From the NCBI GenBank assembly GCA_035765535.1, contig DASTXE010000001.1:124001-188000 (forward strand): a DNA stretch of 64,000 nucleotides. Direction: 5' to 3'. The notes below the pieces were generated by a model. The model was not told the DNA's origin and searched no databases. It worked only from the letters and a program-made list of their open reading frames with translations. Of this stretch, positions 1 to 64,000 are shown one piece after another; the first letter of the stretch is position 1; every line of letters starts with the position of its first letter. The DNA comes from Rickettsiales bacterium (lineage in GTDB: Bacteria; Pseudomonadota; Alphaproteobacteria; Rickettsiales; JABCZZ01). A program made the translations under genes and the position numbers.

Positions 1-100
1 AATTGGCTTTCAGCACGTTCGCCTGTTGGGTCCAATAATAAGTGTAGGCCCCACCGGCCACGATGGTGGTAAGAATCAGTGCAGCAGTAAGTTTACGCAT
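1..100 (-). CDS. N-terminal fragment of a membrane-anchored protein (possibly DUF2125-like)
   Basis: The gene runs off the left edge, so only the first 33 residues are visible. They begin MRKLTAALILTTIVAGGAYT and form a basic start followed by one hydrophobic stretch, then YYWTQQANVLKAN. This is a signal anchor or uncleaved signal peptide, so the rest probably lies in the periplasm. The ATG follows an AAGGTAG-type ribosome binding site. A hydrophobic anchor followed by a YxxYW stretch recalls the alphaproteobacterial DUF2125 family, but that is a guess from 33 residues. It is downstream of hisE on the same strand, about 85 bases away. Confidence 0.6.
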   Translation of the reverse strand, partial: MRKLTAALILTTIVAGGAYTYYWTQQANVLKAN

Positions 101-184
101 GGCTACCTTCCAAAATTAAATTCGGGGAAGGCAATATAGCATCGCGGCTTATTAGGGCAAGCACATAAAGTTTCGCGCGGGCCG

Positions 185-505
185 TTAAGGCTTTGCCCGT
201 TGCTTCTTTTCCTCTATGCCGGAAGTGCCTTCGCGGGCGGAGAGTTCGGCGGCAACATCCTCAGGCGTGACACCATGCTGTGCCCAAAGCACTGACAGGT
301 GAAACAGCAGGTCAGCGCTTTCGCTGATAATTTCATGCTGATCGCCTCCGGCAGCGGCCAGAACGACTTCCGTTGCTTCCTCACCGACCTTCTGGGCGAT
401 CTTCTTGGAGCCTTTGGCAAAGAGGCTCGCCGCATAAGACGATTGCGGATCGGCGCCTTTGCGCTCGCTGATGGTCTGGTAGAGCCGGTTTAACACGGTA
501 AGCAT
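185..505 (-). CDS. hisE: Phosphoribosyl-ATP pyrophosphatase
   Basis: This enzyme hydrolyses phosphoribosyl-ATP to phosphoribosyl-AMP and pyrophosphate, the second step of histidine synthesis in the cytoplasm. The 106-residue length is normal for stand-alone HisE. The MazG-type core is visible: KKIAQKVGEEATEVVLAA carries the acidic metal-binding helix, and ESADLLFHLSVLW is the second helix. The ATG has a strong AGGAGAG site 12 bases after the stop of the repeat lipoprotein, so the two may be cotranscribed. No other his gene is in the window. In many alphaproteobacteria hisE follows hisF, so this copy looks detached from the pathway cluster. Confidence 0.93.
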   Translation of the reverse strand: MLTVLNRLYQTISERKGADPQSSYAASLFAKGSKKIAQKVGEEATEVVLAAAGGDQHEIISESADLLFHLSVLWAQHGVTPEDVAAELSAREGTSGIEEKKQRAKP

Positions 506-517
506 AATCTCTCCTGA

Positions 518-3500
518 TTACTGAGGCGGTGGAGTCAACTGGGGTGCAGCAGCCGGTGCCGGAGCAGTGGTGATGGTCGTTGTGACAGTGGTTGTAACCG
601 GACCGCCGATCACATGCTGGCCGTTGATGTTGGTACCGTTCCCGCTGACGGAAGAATTAACCGTTGTAAGGGGAAGGCCGGGCTGGGGCGGTAGATAGCA
701 AAGGACTGTCGGAGGAGTGCGCGGGGTACAGGGAGGAATGCGTGCGCCATTGGGCCCGAAAGGATTATTGGTGATGTTCTTCGTGTTGCTGACATTGCTG
801 GTGCTGTTATTCACGGTGTTATTGGCCGCATTGTTATACGTATTTGCAGTCTGATTGGCCGCCGGATGCCCCGCCGTCGTATAGCGGTTATTGGTGGTAT
901 TATAGTAATTATTGCCAGGCTGCGGCTGCGCCGAAGAAGAGCCTGTATAGGTATTATTGGTCGTATAATTATTGACAGGCTGAGCCCCCGCCGCTTCTTT
1001 CGCTGGTGTCGCGCTGTAGTGATTGGTGGTGTAATTATTAGTCACGGGTTGAGCCGCTGCGCCAGTCTGGGGTGTGCTATAGCGGTTATAGTAATTATTG
1101 ACCGTTGGAGCTGCGGATGTCCTCGCACTGACGCCAGCGTTCACACCGGCACTGCTTCCCCCTTGGGGGGCAGCATAATTATTGCTCGTTGCATAATGAT
1201 TGTTGACGGTGTTTGCACCGGATGCAGGGTGAGCAGGGTTATATGTGTTATAATTATTGGTCACATTCTGCGGTTGGGCACCGGCAGCGGCACCTCTGGC
1301 GTTGTTGTAAGTGTTGTAAGAGTTATAGGTGGGCTGCGCCGCAGTTCCGGCTGCTGCATGTCCGGCATTATACGTATTGTAATTATTCGTGCTGTTGCTG
1401 ACATTTGGCTGTGCGGCAGCACCTTTGGCAGCGCTGTAATTATTGTAATAATTATTTGTCGGTTGCTTGTCACTTGCGGTAGGTACGGCACCACGCGCGG
1501 CGTTATATGAATTATACGTATTATTGCTGATATTCTGCGGTTGCTTCGCTACTGCAGGACTCGTGTTATAATTATTGGTCGTGCTGTAATTTTGTGCGGC
1601 TGCTGCGGATTGCGGCTGTGCGGCAGCATAATGATTCGTCGTATTATTATAGTAATTTGTAACCGGTGCCTGCGGTAGTCCTGTGGAAGCGGAAACAGCA
1701 GCGCTGTGACCGGTGCTTCCGCCACTATTATAGGTATTGCTGTAATTATTGGTGCTGTTGCTGACATTGTTCGGCTGAGCGGCAGCGCCTTTGGCAGCGC
1801 TGTAATTACTATAATAATTATTCGTCGGCGGTTTTTCGGTCGCGCTGGAGGTGGAACTGCGTGCAGCATTATACGAGTTATAGGTATTGCTGATATTCTG
1901 CGGCTGTTTTGCGGCAGCAGGGCTCGTATTATAGCTGTTGCTCGTGCTGTAATTATTCGTAACAGCCTGTGCTGCTTTCTCGGTTTGGGGCGGCGCGCTA
2001 CTGTAATGATTAGTGGTATAATTGTTGGTCACAGGCGGCTGTGCGGCGCTGTAGTGGTTAGAGTAGCTTGTAGCGGGTGTCTGAGGCAGGCCAGCAGAAA
2101 CAGCGGCGCTATGGCTGGTGCTGCCGCTATTATTATAAGTATTGCTGTAGCTACTGGTATTGTTACTGACGTTTGGCTGCTGAGCAGTACCTTTGGCAGT
2201 GCTGTAATTATTGTAATAATTATTTGTCGGCGGTTTTTCAACCGCGCTGGAAGCGGTACCGCGTGCGGCATTATACGAGTTATAGGTATTGTTGATGTTC
2301 TGTGGCTGCCGGGCGGCTGCCGGGCTCGTATTGTAGTTGTTTGTCGTGCTGTAATTCTGTGCTGCAGCAGCAGGTTGCGGCTGAGCGGCGGCGTAATGAT
2401 TGGTCGTATTATAATAATTCGCAACCGGTGCCTGCGGCATGCCTCCAGAGACTGCAGCGCTATGACCAGTATTACTACCGTTATTATAGGTATTATTATA
2501 GCTGTTAGTGCTGTTGCTCACGTTCTGCGGCTGTCTGGCAGCGGCCGGGCTTGAATTGTAGGTGTTAGTCGTATTGTAATTCTGTGCGGCGGCAGCAGAT
2601 TGCGGCTGAGCGGCGGCGTAATGATTGGTCGTATTATAATAATTCGCAACCGGTGCCTGCGGCATGTTAGCGGAAACAGCAGCGCTGTGGCCGGTGCCTC
2701 CATTATTATAGGTGTTATTATAATTACTCGTGCTGTTGCTGACATTTTGCGGTTGAGCAGCAGCGCCTTTGGCGGCGGTATAATTATTATAATAATTGCT
2801 GGTAGGCTGTTGCCCACCTGCACCGGCGGCTGCATTGCGGGCAGTATTGTAGGAATTATAGGTATTACTGATATTCTGCGGCTGCTTTGCAGCGGAGGCA
2901 GGGGCTGCGTAATTATTATTCGTCGTATAATTGTTACTGACCGGCTGTGCGGCTGCAGCTGCCTGCGGTTGTGCTGCGGCATAATGATTGGTGGTGTAGT
3001 TATTGGCCACATTCTGCGGCTGAGTGGTAGCGCCTTTCGCAGATGTATAATTATTATAATAGCTGTTGGAAGGCTGCTGTTGTTGTGTGCCAGCAGCATT
3101 CTGTGCTTGCTGAGTAGCGCCCTGCGCTGCACCATAGCGATTATAATAATTATTGACCGTTTGCGGCTGTGCATTGGGCTGAGCGGCAGCGGCTGTCGTG
3201 GTGGCGTTAGTCGTATTATAATTGTTGGTAACAGGTTGAGCGCCCGCTGCGGTCTGTTGTTGCGGTGTGGTATAGCGGTTGTAATAAGTATTGTTGACGG
3301 TTTGCGGCTGCTGTTTCGCCGCTGCTGCCTGTTGTGCGGTCGTATAATTATTGGTGGTGTTGTTAACCGGCTGTGCTCCTGCTGCTGCGGTCTGCTGCTG
3401 CGGAGTGGTGTAACGGTTATAGTAATTAGTGGTATTCTGCGGCTGTTGCTGGGCTTCTTTCGCCGGAGCAGCCTGCGTGGTATTATTCGTGGTGGTGTAG

Positions 3501-3988
3501 TTATTGACCGGTTGCGCCTTTTGCTGCTCAGCAGAGGCCATATTGTAATGGTTTGTCGTGTAATAATTATTGACCACAGGCTGCTGCTGTTGCTGCGCCT
3601 GTGTCTGTTCGGCAGCGGCCGTGTTATAAGTGTTGGTGGTATTATTATAGACATTGCCGGGTTTTGCAGCCTGCGCAGTCTGAGTTGCCGGAGGCGGCAT
3701 GAGGCTTGGAGCGCCTGCCACCTGCGTAGTAGGTTGCGGACAGCCGCTGATACGCCAGCCGCGGTCTTTCATACAGCTGCAGAAACTATCGAATGCCGCG
3801 CCGTTCTTAGGCGCTGCGCCCGCCTCATATGCGAAATCATCGCCGAAATATTTTCCGACGATGCCTTCCGCCTGGTCATGGCACGTATCGCGGTCGCCGA
3901 CATAGCCTAACTGTACGGAAGTCGTGTCCTTGCAGGAGGACAGGACCAATAGTGCAATAGCCAGCGCGTATGAAACAGCGTACTTCAC
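518..3988 (-). CDS. Giant Asn/Tyr/Thr/Gln/Ala-repeat lipoprotein
   Basis: The function is unknown. I start the 1156-residue protein at a GTG because it gives a clean lipoprotein signal: KYAVSYALAIALLVLSSC, with lipobox LSSC. The open frame extends 40 codons further upstream without a better signal. After the lipidated Cys comes a compact domain of about 70 residues with several Cys (RDTCHDQ, FCSCMKDRGWRISGC), probably periplasmic and disulphide-bonded. Almost all the rest is low-complexity repeats built on N-N-Y-Y-N-N-Y, T-T-N-H-Y and A-A-Q-P-Q-N-V-S-N words. They contain very few charged residues and no Cys. The tail is Pro/Thr-rich and ends in PPPQ. A Gln/Asn/Tyr-rich polar repeat tethered by lipid suggests an extended or amyloid-like surface fibre; that is inference. 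Confidence 0.75.
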   Translation of the reverse strand: MKYAVSYALAIALLVLSSCKDTTSVQLGYVGDRDTCHDQAEGIVGKYFGDDFAYEAGAAPKNGAAFDSFCSCMKDRGWRISGCPQPTTQVAGAPSLMPPPATQTAQAAKPGNVYNNTTNTYNTAAAEQTQAQQQQQPVVNNYYTTNHYNMASAEQQKAQPVNNYTTTNNTTQAAPAKEAQQQPQNTTNYYNRYTTPQQQTAAAGAQPVNNTTNNYTTAQQAAAAKQQPQTVNNTYYNRYTTPQQQTAAGAQPVTNNYNTTNATTTAAAAQPNAQPQTVNNYYNRYGAAQGATQQAQNAAGTQQQQPSNSYYNNYTSAKGATTQPQNVANNYTTNHYAAAQPQAAAAAQPVSNNYTTNNNYAAPASAAKQPQNISNTYNSYNTARNAAAGAGGQQPTSNYYNNYTAAKGAAAQPQNVSNSTSNYNNTYNNGGTGHSAAVSANMPQAPVANYYNTTNHYAAAQPQSAAAAQNYNTTNTYNSSPAAARQPQNVSNSTNSYNNTYNNGSNTGHSAAVSGGMPQAPVANYYNTTNHYAAAQPQPAAAAQNYSTTNNYNTSPAAARQPQNINNTYNSYNAARGTASSAVEKPPTNNYYNNYSTAKGTAQQPNVSNNTSSYSNTYNNSGSTSHSAAVSAGLPQTPATSYSNHYSAAQPPVTNNYTTNHYSSAPPQTEKAAQAVTNNYSTSNSYNTSPAAAKQPQNISNTYNSYNAARSSTSSATEKPPTNNYYSNYSAAKGAAAQPNNVSNSTNNYSNTYNSGGSTGHSAAVSASTGLPQAPVTNYYNNTTNHYAAAQPQSAAAAQNYSTTNNYNTSPAVAKQPQNISNNTYNSYNAARGAVPTASDKQPTNNYYNNYSAAKGAAAQPNVSNSTNNYNTYNAGHAAAGTAAQPTYNSYNTYNNARGAAAGAQPQNVTNNYNTYNPAHPASGANTVNNHYATSNNYAAPQGGSSAGVNAGVSARTSAAPTVNNYYNRYSTPQTGAAAQPVTNNYTTNHYSATPAKEAAGAQPVNNYTTNNTYTGSSSAQPQPGNNYYNTTNNRYTTAGHPAANQTANTYNNAANNTVNNSTSNVSNTKNITNNPFGPNGARIPPCTPRTPPTVLCYLPPQPGLPLTTVNSSVSGNGTNINGQHVIGGPVTTTVTTTITTAPAPAAAPQLTPPPQ
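785..3660. repeat. Tandem degenerate repeats inside the lipoprotein gene
   Basis: The coding region is filled with short direct repeats. On the plus strand they read as GTAATTATTG/ATAATTATT words alternating with GC-rich Ala/Gln codons such as CTGCGGCTG. In the middle a higher-order unit of about 120-135 codons can be followed roughly four times. Each unit runs NNYYNNY, AKGAAAQPN, NVSNSTNNY, TGHSAAVS, PQAPV, TTNHYAAAQPQ, TTNNYNTSPAAAKQPQN, then TYNSYNAARG. Copies differ by substitutions and small insertions, so the array is old enough to have diverged. Such arrays are prone to length change by slippage or recombination. Confidence 0.85.
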
Positions 3989-4128
3989 AAGAGCGAGATC
4001 CAAATTAAATACTGCGCGGAATACCCAAACTCCCGCCACCTGCCGTACAGGGGGCCTCCTGGCCGGGCGGCATATTAACCAATTACGGCTGATTTTGCAA
4101 CGCCGCATCGCGTAAAAAGCTGGTCACA

Positions 4129-4156
4129 GTAGTTGACTAAATTACTTGGGTATAAT
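4129..4156 (+). promoter_or_regulatory. IscR-type operator overlapping the -10 box of iscS
   Basis: Bases 4129-4153, read on the minus strand, give ATACCC, then AAGTAATTT, then AGTCAACTAC. I aligned this to the Escherichia coli type 1 IscR consensus recalled from the literature (ATASYYGACTR, WWWY, AGTCRRSTAT), and 22 of 25 positions agree. A consensus TATAAT follows at 4151-4156, about 30 bases before the iscS ATG. The operator therefore overlaps the -10 box, as expected for repression by cluster-loaded IscR. TTGACT at 4133-4138 looks like a -35 box, but it is only 12 bases from the -10 and is better read as an operator half-site. Confidence 0.75.
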
Positions 4157-4185
4157 AGAATTAATGCCTCAAAAGGAATAGGGTA

Positions 4186-5415
4186 ATGGAAAATAAGACA
4201 AATTTAAAGCTACCGATCTATCTGGATTACCAGGCTACAACGCCCATGGATAGCCGCGTTGTTGCCAGCATGATGCCTTATTTTACTGAAAAATTCGGTA
4301 ATCCGCATTCGCGCAGCCATGCTTTCGGCTGGGAAGCGGAAGAGGCGGTGGATATTGCGCGCAGGCATGTAGCGTCGCTGATCAACACCAGCGAAAAGGA
4401 AATCATTTTTACTTCCGGCGCGACCGAATCCAACAATATCGCCATCAAAGGCGTTGCTCGCTTCAATAAAGATCAGAAAAATCATATTATTACGGTAGTT
4501 ACGGAGCATAAATGCGTGCTCGACTCCTGCCGCCAGCTGGAACAGGAAGGTTTTGAAGTCACGTATCTGCCAGTGCAGAAGAACGGCATTATCGACCTGA
4601 ACGTCCTGCGCGCTGCGATTAAGGATACCACTTCGCTTGTGTCCGTGATGGCTGTCAATAATGAGATCGGCGTGATCCAGCCGCTCAAGGAAATTGGTGC
4701 GATCTGTCGTGAAAAAGGCGTGTTTTTCCATACGGATGCAGCGCAGGGCTACGGAAAGATTCCGCTCGACGTGGAAGCGATGAATATCGACCTGATGAGC
4801 ATCTCCGGCCATAAGATTTACGGCCCCAAAGGCGTCGGTGCGCTGTATGTGCGCCGCCGTCCGCGCGTAAGGCTCGAGCCGATCATCAGCGGCGGCGGAC
4901 AGGAACGCGGCATGCGTTCGGGTACGCTCGCAACGCCGCTCTGTGTTGGTCTCGGTGAAGCCGCTCGCATCGCGCAGCTTGAAATGGGCAAGGATAACGA
5001 ACATATCCGCCGCCTAAGCAATAAGTTCCTGAAAGCGATCATGGATTCGATTCCGGATGTCTATCTCAACGGCGACCGCGAACAGCGCTATCCCGGCAAT
5101 ATCAATCTGAGCTTTGCCTATATCGAAGGCGAATCCATGATCATGTCGATCAGGGATCTGGCCGTATCTTCCGGTTCGGCCTGTACGTCTGCCTCGCTTG
5201 AACCGTCCTACGTGCTGCGTGCGCTGGGTGTGAATGAAGAGATGGCGCATACCTCGATCCGTTTCGGCATCGGCCGCTTCACGACGGAAGAAGAGATTGA
5301 TTATGCGATCGAAACCGTTAGAAACAGCATTAACCGCCTGCGTGAAATGAGCCCGTTATGGGAAATGGTGCAGGAAGGTGTGGATATCAGCAAAATCGAG
5401 TGGGCAGGCCACTAA
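4186..5415 (+). CDS. iscS: Cysteine desulfurase
   Basis: This PLP enzyme takes sulphur from L-cysteine and passes it as a persulphide to the scaffold IscU and to other acceptors. The fold-type I signature is complete. YLDYQATTP is at the N-terminus, and [10 protein letters not shown] contains the PLP lysine (Lys210). [17 protein letters not shown] contains the mobile-loop cysteine (Cys333). At 409 residues it has the standard IscS length, not the SufS type. It is the first gene of iscS-iscU-iscA-hscB, with gaps of about 12 bases. An IscR-type operator covers its -10 box, but iscR, which usually comes first in this operon, is absent. Confidence 0.97.
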
Positions 5416-5427
5416 AGGAGAAGTGTT

Positions 5428-5811
5428 ATGGCATACAGTGAAAAAGTAATCGATCATTATGAAAACCCGCGAAACGTGGGTTCTCTGGACAAGAACGACG
5501 ACAGCGTAGGCACCGGCCTGGTGGGCGCGCCTGCCTGCGGCGACGTGATGAAACTGCAGATCAAGGTGAGCGAAGAAGGCATTATTGAAGATGCAAAATT
5601 CAAAACCTTCGGCTGCGGTTCGGCGATTGCTTCCAGCTCGCTCGTAACCGAGTGGGTGAAAGGCAAATCCATCGACGAAGCGCTGGAATTGAAGAACAGC
5701 CAGATCGCGGAACATCTCGCATTGCCGCCGGTAAAGATTCATTGCTCCGTACTTGCGGAAGATGCGATCAAGGCTGCCATTGCGGACTATCGCAAGAAAC
5801 ATGCTGCTTAA
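5428..5811 (+). CDS. iscU: Iron-sulphur cluster scaffold protein
   Basis: IscU is the scaffold on which [2Fe-2S] clusters are built from IscS sulphur before transfer to client proteins. The three ligand cysteines are present as Cys37 (APACGDV), Cys63 (FGCGSA) and Cys106 (IHCSV), with the conserved Asp39. The LPPVK motif at residues 99-103, the docking site for the chaperone HscA, is intact. Its 127-residue length is normal. The gene starts 12 bases after iscS behind a GGAGAAG ribosome binding site. The kept LPPVK motif implies an HscA partner elsewhere in the genome, since none follows hscB here. Confidence 0.97.
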   Translation: MAYSEKVIDHYENPRNVGSLDKNDDSVGTGLVGAPACGDVMKLQIKVSEEGIIEDAKFKTFGCGSAIASSSLVTEWVKGKSIDEALELKNSQIAEHLALPPVKIHCSVLAEDAIKAAIADYRKKHAA

Positions 5812-5823
5812 AAACTTATAACT

Positions 5824-6156
5824 ATGAAAAGCCCGATCACGATAACCCCCGCCGCATCCGAGCGCATTATGGCGCTGCTGGCCGCGCGCGGCAAGCCGTC
5901 CGCCGGTATCAAGATCGGTGTGCGCACGAAGGGGTGCTCCGGGCTTTCCTATACGGTGGAATATGCCGATACGATCGAGAAATTCGACGAAGTGGTGGAT
6001 GCAGGCGAATTCAAGGTGCTGATCGACCCCAAGGCGGTGCTCTTCCTGATCGGGACGGAAATGGATTATGTCGAGGAAAAGCTGAAAACCGGTTTTACCT
6101 TCCGCAACCCTAACGAAAAAGGTCGGTGCGGCTGCGGCGAATCGTTCCACGTGTGA
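5824..6156 (+). CDS. iscA: A-type iron-sulphur carrier
   Basis: This is an A-type carrier that accepts clusters from IscU or holds iron for delivery to apoproteins. The three conserved cysteines are Cys38 in KGCSGLSY and Cys102 and Cys104 in RCGCGESF. The 110-residue length and the single HesB/IscA domain match the family. It lies 12 bases after iscU, and its stop codon overlaps the possible early GTG starts of hscB, so translation of the two is probably coupled. Whether it is closer to IscA or ErpA cannot be settled by eye; the operon position favours IscA. Confidence 0.95.
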   Translation: MKSPITITPAASERIMALLAARGKPSAGIKIGVRTKGCSGLSYTVEYADTIEKFDEVVDAGEFKVLIDPKAVLFLIGTEMDYVEEKLKTGFTFRNPNEKGRCGCGESFHV

Positions 6157-6170
6157 TACGGGCAGTTACA

Positions 6171-6686
6171 GTGGAGGATGGCCATCATTTACAGGATTAC
6201 TTTTCATTATTCGGCTTAGCACGTACCTTTGCCATCGATTCTGCCGACCTCGAAAAACGCTATTTTGCAGTGCAAAAAGAACTCCATCCGGATCGGCTTG
6301 CGGGCAAAGGCAAGGATGGACGCAGGCTTGCCATCACTCAATCCATGTATGCCAATGCGGCCTATGAAACGCTTAAATCCCCGCTGAAACGTGCTCAATA
6401 TTTATTGTCGCTTCAAGGCATCAAAGCGGAAGAAATCAAACCGTCCGGCGAGCTGTTGATGGAAGTCATGGAAATGCGCGAGCAGTTGGCGGAAGCAGTA
6501 TCGGCCGAAGATATGGAGAAAATAGAGGTCCATAACAGGCAGGATAGAGAAAAAACCGTTGCGGAAATTGCGCAAGCGTTTGAAAAATCAGATTTGCCAT
6601 CTGCCTCTGCGCTTACGACAAGGCTAAGTTACCTCAGCAAGATGCAGGACGAAATCAAAAGCAGGAAAAAAGCCCTGCGCCGCTAA
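6171..6686 (+). CDS. hscB: J-domain co-chaperone for iron-sulphur assembly
   Basis: HscB brings IscU to the Hsp70 HscA and stimulates its ATPase. The J-domain begins DYFSLFGLA, as in other HscB proteins, and has the essential HPD tripeptide in KELHPDRLAG. A helical C-terminal domain with the usual EVMEMREQLAEA stretch follows and would contact IscU. The frame is open from 6126, inside iscA. No start has a clear ribosome binding site, so I chose the GTG at 6171, which gives 171 residues. GTG at 6153 overlapping the iscA stop is also possible. hscA and ferredoxin, which usually follow, are missing here. Confidence 0.92.
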   Translation: MEDGHHLQDYFSLFGLARTFAIDSADLEKRYFAVQKELHPDRLAGKGKDGRRLAITQSMYANAAYETLKSPLKRAQYLLSLQGIKAEEIKPSGELLMEVMEMREQLAEAVSAEDMEKIEVHNRQDREKTVAEIAQAFEKSDLPSASALTTRLSYLSKMQDEIKSRKKALRR

Positions 6687-6719
6687 TTTCTTGAAAAATT
6701 AAACGTAAAAAATTCCCTA

Positions 6720-6753
6720 TTGTCATCATATTGTAATGATTGCATGGTATAAA
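6720..6753 (+). promoter_or_regulatory. PhoB-box-like direct repeat with -10 element
   Basis: TTGTCAT at 6720-6726 and TTGTAAT at 6731-6737 are two seven-base direct repeats separated by four bases, the layout of a Pho box (CTGTCAT-N4-CTGTCAT). Ten bases later a TATAAA (6748-6753) can serve as the -10 element, the spacing seen at PhoB-activated promoters. The start codon of the orphan gene follows 30 bases on. Similar motifs sit upstream of the orphan genes at 10693 and 48391. Binding by PhoB is inferred from the pattern only. Confidence 0.45.
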
Positions 6754-6783
6754 TTGTCATAGAGTCCATTGAAGGGGAAAACT

Positions 6784-8160
6784 ATGCCTGTTGTGCAAGA
6801 CAATATCAATCCCACTGCATCCGCTACCCAGCCCGCGCCTGCACCGGATACGCACAATGGGGCTGCCGTCGCACAGCAAACAACCAATCCTGTTCCCGCA
6901 CAATCCGCCGCCATGGGTACGGCTGCACAGGACCATAACATATTTGCGGATATGACACGGCAGACGGCAGAGCAGGATCTTGCCTATCTGTTTGACGGTA
7001 AACTGACAAGCGCCACGATTACCCATAAGCATGCTCCGGTTACGATGCATAAGGATGAAAATCCCCTGCATATGCATATGGACGATGATCAGGAACGGCT
7101 CCGTATTGCTCTTAAGTTCAAAGATAACAACACGGAACCGGAAGCGGCGATACAACAGATCCAGCAGGTAGTGGGCAATCTTCCCGGGTTTGAAATATTC
7201 AATAAACTCCAACCCATGCAGCCTGCCGGTGATCAGATAAAAGAGCTGGTGCAGGTCAATATGGCGCAGGAAGGGAAAAATGCGCATGGCTTCACGCCCG
7301 ATGAAGCGGCAATGCTATTAAAATGGGCGGATATTAAAGAAAAAGCAGACCCCACCATTAACAACATAACCAACCAGCCTATCGGTACGCATTACTGGCT
7401 GGAAAATTCTGCGCAGAACCCCGACAGGGTTGTGCAGGTGGCCGAAAATATAGAGGCGCGTGCGGAAGCCATTAAGGCTTTCGTCACAGAGAGTGCGGCG
7501 CAGGAGATTCAGAAATCCAATGCCCCCAATGCGGCTGAGCTTCTGGCGGAGTTGCAGAATCTACAAGTACAGGTAATACATTCGCAGAGCGGTGAATATG
7601 GCAGCATTAATGTGAAGTTCGGTCTTCCCGGCACGCCTGATCCGCAGCATCCGGAGAAACCACCTGAGCTGATGCCTTCCAAAGCGCTGGAATATCTGAT
7701 GACACAGCACTCGCAGGGACAAGAATCTTCAAAGGGAGAAAACCTGGTACGCTATGCAACTACTTTCGTTGGCGATAATTGGGGCGCGGCTTTCCCTCAT
7801 CTGGCAGGATATCATGAGATGAAAGGGTTCTTGGAGGATCGAGCAGCGGCTAATAGCCAGATAAAAGCAAAAGTGGATGCAATCACCGGCAGCGATGAGT
7901 TCATGACGCCCTTGCAGCGTGATGAGCAGGGAAAGCAGGAAGCGAATTTCAGGATCACCACTCCCGGATTCCACCACAAGGACGATTACGGGGTGGACCT
8001 TGCGCTGCCCAAAGGTATGAAGGCGGAACAAATATACGGTGCTATTGTGCAGGCTGCCAACGCGAAAAAAGAAGTGGATAAGGCTAATCAGCCCCCCACC
8101 ACTGTCCAGAATCCGCAAACAAGACCGATACAGGTATCTGCGCCGGCTATGCGGCTGTAA
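6784..8160 (+). CDS. Orphan protein, unknown function
   Basis: I do not recognise this 458-residue protein. The ATG at 6784 is chosen over an in-frame TTG at 6769 because GAAGGGGAA lies just before it. The first 60 residues are Ala, Pro, Gln and Thr-rich and look disordered. The remainder is a soluble alpha/beta-like sequence without a signal peptide or transmembrane segment. It has several His/Met-rich spots (ITHKHAPVTMHK, NPLHMHMDDDQ). The C-terminus is Pro/Gln-rich. It stands alone, with a Pho-box-like promoter in front and no partner gene. Its disordered, Gln-rich ends without export signal resemble the other orphans at 10693 and 48391. Confidence 0.7.
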   Translation: MPVVQDNINPTASATQPAPAPDTHNGAAVAQQTTNPVPAQSAAMGTAAQDHNIFADMTRQTAEQDLAYLFDGKLTSATITHKHAPVTMHKDENPLHMHMDDDQERLRIALKFKDNNTEPEAAIQQIQQVVGNLPGFEIFNKLQPMQPAGDQIKELVQVNMAQEGKNAHGFTPDEAAMLLKWADIKEKADPTINNITNQPIGTHYWLENSAQNPDRVVQVAENIEARAEAIKAFVTESAAQEIQKSNAPNAAELLAELQNLQVQVIHSQSGEYGSINVKFGLPGTPDPQHPEKPPELMPSKALEYLMTQHSQGQESSKGENLVRYATTFVGDNWGAAFPHLAGYHEMKGFLEDRAAANSQIKAKVDAITGSDEFMTPLQRDEQGKQEANFRITTPGFHHKDDYGVDLALPKGMKAEQIYGAIVQAANAKKEVDKANQPPTTVQNPQTRPIQVSAPAMRL

Positions 8161-8211
8161 GCATGACTCAGTAGCTTGATTTCCGGCTGCTCTGTGTGTA
8201 AAAAAAGCGCT

Positions 8212-8358
8212 ATGGAAAAAAACGAACCTGTTAAGCAGTCACAGCCAGCGGCAAAATCGGATCAGTCCGATCGGAAAAAGCAAAAACTTGCTGAGGCACT
8301 GCGCCGCAATCTGGTCCGCCGCAAACAGGCTGTTCCCAAACAGGATAAGAATCAATAA
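8212..8358 (+). CDS. Small basic protein
   Basis: A 48-residue, highly basic protein with core KLAEALRRNLVRRKQAV. Very short proteins with a LAxALRxNLxRRK core occur in many alphaproteobacteria as far as I recall, always without a known function. The frame is open from 8176, but the ATG at 8212 gives the most compact product; no strong ribosome binding site precedes it. It ends head-to-head with the Sel1-repeat gene, overlapping its stop by a few bases. It could bind nucleic acid or ribosomes because of its charge; that is only a guess. Confidence 0.55.
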   Translation: MEKNEPVKQSQPAAKSDQSDRKKQKLAEALRRNLVRRKQAVPKQDKNQ

Positions 8359-8876
8359 GGCATCGGAGTCGTTACGTTCGTAACGGGTTCCCATTGCTTG
8401 GACTTCTTGCGTGCCTCTTCAATTTCCGGCTCCGTCATAGACCAGGCAACATCATTGCGCAATGAATAGGCGCGGTAGTCGCCGTTCTTCGCAGCAAGAT
8501 CGAACCACATGTAGGACAATACTTTATTCATCGGGATGCCGCCACCGCCGCGATAGACGAATCCCATGGCAAACTGTGCGTCGGAAAATCCCTGCATGGC
8601 GGATTTATAATACCATTTGGAGGCTTCTTTATCGCTCTGCGGCAATCCGCCATCGCCCTTGAGATAAGCTTCGCCGAGATTGAACTGCGCTTCCGCGTCA
8701 TTCTGTTCAGCCTCGGTGCGCCATTTGGCGATTTCTTCTTTGGTGGGGGGATCGGTCTCTGCATCATCATAGGCGAAGACCGGTGCTGAAACGGCCAACA
8801 ATAAAGCAAGAAAAAGCCACTGCACCCGCAAAAGAGGCGTCCTCAGAAGGCTTGCAATCTTACCATTGTCATACAT
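8352..8876 (-). CDS. Secreted Sel1-repeat protein (copy 2)
   Basis: A 174-residue exported protein. The N-terminus has a basic region and a hydrophobic core (LFLALLLAVSAPVFA), with cleavage likely after VFA. Sel1/TPR-like helical repeats follow: AEAQFNLGEAYLKGDG, then KWYYKSAMQGFSDAQFAMGF and VLSYMWFDLAAKNGD. Sel1 proteins are protein-binding solenoids. The ATG at 8876 is preceded by GGAG inside the last codons of the upstream paralogue. The open frame continues further upstream, but that region is the end of the neighbour. It is about half identical to the next gene, so the two arose by tandem duplication. Confidence 0.85.
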   Translation of the reverse strand: MYDNGKIASLLRTPLLRVQWLFLALLLAVSAPVFAYDDAETDPPTKEEIAKWRTEAEQNDAEAQFNLGEAYLKGDGGLPQSDKEASKWYYKSAMQGFSDAQFAMGFVYRGGGGIPMNKVLSYMWFDLAAKNGDYRAYSLRNDVAWSMTEPEIEEARKKSKQWEPVTNVTTPMPY

Positions 8877-8880
8877 AGCT

Positions 8881-9369
8881 TTACTCCGAACCCAGATAAT
8901 GTTTGCGTTCAGGCTTCCATTCATCCGATTTCTGTTGCGCCTCGTTGACCTCCGTTTGTGTCATCGCCGATGCGACATTATCGCGCAATGAGGCTGCGCG
9001 TTCATCGCCATTCTTAGCCGCAAGATCAAACCACATATACGACAAAACCTTGTCAATGGGAATACCATTGCCACCGCGATAGACGAATCCCATCGCAAAC
9101 TGGGCAGGCGTATAACCCTGCATGGCCGATTTGTAATACCATTCAGCAGCTTCTTTTTCGTCCTGGTGAACGCCTTCGCCTTCAAGGTAAGCTTCCGCAA
9201 TTTGGTACTGTGCTTCTGCATCTCCCTGTTTGGCCTCTTCCAGCGTACGCGCAAGTTGCCCTTTGGTGGGAAGGTTATCCTCATTGGCATAAGCTGCTGT
9301 ACCGACAGCAGAGGAAATAACTGCCAGAGCGCACGCAAGCGCTATATTTCTGTATGACCGAAAGCGCAT
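8881..9369 (-). CDS. Secreted Sel1-repeat protein (copy 1)
   Basis: A 162-residue exported Sel1-repeat protein, first of a tandem pair. The signal peptide is IALACALAVISSAVGTAAYA, with cleavage expected at AYA-NED. The repeats are AEAQYQIAEAYLEGEG, EWYYKSAMQGYTPAQFAMGF and VLSYMWFDLAAKNGD, nearly the same as in the following gene. A strong GGAGGCC site lies five bases before the ATG. Its last codons contain the ribosome binding site of the second copy, so the pair is translated together. The likely place of action is the periplasm; partners are unknown. Confidence 0.87.
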   Translation of the reverse strand: MRFRSYRNIALACALAVISSAVGTAAYANEDNLPTKGQLARTLEEAKQGDAEAQYQIAEAYLEGEGVHQDEKEAAEWYYKSAMQGYTPAQFAMGFVYRGGNGIPIDKVLSYMWFDLAAKNGDERAASLRDNVASAMTQTEVNEAQQKSDEWKPERKHYLGSE

Positions 9370-9380
9370 CAGGCCTCCAA

Positions 9381-10154
9381 TTACGTCTTAAGTTTATACC
9401 CTATACTTATCAGATGCTGAGCAAGACACCACAGCATAAGGTCCGTTATACAGATAACCGCAATTCCAATTGTGATGGAGCCGTCGGCATATCCGGTAAA
9501 AGCATAGCGAAAACCGTCGATCATGTAAAAGAATGGATTGAAGTGGCACACATGGTACCAGAAAGCAGGAAGCTGGCGAATGGAATAGAAGGTGCCGGAG
9601 AGAAAGGAAAGGGGGGTGATCACATAATTGGTGATAGCCGAAAGCTGGTCGAATGACTGGGAGCGTATACCCGTCAGCAGGCCGATAAGAGCAAGCATGA
9701 GGCTCGAAGCAAGCAGGTAAAATAATGCTATGCCCCAGTGGTGCACATGATAGGGCACGAAAATATAGACGGCCGTCGCCACCACGATGCCCACCAGCAT
9801 TCCGCGCGTCAGTCCGCCCATCGTCAGGCCGAGAGTGATTTCCGTGCCGCTTAAAGGGGGCATCAGCAGGTCAATGATCACGCCCTGGATCTTTGACAGC
9901 ATCAGGGATGAGGAGGTATTGGCAAAAGCATTCTGCACGATCGCCATCATGATAAGGCCCGGGGCAATGAAATCAGTATAAGCAATGCCTTCCACCGGAT
10001 GATGCTGGCGCGAGCCAAGCGAAAGGGTGAGCACGGCAAGGAACAGAAGGGTTGTCACGGCGGGGGCAAACAGGGTCTGGTTGAATACTTTGAGAAACCT
10101 GTGCACCTCACGCCTGTAGAGCGTCCATAATCCAAGCCAGTTAATATTACCCAT
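9381..10154 (-). CDS. ABC-2 type transporter permease (YadH-like)
   Basis: A 257-residue inner-membrane permease of the ABC-2 family with about six transmembrane helices. It starts WTLYRREVHRFLKVFNQTLF, typical of permeases that export polysaccharides, lipids or drugs. Later helices include TNYVITPLSFLSGTFYSI, with the conserved family proline and glycine residues, and the loop NPFFYMIDGFRYAFTG. The ATP-binding subunit, usually next door, is not present: the upstream gene is tadA, ending one base before this start, and downstream are the Sel1 proteins. The ATPase must be encoded elsewhere or the gene has been separated from it. The substrate is unknown. Confidence 0.87.
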   Translation of the reverse strand: MGNINWLGLWTLYRREVHRFLKVFNQTLFAPAVTTLLFLAVLTLSLGSRQHHPVEGIAYTDFIAPGLIMMAIVQNAFANTSSSLMLSKIQGVIIDLLMPPLSGTEITLGLTMGGLTRGMLVGIVVATAVYIFVPYHVHHWGIALFYLLASSLMLALIGLLTGIRSQSFDQLSAITNYVITPLSFLSGTFYSIRQLPAFWYHVCHFNPFFYMIDGFRYAFTGYADGSITIGIAVICITDLMLWCLAQHLISIGYKLKT

Positions 10155-10155
10155 A

Positions 10156-10614
10156 CTATCTCTTTGCCGCGAAAAACGTTTTCAGTAACTGAGCGCAAGC
10201 CGTCTCCTCCATACCGCCTATAACTTCCGGCGCATGATGGCAAGAGGCTTGATGGAAAATTCGCGCACCATTTTCCACACCGCCACCTTTGGGATCATAT
10301 GCGCCGAAATACAGCCGCCGGATACGGGCAAACGAAATGGCCTGCGCGCACATGGGGCAGGGCTCCAGTGTCACATACAGGTCGCAGGAAGGCAGGCGGG
10401 GAGTGCCCAATAAGCGGCATGCCTCACGCAAAACCAGCATTTCCGCATGGGCGGTCGGGTCCTGTTGGCATTCCGTCAGGTTATGCGCCTGGGCAAGAAC
10501 CTGGCCGCTTATACTGTCAACAACCACCGCCCCGACCGGCACTTCACCAGCCTGCGCAGCAAGCTGAGCCTGCGCAAATGCCAGTTCTATAGGTCTTTTT
10601 AACGATATTGTCAT
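10156..10614 (-). CDS. tadA: tRNA-specific adenosine deaminase
   Basis: TadA converts adenosine 34 of tRNA-Arg(ACG) to inosine, allowing it to read several arginine codons. The zinc site and catalytic residues of the cytidine-deaminase fold are present: TAHAEM (His56, Glu58) and LEPCPMCAQA (Cys86, Cys89). GEVPVGAVVV is the usual first strand. At 152 residues it has normal bacterial length. The ABC-2 permease begins one base after its stop. Its start codon lies inside the Pho-box-like motif that faces the divergent orphan gene, so the two promoters share very little space. Confidence 0.93.
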   Translation of the reverse strand: MTISLKRPIELAFAQAQLAAQAGEVPVGAVVVDSISGQVLAQAHNLTECQQDPTAHAEMLVLREACRLLGTPRLPSCDLYVTLEPCPMCAQAISFARIRRLYFGAYDPKGGGVENGARIFHQASCHHAPEVIGGMEETACAQLLKTFFAAKR

Positions 10615-10625
10615 GAAATCTTCAT
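10608..10625 (+). promoter_or_regulatory. PhoB-box-like direct repeat
   Basis: TTGTCAT (10608-10614), GAAA, TCTTCAT (10619-10625). The 21 bases from 10606 agree at 19 positions with the motif in front of the orphan gene at 48391. The spacing of the two seven-base repeats (four bases between) fits a Pho box, although the second repeat matches only its TCAT half. TAATAT at 10640-10645 is a possible -10 element, 14 bases downstream. The motif overlaps the tadA start codon on the other strand. Confidence 0.45.
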
Positions 10626-10692
10626 ATTTTTCTATGTTCTAATATGGTTTCGCCTGAGTTACAATGAAGAACAGTTTAACAGGCTCAGTTTT

Positions 10693-11367
10693 ATGGCTGA
10701 AACAACAACCAATAAGCAGCACGACAAACAGCAGGATAAGCAGATAGAGAACGAACTTGGCATCAGCAAGAACGTCTATGCTGCGGGGAATGCTGTCAAA
10801 CAGGGTTTTATTGCAACGGCGGGGCTTTTTGTTGCGATATTTGCATTACTGCAATATGGCGACAAGATTCCGCTCCTGGGCAAGGCTGTAAAGCCTCTGA
10901 CGAAGGCCATCAAAGCATTGCATGACAGTCACTACGGTCTGGCGCCATTATATAAGAAGATAACCGGCAATGAATTAAAGTCCGACGAAGGCATAGGCGC
11001 GGTTATAGCAGTGTCCTTTGTGGCATCGGGGCTATTAAGCCACTTTTTTCAGATTGCCGGTGTAAAAAGCGGTCGTGGCAGAGCCTCTGCTGCTATTGAG
11101 AAATACCACTCCACTTTAGCGGAAAACCAGCAGTTAAAACAGGAACTGGCGCAGTATCAATCAGGACAGTCTGGAGCTTCACAATCTGCACCTGCCCAAT
11201 CTGCATCCGCGACTGAGCAGGGGCAGTCTCATCCTCAGGAAACTACAGAGGCGGCTAATAGCAATAGTGGCTTCCGCGATAAGGTCCCCCAGCAGAACGC
11301 TGGCGGATTCAGCCAGGGAGTTGAGCAGGCCAAGCAGCAGGAACCTGCGCTCGCCGGGCGTCACTAA
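10693..11367 (+). CDS. Orphan membrane protein, unknown function
   Basis: A 224-residue protein that I do not recognise. The N-terminus is hydrophilic and Gln/Lys/Asp-rich (KQHDKQQDKQIENELG). Two hydrophobic segments follow, GFIATAGLFVAIFALLQYG near residues 38-56 and GAVIAVSFVASGLLSHFF near residues 102-119, so it probably spans the inner membrane twice. A short coiled-coil-like stretch (STLAENQQLKQELAQYQ) leads into a Gln/Ser/Ala-rich disordered tail. There is no signal peptide or known motif. A Pho-box-like repeat lies upstream, and the gene stands alone between tadA and the PhnP-like gene, converging on the latter with a 4-base overlap. Confidence 0.7.
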   Translation: MAETTTNKQHDKQQDKQIENELGISKNVYAAGNAVKQGFIATAGLFVAIFALLQYGDKIPLLGKAVKPLTKAIKALHDSHYGLAPLYKKITGNELKSDEGIGAVIAVSFVASGLLSHFFQIAGVKSGRGRASAAIEKYHSTLAENQQLKQELAQYQSGQSGASQSAPAQSASATEQGQSHPQETTEAANSNSGFRDKVPQQNAGGFSQGVEQAKQQEPALAGRH

Positions 11368-12137
11368 GCGGTGATGACTAATCCGTCAAAAGCCGGAAAT
11401 ACATTTTCAGGCAATTCCTTTAATAATGTATCGTAATCCAGCCCATGGCTCATATGGGTAAGATAAGCGGCCTTGGGTTTGATGCGCTCGATCCAGCCAA
11501 GCGTCAGAGCCAGATGGGCATGCGTCGGTGCAGCTTCATAGCGCAGGCAATCCACAATCCAGTAATCGACGCCTTCCAGTATCTGGAGCGACTCTTCCGG
11601 CAATTCATTCACATCCGTGGAATAGGCCATATTGCCAAAACGTAAACCCAGACTGCGGTTAGGGCCGTGCTGCTGCCAGAAAGGTTTTACTTCGACACTG
11701 CCGATGGTGAAGGGCTGCGGCGGCTCAACAATGGTGGGAACCAGGCACGGCCTGAACCAGCCGAGTGTGGTGGGTTTAGGCGGTAGGAAACAATAGGCAA
11801 ACTTGTCCTGCAGCTGTTTTAGTGTGATATGCTCCGAATATATGGGAACCGGTGCGTTATTTTGATAATTGAAAGAGCGAGTGTCATCGATACCGCTGAT
11901 ATGGTCGGCATGAGCATGCGTATAGATGATGGCATCCACCGTTTTGATACCTTCACGCAGACATTGCATGCGCATGTCGGGCGGCGTATCTACGAGAATG
12001 CGCGTGTCACCGGATTCAACCAGTATGGAGACGCGCGTGCGTTTATTCTTCGGATTCTCCGACGTGCAGACAGGGCAGTCGCATCCTATAGCCGGAACGC
12101 CCGAAGACGCCCCGCATCCAAGTACGGTTATTTTCAT
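11364..12137 (-). CDS. PhnP-like metallo-beta-lactamase-fold hydrolase
   Basis: A 257-residue metal-dependent hydrolase. The metal-binding motif THAHADH (His74, His76, Asp78, His79) is clear, and further ligands are likely in STDVNE and THMSHG. The N-terminal LGCGASSGVPAIGCDCPVC, with cysteines that may bind a structural zinc, is typical of PhnP/RNase Z-like enzymes that act on cyclic phosphodiesters. The true substrate is not known for the alphaproteobacterial members. It follows tatD with an ATGA overlap, the conserved order after metG in many alphaproteobacteria. Confidence 0.85.
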   Translation of the reverse strand: MKITVLGCGASSGVPAIGCDCPVCTSENPKNKRTRVSILVESGDTRILVDTPPDMRMQCLREGIKTVDAIIYTHAHADHISGIDDTRSFNYQNNAPVPIYSEHITLKQLQDKFAYCFLPPKPTTLGWFRPCLVPTIVEPPQPFTIGSVEVKPFWQQHGPNRSLGLRFGNMAYSTDVNELPEESLQILEGVDYWIVDCLRYEAAPTHAHLALTLGWIERIKPKAAYLTHMSHGLDYDTLLKELPENVFPAFDGLVITA

Positions 12138-12916
12138 AATGGTGTCGCCTTATTGAATAAGCGGAAGAAATTGTCTGTTGTGATACGAGCGCATTCCTCT
12201 TCCGTGATACCTTTGATTTCCGCAAGTTTACGGTTGGTATGCATAACGAAGGAAGGTTCGTTGCGCTTGCCGCGATGCGGTAGCGGCGCAAGAAAAGGTG
12301 CATCCGTCTCGATCAGCAATCTTTCCATCGGCAGGCTCGCGACCGTCTGCCGTATATCTTCCGCGTTCTTGAAAGAGATAATGCCTGAAAGCGAAATAGA
12401 GAGCCCCAGTGCAATGGAACGCTCTGCCAGCCTGCGTGAAGAAGTGAAGCAATGAATCAGCCCTTTAAAAGGCCCCTTTGCCATCTCTTCTTCCAATATA
12501 TCCATCGTATCGTCATCCGCATCGCGCGTATGCACGATCAGCGGAAGGCCGGATTTCCGCGCGGCTTCAATATGCACGCGGAAGCTTTCCTGCTGCACGG
12601 TGCGATCGCTATATTCATAATGATAATCCAGCCCGGTTTCACCAATGCCAATAACCTTGGGATGGAAAGTTTTACTGAGCAGATATTCCAGCTCGGCCGT
12701 TTGTTTCTGGCCGGATTCGTTCGGATGCACTCCGACAGAGCAGTAAATACCCTCATGCTTTTCAGCGATGGCCAGCACCTCATCAAACTCTTCCACTTCC
12801 GTGCAGATCGTCTGCATGACCTTTACGCCGTTTTCGCGCGCGCGCTCTATAACCGACTCAATATCCTCACGAAAATCTGGAAAATTCAAATGACAATGGG
12901 AATCAACAAGATACAT
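12134..12916 (-). CDS. tatD: TatD-family metal-dependent deoxyribonuclease
   Basis: A TIM-barrel metallohydrolase of the TatD family (260 residues), with nuclease activity on DNA and a proposed role in DNA repair. The metal ligands are in VDSHCHLNF at the N-terminus (His7, His9), GIGETGLDYH, LIVHTRDA and LIETDAPFL. I start at the ATG at 12916 because MYLVDSHCHL is where family members begin; the open frame extends 15 codons upstream. It overlaps the PhnP-like gene by four bases. In related genomes metG is directly upstream, but here two genes of the opposite strand separate them. Confidence 0.93.
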   Translation of the reverse strand: MYLVDSHCHLNFPDFREDIESVIERARENGVKVMQTICTEVEEFDEVLAIAEKHEGIYCSVGVHPNESGQKQTAELEYLLSKTFHPKVIGIGETGLDYHYEYSDRTVQQESFRVHIEAARKSGLPLIVHTRDADDDTMDILEEEMAKGPFKGLIHCFTSSRRLAERSIALGLSISLSGIISFKNAEDIRQTVASLPMERLLIETDAPFLAPLPHRGKRNEPSFVMHTNRKLAEIKGITEEECARITTDNFFRLFNKATPL

Positions 12917-13031
12917 GTTATTCAGGATGTTATGGAAAGTTAACCGTTTTTTTACCGACAAACCGTATCATATTAAACTGGAAAATAGAATCCGCAATAA
13001 CTCCCGAAGCCTAAAAGATAAGGAGTGGATA

Positions 13032-13910
13032 ATGAGTGATGACGCTAAAAAAGCTTGGTCTGCAGATGAGGAAATAAGGGCCGCGCTTGATTATTTCGCT
13101 CCCCATATACGGGATCTGCATGAAAGGGAGAACGCGCTGCTCATTTATGAGTATGTACGCAGAGCAGAACCGGGAGATATAGATCGAGCTACAGCAACTA
13201 GACTATGCCATGACATTCTGGAATTGCCAGATCGGGCGGAAACCCTGGAAAGATGGCAACGTGTCTTTGATCCCCTACAGGCCATAGAAAATCCGGCAGA
13301 GAGAGAAGTCGCGATCCATTTAAGAGAATTAAGGGGAACGGCACCAAGGGATTTTGAGGAGCAAAGCGCATCGATACTCAATATGGCGGCTGAGCAAAGA
13401 CAAGAAGCGCTGAAAAATGAAAAGGAAACCAAAAAATCTGCTACTTTTGCAGATTTCTCTGATGGCGATGAACGTCTATCTGCACAGTTGCTATTAATAC
13501 AGGTAACCAGAGGAGCACCGCCCAATGCCGGGCATGTGCGGATGGTGCGGCAGACGCCGCATGAGACAAGAATAGAAATGCTGAATCGAGCATATGGTCA
13601 TAATCATCAAGATGATCCCTTGTATAGCATACGGGATGAGAGCGAGCGTGCTGAGGCAATCAGGCTTCGGGATGCCATGGGAACAGACTGGCGGACGTTT
13701 AGAGCCAATAGCCAGACTATATTGGCAATGGCTCCGGAACAGAGACAGACACTCCTTGCCAATATGTCATTTACTGCTCATGTTGACAGCGCATTAGCCC
13801 TAGGTCAATCAGGCCGGGATGGTAACGGCATGCCAGCACAAGTAGGCCCTCATGCAGCAAGAATTGCACAGGAGCAGCGTGGAGGAGCAGGGCGTCAACC
13901 ACCACCATAA
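13032..13910 (+). CDS. Orphan protein with two tandem ~100-residue repeats
   Basis: A 292-residue soluble protein that I cannot assign. The ATG at 13032 has a strong AAGGAG; the frame is open 39 codons further upstream, but that part overlaps the tatD start. The sequence is an internal duplication. One repeat holds DPLQAIENPAEREVAIHLRE and LNMAAEQRQEALKN. The other holds DPLYSIRDESERAEAIRLRD and LAMAPEQRQTLLAN. Each is preceded by a related helical segment (LLIYEYVRRAEPGD and LLLIQVTRGAPPN). Both repeats look all-helical and charged. There is no signal peptide or membrane segment. It lies between tatD and metG on the opposite strand, followed by a GNAT gene. Confidence 0.75.
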   Translation: MSDDAKKAWSADEEIRAALDYFAPHIRDLHERENALLIYEYVRRAEPGDIDRATATRLCHDILELPDRAETLERWQRVFDPLQAIENPAEREVAIHLRELRGTAPRDFEEQSASILNMAAEQRQEALKNEKETKKSATFADFSDGDERLSAQLLLIQVTRGAPPNAGHVRMVRQTPHETRIEMLNRAYGHNHQDDPLYSIRDESERAEAIRLRDAMGTDWRTFRANSQTILAMAPEQRQTLLANMSFTAHVDSALALGQSGRDGNGMPAQVGPHAARIAQEQRGGAGRQPPP

Positions 13911-13958
13911 ATCTAAAACCCCTTGCCATTATCATAAAGTCCCGCTTCCATATGCCAC

Positions 13959-14396
13959 ATGAAAACTCAGGCATCATCTGTTGAAATTACTACTTTCACA
14001 ATGCAGGACATAGAAGGCGTAGTCGCCTTATGGAAAACTGCATTCCCGGCTTCTGACGGTATAAAAGAGCCGCGCAGTATTGCCCTGCAGAAGTTTAACT
14101 TCCAGCCGGAATTATTTTTCATCGCGAAGAAAGACGGCATAGTGATAGGCGTCGTGCTCGCCGGATACGATGGATATCGCGGCTATATCTATCGTCTCGC
14201 TGTATCACCGGAATACCGCCGGAAATCCATTGCAACGCAATTGATCGAAAGAGCACTGTCTGAGCTGAAAGCTTTAGGTTGCCCGCGTGTCAAACTGCAG
14301 CTCGAACGGTATGACTCTATGCTGGTCGAGCTTTATCAGCGCCATGGTTTTGCCGTCGAGCCGTTTATCGGGATGGGGAAGACGTTTGAGTCTTAG
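13959..14396 (+). CDS. GNAT-family N-acetyltransferase
   Basis: A 145-residue single-domain acetyltransferase that would transfer an acetyl group from acetyl-CoA to an amine. The acetyl-CoA pyrophosphate loop is RRKSIATQLIERA, within RLAVSPEYRRKSIATQL. This matches the R-x-x-x-I/G-A pattern, although the usual glycines are partly replaced by Lys and Ser. The C-terminal part (ELYQRHGFAVEPFIGMGK) is typical of the YpeA-like branch. The substrate cannot be told. It follows the duplicated orphan by 48 bases on the same strand and converges with metG, overlapping its stop by four bases. Confidence 0.85.
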   Translation: MKTQASSVEITTFTMQDIEGVVALWKTAFPASDGIKEPRSIALQKFNFQPELFFIAKKDGIVIGVVLAGYDGYRGYIYRLAVSPEYRRKSIATQLIERALSELKALGCPRVKLQLERYDSMLVELYQRHGFAVEPFIGMGKTFES

Positions 14397-15943
14397 GCCG
14401 CCGCTGCTTCAAGTCTGGGGAATAATGGCTGCGGAGTTTCGATCTTCGTGCCGGGCTTCAGCATATAAGACGGCGTCAGTTCTTCAAATGCAATCCCTGC
14501 TTTCACCTTGTCTTCTGGGTAGCCCATCATCACAAGAATCTTCGCCGCGCTTTCCGGAATAAATGGCTGCAGCATGATGGCGATGCAGCGAATCGCTTCC
14601 GCAAGATGGTAAAGCGTTGCCTGCATCAGGCGCTCATCTTCCTTCTTCTGCTTCCACGGTGCTTTGGTGTCGATATAACTGTTGGCCTCGCTTGCGATAT
14701 GCATGATATCGGCCAGGATTTCATTGAACTTGCAGTCGTAATAACGGCGTGCAATGTCCTGCGGCGTGCGTGCATCGGTCACATGGATTTTATCCATGAA
14801 TGCCATGTCCAGCTCGTCCTTCGCCACTCCGCTTGCATCGGGAATGACACCACCGCAATTCTTGTGGATCATGCTGAGCGTGCGCTGCACAAGATTGCCG
14901 ACATTATTGGCCAGTTCCGAATTAATGACGGCCGCCATGCGCTCACGCGAGAAATTACCGTCATTGCCGAACGGCACTTCGCGCATGAAGAAATAACGCG
15001 TCTGGTCGACGCCGTAATTTTCCACCAGTTCAGAAGGGGCGACGACATTGCCAAGCGACTTGCTCATCTTTTCACCTTCAATCGTCCACCAGCCATGCGC
15101 AAACACGCGCTTGGGTAAGGGAAGATTGGCAGCCATCAGGAAAGCGGGCCAGTACACGGTATGGAAGCGCAGGATATCCTTGCCCACCATATGCAAATCG
15201 GCAGGCCAGAATTTCTCAAAGCCTTTTTCCGGATAGCCCGTGGCGGTAATATAGCTTGCCAGCGCTTCAATCCAGACATACATGATATGCTTTTCATCGC
15301 CCGGCACGGGAACGCCCCATTTGAAGCTCGTGCGCGAAACGGAAAGATCGTTCAGACCGCCTTTGACAAAGCTGATCACTTCGTTGCGGCGGCTGGGCGG
15401 CATGATGAAATCCGGATTCTCTTCGTAAAATTTCAAAAGCTTATCACCGAAGGCAGAGAGTTTGAAGAAATAGCTCGGTTCTTCAACCCATTCCACTTCC
15501 GCACCGGTTGGCGCCTTGCCGTTTACAAGTTCGGATTCGTCGTAAAAAGCTTCGTCACGCACGGCATACCAGCCTGCATAGCCGCCGAGATAGATATTCC
15601 CGGAATCCTGTATGCGCTTCCAGATATCCTGTGCGCTTTTCAGGTGGCGAGGTTCGGTGGTGCGGATAAAATCGTCATTGCTAATGTTCATGAGTTTGGC
15701 CAGATCGCGGAAATGCACGGAGACCTGGTCGACGAATTCCTGAGGGGGTAACCCTTTGGCAGAAGCGGATTTTTCCACCTTCTGACCGTGTTCGTCCGTA
15801 CCCGTCAGGAACTTCACCTCACGCCCCTCCAGCCGCATGAAACGCGCGAGCACATCGCAAGCTACGGTAGTATAGGCATGGCCGATATGCGGGCGGTCAT
15901 TGACGTAATAAATGGGAGTAGTGAGGTAAAACGTGCTTTTCAT
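14393..15943 (-). CDS. metG: Methionyl-tRNA synthetase
   Basis: A class I aminoacyl-tRNA synthetase that charges tRNA-Met. The HIGH motif is PHIGH near residue 20, and KMSKS lies in EGEKMSKSLG near residue 294. The catalytic domain is followed by the helical anticodon-binding domain, and the protein ends at residue 516 without the C-terminal OB-fold dimerisation domain of longer MetRS. The zinc knuckle region (WYAVRDEAFYDE) lacks cysteines, as in the short MetG2 type common in alphaproteobacteria. tatD and the PhnP-like hydrolase lie downstream on the same strand, but not adjacent. Confidence 0.96.
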   Translation of the reverse strand: MKSTFYLTTPIYYVNDRPHIGHAYTTVACDVLARFMRLEGREVKFLTGTDEHGQKVEKSASAKGLPPQEFVDQVSVHFRDLAKLMNISNDDFIRTTEPRHLKSAQDIWKRIQDSGNIYLGGYAGWYAVRDEAFYDESELVNGKAPTGAEVEWVEEPSYFFKLSAFGDKLLKFYEENPDFIMPPSRRNEVISFVKGGLNDLSVSRTSFKWGVPVPGDEKHIMYVWIEALASYITATGYPEKGFEKFWPADLHMVGKDILRFHTVYWPAFLMAANLPLPKRVFAHGWWTIEGEKMSKSLGNVVAPSELVENYGVDQTRYFFMREVPFGNDGNFSRERMAAVINSELANNVGNLVQRTLSMIHKNCGGVIPDASGVAKDELDMAFMDKIHVTDARTPQDIARRYYDCKFNEILADIMHIASEANSYIDTKAPWKQKKEDERLMQATLYHLAEAIRCIAIMLQPFIPESAAKILVMMGYPEDKVKAGIAFEELTPSYMLKPGTKIETPQPLFPRLEAAAA

Positions 15944-15992
15944 GTTGATTTAGCGGGCCTTTGTATTAAAAATGGCGCTCAAGGTAGCATTT

Positions 15993-16193
15993 ATGCGTGT
16001 ATATATCAACGGGGAAGCACAGGATTTTACAGAGGCTGGCACAGTGGCCGCGCTGGTGGAGCAGTTCGCCCTGAATATCCGCAAAGTGGCGGTGGAAGTG
16101 AACCAGGCGATCATTCCGCGCTCGCTTTATGGGCAGACCGTGCTGCACGAGGGAGATGCCATCGAGATTGTCCAGTTCATTGGTGGGGGTTAA
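15993..16193 (+). CDS. thiS: Sulphur carrier protein for thiamine thiazole synthesis
   Basis: A 66-residue ubiquitin-like protein that carries sulphur as a C-terminal thiocarboxylate for thiazole formation by ThiG. It begins MRVYINGEAQDF and ends VQFIGGG, with the C-terminal Gly-Gly needed for adenylation. I place the start at 15993, behind AAGGTAG, seven codons inside the open frame. thiG follows after a 112-base spacer. The adenylating enzyme ThiF, ThiC, ThiE and glycine oxidase are not in the window, and I see no TPP riboswitch upstream; only 49 bases separate it from divergent metG. Confidence 0.9.
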   Translation: MRVYINGEAQDFTEAGTVAALVEQFALNIRKVAVEVNQAIIPRSLYGQTVLHEGDAIEIVQFIGGG

Positions 16194-16305
16194 TTAATAA
16201 TAGGAACGGGAAGCGAGCCAGTAGGCGAGCCCTCCTTTAGTCGCGAAGCGTTAGGCTCATTGCGAAGGCCAGGAGGCCGAGCAGGAGCAGTAAGAGGAAA
16301 TTGTT
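16194..16305. other. Structured spacer between thiS and thiG
   Basis: This 112-base spacer is unusually GC-rich and repetitive for an intra-operon gap. It contains GCGAGCC twice (about 16211 and 16225), AGGAGGCCGAGCAGGAGC near its end, and TCGCGAAGCG in the middle. Parts could pair with each other, for example GGGCTCGCC-like with GGAGGCCGAGC. It may be a small repeat element that landed between the two genes. The last bases supply the AAGAGGA ribosome binding site of thiG. It codes for nothing recognisable. Confidence 0.4.
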
Positions 16306-17079
16306 ATGCAGGATATACTACAGATCGGTAAATACAGCTTCACCTCCCGCTTGCTGGTAGGCACGGGAAAATACAAGTCGCTTGAACAAACGAAGGCGGC
16401 CACGGAAGCCTCCGGCGCACAGATCGTGACCGTGGCCCTGCGCCGCGTGAGCCTTGCCGGAGATAAGAATTCAGTGCAGGACGCGCTCGACCCGGAAATC
16501 TATACCTATCTGCCTAATAGCGCAGGCTGCTACACCGCGCAGGAAGCCGTGCGCACGCTGAGCCTGGCGCGCGAAGCCGGTGGCTGGACGCTCGTGAAGC
16601 TTGAAGTGATCGGTGATAGGCAGACTTTGTATCCGGATGTAATGGAAACTCTGAAAGCAGCGGATATGCTTGTAAAAGATGGGTTCGAGGTCATGGCTTA
16701 TACAAATGATGATCCGGTGATGGCCAGAAGGTTGGAAGATGCAGGCTGTGTGGCAGTGATGCCGCTTGCTGCTCCCATCGGTTCCGGCTTGGGCATCCAG
16801 AACCCGCTCGCGATCCGCACGATTGTAGAAAATGCGCGTGTGCCGATTCTGGTGGATGCAGGTGTTGGCACAGCGTCCGACGCAAGCGTGGCAATGGAAT
16901 TAGGTTGCGACGGCGTGCTGATGAACACGGCTATTGCGGAAGCGGACGATCCGGTAATGATGGCAACCGCGATGAAACATGCGGTGATCGCAGGCAGGCT
17001 CGCATATCTGGCAGGAAGAATGCCTAAACGCATGGCGGCTAGCCCCTCCAGTCCGATAGAAGGAAGAATTAATGCCTGA
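16306..17079 (+). CDS. thiG: Thiazole synthase
   Basis: ThiG builds the thiazole phosphate of thiamine from deoxyxylulose phosphate, dehydroglycine and ThiS thiocarboxylate. It is a TIM barrel of 257 residues, normal for the family. Visible family marks are [12 protein letters not shown] at the N-terminus, VKLEVIGD with the Schiff-base lysine, [26 protein letters not shown] and the phosphate-binding [13 protein letters not shown]. It follows thiS and overlaps ispH by eight bases, so thiamine and isoprenoid genes are linked in one transcript. Both pathways use deoxyxylulose phosphate, which makes the pairing sensible. Confidence 0.96.
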
Positions 17080-18037
17080 TAAGCTCAAAATCATACTGGC
17101 CAAGCCGCGCGGGTTCTGCGCCGGAGTAGAGCGCGCGATTGAGATCGTAGAGAAGGCGCTGGAAATTTACGGCGCGCCGATCTATGTGCGCCACGAAATC
17201 GTGCATAATAAATGGGTGGTGGAAGATCTGCGCAGTAAAGGCGTGGTGTTTGTGGACGAAGTGGATGCCATCCCAGACGGCGCAATCACTGTGTTCAGCG
17301 CCCATGGCATTTCCGAAAAAGTAGAGAATTCGGCAAAGCTGCGCGACTTGCCAGTGATTGACGCAACGTGCCCGCTCGTAACCAAAGTGCACAAGGAAGC
17401 CCAGCGCTATGAGGCGGATGGTGCGGAACTGATCCTGATCGGCCATGAAGGGCATCCGGAAGTGGAAGGCACGGTCGGCCGCGTGAAGCAGCCTGTTTAT
17501 GTAATCGCTTCCGTGCCGGATGTCGCTCGTCTGCAAGTGAAGAACCCGGAAAACCTGGCCTATGTCACACAGACCACTTTGAGCGTAGATGATACGCGTG
17601 CGATCATTGATGCATTGAAAGCACGTTTCCCCGCCATCAAAGGACCGGATCTGCGCGATATCTGCTACGCCACGCAGAACCGCCAGAACGCCGTGCGCGA
17701 GCTTGCGCGTCATGTGGACCTCATTCTGGTGATTGGTTCGGTCAATAGCTCCAACTCCAACCGTTTGCGCGATTTGGGAGAGGAGATGGGGGTAAGATCT
17801 TACCTTATTGACGATGAGCGCGCAATTCAGCCCCAGTGGCTGGAAAATATCGGCAGCGTCGGCGTGACGGCCGGTGCTTCCGCGCCGGAAGTGCTGGTGG
17901 ATAATGTCATGAGAAAACTGCAGTTGCTGCGTCCGGCGGAAGTTTCAGTGCTTGAAGGCATCAATGAAAACACGCGCTTCAAACTGCCGCCCGAAGTGAC
18001 AGACAAGCCATTCGTTCGTTCGGCACAAGCTTCGTAG
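17072..18037 (+). CDS. ispH: 4-hydroxy-3-methylbut-2-enyl diphosphate reductase
   Basis: IspH (LytB) makes isopentenyl and dimethylallyl diphosphate in the last step of the MEP pathway, using an oxygen-sensitive [4Fe-4S] cluster. The three cluster cysteines are seen in [15 protein letters not shown] and [10 protein letters not shown]. Substrate residues are in [24 protein letters not shown] and [10 protein letters not shown]. At 321 residues it is full length. It begins within the last codons of thiG. ispE lies at 49.9 kb in the same window. As a cluster enzyme it depends on the Isc system encoded at 4-7 kb. Confidence 0.97.
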
Positions 18038-18055
18038 GTGAGAAGGTCGCATGTT

Positions 18056-18128
18056 CGTCATACCGTGGCTTGACCACGGTATCTCTTTGCCATAGCATGA
18101 GATCCCGCGAATAAATCGCGGGATGACG
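18056..18128. repeat. REP/REPIN-like palindromic element 1
   Basis: This 73-base intergenic element holds two perfect hairpins: ATACCGTGG/CCACGGTAT at 18060-18082 and ATCCCGCGA/TCGCGGGAT at 18102-18124. It is bounded by CGTCAT on the left and ATGACG on the right, which are inverted copies of each other. Two hairpins in a GTCAT...ATGAC frame resemble the REP-doublet (REPIN) layout. Two more elements with the same ends lie at 25868 and 43745. The ATG at its right end begins an open frame into addB but is part of the repeat. Confidence 0.75.
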
Positions 18129-18158
18129 GCTAACGATCTTTGGCTATTAATATTCACA

Positions 18159-21110
18159 ATGCCGGACAATATTTATAATATTCCTGCCAATTTTCCGTTT
18201 AGCGATACGCTGGCGCATTTTGTGCTGCAGACCTACGGTGCTGACCCGCTGCAATTGTCAAAAATATTGATTCTCCTGCCATCGCGCCGTGCCTGTGGTG
18301 CGCTGCGTGATGCGTTCTTACGCGCAAGTGGAGGCAAGCCGCTATTGCTGCCGCGCATGCAGCCTCTGGGCGATGTGAATGAGGATACGCTGCTTGTAAC
18401 GGGCGAAACGCCTTTGACATTGCGGCGCACGGAAGATTTTGTTTTCCGTCGACTCTTTATTCTGGCGGATTTGATCACGAAGAAGAACGGCGCACGGATC
18501 GATCATGCATTGCGGCTTGCGGTAGAGCTGGCGACGCTTCTGGATGAGCTGGAGCGCGAGCGCCTGCCGATTGGCGATCTGAGTAAACTCGCGCCGGAAG
18601 ACTTCGCGCAGCATTGGCAATTGACGGTGGATTTCCTGAAAATCATTTCAGAATACTGGCCGCTGATCGCACAGGAAGAAAATATCGTAAGCGATGCGGC
18701 CTATCTGAACAGTATGCTTGAAGAAATCTGTGCCCTGTGGCGCAAAGCGCCGCCGTCTCACCCGGTGATTGTTGCGGGGACCACAGGCAGCGTGCCTGCC
18801 ACGGCGGAACTGATCCGCACGGTAGCCTCCTTACCGCAGGGAATGGTCGTTCTGCCGGGGCTCGATACGCAGGCGGGCGGCGAATATCTGGAGCATATCG
18901 ATGAAAGCCATGCGCAATGGGGTATGTGCCGCCTGCTCGAGAAATTGGAATGCGCTCTGGAAGACGTTCGCACCATAGCTGCACCGCCTGAGCTCGGGCA
19001 GGGCAGTGAAGCGCGGCTGAAACTGCTGTCGGAAGTCATGCGCCCGGCGGAAGTCTCAGAGATATGGCAGCACCTGGAATTGGATGTGCAGGCCGCACTG
19101 CCGGGATTGAAAAGCATCACCTGTGCCGATGCGCAGGAAGAAGCGGTAGCGATTGCGCTGCTGCTGCGCGAAACGCTGGAGCATCCGGGGAAAACGGCGG
19201 CACTCGTCACGCATGACCGCTCACTGGCAAGGCGTGTCTGCGCGATTATGAAACGCTTCGGTGTGGAAATTGACGATTCTGCCGGCGTGCCGCTGCTGCA
19301 GACGCCGACGGGCTCTTTCTTGCGGCTGGTGATCGAAGCGGCAGAAAGCAATCTTGCCGCGATCGAGTTGATATCGCTGCTGAAGCACCCGCTGACGCAT
19401 GCCGGACTGGAGCGCATAGCCTGCCTTGAAGCAGCGCGTGAATTCGAACTGGCAATATTGCGCAATCCGCATCTGGCGTTGAAAGGCTCGTGGAAAGCGG
19501 TAATGCAAGGTCTGCGCAATGAAGGGATAACGTATTTTATCCAGACAATAGAACAGGCTTTTGCGCCTTTCATAGCCTTGCTGGAAACCGCACAGCAGGA
19601 GACCTGCACGCTGCAGGAGCTGATCGCAGCACATATACAATGTGCGGAAACACTGGCAGGCGAAGCGCTCTGGCAAGGGCCGGAATCCCAGAGTGTAAGC
19701 GATTTGATGGCGCAATTGCAGCAGGTGGGGCAGGGGCGTATCGTGCAGGATGCCGGAACAACCTATCTGGAGATGATGGATGTCTGCTTCGCGGGTAAAG
19801 TATATCGCCCGTCTTACGGCGGACACCCACGCCTGAAAATATTAGGGCCGATCGAAGCGCGGATGCAGTTATTCGACCGCATGATTCTGGGCGGACTGAA
19901 CGAAGGAAGCTGGCCGCAGGAGGCGGGCGGCGATCCCTGGCTTAACCGGCCGATGAGGGCAAAAGTAGGGTTGCCTGCGCCGGAACGTGCCATCGGTCTT
20001 GCCGCGCATGATTTCGTTATGCTGGCAAATGCGCCGGAAGTATACTTAAGCCGCAGCGCCAAAGTGAACGGCTCGCCCGCCACACCGTCGCGCTGGCTGG
20101 TGAAACTCGGTGTGCTGCTGGAGAAATTCGGCGTACAGGACGCGCTGGAGGACCGGCGCTGGCAGCGTTTTGTGGCGCTGCTGGACGTTCCCCAAGAAGA
20201 GGTGCGAATCTCAGAGCCGGAGCCAAAGCCGCCATTGGCTGCGCGCCCTAATACTTTATCCGTTACGCAGGTAGAGACGCTGTTGCGCAATCCTTATGCA
20301 ATCTATGCATCCAAAATATTGGAGCTCTACCCGCTGGAACCAATAGGGCGGGAGTTGAACGGAGCGGATTTCGGCAATGTGCTGCATAAGGTATTGGAGG
20401 AATTCGTCAGGCTTCATCCGCAAACCCTTCCGCCGAATGCCGAAGCGGAATTGCTGCAGCTTGGGAAAGCAAGATTTGCTCCTTTATTCCATAACGAAAA
20501 AGTAAGAGCACTCTGGTGGCCGCGTTTTATGCAGGTGGCGCAGTTCGTGCTAGCGCAGGAACATGAGCGCAGACGCGCAATAGAACAGGTGCTTGCGGAA
20601 GTCACAGGCAGCCGCAGGTTTGGGGAATTCACCCTGACCGGCCGCGCCGACAGGGTAGAACGCAATCGTGACGGAAGTCTTGCCGTCATCGACTATAAAA
20701 CCGGCCAGGTCCCCAGCGGCAATGACATCGCCAGCGGCCTTTCCAGCCAATTGGTGTTGCTCGGACTCATATTCCAATCCTCTCGTGGGTACGCGGAGGA
20801 GCCGAAGGCGACGACCCCGCAAAGCGAGGGGGTAAGCGTAAGCGAAGGGGGCGATGCACTCGCCCCCTTACAAACAATTCAGTCCCTTGAATATTGGAGG
20901 CTCCAGGGAGGTGAGGCGGCAGGTGAAGTTAAATTCGTTGAGCCGGGCAAGATAGAAGCTTTCATGAAAGCAGCGGAAGAAGGTCTGGCGCAGCTTATTG
21001 AAAAATATAGCGATCCTCAGTTTCCCTATCGTTGCATTCCGGTGCCGGATCATGCGCCTGCCTATGATGATTATGCTCATCTTGCCCGCATAGCGGAATG
21101 GCGGCCTTAA
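18159..21110 (+). CDS. addB: Double-strand break repair protein AddB (alphaproteobacterial type)
   Basis: AddB is the second subunit of the AddAB helicase-nuclease, which processes DNA double-strand ends for recombination. The 983-residue protein begins MPDNIYNIPANFPFSDTLAH, typical of the alphaproteobacterial form. It has a degenerate helicase region with ILLPSRRACGALRDAF near residue 45. The C-terminal nuclease domain has DFGNVLHKVLEEF, TGRADRVER and VIDYKTGQ, giving the PD-(D/E)XK residues. The ATG at 18159 is preferred over 18123, which lies in a palindromic repeat. Residues about 875-904 come from an in-frame palindromic insert. addA, usually directly downstream, is missing; a ClC channel takes its place. 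Confidence 0.9.
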   Translation: MPDNIYNIPANFPFSDTLAHFVLQTYGADPLQLSKILILLPSRRACGALRDAFLRASGGKPLLLPRMQPLGDVNEDTLLVTGETPLTLRRTEDFVFRRLFILADLITKKNGARIDHALRLAVELATLLDELERERLPIGDLSKLAPEDFAQHWQLTVDFLKIISEYWPLIAQEENIVSDAAYLNSMLEEICALWRKAPPSHPVIVAGTTGSVPATAELIRTVASLPQGMVVLPGLDTQAGGEYLEHIDESHAQWGMCRLLEKLECALEDVRTIAAPPELGQGSEARLKLLSEVMRPAEVSEIWQHLELDVQAALPGLKSITCADAQEEAVAIALLLRETLEHPGKTAALVTHDRSLARRVCAIMKRFGVEIDDSAGVPLLQTPTGSFLRLVIEAAESNLAAIELISLLKHPLTHAGLERIACLEAAREFELAILRNPHLALKGSWKAVMQGLRNEGITYFIQTIEQAFAPFIALLETAQQETCTLQELIAAHIQCAETLAGEALWQGPESQSVSDLMAQLQQVGQGRIVQDAGTTYLEMMDVCFAGKVYRPSYGGHPRLKILGPIEARMQLFDRMILGGLNEGSWPQEAGGDPWLNRPMRAKVGLPAPERAIGLAAHDFVMLANAPEVYLSRSAKVNGSPATPSRWLVKLGVLLEKFGVQDALEDRRWQRFVALLDVPQEEVRISEPEPKPPLAARPNTLSVTQVETLLRNPYAIYASKILELYPLEPIGRELNGADFGNVLHKVLEEFVRLHPQTLPPNAEAELLQLGKARFAPLFHNEKVRALWWPRFMQVAQFVLAQEHERRRAIEQVLAEVTGSRRFGEFTLTGRADRVERNRDGSLAVIDYKTGQVPSGNDIASGLSSQLVLLGLIFQSSRGYAEEPKATTPQSEGVSVSEGGDALAPLQTIQSLEYWRLQGGEAAGEVKFVEPGKIEAFMKAAEEGLAQLIEKYSDPQFPYRCIPVPDHAPAYDDYAHLARIAEWRP
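20783..20869. repeat. In-frame palindromic insert inside addB
   Basis: An 87-base GC-rich segment with a 10-base perfect stem (AAGGGGGCGA at 20845-20854 and TCGCCCCCTT at 20860-20869, loop TGCAC). It also has a second imperfect hairpin, CCCCGC-AAA-GCGAGGGG, at 20815-20828. It stays open in the addB frame and adds about 29 residues (RGYAEEPKATTPQSEGVSVS and onward) between the nuclease motif DYKTG and the final strands. The added stretch is Gly/Ser/Glu-rich and looks like a flexible loop. It behaves like Rickettsia palindromic elements, which insert in frame into genes, but no sequence relationship to them was tested. Confidence 0.55.
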
Positions 21111-21211
21111 TTTACTTTCAAGCGAATTTTTTCTGTTCAAATGATAGACAAAGGGAAGATGCAAGTATATTGCTGCCTTTTGTGTACAAATTAAATGGGC
21201 GAGTAAGCAAA

Positions 21212-22651
21212 ATGGCCAGCCATGAACATGAAGTAGAAAAATCCTCCACCACTATCGGCCTTCCGGTTTCGCCGGGCCTGAGTCCTGCCATTGCGCAAGC
21301 AGCGATTCCTAAACATATCAGCGTCGTAGATCGCAGGACATTACTCATTTCGTTCATGTGTATCGGTATCGCGCTGATCGTGGCGCCAATAGCAAGATTG
21401 CTGGTTAATCTGATCGAGTTGATCACCAATCTCGCCTTTTATGGCAGAATCTCCATGCAGAATGCATCGCCTGCCCATCATGCGTGGGGATATGGAGTCA
21501 TTGCTGTGCCTGCGATAGGTGCGTTGATTGTAGGATTCATGGCGCGTTACGGTTCTAAAGCCATTCGTGGCCACGGCATACCCGAGGCGATGGAGCAGAT
21601 CCTTGTCAATGATAGCAGGATTCCCGTACGCATGACATTTTTAAAGCCGCTTTCTGCCGCTATTGCCATCGGCACAGGCGGGCCGTTTGGTGCGGAAGGC
21701 CCGATTATTGCGACCGGTGGCGCATTGGGCTCGCTGATCGGACAGCTGATCCATGTTTCAGCACAGGAGCGCAAGACGCTGCTAGCCGCAGGGGCAGCGG
21801 CTGGTATGACAGCCATTTTCGGCAGTCCTATCTCGGCGATCCTACTGACGATTGAATTACTGTTGTTCGAATTCCGCCCGCGTTCGTTCATTCCCGTTGC
21901 ATTTGCGACCATTGTGGCGATGAGCCTGCGTCCGTGGATGTTCGGCACCGGACCAATGTTTGCATTATCTGGCATCCCTGTGGCATCGCAGAGCGCCATG
22001 CTGGGCTATGCGCTGGAAGGGATTGTCATGGGGCTGTTTGCCGTGGGAATCGCGAAATCCGTTTACTGGATTGAAGATATGTTCGAGCATCTGCCCATCC
22101 ATTGGATGTGGTGGCCGGCGCTGGGCGGTCTGGCCGTTGGTGCCATAGGCTGCTTCTATCCCGAAACGCTGGGGGTAGGGTACGACAATATCGATAAAGT
22201 CCTGAGCGGAGCTTTTGTGGGTAAGGCATTGATAATGTTCTGCATCATGAAATTCCTCTCCTGGGCCATTGCGCTTGGCAGCGGCACATCCGGCGGTACG
22301 CTCGCGCCAATCTTTACCATCGGCGGCGGTATAGGGGTGCTGACTGGGGAATTGCTAATGTCAATCTTTCCGGAGATGGGCATCGACCTGCGCGTGGCGG
22401 CGCTCGTTGGCATGGCGGCATGCTTTGCCGGAGCTTCACGCGCGATCTTCGCTTCGATTATTTTCGCTTTCGAGACGACAAGGCAGTTCAATGGCCTGCT
22501 GCCGTTGCTGGCAGGATGTTCGGTTTCATTCCTTGTATCCGCGCTGATGATGCGCAATACTATCATGACGGAGAAACTTGCGCGTCGCGGCCATCATGTG
22601 CCGTCCGAATATGTGGCGCATCCGGTGCAGGTGAAGGGAGCACCTAAATAA
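21212..22651 (+). CDS. ClC-family chloride channel or proton/chloride antiporter
   Basis: A 479-residue inner-membrane ClC protein with the usual 17-18 helix fold. The ion-pathway motifs are GHGIPEAME, GTGGPFGAEGPII (GxEGP with the gating glutamate) and GSGTSGGTLAPIF. The gating Glu is present, so an exchanger is as likely as a channel. No C-terminal CBS domains are present. The ATG at 21212 is chosen because the first 38 codons of the open frame do not resemble the family. Bacterial ClC proteins help with acid stress or chloride balance. A truncated haemoglobin gene follows after four bases. Confidence 0.9.
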   Translation: MASHEHEVEKSSTTIGLPVSPGLSPAIAQAAIPKHISVVDRRTLLISFMCIGIALIVAPIARLLVNLIELITNLAFYGRISMQNASPAHHAWGYGVIAVPAIGALIVGFMARYGSKAIRGHGIPEAMEQILVNDSRIPVRMTFLKPLSAAIAIGTGGPFGAEGPIIATGGALGSLIGQLIHVSAQERKTLLAAGAAAGMTAIFGSPISAILLTIELLLFEFRPRSFIPVAFATIVAMSLRPWMFGTGPMFALSGIPVASQSAMLGYALEGIVMGLFAVGIAKSVYWIEDMFEHLPIHWMWWPALGGLAVGAIGCFYPETLGVGYDNIDKVLSGAFVGKALIMFCIMKFLSWAIALGSGTSGGTLAPIFTIGGGIGVLTGELLMSIFPEMGIDLRVAALVGMAACFAGASRAIFASIIFAFETTRQFNGLLPLLAGCSVSFLVSALMMRNTIMTEKLARRGHHVPSEYVAHPVQVKGAPK

Positions 22652-22655
22652 AGTC

Positions 22656-23048
22656 ATGAAAGAATCGGCCATTACGGAAGAAACCATCAAGCGGCTGGTG
22701 GATACTTTCTATAGGAAAGTGCGTGCTGATGCGGTGCTCGCGCCGGTATTTACCGCGATCATCGGTGAATCGGATGAGGAATGGAAAGATCATCTGCACA
22801 GGATGTATGATTTCTGGTCGTCCGTGATGCTCACAAGCGGCAAGTATCACGGTAATCCATTACAGAAGCATAAAGATCTGCCAGCATTCGATATGGTACT
22901 ATTTGACCGCTGGCTCGCGCTGTTTGAACAGACCGCGCAGGAGTTGTATACGCCGGAGATTGCAGCGCAGTATATCGCCAAAAGCAGACGTATAGCCGAA
23001 AGCCTTAAGCTCGGTATTTACTATAAACCAGATTTTCCTATTGCTTAA
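22656..23048 (+). CDS. Group III truncated haemoglobin
   Basis: A 130-residue 2-over-2 globin that binds haem. The proximal histidine is probably His72 in QKHKDLPAFDM, and FWSSVMLTSGKYHGNP matches the E-helix and loop of group III members. The start of the fold is IKRLVDTFYRKVRADAVLAPVF, divided here after APVF. Group III globins have been linked to oxygen, nitric oxide or peroxide chemistry in microaerophilic bacteria. It starts four bases after the ClC gene, so the two are one transcript, and it converges with typA. No haem or nitric oxide genes are nearby. Confidence 0.9.
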   Translation: MKESAITEETIKRLVDTFYRKVRADAVLAPVFTAIIGESDEEWKDHLHRMYDFWSSVMLTSGKYHGNPLQKHKDLPAFDMVLFDRWLALFEQTAQELYTPEIAAQYIAKSRRIAESLKLGIYYKPDFPIA

Positions 23049-23069
23049 GCCTGCGTAAGCAGCGAAGCC

Positions 23070-24902
23070 TTAGGAGGCTTCGCGCTTGCTTTCACGGCTC
23101 ATGCGTTTGCGGTCGTTCGCATCGAGGAAGCGCTTGCGCAGGCGCAGCGACTTCGGCGTAACTTCCACCAGTTCGTCATCCTGAATATAGGAGATCATCT
23201 GCTCCAGCGTCATCATCAGCGGTGGAGTCAGGCGGATCGCTTCGTCCTTGCTCGTGGTGCGGATGTTGGTGAGCTGTTTGTTCTTCAGCACGTTGACTTC
23301 AAGGTCGTTATCGCGGCTATGTTCGCCGACGATCATGCCTTCATACACTTTATCCTGCGGATTGATGAACATGATGCCGCGTTCCTGGAGGCCCCAGATC
23401 GCATAAGCAACGGCTTCGCCCGTATCGGTGGAGATAAGCGCACCGTTCCTGCGGCCTGCAATATCGCCCTTATAAGGAGCATAGCCGTGGAACAGGCGGT
23501 TCATGATGCCGGTACCGCGTGTATCGGTCATAAATTCACTCTGATAACCGATCAGGCCGCGTGACGGAACGTGGAAGATAATGCGGGTCTTACCACCGCC
23601 GGACGGACGCATATCGGTCATTTCGCCTTTGCGCAGTGAAACTTTTTCAACAACGGTGCCAGTATATTCTTCATCCACGTCGACAACGACTTCTTCAATC
23701 GGCTCCAGCTTTTCACCCGTGTCCGGATCGGTCTTGATCAGGACGCGCGGACGGGAAACAGAAACTTCGAAACCTTCACGGCGCATCGTTTCAATCAGAA
23801 CGCCGAGCTGCAATTCGCCGCGGCCGCCGACTTCAAAAGCGTCTTTACCAGCAGTTTCTTTGACCGAGATCGCAACGTTGGTTTCCGCTTCCGCGAATAA
23901 GCGGTCAGCAATCAGGCGCGACGTTACTTTTGTGCCTTCTTTACCAGCATACGGAGAATCATTCACGGCGATGGTGATAGCCATCGTCGGCGGGTCGATC
24001 GGGGTGGAAGCGATGGGTGTGTTGATCGAGAGTTCGCCGATCGTGTCAGATACGGAAGCATTTTCAAGCCCCGCGATGCAGATAATATCGCCTGCTTCGG
24101 CTTCATTCACCGGCATGCGTTTGATGCCCTGGAAGGAAAGCAGTTTCGTCATACGGCCTTGCTCAACAACCTCGCCTTTGAGATTGATAGCTTTAATCGG
24201 AATGCCGACGCGTGCGCGACCGCTGTAAACACGGCCCGTCAGGATACGGCCCAGATACGGGTCGGAATCAAGAATCGTGGCAAGCATAGAGAACGGCGCG
24301 TCTTTATCCACGTCCGGCGCTTCTACGTAGGAGAGAATCGTGTCGAACAGCGGATCGAGGTTCACTTTTTCGTCCGTCAGGTTTTTAATGCACCAGCCTG
24401 CGCGACCGGAAGCGTACAGCACGGGGAAGTCGAGCTGGGCATCAGAAGCTTCAAGGGCGACAAACAGATCGAACACTTCGTCGATCACTTCATCCGGGCG
24501 TGCGTCCGAACGGTCGATTTTATTGATGAGAACGATGGGGCGCAGGCCAAGGCGCAGCGCTTTGGTCAGTACGAACTTCGTCTGTGGCATGGGGCCTTCC
24601 GCTGCGTCCACGAGCAGCACAACGCCGTCCACCATGGAGAGAATACGTTCAACTTCACCGCCGAAGTCAGCGTGGCCCGGGGTGTCCACGATGTTGATGC
24701 GCGTATCGTCACGCACGACGGAGGTACATTTGGCAAGAATCGTAATGCCGCGCTCTTTTTCAAGGTCGTTGCTGTCCATGACGCGCTCTTCCACGTCCTG
24801 GTTTGCGCGGAACGTGCCCGTCTGCTTCAGCATCGCATCCACGAGCGTTGTCTTGCCGTGGTCTACGTGTGCGATAATAGCGATATTTCTCATGTTGGTC
24901 AT
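23070..24902 (-). CDS. typA: Ribosome-associated GTPase BipA/TypA
   Basis: A translational GTPase related to EF-G that helps ribosome assembly and stress adaptation. The G-domain motifs are AHVDHGKTTL, the DTPGHADFGGEVER switch and NKIDR. Elongation-factor domains and the BipA C-terminal domain follow (GLIGYQSEFMTDTRGTG, then DNDLEVNVLKNKQLTN). The start at 24902 (MTNMRNIAII) is behind AGGGGAA; the open frame goes eight codons further. At 610 residues it is full length. An inverted repeat, GCGAAGCCT/AGGCTTCGC, covers its stop codon at 23062-23083 and may end transcription. Confidence 0.97.
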   Translation of the reverse strand: MTNMRNIAIIAHVDHGKTTLVDAMLKQTGTFRANQDVEERVMDSNDLEKERGITILAKCTSVVRDDTRINIVDTPGHADFGGEVERILSMVDGVVLLVDAAEGPMPQTKFVLTKALRLGLRPIVLINKIDRSDARPDEVIDEVFDLFVALEASDAQLDFPVLYASGRAGWCIKNLTDEKVNLDPLFDTILSYVEAPDVDKDAPFSMLATILDSDPYLGRILTGRVYSGRARVGIPIKAINLKGEVVEQGRMTKLLSFQGIKRMPVNEAEAGDIICIAGLENASVSDTIGELSINTPIASTPIDPPTMAITIAVNDSPYAGKEGTKVTSRLIADRLFAEAETNVAISVKETAGKDAFEVGGRGELQLGVLIETMRREGFEVSVSRPRVLIKTDPDTGEKLEPIEEVVVDVDEEYTGTVVEKVSLRKGEMTDMRPSGGGKTRIIFHVPSRGLIGYQSEFMTDTRGTGIMNRLFHGYAPYKGDIAGRRNGALISTDTGEAVAYAIWGLQERGIMFINPQDKVYEGMIVGEHSRDNDLEVNVLKNKQLTNIRTTSKDEAIRLTPPLMMTLEQMISYIQDDELVEVTPKSLRLRKRFLDANDRKRMSRESKREAS

Positions 24903-25102
24903 GCGCGCTTCCCCTGAACTTTCCAAACTTGAATATAATGTACAACCCGTTACGAGCGCAAAAAAATCTGCGCCACTTCATGACGCGTCAACCTTCCCCG
25001 GCGCTTAAACGCGCGACTTTATAGGTGATTATTGCGTGGAAAGCAAGTGCCAAAGGGAGTATGCTATGCTTTACGAAAGCAGCAGAAAACCGTGGAAAGA
25101 GC

Positions 25103-25849
25103 ATGAATATCGAGACTATTCTACCGCAAGTAATTGATCTGGCTAGAAATGCGGGCTTAGCGATCATGGAGCGCTACAGGACCGAAGGCACCGTTTACCA
25201 GAAACAGGATAATTCACCCGTCACGGAGGCAGACCGGGTTGCAGATCGTATAATTGTGGAAGGTTTAAAGAAAATAACGCCTGATTTTCCAATAGTTTCA
25301 GAAGAAGGAAGCAAGCCGGATGTGTCCAAAAGCCGCTATTTCTGGCTGGTTGACCCGCTGGACGGCACGAAAAGCTTCATTCGCGGCAACGGCTATTTCA
25401 CAGTGAATATCGCGCTGGTCGAAGGAAAAGATAACCCAATACTCGGCGTCATTTATGAGCCTGTAAATCAGCTGATGTATTATGGTAGCATTAAGGGAGC
25501 GTTCAAAGAAGCAGGTGGCCACGTTACACCGATCCGCACAAAGCTGAAAGACGCACCGGAAGTGGCATTTGTCAGTCACTCCCATCTCAATCAGGCAACG
25601 CAGGATTATCTCATGCAACATCGCATCAGCGTGCGTGTGCCCTGCGCGAGCTCCATCAAATTCTGCTTCCTGGCAGAAGGAAAGGCGGATGTCTATCCGC
25701 GCTTCGGTCCCACGATGGAGTGGGATATTGCCGCAGGTCACGCTATACTGACTGCTGCAGGAGGAAAGGTGGTTACGCCGGAAGGCAAGCCTTTCCAATA
25801 CGGAAAAGAAGGTTTCCTGAACGGGAATTTTTTAGCGATCGGAAACTAG
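25103..25849 (+). CDS. cysQ: 3'(2'),5'-bisphosphate nucleotidase (CysQ-like)
   Basis: A 248-residue magnesium-dependent phosphatase of the inositol monophosphatase family. The metal-binding motifs are NSPVTEADRVAD, EEGS, DPLDGTKSF and WDIAAGHAIL. DPLDGTKSFIRGNGYFTVNI fits CysQ better than the inositol monophosphatase SuhB. CysQ removes 3'-phosphoadenosine 5'-phosphate made during sulphate assimilation and sulphate transfer. The ATG at 25103 follows GGAAAGAGC; upstream codons in the open frame lack family character. It is divergent from typA. No sulphate-assimilation genes lie nearby, so the substrate assignment rests on the motif alone. Confidence 0.87.
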   Translation: MNIETILPQVIDLARNAGLAIMERYRTEGTVYQKQDNSPVTEADRVADRIIVEGLKKITPDFPIVSEEGSKPDVSKSRYFWLVDPLDGTKSFIRGNGYFTVNIALVEGKDNPILGVIYEPVNQLMYYGSIKGAFKEAGGHVTPIRTKLKDAPEVAFVSHSHLNQATQDYLMQHRISVRVPCASSIKFCFLAEGKADVYPRFGPTMEWDIAAGHAILTAAGGKVVTPEGKPFQYGKEGFLNGNFLAIGN

Positions 25850-25867
25850 AGGCGTTTTGCCATGCAG

Positions 25868-25950
25868 GTCATGCCAGCGAAAGCTGACATCCAGTCTTTT
25901 GCTATTTATATAATCCGCTTTTACTGGATTCCTGCTTCCGCAGGAATGAC
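25868..25950. repeat. REP/REPIN-like palindromic element 2
   Basis: An 83-base element between cysQ and clpX. It starts GTCATGCCAGCGAAAGCTG, a sequence shared letter for letter with the element at 43745. It ends TTCCTGCTTCCGCAGGAATGAC, here split as TTCCTGCTTCC and GCAGGAATGAC. Hairpins are CCAGC/GCTG and CCTGC/GCAGG, and the outer ends GTCAT and ATGAC are inverted repeats. The middle is AT-rich. It lies just before a bidirectional terminator. Confidence 0.75.
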
Positions 25951-25960
25951 ATTCACTTAT

Positions 25961-25987
25961 AAAAAACCCCGCCGGAGCGGGGTTTTT
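25961..25987. terminator. Bidirectional terminator between cysQ and clpX
   Basis: AAAAAACCCCGC, loop CGGA, GCGGGGTTTTT. The six-base GC stem has an A-run on one side and a T-run on the other, so it can end transcription from both strands. It stops cysQ from the left and clpX, whose stop codon is four bases away, from the right. Confidence 0.9.
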
Positions 25988-25990
25988 CTT

Positions 25991-27250
25991 TTAGTTGATC
26001 TTCGCCGGTTTCTTTTTATCTGGCGAGACAAGGATAGGTGCCTTGTTGTTATCGACGACATCTTCATTGATAACGACTTCAGCCACATTCTCCAGATTCG
26101 GCAGCTCGAACATCAGGTCAAGCAGGATCGTTTCCAGGATCGCACGCAGGCCGCGCGCACCGGTCTTGCGCTGGATGGCTTTACGGGAAACGGCTTTGAG
26201 TGCATCTTCCGTGAAAGTCAGCTGAACTTCTTCCATCTCGAAGAGTTTCTGATACTGTTTGATCAGCGCGTTCTTCGGCTTGGTCAGAATTTCGATCAGC
26301 GCTTCTTCGTCTAGATCGTTGAGCGTTGCGCATACCGGCAGACGGCCCACGAATTCAGGAATCAGGCCGAACTTCAGCAGATCTTCCGGCTCAAGCTGCG
26401 TGAGCAGTTCGCCCGTACGCTGGTTTTCCCGGCTGCGCACATCCGCACCGAAACCGATAGACGTGCCCTGCTTGCGCGCCGCAATGATCCTTTCCAGACC
26501 TGCGAACGCACCACCGCAGATGAACAGGATATTGGAAGTGTCCACCTGCAGGAATTCCTGCTGCGGATGCTTGCGGCCGCCCTGCGGCGGAACGGAAGCG
26601 ACGGTGCCTTCCATGATCTTGAGCAGCGCCTGCTGCACGCCTTCACCCGAAACGTCACGGGTAATCGAAGGATTGTCGGACTTGCGGGAAATCTTATCCA
26701 CTTCGTCGATATAGACGATGCCGCGCTGAGCACGGTCAACGTTGTAATCGGCTGCCTGCAGAAGGCGCAGGATGATATTTTCCACGTCTTCACCGACATA
26801 GCCCGCTTCGGTAAGCGTTGTCGCATCTGCCATCGTGAACGGAACGTCCAGAATGCGTGCGAGTGTCTGTGCGAGCAGCGTCTTACCCGAACCGGTGGGA
26901 CCGATGAGCAGGATGTTGGACTTCGCAAGTTCTACATCGGTCGTCTTATCGAGCAGCGAAACGCGTTTATAGTGGTTGTGCACCGCAACGGAGAGCACTT
27001 TCTTTGCCTGATCCTGGCCGATCACATAATCGTTCAGCACTTTGGCGATATCCTGTGGCGTAGGTACACCTTCGCCTTCTTTTGTGATCGAGCCTTTATC
27101 GGCAGCACGGATGATATCCATGCACAACTCGACGCATTCATCGCAGATGAACACGGTCGGACCGGCGATCAGTTTACGTACTTCATGCTCGCTCTTTGCA
27201 CAGAAAGAGCAGTAGCGTGTATTTTTTGATTCTTTTCCCATTTTACTCAT
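25991..27250 (-). CDS. clpX: ATP-dependent Clp protease ATP-binding subunit ClpX
   Basis: ClpX is the AAA+ unfoldase that feeds substrates to ClpP. The N-terminal zinc domain has four cysteines, Cys14 and Cys17 (YCSFC) and Cys36 and Cys39 (CDEC). Walker A is [13 protein letters not shown], Walker [10 protein letters not shown], and the pore and sensor motifs follow. At 419 residues it is standard. The ATG at 27250 lies nine bases after AGGA; TTG and GTG codons just upstream are also in frame. clpP, normally directly upstream, is absent. Instead lon precedes it on this strand, the reverse of the common clpP-clpX-lon order. Confidence 0.97.
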
Positions 27251-27312
27251 CACCAAGATTCCTATGAACTAAATCCAAGAAAATTAATACAGTCGCATTC
27301 CATAAGAGGCAA

Positions 27313-27343
27313 GCGGCAAGTAAGTAATTTTTTTACTTGCCGC
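27313..27343. terminator. Long hairpin between lon and clpX
   Basis: GCGGCAAGTAA and TTACTTGCCGC form an 11-base perfect stem with a nine-base loop. It follows the lon stop by about 100 bases on the lon strand and precedes clpX. A T-run sits in the loop, not after the stem, so it is not a classic intrinsic terminator. It may attenuate transcription, stabilise the lon mRNA or be a protein-binding site. Confidence 0.5.
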
Positions 27344-27444
27344 ATCATTGGCGGGACATGCTGATATTTCTGCCATGCCCGCCTGTTGCAATACGGGTTG
27401 CAGTGTGCCACTACGGCACTGCCGGATGCATTTGAAACAGCAGA

Positions 27445-29850
27445 TCAGTGCCGAAGACCGGAAGCTTCGCCGTCTGAATCATCAGAAAGGATCGGTTTCT
27501 TGTCTGCCGGCGGTTCGGTCCATTTGGTAGGAACGAGCGGTGCAGTCAGTGCAAGCGCGAGCACTTCATCCACAGTGGCGACCGGAATGATCTTGAGATC
27601 GCTCTTCACGTTCTCAGGAATATCTTCCAGATCTTTCACGTTCTCCTGTGGAATCAGCACGGTCTTGATACCGCCGCGCAATGCCGCAAGCAGCTTTTCT
27701 TTCAGCCCGCCGATCGGCAGCACGCGACCGCGCAGCGTCACTTCACCCGTCATCGCAACGGATTTATGCACAGGCACACCCGTGAGCACGGAAACGATTG
27801 TCGTGGCCATTGCGATACCTGCGGAAGGACCGTCCTTCGGCGTTGCGCCTTCCGGCACATGGATATGAATATCCTTCTGCTGGAACAGCGGCGGAATGAT
27901 GCCGTAGTCAAGCGCGCGTGAGCGAACATAGCTGAGCGCCGCCTGCGCCGATTCCTGCATCACGTCCCCAAGCTTGCCGGTAATCGTGACCTTGCCTTTA
28001 CCCGGAACTGTCACGGCTTCGATAACCAGCAGGTCGCCCCCGACTTCCGTATAGGCAAGACCAGTGGTCATACCCACAAGGTCTTCCTTCTCGGCTTCGC
28101 CGTAGCTGTATTTGCGCACGCCCAGATATTCGCCGAGATTTTCGCTCGTAATCGCTACCGACTTCATATCCTTCATCAGGATATTCTTGATCGATTTGCG
28201 TGTCAGGCTTGCGATCTCACGCTCCAGGTTACGTACACCGGCTTCCCGCGTGTAGTAGTGGATGATATCGCGCAGCGCTTCATCCGTGATCGACCACTCG
28301 CTTTCTTTCAGGCCATGTGCCTTTATCTGCTTGTTGATCAGATGGCGTCTCGCAATACCGACCTTTTCATCTTCCGTATAACCTGAGATCTTGATGATCT
28401 CCATACGGTCCATGAGCGGACGCGGCATGTTATAGCTGTTGGAAGTCGCGATGAACATCACGTCCGACAGGTCATAGTCCACTTCCATGTAATGGTCGTT
28501 GAAATGCGCGTTCTGTTCTGGATCGAGTACCTCGAGCAATGCCGAAGCCGGATCGCCGCGGGAGTCATTGCCCATCTTGTCAATCTCGTCAAGCAGCATC
28601 AGCGGATTGGAATTCTTCGCCTTCTTCATCGCCTGGATGATCTTGCCCGGCATCGAACCGATATAGGTACGGCGATGGCCGCGGATTTCTGCTTCGTCAT
28701 GCACGCCGCCAAGTGAAATCTTGACGTAATTGCGTCCGGTCGCCCGCGCAATGGAACGCGCCAGCGATGTCTTACCGACACCCGGAGGGCCTACGAGGCA
28801 GAGGATCGGGCCTTTGAGCTGGCGAGTGCGTTGCTGCACTGCAAGATATTCAAGAATACGCTCTTTGACTCTTTCCAGACCATAATGATCTTCGTCAAGA
28901 ATCTTCTGGGCGTTATTCACATCGCGCAGCACGCGGCTCGGTTTCTTCCAGGGGATAGAAACAATCCAGTCCAGATAGTTGCGGATAACCGAAGCTTCAG
29001 CGGACATCGAGCTCATCGTGCGCAGCTTTTTCAACTCGCCCGTAGCTTTCTCACGTGCTTCCTTGCTGAGATTCAGCTTTTTCAGCTTCTGTTCCAGTTC
29101 GCCGATTTCATCCTTACCGTCTTCGCCTTCGCCAAGTTCCTTCTGGATCGCTTTGAGCTGTTCATTCAGGTAATATTCGCGCTGGGTCTTTTCCATCTGA
29201 CGCTTGACGCGGGAGCGGATGCGCTTTTCCGTGTTAAGCACGCCGATTTCGCCTTCCATAAGCGAAAGCACATGCTCAAGGCGTGTGGAAATATTGATGG
29301 TTTCAAGAATATCCTGCTTCTCCTGGATCTTGACCATAAGGTAAGAGGCTACCGTATCGGCAAGCTTACCCGGATTGTCGATCTGGCCGATCGTCGCCAT
29401 GATCTCGGAGGGGATTTTCTTGTTCAGTTTAACATATTGTTCAAACTGCGCGATCACCGAGCGGCAGAGCGCTTCTGTCTCGAGCTTGTTACCGTGCGTT
29501 TCGACAACATTCTCAACATGCACCTGATAAAAGTCGCGATTATCGATAAAATCGACAACGGACGCTCTTTCAATGCCTTCGATCAGTACTTTCACCGTGC
29601 CGTCGGGCAGGCGCAATATCTGCAGGATAGTAGCGATCGTTCCCACGCGGTAAATATCCGCAGTGCCCGGATCGTCCTGCGCAGCGTTTTTCTGCGTGAC
29701 CAGCAGGATGCGGTTATCGTGCTTGGTAACTTCTTCGAGCGCTTTAATGGATTTATCGCGTCCTACGAAGAGCGGCACAATCATGCCGGGAAAGACGACA
29801 ATGTCACGCAACGGCAGGACAGAGTAGACGGAATTCGAGGGATTATTCAT
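27445..29850 (-). CDS. lon: ATP-dependent protease Lon
   Basis: Lon degrades misfolded and regulatory proteins. The 801-residue chain has the N-terminal substrate domain beginning [20 protein letters not shown] and a coiled region around [20 protein letters not shown]. Walker A is [13 protein letters not shown] and Walker B is [11 protein letters not shown]. The serine protease domain carries Ser676 (TPKDGPSAG) and Lys719 (GGLKEKLLA) as the catalytic dyad. The C-terminus has an acidic tail. A 145-base AT-rich region separates it from murB; I see no clear heat-shock promoter there. It precedes clpX on the same strand. Confidence 0.97.
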
Positions 29851-29995
29851 AAAGGGTATATCAGCTGTTTTGCGGGGATTATTGGGAATTCTATACTATG
29901 ATATAGGCTTGCGCCAAACTTTTTCTAGGGGTAGCCCTATAAAAATATAATTAATTATACTTGCAATCGGCAGAAAACCGCAGTGAAGCAGGCCT

Positions 29996-30937
29996 CTAGG
30001 CAGCGGCAATGCCAGTTCTTGCAAGGGAAGTTGTTGAATTTCCTATAATTCTTATTTCCCAGTGCAATGAGATACCGGAATGCTCCAGGACCCTTTTGAT
30101 AACAGTTTCTCCAAGTGTTTCAAGGTCTTGTGCGGTGGCATCGCCGGTATTAATCATGAAGTTGCAATGCAGCTCCGACATTTGCGCCCCGCCAACGCGC
30201 AATCCCCGGCATCCTGCTTCGTCAATCAGCTTCCAGGCTTTGAAACCTTCGGGGTTCCTGAAAGTGCTGCCCCCGGTGCGGGAACGGACAGGTTGCGTGC
30301 TGTTGCGCTGGAGGGCTATCTCTTCCATGCGTTTGGCAATGATTTCCGGTGATTCAGCTCGTCCCTGAAATACTGCACCGGTGAATATCCATCCTTCCGG
30401 CAAACCGCAATGGCGATAGCTATAGGCAATTTCCTGCGGTGTCAGCGTATGGATCTTGCCTTGCGGATCAACTGCAGTGGCTTCCACTAAGATATCTTTC
30501 GTTTCGGTTCCGTAAGCTCCCGCATTCATAGCCAGCGCCCCACCAATACCGCCTGGTATGCCGCTCAGGAATTCCAGCCCGCCAATACCATGATCGCGGG
30601 CAAGGGTGGTAACGCTGCTGTTCAGGCAGCCGCTGCCTGCGATGATCCGATCGTCTTCCACCCGGCAGTCCACGAAACCGCGTCCAAGCTTAATAACAAC
30701 GCCGTCAATGCCACCGTCGCGCACGAGCAGGTTACTGCCTACACCAAGCACGGTGATGGGCAGATCCGCAGGTTTATTTGCGATAAAGAAGGCTAGATCC
30801 TCTGTATCTTCCGGCTTGAAAAGCACTTCCGCCGGACCGCCGACTTGAAACCAGTTGCTTTTGGAAAGATCCGCGCCTGCGCGCATTTTACCGCGTGTTG
30901 CTGGCAGGGATGCAATCAGCTCGCGAGCCTCAGGCAT
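29996..30937 (-). CDS. murB: UDP-N-acetylenolpyruvoylglucosamine reductase
   Basis: MurB is the FAD enzyme that makes UDP-N-acetylmuramate for peptidoglycan. FAD-binding stretches are [29 protein letters not shown] and [20 protein letters not shown]. The catalytic region has [23 protein letters not shown] and a final HWEIRIIG with the conserved Glu. It begins at the ATG at 30937 behind AAGGAG, and overlaps the murC stop by eight bases; upstream codons in the open frame are antisense to nothing known but belong to murC. Length 313 residues. It is the last gene of the wall cluster; ddl and ftsQAZ do not follow. Confidence 0.96.
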
Positions 30938-32375
30938 GCGCCTCGATCTCCTTGGGCAGCGCATTGGCCCATTTGCTAATGCTACCTGCGCCGAGGCACA
31001 CGACCATATCGCCTTCTTTGGCTTCCTGCAGTACCAACCCGGCAAGATCGGCAGCGTTGCTCAGGCGTAGCACGTGGCGGTGACCGGCACTGCGCAATCC
31101 ATCTGCCAGTGCGTCGCTATGAATATTTTCAATCGGTTCTTCTCCGGCAGGGTATACATCTGTCACGATCACCGTATCCGCATCGTTAAAACAGGTGCAG
31201 AACTGGCCGAACAAATCCCGCAAACGCGTATAGCGATGCGGCTGCACCACGGCGACGACTTTTCCGTCCGTGCCGCTTTGCGCCTGACGCGCTGCTTTCA
31301 GCGTCGCCTGTATCTCCACCGGGTGATGGCCGTAATCGTCGATCACTGTAATGCCCTTAGCAACACCAGTGCGGGTAAAGCGGCGTTTGACACCGTCGAA
31401 TTTTGCGAATGCTTTTTTCAGCACATCGTCACTGATAGCAAGTTCCTGAGCGATGCTGGTGACGGCAAGCGCATTGCGGATATTATGCTCGCCGAACATG
31501 GGAAGGAAAATATCTTTAATGGTCTTTTCAGTTGCAGCCACTTCTACGTCGAACATCTGACCGCCTGCTTCACGGCGGATATTGACGGCACGCACATCCG
31601 CCTGAGGCGTGAAACCATAGGTGATCACGCGGCGGTCATGCACTTTGCCAAGCAGCGTCTGCACTTCCGGATGGTCGATGCACAACACCGCAAACCCATA
31701 GAATGGGATATTCTCCACGAATTGTAGGAACGCTTTGCGCAAATTGTCGAACCCGTTGTAATAATCCAGATGCTCAGGGTCGATATTCGTGATGACCGCA
31801 ATACTGGAAGGCAGCTTGATAAAAGTACCGTCCGATTCGTCTGCTTCCACGACCATCCATTCGCCGCTGCCGATGCGCGCATTGGTGCCGTATGAGTTAA
31901 TGATGCCGCCATTGATAACGGTCGGCATCAGGCCCGCCGCGTCAAACAGGGCGGCTGTGAGTGAAGTGGTCGTTGTCTTGCCATGCGTGCCCGCAATGGA
32001 GACGGCCATTTTCAGGCGCATCAGTTCGGCCAGCATTTCTGCACGGCGCACGATAGGAACACGGCCAGCGCGAGCGGCGACGACTTCCGGGTTTTCCGGC
32101 TTGACGGCCGAAGAGACGACAATAGCCGAAGCGCCGGAGATATTGGCGGCATCATGACCGACGAAAATTTTGATACCGAGTGCGCGTAGACGGTCGAGAT
32201 TGGCGCTCTCTGTGAGATCGGAACCCTGAACCTGATAGCCAAGGTTATGCAGGATTTCGGCAATGCCGCTCATGCCGATGCCGCCGATGCCGATAAAATG
32301 CAGGACGCCGACATTGAGCGGCAGGCTGCGTGCGATGGGAAAGGCTTTCTGGCGGGGGATGGATAATACGGTCAT
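30930..32375 (-). CDS. murC: UDP-N-acetylmuramate-L-alanine ligase
   Basis: MurC adds L-alanine to UDP-N-acetylmuramate with ATP. The N-terminal UDP-binding domain begins [20 protein letters not shown]. The ATP loop is [13 protein letters not shown], and downstream family motifs include [25 protein letters not shown] and [11 protein letters not shown]. At 481 residues it is complete. It overlaps murG by four bases (ATGA) at its start and murB by eight at its end, so murG-murC-murB are tightly coupled. All steps take place in the cytoplasm except MurG, which works at the membrane. Confidence 0.97.
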
Positions 32376-33490
32376 AAAACGGTCTTCAATGAATGTTCAG
32401 CGGCAACATTAAGTGTTATAGCAGCTAAATCGCTTGCTGCATTAATTTTTCCTGCAGCGCGCGCATTAGCGGCGGCGCGGGCGAGGTTGTCCGGCAGGCT
32501 CAGGAAGGCCTCAATCCGGTTGGAAAGGGAAGCAGCCGTAAATCCTTCCTGCGGAATCATCCATGCGCCGCCAGCTTCTTCAACCGAACTTGCGTTATAA
32601 TACTGATGGTTATCCATGGAGCTCGGAAGCGGAACCAGAATGGATGGGCGTCCGGCAGCGGTAAGTTCTGCGATGGTCGAAGCGCCTGCACGGGCAATCA
32701 CGAGATGTGCCGCTGCAAGCCTTGCCGGAATATCGCTGAAGAACGGAAGTATATCCGCGCTTACATTCATCTGCGCATAAACAGCGCGGGTGGTCTCCAC
32801 ATCTTCCTTGCGGCATTGCTGGTCCACGCGGATGCGCGCGCGCAGATTGCCGGGCAGGGCGGCAATGGCCGCCGGGACGATCTGGCTGAAAATGGAAGCG
32901 CCCTGGCTGCCGCCGGTGACCAGAATCCGGATATTGCTGTCCTGATTGAGTTCGGGGTAAGGGATGTTGTGCAAGGCACGGATAGCGGCACGCACGGGAT
33001 TGCCGGTCAGAATAGTCTTCTTCTGATGTTCCGCGCTGATGAACTTTGTATCGGGGAAAGTGGTGGCGATGACGGTAGCGCGGCCGATCAGCACACGATT
33101 GGCACGCCCCAGCACAGAGTTCTGCTCATGGATGATAGTAGGGATACCGAGCAGACTAGCTGCATAGATGGTCGGAAATGAAGGGTAGCCGCCGAAACCG
33201 ACCACGACATGGGGCTTGATACGGCGCAGGATCGCAAGTGCCTGCAGCACGCCGATCATGATGTCCGTGGCAGCAGTAATCTTGCCTTTTAATCCTCGCC
33301 CGAAAGTGCCGGCGCGCACCGTGTGGCGCTCCAGCGTGCCGAGTATGCCTTTATAGTCCGACGCGCGTCGGTCGGTAATAAGTACGGCTTTGTAATCGCG
33401 GCTGTTAAGTTCTTCAGCCAGGGCTTCAGCAGGAAAGATATGTCCGCCCGTACCACCGGCGGCCAAAACTATAGTACAGGACATGCTCAT
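32372..33490 (-). CDS. murG: Undecaprenyldiphospho-muramoylpentapeptide N-acetylglucosaminyltransferase
   Basis: MurG transfers GlcNAc onto lipid I to make lipid II on the inner face of the cytoplasmic membrane. The GT-B fold glycosyltransferase has [20 protein letters not shown] at the start, [25 protein letters not shown] and the donor site [36 protein letters not shown] is split here after AELTA as the C-terminal nucleotide-binding stretch. The first ATG at 33490 overlaps the stop of the tiny membrane gene as TAATG; a second Met two codons later is an alternative. Length 372 residues. Confidence 0.96.
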
Positions 33491-33726
33491 TATTTTCGTC
33501 TTAACCTCAAAATACTGTAGGCGCTTATTGCTGCCCAGGTGCTGTCAATGAGAAACGCCGGAAGATTCCATGCCCACAGCAGTGAAAACACAACTGCGAG
33601 CGAACCTAGCAAGTTCATCCACAGATAACGCGGATCGTTCACGTCAATCAGGCCGCGCAGCGACATATAGTACGCAACCAGCATGGCCGTTACGCCCGCA
33701 ATGCCTATCAAATCTGCAAAAATCAC
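33490..33726 (-). CDS. Small membrane protein between ftsW and murG (copy 2)
   Basis: A 78-residue protein with three hydrophobic helices (LIGIAGVTAMLVAYYMSLRG, YLWMNLLGSLAVVFSLLW, FLIDSTWAAISAYSILRL). This layout recalls the CBU_0592-like family of small membrane proteins, function unknown. A GTG start at 33726, with AAAAAGG before it, makes the N-terminus line up with the next gene; the open frame would allow a start as far as 33780. It overlaps the murG ATG as TAATG, so it is translated with the cell-wall genes. It is clearly a paralogue of the following entry. Confidence 0.8.
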   Translation of the reverse strand: MIFADLIGIAGVTAMLVAYYMSLRGLIDVNDPRYLWMNLLGSLAVVFSLLWAWNLPAFLIDSTWAAISAYSILRLRRK

Positions 33727-33839
33727 ACCGTGCCTTTTTCTGACATAACCAAAGCGCACTATCATACTAATTCTGTGCACAATGGCAATTATCTTAATGC
33801 TGAATAGCGGAGATATATAAATCGGGGAAGCAGCGGGAA

Positions 33840-34082
33840 TTATTCTTTATGCCACACTTTTAAAATACCGTAACCGCTGATGGCCGCCCACGCTCCGTTA
33901 ATGATGAAGGCGGACAGGTTCCATGACCAGAAAAGGGAAAATACGATAGCAAGCGAGCCAAAAAAATTCATCCACAGATAATGTTTATCCGTCACATTTA
34001 ACGCGCCGCGCTGCGACATGAAATAGGCAAGCAATATGGCAAGCACACCGATAATGCCGATAAAGTCGGGAAAACTTAGCAT
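33840..34082 (-). CDS. Small membrane protein between ftsW and murG (copy 1)
   Basis: An 80-residue protein beginning MLSFPDFIGIIGVLAILLAY, with three predicted helices. Its core is YLWMNFFGSLAIVFSLFW, then WNLSAFIINGAWAAISGYGI. It is over half identical to the neighbour just downstream, so they are a tandem duplication. It begins one base after the ftsW stop region on the same strand. Genes of this type are not usual members of the division and cell-wall cluster, and their constant spacing inside it suggests cotranscription. A role in the membrane near FtsW or MurG is possible but unproven. Confidence 0.8.
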   Translation of the reverse strand: MLSFPDFIGIIGVLAILLAYFMSQRGALNVTDKHYLWMNFFGSLAIVFSLFWSWNLSAFIINGAWAAISGYGILKVWHKE

Positions 34083-34083
34083 A

Positions 34084-35208
34084 TTATCTCCTGGCGGCGA
34101 TGTGACCGTATTTCTTGCGGGTAAAGGCGAGCATCATGCCCATGCCCAGCGCAATAGCGACGAGTGAGGAACCGCCGTAACTTAAGAATGGCAATGTCAT
34201 GCCTTTGGCGGGAAGCATATCGACCGCCACGCCCATATTGATGATCGACTGTATGCCGAATTGCGCGAGCAGCCCCGCCACGGCAATCACGGTGAAGAAA
34301 TCATTTTCCTTCCACATATTGATCAGCCCGCGAATGACGATGAAGGCAAACAGGCCCAGAATGATCAGGCAAGCGATAATGCCGAATTCCTCGCATGCCA
34401 CGGCGAAAACGAAGTCCGTGTGCGAGTCGGGAAGCTGCAGCTTGATTTTACCTTCGCCAGGACCACGTCCGAACCAGCCGCCGCTGGCGAAAGCTTCCAG
34501 CGATTTGGCAACCTGGTAGTTATTGCTGAAACTGGGGTCGAGAAAGTTATCGATACGTTTTTTTACATGCGCAAACACATGATAGGCGACGAACAGGCCA
34601 CCAGCTCCGCAGAACGGCATCACCAGAACCCAGAAGAGCGGCATGCCCGCCAGGAAAAACTGGATCGCCCACATGACGGAAATGGTCACGACCATGCCGA
34701 GATCCGGCTGGATCAGTAACAACGCGATAACAAGAGCGTATAAGCCAATAGCGATGCGCCAGCCCGGAAAATCCTGGTGCGATTCGCGCAGATGAAATAT
34801 CCAGGCGGTAACAACCGCCATGCACGGCTTCAGGAATTCAGAGGGCTGTATGGAAATGCCGATAATAGTCACCCAGCGTTTTGCGCCTTTGATTTCCATT
34901 CCTACGAATGGCAGCACCACCATCAGCGCGATACTGATCATGAAGCCGATGATCGCAAGACGCCGGACATTCTGTGGAGGTTGCAGTGAAACTGCGAACA
35001 TGACCAGCAGCGAAATCAGCAGGAAGGCATATTGACGATGAATGAAGTGGAACTCGTTGACGCCGATACGCACAGCGACCGCCGGACTGGAAGCGGTAAC
35101 CATAACTGCACCGACACAGATTAGCATGAACAGCGCAAGCAGGGTAGGCCGGTCGATGGTCCACCACCAACGGGCTACGATACTGTTGCTTGTGCGGTCG
35201 AGCCTCAT
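34084..35208 (-). CDS. ftsW: Lipid II polymerase FtsW (SEDS family)
   Basis: FtsW is the SEDS-family glycosyltransferase that polymerises lipid II at the division site together with the transpeptidase FtsI. The 374-residue protein has about ten transmembrane helices. SEDS marks are GAKRWVTIIGISIQPSEFLK, FGRGPGEGKIKLQLPDSHTD (with the extracytoplasmic loop), FAVACEEFGIIAC and the final LPFLSYGGSSLVAIALGMGM. The N-terminus WWWTIDRPTLLALFMLICVG is typical of alphaproteobacterial FtsW. It lies 37 bases after murD. FtsI is not in the window. Confidence 0.96.
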   Translation of the reverse strand: MRLDRTSNSIVARWWWTIDRPTLLALFMLICVGAVMVTASSPAVAVRIGVNEFHFIHRQYAFLLISLLVMFAVSLQPPQNVRRLAIIGFMISIALMVVLPFVGMEIKGAKRWVTIIGISIQPSEFLKPCMAVVTAWIFHLRESHQDFPGWRIAIGLYALVIALLLIQPDLGMVVTISVMWAIQFFLAGMPLFWVLVMPFCGAGGLFVAYHVFAHVKKRIDNFLDPSFSNNYQVAKSLEAFASGGWFGRGPGEGKIKLQLPDSHTDFVFAVACEEFGIIACLIILGLFAFIVIRGLINMWKENDFFTVIAVAGLLAQFGIQSIINMGVAVDMLPAKGMTLPFLSYGGSSLVAIALGMGMMLAFTRKKYGHIAARR

Positions 35209-35245
35209 CCTATTCCCTTCCAGCAGGTGGCTTTCGCCTACGCTT

Positions 35246-36661
35246 TTACTTTTTGCCCAGAATCACCTGGTCGAGTAGATCTTCCACCATCTTGCAGAAT
35301 GCGTCACCGCGCTCTTCAAAATTCTTCCACTGGTCGAAAGAAGCGCAGGCGGGTGAAAGCAGCACCACGGCGTTTTGTTTACGATCCGCGAAAGCTTTCT
35401 TTGAAGCTTCTTCAAACGCATTAGCCAGCGTGCCGCAACGTGTATAGGGAACGCGTCCTTCCAGCGTAGATGCAAATTGTTCCTCTGCTTCACCGATCAG
35501 GAATGCATGGGTAATGCTGTCAAAATAAGGGGCCAGCGGCTCGATGCCGCCTTCCTTCGCACGTCCGCCCGCAATCCAGTAAACATTGGAGAAAGGAGCC
35601 AGTGCATTGGAAGTCGCATCCGCATTGGTTGCCTTGCTGTCATTGATGAAGCGCACGCCGTGAATCGTAGAGACGATCTGCAATCTGTGACGTAAGCCCG
35701 GGAAGCTGTGCAGTCCCTTTTCAATATCACGCACGGCCAGTCCGTAAACCTTGCAGGCGGCATAGGCAAAAGCAGCATTCTGCCAGTTATGGCGGCCTGT
35801 CAGGTTGGCGATGTCGAAAATCTTTACCGCTACCGGATTTGCGGGATCGATCTTGTCGTGCAGCACACCCTCCCTATCCACGAACACGCCGTTTTTCAGG
35901 GAATTGAGGCGCGAAATGGGGATGATATTCGCCTTGCTGCGTTGTTTCAGTTCCGAATAAACGGAACGCGAATAATCGTCATCCACGCTGATGAGCGCGT
36001 AATCATATTTATTCTGGCGGTCGAAAATATGCGATTTGGCTTCAACATATCCGGCCATGCTGCCATGGCGGTCGATATGGTCCGGCGTGAAATTCAGAAG
36101 CAATGCAATATTGAAGTGGGATGTACGCACCAGATCCAGCTGGTAAGAGGAAAGCTCCAGCACATAGCAGCCATCCGCGCCCACAGGTTGCAGCGAGAGA
36201 GCGGGGATGCCGATATTGCCGCCCACTTCCGCCCTGCGCCCTGCGGATTGCAGTATATGGCCAATGAGTGAAGTTGTGGTGGATTTACCGTTCGTGCCAG
36301 TGATAGCAATTTTTTGCGCACTTGCCTGTGCCTCGCAGAATAGCTCAATATCGCCGATAACCGGAATATTGGCTTCCTGCGCCATATCCACTGTATAATG
36401 CGGTTTGGGATGGGTTAGCGGTACGCCCGGACCGAGCACGAGTGCACTCAGTTCTTTCCAGGGCCAGTTAATAGGATCCATGATCTGCGGTCTTGCCATA
36501 CCGCTGCCGCTTTGCAGGAGCGCTCTGCGGCTCTCGTCACGGTCGTCCCATACATAGACATCCGCTCCGCTGGCGAGCAGGCTTGAAACAGTGGAGATCC
36601 CGGCTTTGCCGAGTCCCATGACGCCGAGTTTTCTGTTCTGGAAATTACGTAGTGTAATCAT
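35246..36661 (-). CDS. murD: UDP-N-acetylmuramoylalanine-D-glutamate ligase
   Basis: MurD adds D-glutamate to UDP-MurNAc-L-Ala using ATP. It starts with a Rossmann-like domain (KLGVMGLGKAGISTVSSLL). The ATP loop is AITGTNGKSTTTSLIGHIL, and further family motifs are EVGGNIGIPAL, ELSSYQLD, NFTPDHIDRHG, GRHNWQNAAFAY and INDSKATNADAT. At 471 residues it is full length. It is the first gene of the cluster in this window (murD, ftsW, two small membrane genes, murG, murC, murB). mraY, murF and murE, which usually precede it, are absent; a GNAT gene lies upstream. Confidence 0.96.
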   Translation of the reverse strand: MITLRNFQNRKLGVMGLGKAGISTVSSLLASGADVYVWDDRDESRRALLQSGSGMARPQIMDPINWPWKELSALVLGPGVPLTHPKPHYTVDMAQEANIPVIGDIELFCEAQASAQKIAITGTNGKSTTTSLIGHILQSAGRRAEVGGNIGIPALSLQPVGADGCYVLELSSYQLDLVRTSHFNIALLLNFTPDHIDRHGSMAGYVEAKSHIFDRQNKYDYALISVDDDYSRSVYSELKQRSKANIIPISRLNSLKNGVFVDREGVLHDKIDPANPVAVKIFDIANLTGRHNWQNAAFAYAACKVYGLAVRDIEKGLHSFPGLRHRLQIVSTIHGVRFINDSKATNADATSNALAPFSNVYWIAGGRAKEGGIEPLAPYFDSITHAFLIGEAEEQFASTLEGRVPYTRCGTLANAFEEASKKAFADRKQNAVVLLSPACASFDQWKNFEERGDAFCKMVEDLLDQVILGKK

Positions 36662-36714
36662 ACTGTTGCATGCTGATGAGTAAAGAGGTGAGCTTACGTT
36701 GGAAGTTACGGTAA

Positions 36715-37158
36715 TTATGTGCCAAAAGCAATTAACTTTTCCATCTTTATGTGCGGGATGGTCGACTTGATAAATGGCTCGCCATAGATGCGGTAGCCAA
36801 GCTTTTCATAAAAGGATTGAGCCGTGATACGAGCTGCCATTTCAATGCGCTGTACACCTTCCTGCCTTGCTGTATGTTCGGCAAATGAAACAAGCTTTTG
36901 GCCAAGGCCCTTGCCCTGAAGCGTCACAGCCACCGCAACACCGCGAATTTCGTATAAAGAGGGGGAGGCTGGCTTTAGGATAATAGTTCCGGTAACGCTG
37001 CCATCGGGAGCGATGGCAGCAATATGAATCTGGTTTTCTTCTCCTTCAGTATCCTGGGCGCTAAGAACCAGCCCAAGCGGCAGGCGGAGGACCTGTTCCC
37101 GCAACCGCTTGCTGAGATCGTACAGAGGCGAGCCAAAGGCAATTTTCTGTATATCCAT
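36715..37158 (-). CDS. GNAT-family N-acetyltransferase
   Basis: A 147-residue acetyltransferase. The acetyl-CoA loop is VTLQGKGLGQKLVSFAEHTA, with the classic Q-G-K-G-L-G core, preceded by EIRGVAV. The C-terminal ITAQSFYEKLGYRIYGEPF is the usual Tyr-containing end; the final pair of strands matches ElaA-like members. The start at 37158 is chosen because MDIQKIAFGSPLYDLSKRLR is where these proteins begin, although no ribosome binding site is visible. The open frame continues 45 codons upstream through non-family sequence that runs into the next gene. Substrate unknown. Confidence 0.85.
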   Translation of the reverse strand: MDIQKIAFGSPLYDLSKRLREQVLRLPLGLVLSAQDTEGEENQIHIAAIAPDGSVTGTIILKPASPSLYEIRGVAVAVTLQGKGLGQKLVSFAEHTARQEGVQRIEMAARITAQSFYEKLGYRIYGEPFIKSTIPHIKMEKLIAFGT

Positions 37159-37195
37159 GCGAAGCGGCTGCGTTATTATAACCTGTTGACAAGTA

Positions 37196-37618
37196 TTACT
37201 TCTTTTCTGCCGGCGCATCGGTTGCAGCCGGAGCGCTTCCGGCGGGTGCGGCACCGCCAGCATCCTTGTCATGCTTACGCATGTGCTTCTCATGGATGTT
37301 CTTGAAGAATTCCTTGCGCTCTTCAGGCGACATATTGTGAATCTTCTCTTTGAATTCCCTGCGCTTTTTCTGGTGCTCTGCCCATTCCGCCTCGGTCATC
37401 TTGTCGAGCTTGTCAGCCATTTCATGGGCATGTTTGCGGGCTTCCTGAAGTGTCCATTCATGGTGCATCTCTTCATGATGCATATCCATTTCTCCACCAG
37501 GACCGGCATGTTCCATGGGAGCAGGCGTGGGTTTAGGCTCAGTCCCGGCGCTGGCGGCAAAAACGCTGCCGGCGGTAAGGGTCAAAGCGGTAATACTCAA
37601 TAGAAGCAGTTTCTTCAT
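37196..37618 (-). CDS. Exported His/Met-rich protein
   Basis: A 140-residue exported protein. The signal peptide is KKLLLLSITALTLTAGSVFA with cleavage at VFA-ASA. The mature part opens with a Pro/Gly region and a run of His and Met (GEMDMHHEEMHHEW). It continues as charged helices containing KKRREFKEKIHNMSPEERKE, and ends in an Ala/Pro-rich tail. The pattern of a small, helical, metal-binding periplasmic protein recalls the Spy/CpxP/ZraP class, though the LTxxQ motifs are missing. Binding of copper, nickel or zinc is possible. It is divergent from cutA, a protein once linked to copper tolerance, which supports that guess weakly. Confidence 0.75.
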   Translation of the reverse strand: MKKLLLLSITALTLTAGSVFAASAGTEPKPTPAPMEHAGPGGEMDMHHEEMHHEWTLQEARKHAHEMADKLDKMTEAEWAEHQKKRREFKEKIHNMSPEERKEFFKNIHEKHMRKHDKDAGGAAPAGSAPAATDAPAEKK

Positions 37619-37654
37619 TGCGATTTCCTTTCCTCAAGGTTATATAGAGACATC

Positions 37655-37987
37655 ATGAACACGACATCAGCGACTTTAATATACATAACCGCCCCTAATC
37701 GGGAAGAGGCTATTTTACTCTCGCGCGAGCTGCTGGGTAAAAAACTCGCCGCTTGTGCCAATATTATCGATCATGTGACGTCGTTGTATCACTGGAACGC
37801 GGAAATCGAGCAGAATAACGAGGTCGTGATCGTCCTGAAAACGTTTGCAGAGCATATGGATAGCATTATTGAAACGGTCAAAAGCATGCATTCCTACGCC
37901 TGTCCGGCAATCGTTGCGGTGCCGCTGAGCGGCGGCAACCCGGACTATCTGCAATGGATGCAGGAACAAGCCCCCGTCCATCCCTGA
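37655..37987 (+). CDS. cutA: CutA1 divalent-cation tolerance protein
   Basis: A 110-residue trimeric PII-like protein. Family marks are the start [51 protein letters not shown] (shown only in part) and the final [23 protein letters not shown]. The conserved Cys in LAACANI is present. CutA was named for copper tolerance, but its biochemical role is still unclear. It is divergent from the His/Met-rich exported protein and is followed by the DAHP synthase gene 24 bases on. Confidence 0.94.
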
Positions 37988-38010
37988 AATGTTTTCTTTT
38001 AAGTAGCAAT

Positions 38011-39357
38011 ATGAAAAACTGGTCACTCGATAGCTGGCGTTCACTCCCCATTAAGCAGCAGCCAACGTACAAAGATGAAGCTGCGCTGCGTGAAGTTGCG
38101 GGCAAACTGCGCTCGCTGCCGCCGCTCGTTTCCCCCAGCGAATCGCGTAAGCTTAAAAGCGAGCTGGCGCTGGCTGCGCAGGGCAAGGCGTTTCTGTTGC
38201 AAGGCGGTGACTGTGCCGAAAGTTTTGCGGAATTCAATGAGCCGAATCTGCGTAATTATTTCCGCGTGATGCTCCAGATGACCGTCGCACTGATGTATGG
38301 CGCAGGTGTGCCGGTGGTCAAGGTCGGCCGTATTGCGGGCCAGTTCTCCAAGCCGCGTTCGGACGATATGGAGAAGCAGGGTGATAAATCCCTGCCGAGC
38401 TACCGCGGCGATATGGTAAACGGGATCGAGTTCGACGAGGAGGCGCGCTTCCCCGATCCCGAACGGTTACTGAAAGTATATTACCAGTCGGCCTCCACGC
38501 TGAACTTCCTGCGCTCGCTGGCCAAAGGCGGTTATGCGTCGCTGCGCCAGATCAGCGGCTGGAACATGGATTTCGTTGCGAACTCCATGCAGGGCAAGCG
38601 TTTTCACTTGCTGGTGAATCACATCAACGAGTCGCTACGCTTCATGGAAGCCTGCGGCTTGCAGCTGGACGAGATGGAACAGCTGAGCGAAGCAAGCTTT
38701 TACACATCGCATGAAGCCCTGCTGCTTGGCTATGAAGAAGCCCTGACGCGCCGCGATGAAACGGATGATAAACCGTATATCGGTTCTGCGCATATGCTCT
38801 GGATCGGTGACCGCACGCGCTCGCCGGACGAAGCGCATGTGGAATTCCTGCGCGGTGTGGGCAATCCGATCGGTATGAAAGTCGGCCCTTCCATCACGAA
38901 GGATGCGCTGCTTTCCCTGTGCGACATTCTGAATCCGGAGAACGAGCCCGGCAGGCTGACACTGATCTGCCGTATGGGCGCAGAGAAGATCGATCAGTTC
39001 CTGCCGCCGCTGGTGCGTGCGGTGCGGGATGCGGGCAAATCCGTTGTCTGGTCGTGCGACCCGATGCATGGTAACACGATCAAATCGCCCAGCGGGATCA
39101 AGACGCGCAAATTTATCGACATATTGTCGGAAGTGCGCAGCTTCTTCGCCATTCACCAGGCGGAAGGGACGCATGGTGGCGGTGTGCATTTCGAAATGAC
39201 GGGGCAGGACGTGACGGAATGTCTCGGCGGTGCGCAGGCGATTTCGGAGCTGAATCTCGCCGACCGTTACCACACGCATTGCGACCCGCGCCTGAATGCA
39301 TCCCAGAGCCTGGAACTGGCATTCCTGATCGCAGAAGAATTGAAGAAACATAAGTAA
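38011..39357 (+). CDS. aroG: Class II 3-deoxy-7-phosphoheptulonate synthase
   Basis: This enzyme joins phosphoenolpyruvate and erythrose 4-phosphate in the first step of aromatic amino acid synthesis. The class II (plant-like) type is shown by [18 protein letters not shown] at the start, [12 protein letters not shown] with the metal-binding Cys, [29 protein letters not shown] and DPMHGNT. At 448 residues it is full length. The ATG at 38011 is chosen by family alignment; the open frame begins 19 codons upstream inside cutA. kdsA, which makes a related sugar acid from phosphoenolpyruvate, follows after five bases. Confidence 0.95.
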
Positions 39358-39362
39358 GGATA

Positions 39363-40205
39363 ATGGCGATGCAGCATAAGCATGTTTCCGTTGGCGGTGT
39401 AACGTTTGGCAACGATCTGCCGTTTGTCCTGATTGCGGGGCCATGCCAGATGGAAACGCGCGATCACGCGATGATGATGGCAGAAAAGCTCGTTGGCATC
39501 GCAAAAGACCTGAATATCCCGTTTATCTATAAAACCTCGTTCGACAAGGCCAACCGCACAAGCCTGAAAGGCAAGCGCGGCATTGGCCTGAAGGATTCAC
39601 TGCCTGTATTTGCGGAAATCAAAAAGACTTTCGGCTGCCCGGTGCTGACGGATGTGCATACCGAACAGCAATGCGCAGAAGTGGCGGAAGTAGTCGATAT
39701 TCTGCAGATTCCGGCGTTCCTTTGCCGCCAGACCGATATGCTGCTCGCTGCGGCAAAGACCGGCAAGGTGGTAAATGTAAAGAAAGGCCAGTTCCTCGCA
39801 CCGTGGGACATGAAAAACGTGGCGGATAAAATCGAAGCGGGCGGCAATTCGCAGATTTTGCTGACAGAACGCGGCGCATCGTTTGGTTATAACACGCTGG
39901 TCACGGACTTTCGTGCACTGCCGATCATGGCGGAAACCGGCTACCCGATTATTTTTGATGCGACCCACAGCGTCCAGCAACCGGGCGGGCAGGGCACTTC
40001 TTCCGGTGGTGACCGCCGCTTCGTGCCGCCGCTGGCGCGCGCTGCCGCTGCCGTAGGCGTCGCGGGAATTTTCATGGAAACCCATCAGGACCCGGATAAT
40101 GCGCCTTCCGACGGTCCGAACATGGTAAAACTTTCCGAGCTTGCAGATTTGCTAAAATCCCTTAAAGAGATAGACAATCTTACAAAAGCAACAGGGAAGA
40201 AATAA
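39363..40205 (+). CDS. kdsA: 2-dehydro-3-deoxyphosphooctonate aldolase (KDO-8-phosphate synthase)
   Basis: KdsA makes KDO 8-phosphate from phosphoenolpyruvate and arabinose 5-phosphate, the precursor of the inner lipopolysaccharide core, so the cell has an outer membrane with LPS. The barrel motifs [48 protein letters not shown] and [12 protein letters not shown] are present. The Cys in AGPCQME marks the metal-dependent class; the metal-free class has Asn there. Length 280 residues. It stands between DAHP synthase and eno with one small exported protein inserted; kdsA-eno adjacency is common in alphaproteobacteria. Confidence 0.96.
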
Positions 40206-40210
40206 TCGCC

Positions 40211-40624
40211 ATGCTCGCTTCTGCTATACGATATTGTCTGCCGGTGCTGCTCATAGGTCTTCTGCCTTATGGCGCGGTAGCATGCGAAGTGGATGGAAAA
40301 ACACTTCCCTGCTCGAATGCGGCGGAACAATTCATAGAAAGATTGCATGACTGCGTTCACCTCGCCGGTGAAGTCGGAGGTGGGGAGCCGGAACGGGAAG
40401 CGGAATTGAGCAAACAGATCAATGAGCTGCATTGCGACCACATAGTATGTGATTATACGAAGATTCATTCCGCGAAGAAGGGTACCAGGAGCGATAAAAA
40501 GGTTCTGGATGCAGCCCTTGCAGAAATTACGCGTGAGGATTATGGCGGGCAGGATGATTTCTTTGAAAACTTTGCTACCGACAAATGCCCCGCACCCGCA
40601 GATTACAAACCTAAGCAACAGTAA
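40211..40624 (+). CDS. Exported Cys-containing protein
   Basis: A 137-residue exported protein without a recognised family. The signal peptide is IRYCLPVLLIGLLPYGAVAC, with cleavage near VACE. The mature protein has several cysteines (GKTLPCSNAAEQF, LHDCVHLAG, LHCDHIVCDY, TDKCPAPAD) that could form two or three disulphides, and is otherwise charged and helical. It sits five bases after kdsA and 13 before eno on the same strand. It is thus inside what is usually a plain kdsA-eno pair. Periplasmic location is likely; function unknown. Confidence 0.72.
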   Translation: MLASAIRYCLPVLLIGLLPYGAVACEVDGKTLPCSNAAEQFIERLHDCVHLAGEVGGGEPEREAELSKQINELHCDHIVCDYTKIHSAKKGTRSDKKVLDAALAEITREDYGGQDDFFENFATDKCPAPADYKPKQQ

Positions 40625-41917
<1,293 letters not shown>

Positions 41918-41932
41918 GAGCCGGAGAGAATT

Positions 41933-43471
41933 ATGCAGCAGGCTAACGTTATTACCGAACTCGAACAGAAACGTGACCGTGCGCGTCAGGGCGGCGGGCA
42001 GAAGCGTACGGATGTACAGCATGAGAAAGGCAAGCTGACGGCGCGTGAGCGTCTTGAAGTGCTGCTCGATCCGGATTCATTCGAAGAATACGATATGTTC
42101 GTCGAGCATCGCTGCTCGAACTTCGGTATGGAAGAAAGCAAAATTCCGGGTGACGGCGTTGTCACCGGCCACGGCACGATCAACGGCAGGCTGGTCTTCA
42201 TCTACAGCCAGGATTTCACCGTACTTGGCGGTTCGCTGTCTGAAACCAACGCCCGCAAGATCTGCAAGATCATGGATATGGCGATGAAGGCCGGAGCGCC
42301 GGTCATCGGCATTAACGACTCCGGCGGTGCGCGTATTCAGGAAGGTGTGGACTCGCTGAGCGGTTTCGCGGAAATCTTCCAGCGTAACGTGTGCGCAAGC
42401 GGTGTGATCCCGCAGATTTCGCTTATCATGGGCCCATGCGCGGGCGGTGCGGTATACTCTCCGGCGCTGACCGATTTCACTATGATGGTGCGCGGTTCGT
42501 CCTATATGTTCGTAACCGGCCCGGACGTGGTCAAGACTGTGACGCACGAAGTCGTTTCGCAGGAAGCGCTCGGCGGTGCGGACACACATACGCATAAAAC
42601 CGGCGTGGCTGACCTTGCTTATAATAATGATATTGAACTGTTGCTGCAGACCCGCCGCCTGTTCAATTTCCTGCCGCTTTCAAACAAGACCGGTGTGCCT
42701 TGGCGTCCGACGACCGACCCGGCCGACCGTGTCGATATGTCCCTCAACACGCTGGTTCCGGCGAATCCGAACCGCCCGTACAATATGAGGGAATTGCTGG
42801 AACGCGTAGTTGACGAAGGCGACTTCTTCGAGATCCAGCCGGACTTCGCAAAGAATATCATCGTCGGGTTTGCCCGCATGGAAGGCAACACGATCGGTAT
42901 CGTCGCCAACCAGCCGATGTTCCTTGCTGGCTGTCTGGATATTGACGCTTCCCGCAAGGCCGCACGTTTCGTGCGCTTCTGTGACGCGTTCAACATTCCG
43001 CTCGTTTCCTTCGTGGACGTGCCGGGCTTCCTGCCGGGTACTTCACAGGAACATAACGGCATCATCAAGCACGGCGCGAAGCTGCTCTATGCTTATGCCG
43101 AAGCCACCGTGCCGAAAATCACCGTTATCACGCGTAAAGCGTACGGCGGTGCCTATATCGTAATGAGCTCCAAGCATCTGCGTGGTGACGTAAACTACGC
43201 CTGGCCGAGCGCTGAAGTGGCGGTAATGGGTCCCAAGGGCGCAGTCGAAATCATCTTCCGCGGCTCGCTCAATAGCCCGGAAGAAGTAGATGCGAAGGTA
43301 TCAGAATATAAGGAGAAATTTGCATCTCCGTTCGCAGCCGCTTCGCGCGGTTATGTGGATGACGTGATCCGCCCGCAAAATACCCGCTGGCGCATCTGCC
43401 GTGCATTGTCTATACTGAAGCACAAGGAATTACAGAATCCTTGGAAAAAGCATGACAATCTGCCGCTTTAA
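41933..43471 (+). CDS. pccB: Propionyl-CoA carboxylase beta chain (carboxyltransferase)
   Basis: The 512-residue carboxyltransferase subunit moves CO2 from carboxybiotin to propionyl-CoA (or a similar acyl-CoA), giving methylmalonyl-CoA. [70 protein letters not shown] and [20 protein letters not shown] are typical of PccB rather than AccD. The C-terminus contains [16 protein letters not shown]. The biotin subunit PccA is not in the window. A lipoprotein gene begins within its last seven codons. Confidence 0.94.
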
Positions 43472-43727
43472 AACCGTAATGCTGTGCGTGCCGCTGAGCC
43501 TTGTGCTTGGCGGCTGCCACTCGGTTTATCACTGGGCCGATTGTTCGACACGAAATTTTCCGGTGGTGAATAAACGCTGCGAAAACTGGCAATGCATTAC
43601 CGAAGCAGGCCAGAAAGCGAGCGATGAAAATGTGAAGAAGGGCCTTCCGGCCTGCACGACACCTCCGCCGAAACCTCTCGGTCCTGCCTATCCGAACGGC
43701 GATACGGATGCTGTCGTAAAACACTAA
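43452..43727 (+). CDS. Small predicted lipoprotein
   Basis: A 91-residue lipoprotein without known family. The signal is [20 protein letters not shown], with lipobox LGGC at residues 19-22. The mature part has four further cysteines ([30 protein letters not shown]) that may pair. It overlaps the end of pccB by 20 bases, so translation probably depends on the upstream gene. A REP-like element follows 17 bases after the stop. The Asp after the Cys that would signal inner-membrane retention is absent, so an outer-membrane location is likely. Confidence 0.72.
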
Positions 43728-43744
43728 CGAATAAATTTAATCTT

Positions 43745-43822
43745 GTCATGCCAGCGAAAGCTGGCATCCAGATTACCATGTTACCTGTCAACGTGCTGCT
43801 GATTCCTGCTTGCAGGAACGAC
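43745..43822. repeat. REP/REPIN-like palindromic element 3
   Basis: A 78-base element with 5' arm GTCATGCCAGCGAAAGCTGG (hairpin GCCAGC-GAAA-GCTGGC) and 3' arm TTCCTGCTTGCAGGAACGAC (hairpin TTCCTGC/GCAGGAA). Its first 19 bases equal those of the element at 25868. The right end reads AACGAC instead of AATGAC, a single mismatch. It lies at the convergent junction between the small lipoprotein gene and pyrG. Confidence 0.75.
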
Positions 43823-43849
43823 ACGCGGCAACATCCAGTAAATTAGTGA

Positions 43850-45514
<1,665 letters not shown>

Positions 45515-45859
45515 TTATTCCGGGCGCGGTACAGCAGGTTGTTCGGGTTTAGCCGGAGCCTGTTCCTTCTGGGGTTCAACCTTGGGAGCAGGAGTGTTGG
45601 CGATCTTGTCAACGATGGAACCGGAACGCTGGTCATGATTATGCGACGTCAGGATGCCGATGGCAAGGCTTAGCAGAATAAAGATCGTGGCGAGCACAGC
45701 TGTCGTACGCGTCAAAAAGCTTGCAGCTGCACGGCCGGACATGAAGCTCGTGTTTGAGCTGCCGGAAAGTCCCATGCTATCGTCGCTGCGCTGCACAAGA
45801 ATAATGCCGATCAATGCAAGTGTTACAAGCGCATGAATCACGATCAGAACTGTATACAT
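45515..45859 (-). CDS. secG: Preprotein translocase subunit SecG
   Basis: SecG is the small auxiliary subunit of the SecYEG protein channel in the inner membrane. The 114-residue protein has two helices: VLIVIHALVTLALIGIILVQ, followed by the conserved loop RSDDSMGLSGSS, then FLTRTTAVLATIFILLSLAI. The C-terminus is a Pro/Ala/Glu/Lys-rich tail, as in many alphaproteobacterial SecG proteins. AGAGGGGG lies just before the ATG. It is between tpiA and pyrG on the same strand. Confidence 0.95.
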   Translation of the reverse strand: MYTVLIVIHALVTLALIGIILVQRSDDSMGLSGSSNTSFMSGRAAASFLTRTTAVLATIFILLSLAIGILTSHNHDQRSGSIVDKIANTPAPKVEPQKEQAPAKPEQPAVPRPE

Positions 45860-45892
45860 AACCCCCTCTGTTTAGAACCGCTCCCCAGCTTG

Positions 45893-46645
45893 TTAGCCAA
45901 GGCTTCCGGCACTTTCAATAATCTTTCCAAACTCATCTGCATTCAGGCTTGCGCCACCCACCAGCACGCCGTCAACCGCTTCCGCTGCCAGGATTTCCCG
46001 CGCATTCGCCGCTTTGACCGAACCGCCGTAAACGATCGCCGTCTTTGCAGGAGCATTCACCGCCACTGATGTAGCACGATATAATAAGGAGGCAATAGTT
46101 TTATGCACTTCCGTGATATCTGACACGCTCGGTATTTTACCCGTGCCAATGGCCCAGACAGGCTCATAGGCGATCACAAGCATATCGCAAGCAAGTGCAG
46201 GTAGAGATTCTTCGACTTGCCGGCTGATAACCTGCAGATAATTCCCGGATTCACGCTCGGCGCTATGCTCGCCGACGCAGATCACAGGAACAAGTCCCGC
46301 CCTGATGGCAGCTTCTGCCTTGCGCTTGACCGTTGCGCTGGTTTCACCGTGTAACGTGCGGCGTTCCGAATGGCCCACGATAACATAATTGCATCCGCTG
46401 TCTTTGAGCATGGAAGCACTGATTTCTCCCGTGAATGCGCCTTTTTCTTCGATGCTGCAGTCTTGGGCACCCAATCCAAGAGCGGAACCGGAAGCTGCCT
46501 CAGCGACAATATGTAGGCTGGTAAAGGGAGGAAAAAGCGCAGTTTTTACATTTCCGGGCACAGGCAATGCCGCCAGCGTGCGCGCAAGGACGGCAGCCTC
46601 GGCGTGGGTTGCATTCATTTTCCAATTACCAAGTATGTATTTCAT
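45893..46645 (-). CDS. tpiA: Triosephosphate isomerase
   Basis: TpiA interconverts dihydroxyacetone phosphate and glyceraldehyde 3-phosphate. The catalytic residues are in LGNWKMNATHAE (Asn, Lys), VIVGHSERR (His) and IAYEPVWAIGTG (Glu); the phosphate loops are YGGSVKAAN and VLVGGASL. At 250 residues it is standard. It is the first gene of tpiA-secG-pyrG, with 33 bases to secG. The intergenic region upstream is long and holds no clear gene. Confidence 0.97.
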   Translation of the reverse strand: MKYILGNWKMNATHAEAAVLARTLAALPVPGNVKTALFPPFTSLHIVAEAASGSALGLGAQDCSIEEKGAFTGEISASMLKDSGCNYVIVGHSERRTLHGETSATVKRKAEAAIRAGLVPVICVGEHSAERESGNYLQVISRQVEESLPALACDMLVIAYEPVWAIGTGKIPSVSDITEVHKTIASLLYRATSVAVNAPAKTAIVYGGSVKAANAREILAAEAVDGVLVGGASLNADEFGKIIESAGSLG

Positions 46646-46974
46646 TAACTTATATAATTTTCCTTAGATTCAGCCCTAGGGGATTGTCTACATGAGCGGG
46701 CGGAATTATGCAATGGCCTTTTTCTCTGGCTTTTGGGACAAAACTAGGATATAAAGCTTTTCCAATTGCTCTAGTTGATGACAGTCGCCGGCGGGACAAA
46801 GTCCTGGAATTTACCGGTGGTGCCGTAAGGCACATATAAGAAGTGGCCTTGCAAGTTTTTCTTACTTTTTCTGGCGTTGAATAAAGAGTGCTATGCCCCG
46901 GACTGGCCGGGAGCATACGTACTGTCCGCATGTTGCAGGCAGGATGTTTATCATATCCAGAGTTAGGAATAACA
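46646..46974. other. Long intergenic region between tpiA and the DEAD-box gene
   Basis: A 329-base gap between divergent genes. Open frames here have no good start or family match. On the minus strand, from about 46870 to the TAG at 46771, a stretch reads GHFLYVPYGTTGKFQDFVPP, which looks like the end of a real protein but has no upstream coding sequence or ATG. It may be a gene remnant. GGATATAAAG near 46747 resembles a -10 element. The right part must hold the helicase leader; no RNA structure typical of a riboswitch is obvious. Confidence 0.4.
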
Positions 46975-48225
46975 ATGCAAGAACAGACTGAAACGGCAAC
47001 CGTAGTTGCTGCTGAAACGAAAAAAGATTTTTCCACATTTAATTTACCGCAGGCGCTGAAAGATAATTTGACGCGCATGCAATATTCCACCCCGACGCCG
47101 ATTCAGGCTGAGGCGATTCCCGTAGCGCTTGAAGGACGCGATATTCTTGCCTGTGCGCAGACCGGCACCGGCAAAACCGCCGCTTTTGCTATTCCGCTGG
47201 TAACAAAGCTTTTGTCCAACCCGCGCGGCTCGGCACTTGTCATGACGCCGACACGTGAGCTGGCAACGCAGGTCATGGGTGTCATTAAGCAGATGCTTGG
47301 CAATAGCAAGACACTCAATACGGCGTTGCTCATCGGCGGCGAATCGATGGGACCGCAATTTATCCAGTTGCGCAACCGCCCGCGTATTATCGTCGGCACG
47401 CCGGGGCGCATCAATGATCATATCGAACGTGGCACGCTGATGCTGCATGATGCAAGCTTCCTGGTGCTCGATGAGACCGACCGCATGCTGGATATGGGCT
47501 TCTCCGTGCAGCTCGACCAGATTGCGCGTTTTCTGCCCAAGGTGCGCCAGACGCTCATGTTCTCGGCGACTATGCCCGCCAATATCATGAAAGTTTCGGC
47601 AAAATACCTGAATAACCCGGAAAGGATTACGATCGGCGATCACGATGCTCCGCCGCAGATCAGCGAAAAGCTGGAACACGCAGTCGTTCACACGGAAGAT
47701 GCCAATAAATATGAATTGCTGATGTCCGAGCTGCAAAAGCGCGAAGGCTCGGTCATTATATTCGTGAAGACCAAACGTGGGGCTGAGCGGCTTTCCATTC
47801 GTCTGAACAAACAGAAAATGGATTCGGATACTATTCACGGCGATTTGAAGCAAAGCAAGCGCGACCGCGTAATAGCGGCTTTCCGCGATTGCAGATTCCG
47901 GATTCTGGTGGCTACCGACGTGGCAGCACGCGGGCTGGATATCGACCACATCCGCCACGTGATCAATTTCGACCTGCCACATGCGGCGGAAGATTATGTG
48001 CATCGTATCGGCAGAACGGCGAGGGCAGGGGCAGAAGGTTCGGCCATCAGCCTTATCTCTCCCGAAGACAGGCTTAAATGGCGTGCTATCCAGAGGCTGA
48101 TGGATCCTGCCGCAGCTAAAGCCGAACAGGAGGCAGCAGCAAGACGTCCCCGTCCCGAAGGCGCGGGAAACAGGCGCCGCCGTTTCTTCAGGCCGCGCAA
48201 ACCGGGCGTAGCCGCAGCAGCATAA
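46975..48225 (+). CDS. DEAD-box RNA helicase (RhlE-like)
   Basis: An ATP-dependent RNA helicase of 416 residues. The motifs are Q (TPTPIQAEAIP), I (AQTGTGKTAAF), Ia (PTRELATQ), II as VLDETDRMLDMGF (DETD in place of DEAD), III (SAT), and VI (HRIGRTARAG). The C-terminus is basic and Arg-rich (RRPRPEGAGNRRRRFFRPRK), suited to RNA binding. The ATG at 46975 has AGGAA before it; the open frame goes 29 codons further without family character. It may act in ribosome assembly or mRNA decay in the cold, as for RhlE and CsdA, but the exact member cannot be fixed. A strong terminator follows. Confidence 0.93.
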   Translation: MQEQTETATVVAAETKKDFSTFNLPQALKDNLTRMQYSTPTPIQAEAIPVALEGRDILACAQTGTGKTAAFAIPLVTKLLSNPRGSALVMTPTRELATQVMGVIKQMLGNSKTLNTALLIGGESMGPQFIQLRNRPRIIVGTPGRINDHIERGTLMLHDASFLVLDETDRMLDMGFSVQLDQIARFLPKVRQTLMFSATMPANIMKVSAKYLNNPERITIGDHDAPPQISEKLEHAVVHTEDANKYELLMSELQKREGSVIIFVKTKRGAERLSIRLNKQKMDSDTIHGDLKQSKRDRVIAAFRDCRFRILVATDVAARGLDIDHIRHVINFDLPHAAEDYVHRIGRTARAGAEGSAISLISPEDRLKWRAIQRLMDPAAAKAEQEAAARRPRPEGAGNRRRRFFRPRKPGVAAAA

Positions 48226-48235
48226 AGCAAAAATG

Positions 48236-48263
48236 ACAGGCCCGGTTTTCCGGGCCTGTTTTT
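48236..48263 (+). terminator. Intrinsic terminator after the DEAD-box gene
   Basis: ACAGGCCCGG, loop TTTT, CCGGGCCTGT followed by TTTT. The ten-base stem and T-run form a textbook intrinsic terminator 11 bases after the helicase stop. Confidence 0.95.
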
Positions 48264-48316
48264 CTTTAAGCATTAAAAAGGCTTAAGTGGCGGAAAGTTC
48301 AGGATGTCTTTATATA

Positions 48317-48334
48317 TTGTCATATAATCTTCAT
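48317..48334 (+). promoter_or_regulatory. PhoB-box-like direct repeat
   Basis: TTGTCAT (48317-48323), ATAA, TCTTCAT (48328-48334). Over the 21 bases from 48315 it agrees at 19 positions with the motif at 10606. The A/T spacer agrees well with the Pho box spacer. The best -10 candidate, TATACT at 48356, is 21 bases on, further than usual, so the promoter layout is uncertain. The start of the orphan gene follows 56 bases after the motif. Confidence 0.45.
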
Positions 48335-48390
48335 ACACCGTTAAGTTTTATCGGTTATACTAAAGTGATGTTCATAGTGTGGAATGCTAA

Positions 48391-49431
48391 ATGGCCGTCA
48401 TTGATATAGATCTAGGAAAAATGGGCAAATACGATGCTTTCGTGGCCGAGCTCGTTCGCAGTTTTGATGTACGAGAAAGCACCCCAGGTAATCCGAATCA
48501 TTTACTGATTACTCCCAAAGGATCGACGACACCGGTAGGCAGTATAGAAAAAGGGGCGATGCATAACCGTCTTCGGTATGATTCAGATCAGGATGCAATA
48601 GCTGCGGCAGTACTGGTCAGTCATGGAAAAGAGTATAATATATCCAACGATGCCGCGCGGATATACTTTGCGATAAGAGAGCGTGAGGTAAATGATAGAG
48701 TAGTGGGAGATGGGATGAAAGGCCCAAATCCCGAAGATCCCCTGAAAATTTTCTATCGGGATGGAACGCTATATGTGTCACCGGAATATGTTAATATTCA
48801 TCTCCCCCATAAAAATGCGCATACCGGAATGCTAAAGACTGCTGAGGAACTGGCAGATAAGGGAGGCATGTCGCGCAGGCAGATAACCACTGACGATATA
48901 ACTACGCTTACAAATCTTCAGCAGGCTCATGGAAGAGATATCAAACTTTTAACCTATAAGGATAGTGGCGGACAAGACGTAACAGTGATGTATGACCGGG
49001 GTAAAGTGAGAGACGAGAGAGTGCTGGCTGTATATTCTGCAGCAGGCGGCAGGGGCTATGTCAATCAGCGCGCCCTGAATGATTACGGAGTGCAAATCGC
49101 CTCCGGTAAAGGAGAATTATTTCCGTCAGGTGGCGGAAACAGCAATGGCAATAATGATCAGGGCATGAGCGATAATACCAAGCATGGCCTGGCGGCTATG
49201 GCTGTTGCCGGTGCGGCTGTTGCTGCAACTACATGGGCATCACGCACCCAGCGTGACAGACAGGAAACAGCTGCAATGGAAGGCCGTCCTCCCGAGCGCA
49301 GAGGAGGCATGCTGCAGTTTGTGAAAGTGGCTTCGGTTGCGTTGGCCACCACTGCGCTTCTTACAGCACTGGATGCAGGCCTGAATAAAGGCCGTGCATT
49401 CGATTCCGTAAAAAATACCCTTAGCCGTTAA
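48391..49431 (+). CDS. Orphan membrane protein, unknown function
   Basis: A 346-residue protein that I do not recognise. The first 260 residues are soluble and mixed alpha/beta (AVIDIDLGKMGKYDAFVAEL, later DPLKIFYRDGTLYVSPEYVN). A Gly/Asn-rich linker (SGGGNSNGNNDQG) leads to two hydrophobic helices near the end, LAAMAVAGAAVAATTWAS and FVKVASVALATTALLTALDA. They are separated by a charged loop, so the large domain probably faces the cytoplasm with a C-terminal hairpin anchor. No signal peptide or enzyme motif is seen. A Pho-box-like repeat precedes it. Its stop codon abuts that of the next, convergent gene. Confidence 0.7.
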   Translation: MAVIDIDLGKMGKYDAFVAELVRSFDVRESTPGNPNHLLITPKGSTTPVGSIEKGAMHNRLRYDSDQDAIAAAVLVSHGKEYNISNDAARIYFAIREREVNDRVVGDGMKGPNPEDPLKIFYRDGTLYVSPEYVNIHLPHKNAHTGMLKTAEELADKGGMSRRQITTDDITTLTNLQQAHGRDIKLLTYKDSGGQDVTVMYDRGKVRDERVLAVYSAAGGRGYVNQRALNDYGVQIASGKGELFPSGGGNSNGNNDQGMSDNTKHGLAAMAVAGAAVAATTWASRTQRDRQETAAMEGRPPERRGGMLQFVKVASVALATTALLTALDAGLNKGRAFDSVKNTLSR

Positions 49432-49863
49432 TCAGTGATTTCCAATATCGCCCGGTGTGGCAATCCGGTAATGTTCGCGGTAAGTACGTGCAAGCACGGT
49501 GCCTTGAGTGGCTTCCAGAATAGGAAGGCACATATGGTAAGTATCGATAGGGCGCTCGCGCTTGCTGAAATAATGCTCTCTTCCCGGAAAGAACTCTTCC
49601 AGCGATAATGGTTTCCAGCCTTTGCCATCGAACACATTGGCTTTCAGGTAACCTTCCAGACCGATAGATTGATAATCACCTCTGGCTTCGGGAATAACCT
49701 GCGAATCCGTACTGAGAAATATCTGGAGGTCTCCCTTAACATAATCGCCTGCGACTTCCTGTCCCTCATCGTCGAACATCCGCAGTAATACGGTTCCTGT
49801 CATGGTGATGGTAGGAAAGGTGTTTCCCTGGCTTTTGTAGCGAAGTTTATTACGTTTCGTCAT
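49432..49863 (-). CDS. Conserved-looking hypothetical protein downstream of ispE
   Basis: A 143-residue soluble protein without signal peptide, and without a family that I can name. It starts MTKRNKLRYKSQGNTFPTIT and contains GTVLLRMFDDEGQEVAGDYV and GDLQIFLSTDSQVIPEA, which look like beta-strands. The C-terminal part has HYFSKRERPIDTYHMCLPIL. The ATG at 49863 forms TAATG with the ispE stop, so translation is coupled to ispE; nine more codons upstream are open but lie inside ispE. It is the last gene of the TPR-ispE transcript. Confidence 0.7.
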   Translation of the reverse strand: MTKRNKLRYKSQGNTFPTITMTGTVLLRMFDDEGQEVAGDYVKGDLQIFLSTDSQVIPEARGDYQSIGLEGYLKANVFDGKGWKPLSLEEFFPGREHYFSKRERPIDTYHMCLPILEATQGTVLARTYREHYRIATPGDIGNH

Positions 49864-50717
49864 TAGAGTAACCCTGCCACTCTTATCCACCAGCCGGGAT
49901 ATTGCCTGTTTAAGCGGATGGCCGCGTCTTCAGCATATTTACGTTTTGCAAACAGGCCAAAACAGGTCGAGCCGCTGCCGCTCATGCGCGAAAGCAAACA
50001 GTCCTTTTCTGTACTGAGTGCCTGCAATATTGTAGCGATTTCCGGCATCAGTGCGATGGCGGCATCCTGAAGATCGTTTCTTGTGCTGTTTAGGAAGCGG
50101 ATCAATTCTTCATTGGAAGCGAAACGGCGCATATGGGGCATAGCCTGTGAGAACTGGCCCTGATAACCTGCAAATACATCGCGCGTCAGTAGCGGAACAC
50201 CTGTACCGACCAGCAGTATGAACAGGCCCGAAAGACGCGGACCGGGTTCAATAACTTCGCCGATACCGCTCATGTAAAGCGATGTGGATTGCAGGCAGGC
50301 CGGAACATCCGCACCGAGCGACAGGGCAAGTTCCTGCATATCCTGCGGCTCCGCATTGATCTTCCACAGGCGCGTGAGCAACTGCAATGTAGCGGCTGCA
50401 TCGGCCGAACCGCCGCCAATGCCGGAGCCGATAGGTAATTGTTTCTGCAGGCTGATGGCGGCGCCTTCCTTAATGTGGAAACGCTGCTGCAGCGCTGTTG
50501 CCGCTTTCATGACAAGGTTGTCCTGAGAGGAAAGCGCAGCGCCATAAGTTCCGCTTATGCGTAAAGTAACACGGTCGCTGGGAGAAACTTCAAGCACATC
50601 GCCTGTATTAGCAAACGCCACCAGGCTATCCAGCGCATGGTAGCCATTTGCAGTCTTACCGGTAATATGCAGGTAAAGATTAATCTTGGCGGCAGCGGTG
50701 GCACTTATCGTCTTCAT
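49863..50717 (-). CDS. ispE: 4-diphosphocytidyl-2-C-methyl-D-erythritol kinase
   Basis: IspE phosphorylates CDP-methylerythritol in the MEP isoprenoid pathway. GHMP-kinase motifs are AAAKINLYLHITGKTANGYH at the start, the ATP loop PIGSGIGGGSADAAATLQLL and the C-terminal RMSGSGSTCFGLF. At 284 residues it is normal. It overlaps the upstream TPR gene by four bases (ATGA) and the following hypothetical gene as TAATG. TPR protein next to ispE is a usual order in alphaproteobacteria. ispH of the same pathway is at 17 kb. Confidence 0.96.
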   Translation of the reverse strand: MKTISATAAAKINLYLHITGKTANGYHALDSLVAFANTGDVLEVSPSDRVTLRISGTYGAALSSQDNLVMKAATALQQRFHIKEGAAISLQKQLPIGSGIGGGSADAAATLQLLTRLWKINAEPQDMQELALSLGADVPACLQSTSLYMSGIGEVIEPGPRLSGLFILLVGTGVPLLTRDVFAGYQGQFSQAMPHMRRFASNEELIRFLNSTRNDLQDAAIALMPEIATILQALSTEKDCLLSRMSGSGSTCFGLFAKRKYAEDAAIRLNRQYPGWWIRVAGLL

Positions 50718-52486
50718 TGCACTTCCAATGATTTCGGTGTCTTCTTCGCGTCCGCTTTGCTGATCGGAGCAATCGGCGCAAGGCCGTGCGCAAGTTTTTC
50801 CATCAATGCGTTACGGGTCTGCTCGTCAGGTTTATAATCCAGCGCGCGTCTCCACTGGTAACCCGCTTCCGTTTTACGGCCCAGCTGCCAGTAAGTGTCG
50901 CCAAGATGCTCATTCACCGTCGGATCATCGGGAATACGTTCCAGCGCCTGCTCAAAATATTCCTGTGCATCCTTGAAGTCCCCTTCGCTATACAGGGCGA
51001 ACCCCATGGAGTCGATAATCTGCGCATCTTCCGGCCGGGCATCGTAGGCTTCGCTGATCATCTTTTTCGCCTGGGCGATATTGCGATGCTTGGTCAGCCA
51101 GCTGTAACCGAGGTAATTCAATACATCAGGATCTTCCGGGCTCAGTTTCAGGGCGCTCTGCATATCCTGTTCGGTTTTTTCGAACTGTCCGAGCTTGTCA
51201 TAACAGATGCCGCGCGAGAAAAAGATAATCCAGTTCGGCTTCTGCGGCGTCTTAAGGCGAACCAGCGCAGCATCATAAGACTCAATGGCCTGGGCATATT
51301 GTCCCTGTATGCGCAGAATATCTCCTTTAGCCAGTAATGCGGAAACCATGGTGGGATGTTGCTGGGCGATGGCGTCGAGATCGCTGACTGCCCCGGGTTT
51401 ATCTCCCAGTTCGCTCTTGTCGTATGCCGCCATAATCTGCGCCTGAATTCCATAAGGGGAATCCTTGGCAATGGACCGGTAGGTTTCTATGGCATGTTTA
51501 TAGTCGCGTTCCAGCTCATACGTGCTGGCGAGCAGAAATTGCGCGGCAGCAAAATCCGGGCGCAGGAAGAGGGCAATCTTCAATGTTGTAATCTCGTCCG
51601 TCGGTGCGCGTACGCCGTGGAAGAGGCCGGCAATCGTATAGAATGCTTCCGCTAATCCTTCGGAGGCATTGGCAACAAGCGGTTTCGGCGGCTGCGAACC
51701 TAAAGCATCTTCCGCAAGAATTGTTTCACCGTGGACGGCAGTATAGGAATCAACCAATTGCTTGTATTTATCTTTCTTGTCATGTCTTGCATAATAATTC
51801 GCGAGTGCTTCCAGCGCGCGCAATGAGACTACATTAGGGTCGTTTGCCGCAGTTTCATATTGCTGCAGCGCTTCGGGGCCAAAACCTGCGATTTCATTGA
51901 TATAGGCAGCATTGAGATAAATATCAGGCAGCATCATCTTGTCGTTATGCATGATATCCTTGGCATTCAGGGCAGCCTTTATTTCTTTATTGCCAAGTTT
52001 AAGCCACGCCTCCATCAACGGCACGAGCAGCGTATTGAAACCGGTTTTGGGCACGGATTGCAGGAATTTCTCGGCAGCTGCAAAGTCTCCGCGTTTGACC
52101 GCTTCCGTACACAACAGGAGATTGGGTGAAAAATCATTGCCGTCATCCAGTGTTTTATTGCCGCCTAGTTTTTGAGCAGTGGCGACAGCCTGGGTAATGT
52201 TGCCCTCGGCAATATATTCACGGTAAAGATTCGATAGGACGTCTTGATTATTCGGATCGCGGGCAAGCGATTCCTGAAGAAATTTGATACTTTTCTGGCT
52301 GTCGCCGCTGGATTCGGCAAATTTGCCTGCAAGATAATCACCGAAAGGTATAGCGTCCTTAGGCGTCCCTTTGGGAGCCGGGGCAGCAGGGGACTGCTCG
52401 GCCTGTGCAAAGGCGGGGGTCAAGGATACACTGCAGCATAAGGCATAAAATAGGCTTGCTGCACAGTATTTGGCTATATATTTCAT
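50714..52486 (-). CDS. Exported tetratricopeptide-repeat protein
   Basis: A 590-residue protein with a signal peptide (YCAASLFYALCCSVSLTPAF, cleavage near AFA-QAE) and TPR helices through most of its length. Clear repeats include PNNQDVLSNLYREYIAEGNI, PEDPDVLNYLGYSWLTKHRN and PDDPTVNEHLGDTYWQLGRK. TPR solenoids bind other proteins; members beside ispE are thought to sit in the periplasm or outer membrane, role unknown. The ATG at 52486 is chosen because it begins the signal peptide; the open frame has 13 more codons. It starts the TPR-ispE-hypothetical transcript. Confidence 0.88.
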   Translation of the reverse strand: MKYIAKYCAASLFYALCCSVSLTPAFAQAEQSPAAPAPKGTPKDAIPFGDYLAGKFAESSGDSQKSIKFLQESLARDPNNQDVLSNLYREYIAEGNITQAVATAQKLGGNKTLDDGNDFSPNLLLCTEAVKRGDFAAAEKFLQSVPKTGFNTLLVPLMEAWLKLGNKEIKAALNAKDIMHNDKMMLPDIYLNAAYINEIAGFGPEALQQYETAANDPNVVSLRALEALANYYARHDKKDKYKQLVDSYTAVHGETILAEDALGSQPPKPLVANASEGLAEAFYTIAGLFHGVRAPTDEITTLKIALFLRPDFAAAQFLLASTYELERDYKHAIETYRSIAKDSPYGIQAQIMAAYDKSELGDKPGAVSDLDAIAQQHPTMVSALLAKGDILRIQGQYAQAIESYDAALVRLKTPQKPNWIIFFSRGICYDKLGQFEKTEQDMQSALKLSPEDPDVLNYLGYSWLTKHRNIAQAKKMISEAYDARPEDAQIIDSMGFALYSEGDFKDAQEYFEQALERIPDDPTVNEHLGDTYWQLGRKTEAGYQWRRALDYKPDEQTRNALMEKLAHGLAPIAPISKADAKKTPKSLEVQ

Positions 52487-52663
52487 GGTGTTGTGTGGTA
52501 TATGGAAAAAACAGGTTAATGGCATTGCACCGAATAAATGCTTGCAAGTTATACAATTAACATTATATTGACGCTAGTTTCCAGTGCGGTTTTTTGCAAA
52601 TTTATTGCGTTTTTCAGGATACGTAATAAATTTGCAGCATTAATTTGTAAAAAAGAGGGTAAC

Positions 52664-52849
52664 ATGAGCAGTAAGAATAATCCAGAAAATCGTGGCAAGA
52701 TCACCGAGCTGCGTGTGTATAACGGTAAGAAGGTAAAGCCGGTGCTTTTCATCAACCGTAACCGCCGCTATATCGCCGCACAGTATGAAAATGGCGAACT
52801 GGTAATGGATCCGGTAAAAAAGACCCCGATTCCTTATCAGCAGGTTTAA
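52664..52849 (+). CDS. Small hypothetical protein
   Basis: A 61-residue basic protein. It starts at ATG 52664 behind AGAGGGTAAC and contains KITELRVYNGKKVKPVLFIN, RRYIAAQYENGELVMDPVKK and ends PIPYQQV. The alternating pattern suggests a small beta-sheet. I have an impression of similar short proteins in other alphaproteobacteria but cannot name a family. The open frame upstream (from 52538) is AT-rich and hydrophobic and is probably just leader sequence. The next gene is Tim44-like, 95 bases on. Confidence 0.68.
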   Translation: MSSKNNPENRGKITELRVYNGKKVKPVLFINRNRRYIAAQYENGELVMDPVKKTPIPYQQV

Positions 52850-52944
52850 TACCCGCTTCAAGAATATACGGCTCCGCCAGTGCACAGAGTGCCGCGGGGC
52901 CGTTTTGCCTGTCATAACTGCCCGCAAACCTGCAAAGCTTTCCT

Positions 52945-53616
52945 ATGAATGACAGTTTCCAGTATGGCGACATCGTATTTTTAGGCATTGTAGCCGTCTT
53001 TTTGTTATTACGGCTGCGCTCCATGCTTGGGCGCGACAGCGGAATCGATCCGCGGGAAGTGTGGAAGAACGCAACCCGTAACATCAATCCGGAAGCGCAG
53101 GACATATTCTCCGGGCAGCCGCATGGCAAACAAGGTGAAGAAGAACTCGTTCCACCGCATCTTCAGGATAATAAAGCAATAGCAGATGGGCTGAAGGCCA
53201 TCCGTGACGCGGATAAATCCTTTAGCACGTCCGATTTCCTGGCTGGTGCTAAAGTGGCATTTGAGTGGGTTGTGGAAGCGTTCTCCAGAGGCGATAAGGA
53301 AAAACTGCGCGCAGTCCTGTCTGAAGAACGTTTCAAGCGTTTCGCGGAAGATATCGATATGCGCATATCCAGCAATTCGCGCAGGGAAACGACGCTGGTT
53401 TCCATTGCAGCGGCGGATATCACAGAGGCCACGATCAAAGGCAATATAGCTAATATCACCATCCAGTTTACCACGGAGCAAATCAACGTGATGCGCGACA
53501 AGGATAATAAGGTGGTGGGTGGCGATCCTTCAACGATAGAGAAGGCAATCGACATATGGACGTTTGAGCGCGATGTCACTTCGCGCGACCCTAACTGGAA
53601 AATCGTAGCGACCTAG
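52945..53616 (+). CDS. Tim44-like domain protein
   Basis: A 223-residue protein with one N-terminal membrane anchor (YGDIVFLGIVAVFLLLRLRS), a charged linker, and a C-terminal Tim44-like domain beginning FLAGAKVAFEWVVEAFSRGD. Family marks are EERFKRFAEDIDMR, TTLVSIAAADITEATI and a final TFERDVTSRDPNWKIVAT. Bacterial relatives (TimA) sit in the inner membrane and are the likely ancestors of mitochondrial Tim44. Its place before mltA is a conserved alphaproteobacterial arrangement. The ATG at 52945 has only a weak ribosome binding site. Confidence 0.9.
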   Translation: MNDSFQYGDIVFLGIVAVFLLLRLRSMLGRDSGIDPREVWKNATRNINPEAQDIFSGQPHGKQGEEELVPPHLQDNKAIADGLKAIRDADKSFSTSDFLAGAKVAFEWVVEAFSRGDKEKLRAVLSEERFKRFAEDIDMRISSNSRRETTLVSIAAADITEATIKGNIANITIQFTTEQINVMRDKDNKVVGGDPSTIEKAIDIWTFERDVTSRDPNWKIVAT

Positions 53617-53804
53617 GCTACGGTTTGCGGAACGCCGCATTAATCAAAAATTAATAGCTTCCGTCTATACTGCGTCCCGTCCCGGCAAGTAAATTTGCGG
53701 GATACACAGTCTCCTAACAGGCTGTTTCCGTGCCTTCAAGGCAGGGATTTGCGCTGCAACATGTCCGTTGTGCGCAAGTGACAACAGATTCTCAATAATA
53801 TGGA

Positions 53805-55355
53805 ATGACGCAGGTGAGTGTAGGAAGAGCTTTGATAGCGTATAGAAGCTGGATGTTATTGCTGTTATTCCTGATGACCGGGTGCGAGCCCAATACGCAC
53901 GGATCGGCTCAGGAAACAATGACGTTAAGCCGTATCGACTTCAGGGATATTGCGGGGTGGAATGAAGATAATCACGTGGAAGCATTCGTGGCTTTCATGG
54001 GGTCCTGCGACGCCTTAATGAACCGTAGCGATACGGATGCAATCGGTAAAAATACATTCCTTGCCCCGGCTGTAGTTTGGAAAAACATCTGCCGCAAGGC
54101 GTCTCTGGTCAATGGCGCCGATGAAACCTCCGCACGCCAGTTCTTTGAAAATGAATTTATTCCCATGAGGGTAGGTAGCAACCGCAGCAATCGCGCTTCT
54201 CTGACCGGATATTATGAACCGCTATTGAATGGTTCCCGCACTCCTGAGGCGCCCTTTCTCTATCCGATATACGCAATGCCGCCGGGTGGCACCACCTATA
54301 GCCGCCAGCAGATTGACTCCGGCTACCTTCGCAATCAGGCAGGCGTGATTGCCTTTGTGGATGATCCTGTACAGTTATTTTTCATGCAGATTCAGGGATC
54401 GGGAAGCATTCAGCTGCGCGACGGCCAGATCATTCATGTGGGCTACGCAGGCAGTAACGGGCAGCCTTACGTTGCCATAGGCCGTTACCTCGTGCAAAAA
54501 GGACTGATTAATAAACAGGGCGTCAGCATGCAAGTGATCCGCCAGTGGCTTTACGATCATCCTGAAAGCATGTGGCAGACCATGTGGCAGAATCCTTCTT
54601 ATATCTTCTTTCAGGAAGTGAACGGCGGACCGTATGGAACACAGCAGGTGGCGCTGACTCCGGGGCGTTCGCTGGCGGTTGACCAGAATTATATTCCGCT
54701 CGGGATGCCGGTCTTTGTGGATACGGTGCTGCCAGGTACGGAAGGCTATCCTTTCCTGGTAAGTCGCTCGCTGATGATCGCGCAGGATACGGGAAGCGCC
54801 ATACGCGGACCGCTGAGAGGTGATATTTTCTTCGGTAGCGGCTATGCGGCTGAACAGCTGGCCGGGCGTATGCAGTCAGGAGGCGATTTTACGGTATTGG
54901 TGCCCCGCATACTGGCAAAAGCAGATAATGAGAGCATGATAAAAACGATTGGGACTATCCCCCATTATAATCCTCAACCGGCTGATAACGGCCAGGATAA
55001 CAGCTCTGTTCAGGGCTTGCTCAATGCCCATCAACCGGCGGATAATAACGGTCAGGGGGAAACGCTGGAAAGCTGGTTCAGCAGCAAGCGCTCGTCCGGT
55101 TCACAGGAGGAAGGCGATACGCTGGAAAGCTGGATGAGCCGCCGCAGATCCGGCAACGACAGCCAGAACAGTAATAATCAAGAGACTCCGAGCCAGGATG
55201 CTATACCGCAGGACAATAACAGCCAGGGAAACACCGAAAACCAGCCAGGTACATTGGAAACATGGTGGAAAAATCTGGGCAGCGGTAGCAGCCAGAGTCA
55301 GCAGGAAGATTCGGGTGACACGCTCAGCGACTATTTCAAGCGACGCGGGTTCTGA
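53805..55355 (+). CDS. mltA: Membrane-bound lytic transglycosylase A with repeat tail
   Basis: MltA cuts the peptidoglycan glycan strand, leaving 1,6-anhydro ends. It is a lipoprotein with lipobox FLMTGC and a leader of about 26 residues. The catalytic region has SLTGYYEPLL, FFMQIQGSGSIQLRDG and the 3D domain with the catalytic Asp in IAQDTGSAIRGPLRGDIFFG. After residue 385 a Gln/Asn/Ser-rich tail of about 130 residues carries four related motifs: GETLESWFSSKRS, GDTLESWMSRRRS, PGTLETWWKNLGS and GDTLSDYFKRRGF. I do not know this tail from other MltA proteins. The start is uncertain. The 188 bases before it hold hairpin-prone sequence but no clear RNA. Confidence 0.92.
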   Translation: MTQVSVGRALIAYRSWMLLLLFLMTGCEPNTHGSAQETMTLSRIDFRDIAGWNEDNHVEAFVAFMGSCDALMNRSDTDAIGKNTFLAPAVVWKNICRKASLVNGADETSARQFFENEFIPMRVGSNRSNRASLTGYYEPLLNGSRTPEAPFLYPIYAMPPGGTTYSRQQIDSGYLRNQAGVIAFVDDPVQLFFMQIQGSGSIQLRDGQIIHVGYAGSNGQPYVAIGRYLVQKGLINKQGVSMQVIRQWLYDHPESMWQTMWQNPSYIFFQEVNGGPYGTQQVALTPGRSLAVDQNYIPLGMPVFVDTVLPGTEGYPFLVSRSLMIAQDTGSAIRGPLRGDIFFGSGYAAEQLAGRMQSGGDFTVLVPRILAKADNESMIKTIGTIPHYNPQPADNGQDNSSVQGLLNAHQPADNNGQGETLESWFSSKRSSGSQEEGDTLESWMSRRRSGNDSQNSNNQETPSQDAIPQDNNSQGNTENQPGTLETWWKNLGSGSSQSQQEDSGDTLSDYFKRRGF

Positions 55356-55449
55356 TAAGTAGAAAATTTTGACCCTTTGTTATAGAACGAAAGCTTGGAG
55401 TAATAATTTAACATATTGTTATATTTGCAATTATTCCATTGGCTTGATA

Positions 55450-55466
55450 TTGGCATGAGGCTTGCT
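55450..55466 (+). promoter_or_regulatory. Sigma-54-type promoter of the hook operon
   Basis: TTGGCATGAGGCTTGCT. The GG at 55452-55453 and the GC at 55464-55465 are separated by exactly ten bases, as in -24/-12 promoters (consensus TGGCACG-N4-TTGC). Thirteen or more positions fit. It lies 36 bases before the fliK ATG. Sigma-54 with an enhancer-binding activator such as FlbD or FleQ controls hook genes in many bacteria, including Caulobacter. No activator gene is in the window. Confidence 0.7.
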
Positions 55467-55502
55467 TGCAGGAATGGGTAAATTCATTTCTGGGATTAAA
55501 GC

Positions 55503-57305
55503 ATGTCAAACAATATAGCACCCGTCGTCATATCGTTACCTCCCGTTAATGCGCAAACAGGCGGGCAGTCGCAGACGGCAAGCGATGTGCAGAATAACAG
55601 CCAGCAGGATGGCACGGTAGGCGCATCCGGCCAGGCTGGCAATATGGATACCGGAAGCCATTTCAGCAAAATGCTGAATTCGGTTCAGAACAGCAGTACC
55701 CAGCAAAATAACAATACGCACATTCAGAATAATCATTCTCAATCTCAGTCAGGTTCTAAAGCCTCCCAAACGTCATCGCAGGCATCGCAGCAGGGACAGA
55801 AAACCGATAACGGTAATAATGATAATACTACCACAAACAATAATGATAATAATAACTTAACCGCCAGAAGTAATACCGGTGCTGCCCCTGCCGATAACAG
55901 CAATGCAGACGTAAATAGTAACAGCAGCGATAACACGGAAACAGACAATACTCTCAATGACATAGCGCAGGTTATTCTGCTGGCGCAGGCTGGAAGCGGG
56001 CAGGTGGGAACGCAGGATGATGCGCAGCCACAGGCAGATGCTTCCTCATCCATTTCAACACAGGATCAGAGCCTGTTACAGCAGTTGCAGCAGCTTTTGC
56101 AGGAATTGCTGCAAAAAGCCTCTTCCTTCGGCCAGGGCACACAGACAGCAAGTGCTACTGCAACAGATACTGCGCAAACCAATACACCCAGCGATACGCA
56201 GCAGCCCGATACCGGTAAAGACCTGTCTAAAGACAGCGATGCACTGGCCCAGATGATGTCGCAGCTTATGGCGCTGTTGCAGCAATTGAGCCAGCAGCCC
56301 AATGCGCAGGCTTTATCTTCGGAACTGAATTCCATGACGATAACTTCTGACGGGCAAAGCGCGGCAACGGTGCTCACAGAGCTGGCCCAGTCACTGCAGA
56401 AACAGTTCGCAAATACGGCCGATACCGGTGATACTGCAACGGCTACAACGAATAGCGATTCCTCAGGCATTCCGATTCCTCAGGCTTCAGATGCGATTAA
56501 TCCGTTCGATAAGATGATTAGTAGCCTCATAGATGCCGCAAAAAGCAATCTTGGCAAGCAAGGTAGCGGTAATTCGCAGGCAAAACAGTCGGTTGGCGGC
56601 GATACTCTGGCTGATGCCACAAATATTGTAATCGCAACGGCGACAGATAGCAGCAAAAACAGCCAGGCGGATCAGCTGCAATCTGCCATTTCTGATCTCA
56701 TGCAGATACTTACATCTCCGCAGGATGGAAAGGGTGCAGGCACGTCCTCAAGCAGCAATCAGGATAGCAATGCGATTGCAGATACGGCCAATATGTTTCT
56801 GGCTGCGATGCAGGCACATAATGCGGCTCATAATACGATGCCAGTAGCCAATACAGTAAAATTCGGTGATGCGCTGCATCAGCCCGCAACACCGGTCTCT
56901 GAGCAGGTGCTGGTGCAGATTCGCAACGCGGCCGAAGGCTCCAGCCTGATTAGGATTCAGCTGGAACCGGCAGATCTGGGCAAGGTGGAAGTGCAGATGA
57001 GCACCACTGCCGACGGCAAAACCTCCATCTCCATCACGGCGGATAACCGCCAGACGATGGCGATGCTGCAAAATGAGGCAAAGTCGCTGGAATCGGCGCT
57101 GCGCAATATCGGTATTAAAACGGATAGTGGCGGCCTGAATTTCAGCCTTAACCAGCAGCAGAATGGCAATAATAACAACGGGAATAATGCCGCTGGATAC
57201 ACAAAAGTGGCCGCTGTCGGCGGGATTGAGGACGATGCGGAAATTGGCACGATAAATGCTTCTTATCAGCTAACGGTCAACACCGGATTAGATATAAGAG
57301 TATAG
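55503..57305 (+). CDS. fliK: Flagellar hook-length control protein
   Basis: FliK measures hook length and switches the flagellar exporter from hook to filament subunits. The first 430 of 600 residues are Gln/Asn/Ser/Thr/Asp-rich and look disordered (QSGSKASQTSSQASQQGQK, DNGNNDNTTTNNNDNNN), as expected of a molecular ruler. The C-terminal switch domain is conserved: SEQVLVQIRNAAEGSSLIRI, QLEPADLGKVEVQM, then ISITADNRQTMAML. It is the first gene behind the sigma-54-type promoter, followed by flgD after ten bases. The longer-than-usual N-terminus may go with the oversized hook protein. Confidence 0.9.
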   Translation: MSNNIAPVVISLPPVNAQTGGQSQTASDVQNNSQQDGTVGASGQAGNMDTGSHFSKMLNSVQNSSTQQNNNTHIQNNHSQSQSGSKASQTSSQASQQGQKTDNGNNDNTTTNNNDNNNLTARSNTGAAPADNSNADVNSNSSDNTETDNTLNDIAQVILLAQAGSGQVGTQDDAQPQADASSSISTQDQSLLQQLQQLLQELLQKASSFGQGTQTASATATDTAQTNTPSDTQQPDTGKDLSKDSDALAQMMSQLMALLQQLSQQPNAQALSSELNSMTITSDGQSAATVLTELAQSLQKQFANTADTGDTATATTNSDSSGIPIPQASDAINPFDKMISSLIDAAKSNLGKQGSGNSQAKQSVGGDTLADATNIVIATATDSSKNSQADQLQSAISDLMQILTSPQDGKGAGTSSSSNQDSNAIADTANMFLAAMQAHNAAHNTMPVANTVKFGDALHQPATPVSEQVLVQIRNAAEGSSLIRIQLEPADLGKVEVQMSTTADGKTSISITADNRQTMAMLQNEAKSLESALRNIGIKTDSGGLNFSLNQQQNGNNNNGNNAAGYTKVAAVGGIEDDAEIGTINASYQLTVNTGLDIRV

Positions 57306-57315
57306 GAGAAGGGTT

Positions 57316-58020
57316 ATGACAATATCACCAACATCAGCAGCGCAGCAGGCAGCGAGCTCATCCAGCTCCAACTCGTCGAGCGGACTGACAAGCCTTGCAG
57401 GGAACTTCGACACATTCCTGACACTGTTGACCACACAGTTAAAGAACCAGGATCCGACCAGCCCGGTCGACTCCAATCAGTTCACCCAGCAGCTGGTAGA
57501 ATTTGCCGGGGTACAGCAGCAGGTGGAAAGCAATACTCTGCTGAAACAGCTGGTTGCCAGCTCTCAGTCCGGTCAGGTCAGCAACGCTGCTTCTTTTGTA
57601 GGCACTACCATCAAGGCTACTGGCAATCAGGGAGCACTGGTAAGCGGCTCGGCAAAATTCGGTTACACGCTGCCCGCAGGTGTAAGTGTTGCGAGTGTGA
57701 CCATCAAAGACAGCAGCGGTAATACCGTATTCGACGGTACCGGCAGCACCAATACAGGCGACAATGTTGTTACCTGGGACGGAAAAAATAGCTACACCGG
57801 CGCACAGGAGCCGGATGGCGTATATACCATCAGCGTGTCGGCAAAAGACGCAGGCGGAAATGCGGTAACGGTAACTCCGTTCATTACGGGTAAAGTTACT
57901 TCCGCTTCGATCAGCAACGGCAGCGTGGTGCTGGATATCGGAAGTCTGGAGGTTCCAGAAGGGAATGTCACCCTTGTTACGAATCTTCCTACAGGGTCAA
58001 GTGCAACAAGTAATTCATAA
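57316..58020 (+). CDS. flgD: Flagellar hook assembly scaffold protein
   Basis: FlgD caps the growing hook and guides addition of FlgE. The 234-residue protein begins with a Ser-rich stretch, then the conserved FDTFLTLLTTQLKNQDPTSP and NQFTQQLVEFAGVQQQ. A Tudor/FnIII-like region follows, with WDGKNSYTGAQEPDGVYTIS typical of FlgD. AGGAG and AAGGG motifs precede the ATG. It lies between fliK and flgE. FlgD is exported by the flagellar type III system and discarded when FlgK arrives. Confidence 0.95.
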   Translation: MTISPTSAAQQAASSSSSNSSSGLTSLAGNFDTFLTLLTTQLKNQDPTSPVDSNQFTQQLVEFAGVQQQVESNTLLKQLVASSQSGQVSNAASFVGTTIKATGNQGALVSGSAKFGYTLPAGVSVASVTIKDSSGNTVFDGTGSTNTGDNVVTWDGKNSYTGAQEPDGVYTISVSAKDAGGNAVTVTPFITGKVTSASISNGSVVLDIGSLEVPEGNVTLVTNLPTGSSATSNS

Positions 58021-58056
58021 TTAACAAAGTAATAGTGAGTTTAACAGGGGGATTGT

Positions 58057-60930
58057 ATGGGTATTTTCGGGGCATTGTTCGCAGGTGTATCAGGGCTTAA
58101 CTCCCAGTCGAACAAAATCGGGCAGATTTCTAACAATATTGCCAACGTCAACACAGTTGGCTTTAAGGAAGAAACCGCTGCATTCAACAGCTTGGTCGTT
58201 CCTTCGGGCACCACGACCTTCTCGCCGGGCGGCGTTATCAGCAGCAACCAGCAGCTGGTGAGCAAGCAGGGCCTGATTCAGGGTACGGCTTCGGGCACGG
58301 ACCTTGCGATTTCCGGCAACGGTTTCTTCGCGGTCAATACCTCGGCAACCGCAGGGGAAGGACAGCTTCTTTATACCCGCGTAGGTTCCTTCACGCAGGA
58401 TGCTAGCGGTAACTTCGTGAATGCTAACGGCATGTTCCTGCAGGGCTGGGCGCTGACCAGCACCGGGGCAAAGCCGGGCAACAGCACGGACCCGACAACT
58501 TCGCTTTCTACGGTAAGAATCCAGAGCAATGCTTCCGGTGTGGCAACTCCAACGACAAACGTTGCCATCTCTGCTAACCTGAACGCGAGCCTGCTGCCGA
58601 CTTCACAGGGGGGGCAGCCGATTTTACTTGGCGCAGGTGAAACGGTAGGATTTAACGCAAACAACACGAGTAACGCCAGCAATAATGCTACTAGCATTAT
58701 TGTAGGTAATGATTACGACTCTAGTGATCCAAATCTGTTAGTGCGAGGTGATCAGTTTCAAATACAGACAAATGGTACTTCATCGACAACGGGTATCTTT
58801 ACTTATGGTGGCTTCACAGTTGGGCGTAGCATTACCAATACTGGAATAACAGGAAGTGGTGACAGCGCAACAGAAAATGCATTACTCGGAAGTTCAGTGA
58901 GTCCTGCTGGGGTAACAGCATATTTAAATAAGAGCAATATCATTTCATTTACAGGTGGTGCTGCTGGCCCTACTACAATAACAATGAATGTTCCGAGTAC
59001 AGGTCTTAAAGTTGGACAGGAAATCAACATTTCAGGAATACAAGGATCAAGTTTAGGAGGAATCCCGGTCGGTTTATTAAATACAACGCAGACCATTACT
59101 GCAGTAAATACAGGTGTGACACCCAATACTATCCAATTTGTTGTTAATGCTCCAGGAGCGACTACCACTGTAACAAATGGTGGTGGTACTGGGATAAACG
59201 TTGGAGCTTTTAAGCCTCAGTCATTTTTAAATCAAACTAACCCTTTTACGACTGTATCGTCCGGTAGCGGATCTATAAGTGTCACCGCTCCTAATAATGG
59301 CTATGCGATAGGACAGATTGTGGATATTGAAGGTGCTACAGGCACAATAGATGGTATTCCTTCTAGCGCTATCAATGGCAAACAAATAGTTACAGGTGTT
59401 AGTGCGTCCGGCTTTACTTTTACTGCTTCGGGTGCAACAGCTACCGCTGGTAGTGTTAATGGTGGGGGAACAGGGGTAAGTTTTGCGAATCGTACCTACC
59501 CCTTCGCAGGCAATATTCTGGATGCAACTTCGGCTAGCGGAGATTTTCTAACTAATTCTACTACCGCGCCGTTTGATCCGAATGCACTCAGTTTCCAGAT
59601 ATCTACTACTAGTAATGGAACTTTTACTTTTAAATATGTTACCGGAACACCGGATCCCTCACAAGGGCAATTTAATACCCTTAGCAATCTTGTGAATGCA
59701 ATTAACGATACATCTGGTTTGACTGCGCGTGTCGTTAATGGCCGTCTTTACGTCGGTGCAACAGATGCAAACCAAGGAATTACTTTCATCAACGGTCAGC
59801 TAGGTGATACATCCAGTGGTAAAGGCATCGATTGGAAAGGGGAATTAGGACTGGAAGATGTTCCTCAGGCTACGACAATAGGCACAACTAAGCAGTTACG
59901 TTTTGATTCATTGAATAGCTTGGCAGCGCAGATAAATACATATCCTGCCTTTACTGCAACAGTGAATCAGCCTACAAGCGCATCAACTATAAGCATTAAT
60001 TCAAGTGATCCGAAAGCGACGATAGATTTTCAAGATATTGGAAGCAATACAGGTAGTATTTTAGCAGAACTTGGTTTTAAGGATAACGGAAATTCTCCTC
60101 TTACCTTAAATGTAAATGGTAATCCTGCTTTATTTGATACTGGCACATTTGCGGTAAAATATGATCCTAATGATGCCAATAAAAATATGTCAGGTGGTAA
60201 GGTTACTCCACAGTTTACAAGGAATATAACAATATATGATTCACTTGGCGTTAGTCATACGATTGCTTTTAACACCGCAAAAATTGGAGTTAATACTTGG
60301 GCAGTGGAAATGACAGCTGTCCCTGTGACAGATTTAGGGTTGAATGCGCGCCCTGATGGGCAGCTTGCAGCTGGCACTATAGTATTTAATGGAGATGGAA
60401 CATTGAATAGTGTGCAGCCTAACTCACTTAAAAATTTCAGTGTCGATTGGATAGATGGCGCCAGCACCAGCACGCTTACAATGGATTTTGGCACATTAAA
60501 TAAAACTAATGGTCTAAGCCAGTTTGCGGCAGCTTCCAATGCCACACTGGTGAAGCAGGACGGTTCTTCTGCCGGTCAGTTAACCGGGGTGAGCATTGAC
60601 TCGGATGGTTACGTGATCGAAAGCTTCAGCAACGGCCAGAGTCAGAAAGTGTTCAAGGTTCCGCTTATTTCGGTGGATAACCCGAACGGTCTGGAAGCGG
60701 TTTCCGGCAACGCCTTCAAGGATACGCAGGCTTCCGGTGCGGCGCTCTCGGTGGATGCAGGCACGAACGGCACCGGCGGTATTCAGTCTTCGGCACTGGA
60801 ACAGTCTACGGTGGATCTGTCCTCGCAGCTTACGAACCTGATCGTTGCACAGCAGGCGTACGGTGCGAACTCGAAGCTCCTGACGGTAGCCGACCAGCTC
60901 CTGCAGCAGCTCGACCAGATCATTCAGTAA
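58057..60930 (+). CDS. flgE: Oversized flagellar hook protein
   Basis: FlgE polymerises into the flagellar hook. The N-terminus (GIFGALFAGVSGLNSQSNKI, then NIANVNTVGFKEETAAFNSL) and the C-terminus (LTNLIVAQQAYGANSKLLTV, then LLQQLDQIIQ) form the conserved coiled core. At 957 residues it is more than twice the length of most FlgE proteins. Residues about 210-830 are an AT-rich, Thr/Asn/Gly-rich insert whose codon use differs from both ends. It holds two similar modules (residues ~297-383 and ~396-476), each ending GGGTGI or GGGTGV. The insert should form extra surface domains. AGGGGGA precedes the ATG and a terminator follows. Confidence 0.95.
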   Translation: MGIFGALFAGVSGLNSQSNKIGQISNNIANVNTVGFKEETAAFNSLVVPSGTTTFSPGGVISSNQQLVSKQGLIQGTASGTDLAISGNGFFAVNTSATAGEGQLLYTRVGSFTQDASGNFVNANGMFLQGWALTSTGAKPGNSTDPTTSLSTVRIQSNASGVATPTTNVAISANLNASLLPTSQGGQPILLGAGETVGFNANNTSNASNNATSIIVGNDYDSSDPNLLVRGDQFQIQTNGTSSTTGIFTYGGFTVGRSITNTGITGSGDSATENALLGSSVSPAGVTAYLNKSNIISFTGGAAGPTTITMNVPSTGLKVGQEINISGIQGSSLGGIPVGLLNTTQTITAVNTGVTPNTIQFVVNAPGATTTVTNGGGTGINVGAFKPQSFLNQTNPFTTVSSGSGSISVTAPNNGYAIGQIVDIEGATGTIDGIPSSAINGKQIVTGVSASGFTFTASGATATAGSVNGGGTGVSFANRTYPFAGNILDATSASGDFLTNSTTAPFDPNALSFQISTTSNGTFTFKYVTGTPDPSQGQFNTLSNLVNAINDTSGLTARVVNGRLYVGATDANQGITFINGQLGDTSSGKGIDWKGELGLEDVPQATTIGTTKQLRFDSLNSLAAQINTYPAFTATVNQPTSASTISINSSDPKATIDFQDIGSNTGSILAELGFKDNGNSPLTLNVNGNPALFDTGTFAVKYDPNDANKNMSGGKVTPQFTRNITIYDSLGVSHTIAFNTAKIGVNTWAVEMTAVPVTDLGLNARPDGQLAAGTIVFNGDGTLNSVQPNSLKNFSVDWIDGASTSTLTMDFGTLNKTNGLSQFAAASNATLVKQDGSSAGQLTGVSIDSDGYVIESFSNGQSQKVFKVPLISVDNPNGLEAVSGNAFKDTQASGAALSVDAGTNGTGGIQSSALEQSTVDLSSQLTNLIVAQQAYGANSKLLTVADQLLQQLDQIIQ

Positions 60931-60945
60931 TAGCCCTTCCTCTTG

Positions 60946-60980
60946 ACACCCTGCGGCTTATAGTCGCAGGGTGTTTTTTT
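60946..60980 (+). terminator. Intrinsic terminator after flgE
   Basis: ACACCCTGCG, a nine-base loop, CGCAGGGTGT and then a T-run. The ten-base stem lies 15 bases after the flgE stop and ends the fliK-flgD-flgE transcript. Confidence 0.95.
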
Positions 60981-60996
60981 ATGCGTAGCAGCCAAT

Positions 60997-61026
60997 AAAA
61001 AACCCCGCTGGAAGGCGGGGTTTTTT
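60997..61026 (-). terminator. Intrinsic terminator, probably for the minus-strand genes
   Basis: AAAAAACCCCGC, TGGAAG, GCGGGGTTTTTT. The A-run and T-run allow action on both strands. It lies 19 bases beyond the stop of the 61045 gene on the minus strand and backs up the flgE terminator on the plus strand. Confidence 0.88.
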
Positions 61027-61044
61027 CAGTAGCAGAAAAATATT

Positions 61045-61395
61045 TTAAGCCGAAATATTAAGCGCGCTCTTTTCTTCAACCTTGCGCTTGATGCTGTCTT
61101 TCATCTCCTGCTCAATCTGCTTCATGATCGCCTCGCGTTTTTCCGGCGGCATTTTCGCCAGCTCTTCCCGACTTAAATGATGGGCGGCGAGCCAGCTGTC
61201 GATGAAGCGTTCTTCAGGAGACTCTTTCATGTAGTTAAGAAAATTCTGTACTGCCGGGCTCTGCTGGTTTGCGGAAGAAGTATCCACGGAACCCAGCTGA
61301 TTCAGCATGGCAGCAAAGGAATCGTCCGATTGAAGCTGGTTTGTATTGCTTGTGCTATTAATGGCAGGAGTGCCGCCGATGGCGTTAATGTTCAT
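61045..61395 (-). CDS. Small protein, possibly flagellum-associated
   Basis: A 116-residue protein of unknown function. The N-terminus is Asn/Ser/Thr-rich (IGGTPAINSTSNTNQLQSDD), like the ends of exported axial flagellar proteins. The C-terminal half is helical: SPEERFIDSWLAAHHLSREE, then LAKMPPEKREAIMKQIEQEM. Proteins with a short disordered start and a LxxMPPExR helix occur near flagellar genes in some alphaproteobacteria, as far as I recall. AGGAG precedes the ATG. It is convergent with flgE and follows the helicase gene on the same strand, 44 bases away. Confidence 0.7.
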   Translation of the reverse strand: MNINAIGGTPAINSTSNTNQLQSDDSFAAMLNQLGSVDTSSANQQSPAVQNFLNYMKESPEERFIDSWLAAHHLSREELAKMPPEKREAIMKQIEQEMKDSIKRKVEEKSALNISA

Positions 61396-61439
61396 TGTCT
61401 GTCTCCTCGAGTGATAAACATTGCCAAAGCATGCAAATA

Positions 61440-62735
61440 TTATGCCGTTGATCTTTGCATGAATTCTACCACGGCGCGGTCGCAGCGTGTATCGTTAGCG
61501 GTAATAGGACGTTTCAGCGTAATACCTTCAAGCGTTTTGCAGCGGCTGAGCGCCACGTAAAGCTGGCCGGGAGCGAATGCGCCGTGCCCCAGATCAATGA
61601 CTGCGCGCTCCAATGTTTTTCCCTGGCTTTTATGAATCGTAATAGCCCATGCCAGCATAAGAGGAAACTGGGTAAAGCTGCCGAGCGTTTTTTCAACAAT
61701 CTGTCCTTTGTCTTCGTCGAACTCATAACCGAGCGTCTGCCATTTTTTCGGCTCGACCGGATAGGTGCCTTCTTCCGTGCGCACTGTGACGATAGCCTCA
61801 TCCATTGCGATGACGGTGCCGACTGTGCCATTGACCCAGCGTCCTTCCGGGTCGTTCTTCACAAACATAACCTGCGCGCCTACTTTAAGCGTCAGCAACT
61901 CCGGCGCTGGCAGGCGGGGTCCGTTCATGCCGAAATTGCCTCTCGTATCGCTCGCGTAGGTCATGGCCTTGCCCGCTAATTTAATGAGGCTGGCATCGTT
62001 CAGATTATCGGCGATGGCATTCGTCGTGGTCAGCACGATCGTGGCGGAATGCGGCTCATGTTCACCGTCCAGACGGATATTGAGCGCCCGCAGATCCTCT
62101 GCGCTGCAATGACCACTACGTATAGCATTGAGAATATGGATAAATTTCTCATCATTCTGGCGGTGGACGGTCGTGAATTCCACCGTCTGGAATCGTCCGG
62201 CCCGGAACGCCTCGGTCGCAAAGAAATAGGGCGAACTGTAATATTGGGCGAAAAACGCGCGTTCCTCGCGGGAAACGATAGGCGGAAGCTGGAACAGATC
62301 GCCGATCACGCAGACCTGCACGCCGCCGAACGGTTCATTGCTGCGGCGGCTCAGGCGCAGGAACTGGTCGATAGCATCGAACAGATCGGCCCGCACCATG
62401 GAGATTTCGTCGATAATAAGCAGTTCCATCTCTTTGAAAACGCGTCGCTTATCAGGTTTCACCTCACCCTTGTGCATGAAACGCGGCACGAAGCGGAACA
62501 GTGAGTGAATGGTCTGGCCGTTCACGTTTAACGCGGCAACCCCGGTAGGCGCCACAACTGCAAGGCGTTTTCTGGTATTGCGCCGGAAGTATTGCAGGAA
62601 CGTGGATTTACCCGTTCCGGCCTTGCCCGTCAGGAAGACATTCGCGCGGCTGTTTTCCAGCAGTTCGAATGCGCTTGCAAACTCAGCGGTAACCGCCACA
62701 TCCGCTTGCGGTGAATACATAAAAGAACGTTGCAT
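61440..62735 (-). CDS. PIF1/RecD-like DNA helicase
   Basis: A superfamily 1B helicase of 431 residues. Walker A is FLTGKAGTGKSTFLQYF, Walker B LLIIDEISMVRADLFDAID. Further motifs are VIGDLFQLPPI, VEFTTVHRQND and, near the end, AWAITIHKSQGKTLERAVID and YVALSRCKTLEGI. It lacks RecBCD partner domains and extra N-terminal regions, so it is a small stand-alone enzyme that could unwind 5'-tailed DNA or G-quadruplexes. The ATG at 62735 is chosen because the open frame upstream is antisense to gyrB; the Met five codons later is an alternative. No ribosome binding site is obvious. Confidence 0.9.
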   Translation of the reverse strand: MQRSFMYSPQADVAVTAEFASAFELLENSRANVFLTGKAGTGKSTFLQYFRRNTRKRLAVVAPTGVAALNVNGQTIHSLFRFVPRFMHKGEVKPDKRRVFKEMELLIIDEISMVRADLFDAIDQFLRLSRRSNEPFGGVQVCVIGDLFQLPPIVSREERAFFAQYYSSPYFFATEAFRAGRFQTVEFTTVHRQNDEKFIHILNAIRSGHCSAEDLRALNIRLDGEHEPHSATIVLTTTNAIADNLNDASLIKLAGKAMTYASDTRGNFGMNGPRLPAPELLTLKVGAQVMFVKNDPEGRWVNGTVGTVIAMDEAIVTVRTEEGTYPVEPKKWQTLGYEFDEDKGQIVEKTLGSFTQFPLMLAWAITIHKSQGKTLERAVIDLGHGAFAPGQLYVALSRCKTLEGITLKRPITANDTRCDRAVVEFMQRSTA

Positions 62736-62798
62736 AATGGCTATGAACCGGTATAGTGTTTTTTCCTTATAAAATAACTTATTCCCTATTGAAACATT

Positions 62799-64000
62799 AT
62801 GTCCAGCGCAGAGTTGAAAGTGACCCCGGAAATGACAGCAGAAGATGCCTCGTACGGCGCCGATTCCATTAAAGTGCTCAAAGGGCTGGAGGCGGTGCGC
62901 AAACGCCCCGGCATGTATATCGGGGATACAGATGACGGTTCCGGCCTTCACCACATGGTCTACGAAGTGGTGGATAACGCCGTGGACGAAGCGCTCGCGG
63001 GACATTGCGACAAGGTGGAAGTCATCATCAATGCGGACGGTTCCTGCACCGTGACGGATAACGGCCGTGGTATCCCGACGGATATTCACGAAGGTGAAGG
63101 TGTTTCAGCCGCTGAAGTGATCATGACGCAGCTGCATGCTGGCGGTAAGTTCGACCAGAATTCCTATAAAGTCTCGGGCGGTCTGCACGGTGTGGGCGTA
63201 TCGGTAGTGAACGCGTTATCCGACTGGCTGGTGCTGACAATCTGGCGCAACGGCAAAGAACATCGCATCCGTTTCGTTCGTGGCGAAGCAGAAGCCCCGC
63301 TGGTGGTTACCGGCGATGCAAACGGCAAGCGCGGTACGGCGGTAACATTCCTGCCCTCCAGGGATACGTTCGCCAACGTGGTTGATTTTGACTATGCGAC
63401 ACTCGAACATCGTCTGCGCGAGTTAGCGTTCCTGAATTCCGGTGTACGTATCTGCCTGAAAGATTTACGCCCTGCAGAGCCTGTCGAAGCAGAATTCTTT
63501 TATGAAGGTGGCACAAGCGCGTATGTGACCTATCTCGATCGCAGCAAAACCCCGCTGCATCCGGTGATCGCGGTGAGCGGCGAAAAGGACGGTATTTCGC
63601 TGGAAATCGCCATGCAGTGGAATGATTCCTACCACGAAAATATGCTGTGCTTTACCAACAATATCCGCCAGCGTGACGGCGGCACCCATCTGGTGGGCTT
63701 TCGCGCGGCGCTGACACGTATTGTAAATAATTACGCAGTGGAAAGTGGCATTGCGAAGAAAGAAAAAATTACCTTCTCCGGGGATGATGCGCGCGAAGGC
63801 CTGACCTGCGTGCTCTCGGTAAAAGTGCCTGACCCGAAATTCTCCTCGCAGACCAAGGATAAGCTGGTCAGTTCGGAAGTGCGCCCGGTCGTGGAAAACG
63901 TAGTGGCGGACAAGCTTGGCCAGTGGTTTGAAGAACATCCGCAGGAAGCGAAGAATATCGTCGGCAAAGTGATTGAAGCGGCAATCGCGCGTGAAGCCGC
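62799..64000 (+). CDS. gyrB: DNA gyrase subunit B (N-terminal part)
   Basis: GyrB is the ATPase subunit of DNA gyrase, which introduces negative supercoils. The visible 400 residues cover the GHKL ATPase and most of the transducer domain: [32 protein letters not shown] (with the Mg-binding Asn and catalytic Glu), [36 protein letters not shown] and [12 protein letters not shown]. The gene runs off the right edge before the Toprim domain. It is divergent from the helicase gene. The N-terminal extension of about 20 residues before the core is typical of alphaproteobacterial GyrB. Confidence 0.98.

What the first reader, a model, noticed from the sequence alone, without database searches (positions are those of the whole stretch)
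6720..10625. Shared Pho-box-like motif before three orphan genes
Motifs before the genes at 10693 and 48391 agree at 19 of 21 positions (TATTGTCAT, two variable bases, AATCTTCATA). The motif before 6784 has the same TATTGTCAT with a second half TTGTAAT at the same spacing and a -10 box ten bases on. All lie 46-67 bases before a gene that has no known homologue. The 7-4-7 direct repeat fits PhoB. This could be a lineage-specific phosphate-starvation or stress regulon.
Basis: partly seen in the sequence, partly recalled or inferred. Interest (0 to 1): 0.65.

Follow-up and report, generated by a model that had tools for sequence, protein, structure and literature searches.

The report
PhoB-box regulon of orphan genes
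A repeated DNA switch that looks like the binding site of the phosphate regulator PhoB sits before dozens of unknown genes in a deep-branching Rickettsiales bacterium and its relatives, which suggests that an old nutrient regulator controls a private, possibly secreted, set of proteins.

Summary
The motif is real. The two strong sites (10608, 48317) match at 19/21 positions, with no comparable match in shuffled sequence. The 6720 site is the third best in the window but borderline alone (1 of 20 shuffled windows scores as high). Genome-wide, the pattern gives 17 hits against 1 for a reversed control, mostly intergenic. A -10 box follows at about 9, 20-22, 31-33 or 42-43 bp, an 11-bp phasing far above chance. 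Several orthologous or paralogous genes carry a site. The matrix also recognises E. coli pstS, phoA and phoB boxes. The genome's PhoB has E. coli PhoB's recognition helix. In 131 genomes of the order the motif is enriched tenfold where PhoB is present and 1.5-fold where absent. So Pho boxes bound by PhoB is the best reading. The targets are not classical Pho genes: in the window's genome pst and phoB lack the box, and nearly all tested targets have no Pfam family. The order is very probably Rickettsiales, with a duplicated VirB4. Targets as type IV secretion substrates is a testable guess. The phosphate signal is untested.

The parts
6720..6737 (+). weak Pho-box-like site TTGTCAT-CATA-TTGTAAT
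   Evidence: matrix score 15.5, third best in window; 1 of 20 shuffled windows reaches this
6748..6753 (+). -10-like TATAAA, 10 bp after the last repeat
   Evidence: sequence; same phase as other sites of the genus
6784..8160 (+). orphan gene, 458 aa (P0001)
   Evidence: no Pfam match
10597..10603 (+). possible extra upstream half-site TTTTAAC, one 11-bp step upstream
   Evidence: matrix hit 10.5 at 10597
10608..10626 (+). Pho-box-like site TTGTCAT-GAAA-TCTTCAT-A
   Evidence: 0 mismatches to the pattern; matrix 29.0
10660..10665 (+). -10-like TACAAT, 33 bp after the motif
   Evidence: orthologue L102 also has TACAAT at 33
10693..11367 (+). orphan gene, 224 aa (P0002), ends ...ALAGRH
   Evidence: no Pfam above cut-off; 40% identical over 149 aa to G002 L102 protein, which also has the site
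48317..48335 (+). Pho-box-like site TTGTCAT-ATAA-TCTTCAT-A
   Evidence: 0 mismatches; matrix 27.8
48356..48361 (+). -10-like TATACT, 20 bp after the motif
48391..49431 (+). orphan gene, 346 aa (P0003), hydrophobic C-terminal helices, ends ...NTLSR
   Evidence: only a sub-threshold DUF5671 match; no relative found in genome contigs

Best explanation
The motif is an array of 11-bp direct repeats (TTGTCAT NNNA NYTTCAT A ...), i.e. Pho boxes bound head-to-tail by the genome's single PhoB. Bound PhoB sits in register, by whole 11-bp steps, with a -10 box and recruits sigma-70 polymerase to roughly 20-40 genes for lineage-specific proteins, among them the genes at 10693 and 48391 and probably 6784. 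Shown by computation: motif, phasing, sites before related genes in related genomes, PhoB presence and helix, co-occurrence. Inferred: that PhoB is the binder, that it activates, and what signal it carries. The products may be substrates of the order's VirB/D4-like (rvh) type IV secretion system; that last step is a guess and not part of the confidence given here.
For: 17 vs 1 and 46 vs 12 hits against reversed controls. 60 of 82 -10-like boxes fall on four 11-bp-spaced positions; shuffles give 9.5 +/- 2.9, maximum 19 of 1000. Related genes carrying a site: P0002/L102; L296/L024/L103/L119; L017:16164/L110/L121; L121/L299. PhoB at C3:165561, TIGR02154 339.8 bits, over cut-off; recognition helix RTVDVHIRRLRK as in E. 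coli PhoB structures 3t72/1qqi/1gxp, not shared by the other ten OmpR-type regulators. Matrix from this clade scores E. coli pstS 21.5, phoB 15.5, phoA 13.9 (reached by about 2.5e-5 or fewer of random 18-mers), using sites of PMC3465305. Across 131 genomes: PhoB over cut-off 536 vs 51 control hits, no PhoB 363 vs 239, Mann-Whitney p = 1.5e-9. Other families replicate the layout: 26 of 31 hits intergenic with PhoB, 3 of 17 without, -10 at 9 and 20-22.
Against: No site before phoB, recG-phoR-pstCA or pstB in the window's genome. At family level the PhoB association is weak (p = 0.12, 15 vs 12 families), and PhoB is lost together with other genes in reduced genomes. PhoB-bearing families f24 and f26 lack enrichment. 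The hits with the loosest match include background. No binding or expression data exist.
Confidence: 0.75

Rival explanations
1. The sites are bound by another OmpR-family regulator with the same 7-4-7 geometry, for example one of the four KdpE-like regulators, and PhoB has a different regulon here.
For: Eleven OmpR-type DNA-binding domains, four of them KdpE-like; pst and phoB lack the box; M. tuberculosis PhoP also binds 7-bp repeats with a 4-bp spacer (PMC4832192 abstract).
Against: Only PhoB has the E. coli recognition helix; the matrix recognises E. coli Pho boxes; enrichment follows PhoB over the order.
Confidence: 0.17
2. PhoB-bound as in the best explanation, but a true phosphate-starvation regulon whose unknown products scavenge or save phosphate (a narrower version of it, not an alternative binder).
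For: PhoB, a PhoR-like kinase (TIGR02966 308.8 bits, below its cut-off 334.2), PstC, PstA and PstB are present; one site lies next to ppk, pointing away from it.
Against: None of the phosphate transport or regulation genes tested carries a strong site in the window's genome; targets have no enzyme or transporter families.
Confidence: 0.3
3. The motif is an AT-rich promoter or UP element, or a dispersed repeat, with no specific regulator.
For: Some hits in G008 and G022 lie in repeat-like sequence or next to phage-like genes.
Against: Specific bases TTGTCAT/TTCAT with about 1.1-1.8 bits at most positions; reversed control with the same composition gives few hits; 11-bp phasing.
Confidence: 0.03

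Closest known systems
Pho box / PhoB regulon of E. coli and rhizobia (CTGTCAT-AWAW-CTGTMAY; PMC3465305, PMC4415409, PMC3131613)
   Same: 7-4-7 direct repeats with 11-bp period, AT-rich spacer, PhoB with the same recognition helix, tandem repeats
   Different: second half-site here is mostly NYTTCAT; many -10 boxes lie one to three further 11-bp steps downstream; targets are orphan genes; pst and phoB lack the box in this genome
PmrA or CpxR control of Dot/Icm effectors in Legionella and Coxiella (from general knowledge; not tested here)
   Same: one OmpR-family regulator with direct-repeat sites controlling many lineage-specific proteins in a bacterium with a type IV secretion system
   Different: different regulator, different site, different secretion system; secretion of the present proteins is unproven
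rvh type IV secretion system of basal Rickettsiales (PMC9352585, PMC10847448)
   Same: duplicated VirB4 present; PMC9352585 found no experimentally verified T4SS effectors in the two basal families it describes
   Different: the present genome's family was not identified by name; no link between its proteins and rvh is shown beyond co-occurrence

Membership tests
Pho box (PhoB site) | two 7-bp direct repeats with 4-bp AT-rich spacer, 11-bp period | tested here: met
   third and further repeats visible in G001
Pho box (PhoB site) | sequence agrees with known PhoB boxes | tested here: met
   matrix scores E. coli pstS, phoA and phoB boxes highly
Pho box (PhoB site) | a PhoB with matching DNA-binding residues is encoded | tested here: met
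Pho box (PhoB site) | PhoB binds the site | not testable with these tools
   needs gel shift or footprint
classical Pho regulon | box before pst, phoB or other phosphate genes | tested here: not met
   recG-phoR-pstCA, pstB and phoB upstream regions of the window's genome score 1.8 or less; in G001 a weak box (14.8) drives a 45-aa ORF about 330 bp before phoR; pstS not searched
classical Pho regulon | induction by low phosphate | not testable with these tools
   no expression data
type IV secretion effector regulon | secretion system present | tested here: met
   VirB4 family PF03135, two copies in the window's genome, at least two in 20 of 28 relatives; the copy at C4:87830 lies among VirB-like genes (by inspection)
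type IV secretion effector regulon | targets carry a translocation signal | tested here: inconclusive
   arginine in the last two residues in 18 of 45 targets vs 55 of 367 controls (p = 1.5e-4), but chosen after looking at the data; net charge of the last 30 residues does not differ
type IV secretion effector regulon | targets are translocated | not testable with these tools
   needs an assay

The most novel reading that the evidence does not exclude
In basal Rickettsiales PhoB has been recruited to control a large set of lineage-specific proteins that are the substrates of the rvh type IV secretion system, before the order became obligately host-bound. The Pho-box array would then be a genome-readable label for the unknown effectors.
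Probability: 0.3. Interest if true: 0.82.

Novelty: new variant of a known kind. Interest (0 to 1): 0.62.

Why it matters
What the type IV secretion system of early-branching Rickettsiales delivers is unknown; PMC9352585 found no verified effectors in the families it describes. A regulatory signature shared by dozens of otherwise unrecognisable genes gives a list of candidates that sequence similarity alone could not give. It would also be a case where PhoB controls a mainly lineage-specific gene set without the usual pst genes. I found no paper on a PhoB regulon in Rickettsiales in the library searched; most subscription journals are not in it.

Tried and rejected
P0003 as query in genome contigs found no relative. 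Structure predictions of P0003 alone (mean pLDDT 48.6) and of the L296 family with three sequences (45.0) are too weak for fold searches; only the first 90 or so residues of the L296 family form a confident small alpha/beta domain. A chance origin was rejected. The C-terminal arginine signal was tested after being noticed, so it is exploratory; about half of a handful of box-linked proteins of other families have arginine near the end, no stronger than in the first set. N-terminal hydrophobic stretches do not differ from controls.

Full report
Observation. The two strong sites are at 10606-10626 and 48315-48335 and agree at 19 of 21 positions; the pattern has no match in 100 shuffles. The third site, TTGTCAT-CATA-TTGTAAT at 6720-6737, is weaker. 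A matrix from 58 sites of the same genus and family ranks these three first in the window (29.0, 27.8, 15.5). One of 20 shuffled windows exceeds 15.5, so the third rests on its position: intergenic, a -10 box ten bases on, an orphan gene 47 bases on.

Genome-wide. The window lies in a 2.6-Mb genome (G000). TTGTCATNNAATNTTCATA with up to two mismatches has 17 hits against 1 for the reversed pattern. A looser pattern gives 46 vs 12 in G000, and 31 vs 12, 33 vs 8 and 34 vs 9 in three relatives of the same genus or family. Fourteen of the 17 lie outside ORFs of 100 aa or more, whereas about 7% of window positions do.

Promoter architecture. For the 87 sites of the four genomes outside ORFs of 100 aa or more, -10-like hexamers cluster at about 9, 20-22, 31-33 and 42-43 bp after the motif. 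60 of 82 fall there against 9.5 +/- 2.9 in shuffles (maximum 19 of 1000). Some G001 sites show up to five repeats in 11-bp register, for example TTGTCAT-AAAA-GTTTCAT-CAAA-TCTTCAT-AAAA-CTGTAAT. This is what tandem Pho boxes look like (PMC4415409). The start codon usually follows within about 20-110 bp of the -10 box.

Conservation. The 10693 protein is 40% identical over 149 aa to a G002 protein whose gene has the same site and the same TACAAT at 33. L296 and L024 (both G000), L103 (G002) and L119 (G001) form a second family, all with sites. L017:16164, L110 and L121 form a third; the G000 copy has TTGTAACACAATATTAACA with TACAAT at 9. L121 and L299 form a fourth.

Which regulator. PhoB is at C3:165561 (TIGR02154, 339.8 bits, cut-off 296.2), alone between hisS and pheS. 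Its helix RTVDVHIRRLRK is that of E. coli PhoB; none of the other ten OmpR-type proteins has it. The matrix gives E. coli pstS 21.5, yddV 20.2, phoB 15.5 and phoA 13.9, using ChIP-chip sites of PMC3465305. In 131 genomes of the order, the 49 with PhoB over cut-off have 536 hits against 51 control; the 72 without have 363 against 239 (p = 1.5e-9). Relatedness is not corrected; by family p = 0.12. Three of the eight exceptions without PhoB are incomplete genomes of families that have it. In other families, hits are intergenic in 26 of 31 cases with PhoB and 3 of 17 without. The binder is therefore probably PhoB, by inference.

What is controlled. In G000 the upstream regions of recG-phoR-pstCA, pstB and phoB have no box. 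Thirteen tested G000 targets have no Pfam family above cut-off; exceptions outside that set are a small DUF1150 protein and secA, which lies about 500 bp behind a box. Of ten targets from relatives, one has a family above cut-off: L344 with PG_binding_1, CHAP being just below its cut-off. Of ten ordinary window genes nine have families. The control genes were picked by hand, not at random.

Lifestyle. All 28 genomes searched have VirB4-family proteins, 20 of them two or more copies, and six have ATP/ADP translocases. A named PhoB relative at 74% is a Rickettsiales MAG. A duplicated VirB4 (RvhB4-I/II, PMC11077975) marks the rvh system, so the order is very probably Rickettsiales and this a large-genome, basal-type member; the family is not named here. 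PMC9352585 found no verified effectors for rvh in the basal families it describes and suggested peptidoglycan-binding proteins as bacteria-killing substrates; L344 under a box fits that loosely. A box (20.2) also precedes a protein ending ARGR beside a VirB-like cluster. Arginine at the last two residues is enriched among targets (18/45 vs 55/367), but this was seen before it was tested. Secretion is thus a hypothesis.

Verdict. Real, probably PhoB-bound, a lineage-specific regulon; not a classical phosphate regulon as far as tested; function of the products unknown, with type IV secretion substrates the most interesting testable reading.

Noticed in passing
window 8352-9369, minus strand: Two adjacent Sel1-repeat proteins lie between the 6784 and 10693 orphan genes; they look like a duplicated pair.
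   Followed up: no
L045, L047, L048, L049 (G000): Four KdpE-like response regulators, most without an obvious KdpD beside them.
   Followed up: no
L248, L017, L249 (G000): The Pho signalling genes are scattered: phoR-pstC-pstA directly after recG on C5, pstB on C6, phoB between hisS and pheS on C3.
   Followed up: partly
L298 (G000) and L334 (G002): A conserved variant site TTGTCTTATTAACTTCATR with TACAAT at 33-34 precedes a stretch with 44% identity over 80 residues that may be a small gene or an RNA.
   Followed up: no
L344 (G003): A 490-aa protein with a peptidoglycan-binding domain and a sub-threshold CHAP domain, downstream of a box with TATAGT at 21.
   Followed up: partly
L034 (G000 C2:142187): A box lies about 90 bp upstream of polyphosphate kinase but points away from it, towards a 70-aa ORF ending in a zinc-ribbon-like CxC...CxxC pattern.
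   Followed up: no
L249 minus strand 10469 (G000 C3): A strong box CTGTCACAAAAACTTCAC (22.5) in the gap after hisS has no clear ORF downstream on its strand.
   Followed up: no
L113, L115, L116, L118, L328, L331 (G001): Arrays of several repeats precede short, mostly membrane proteins with similar leader sequences.
   Followed up: no
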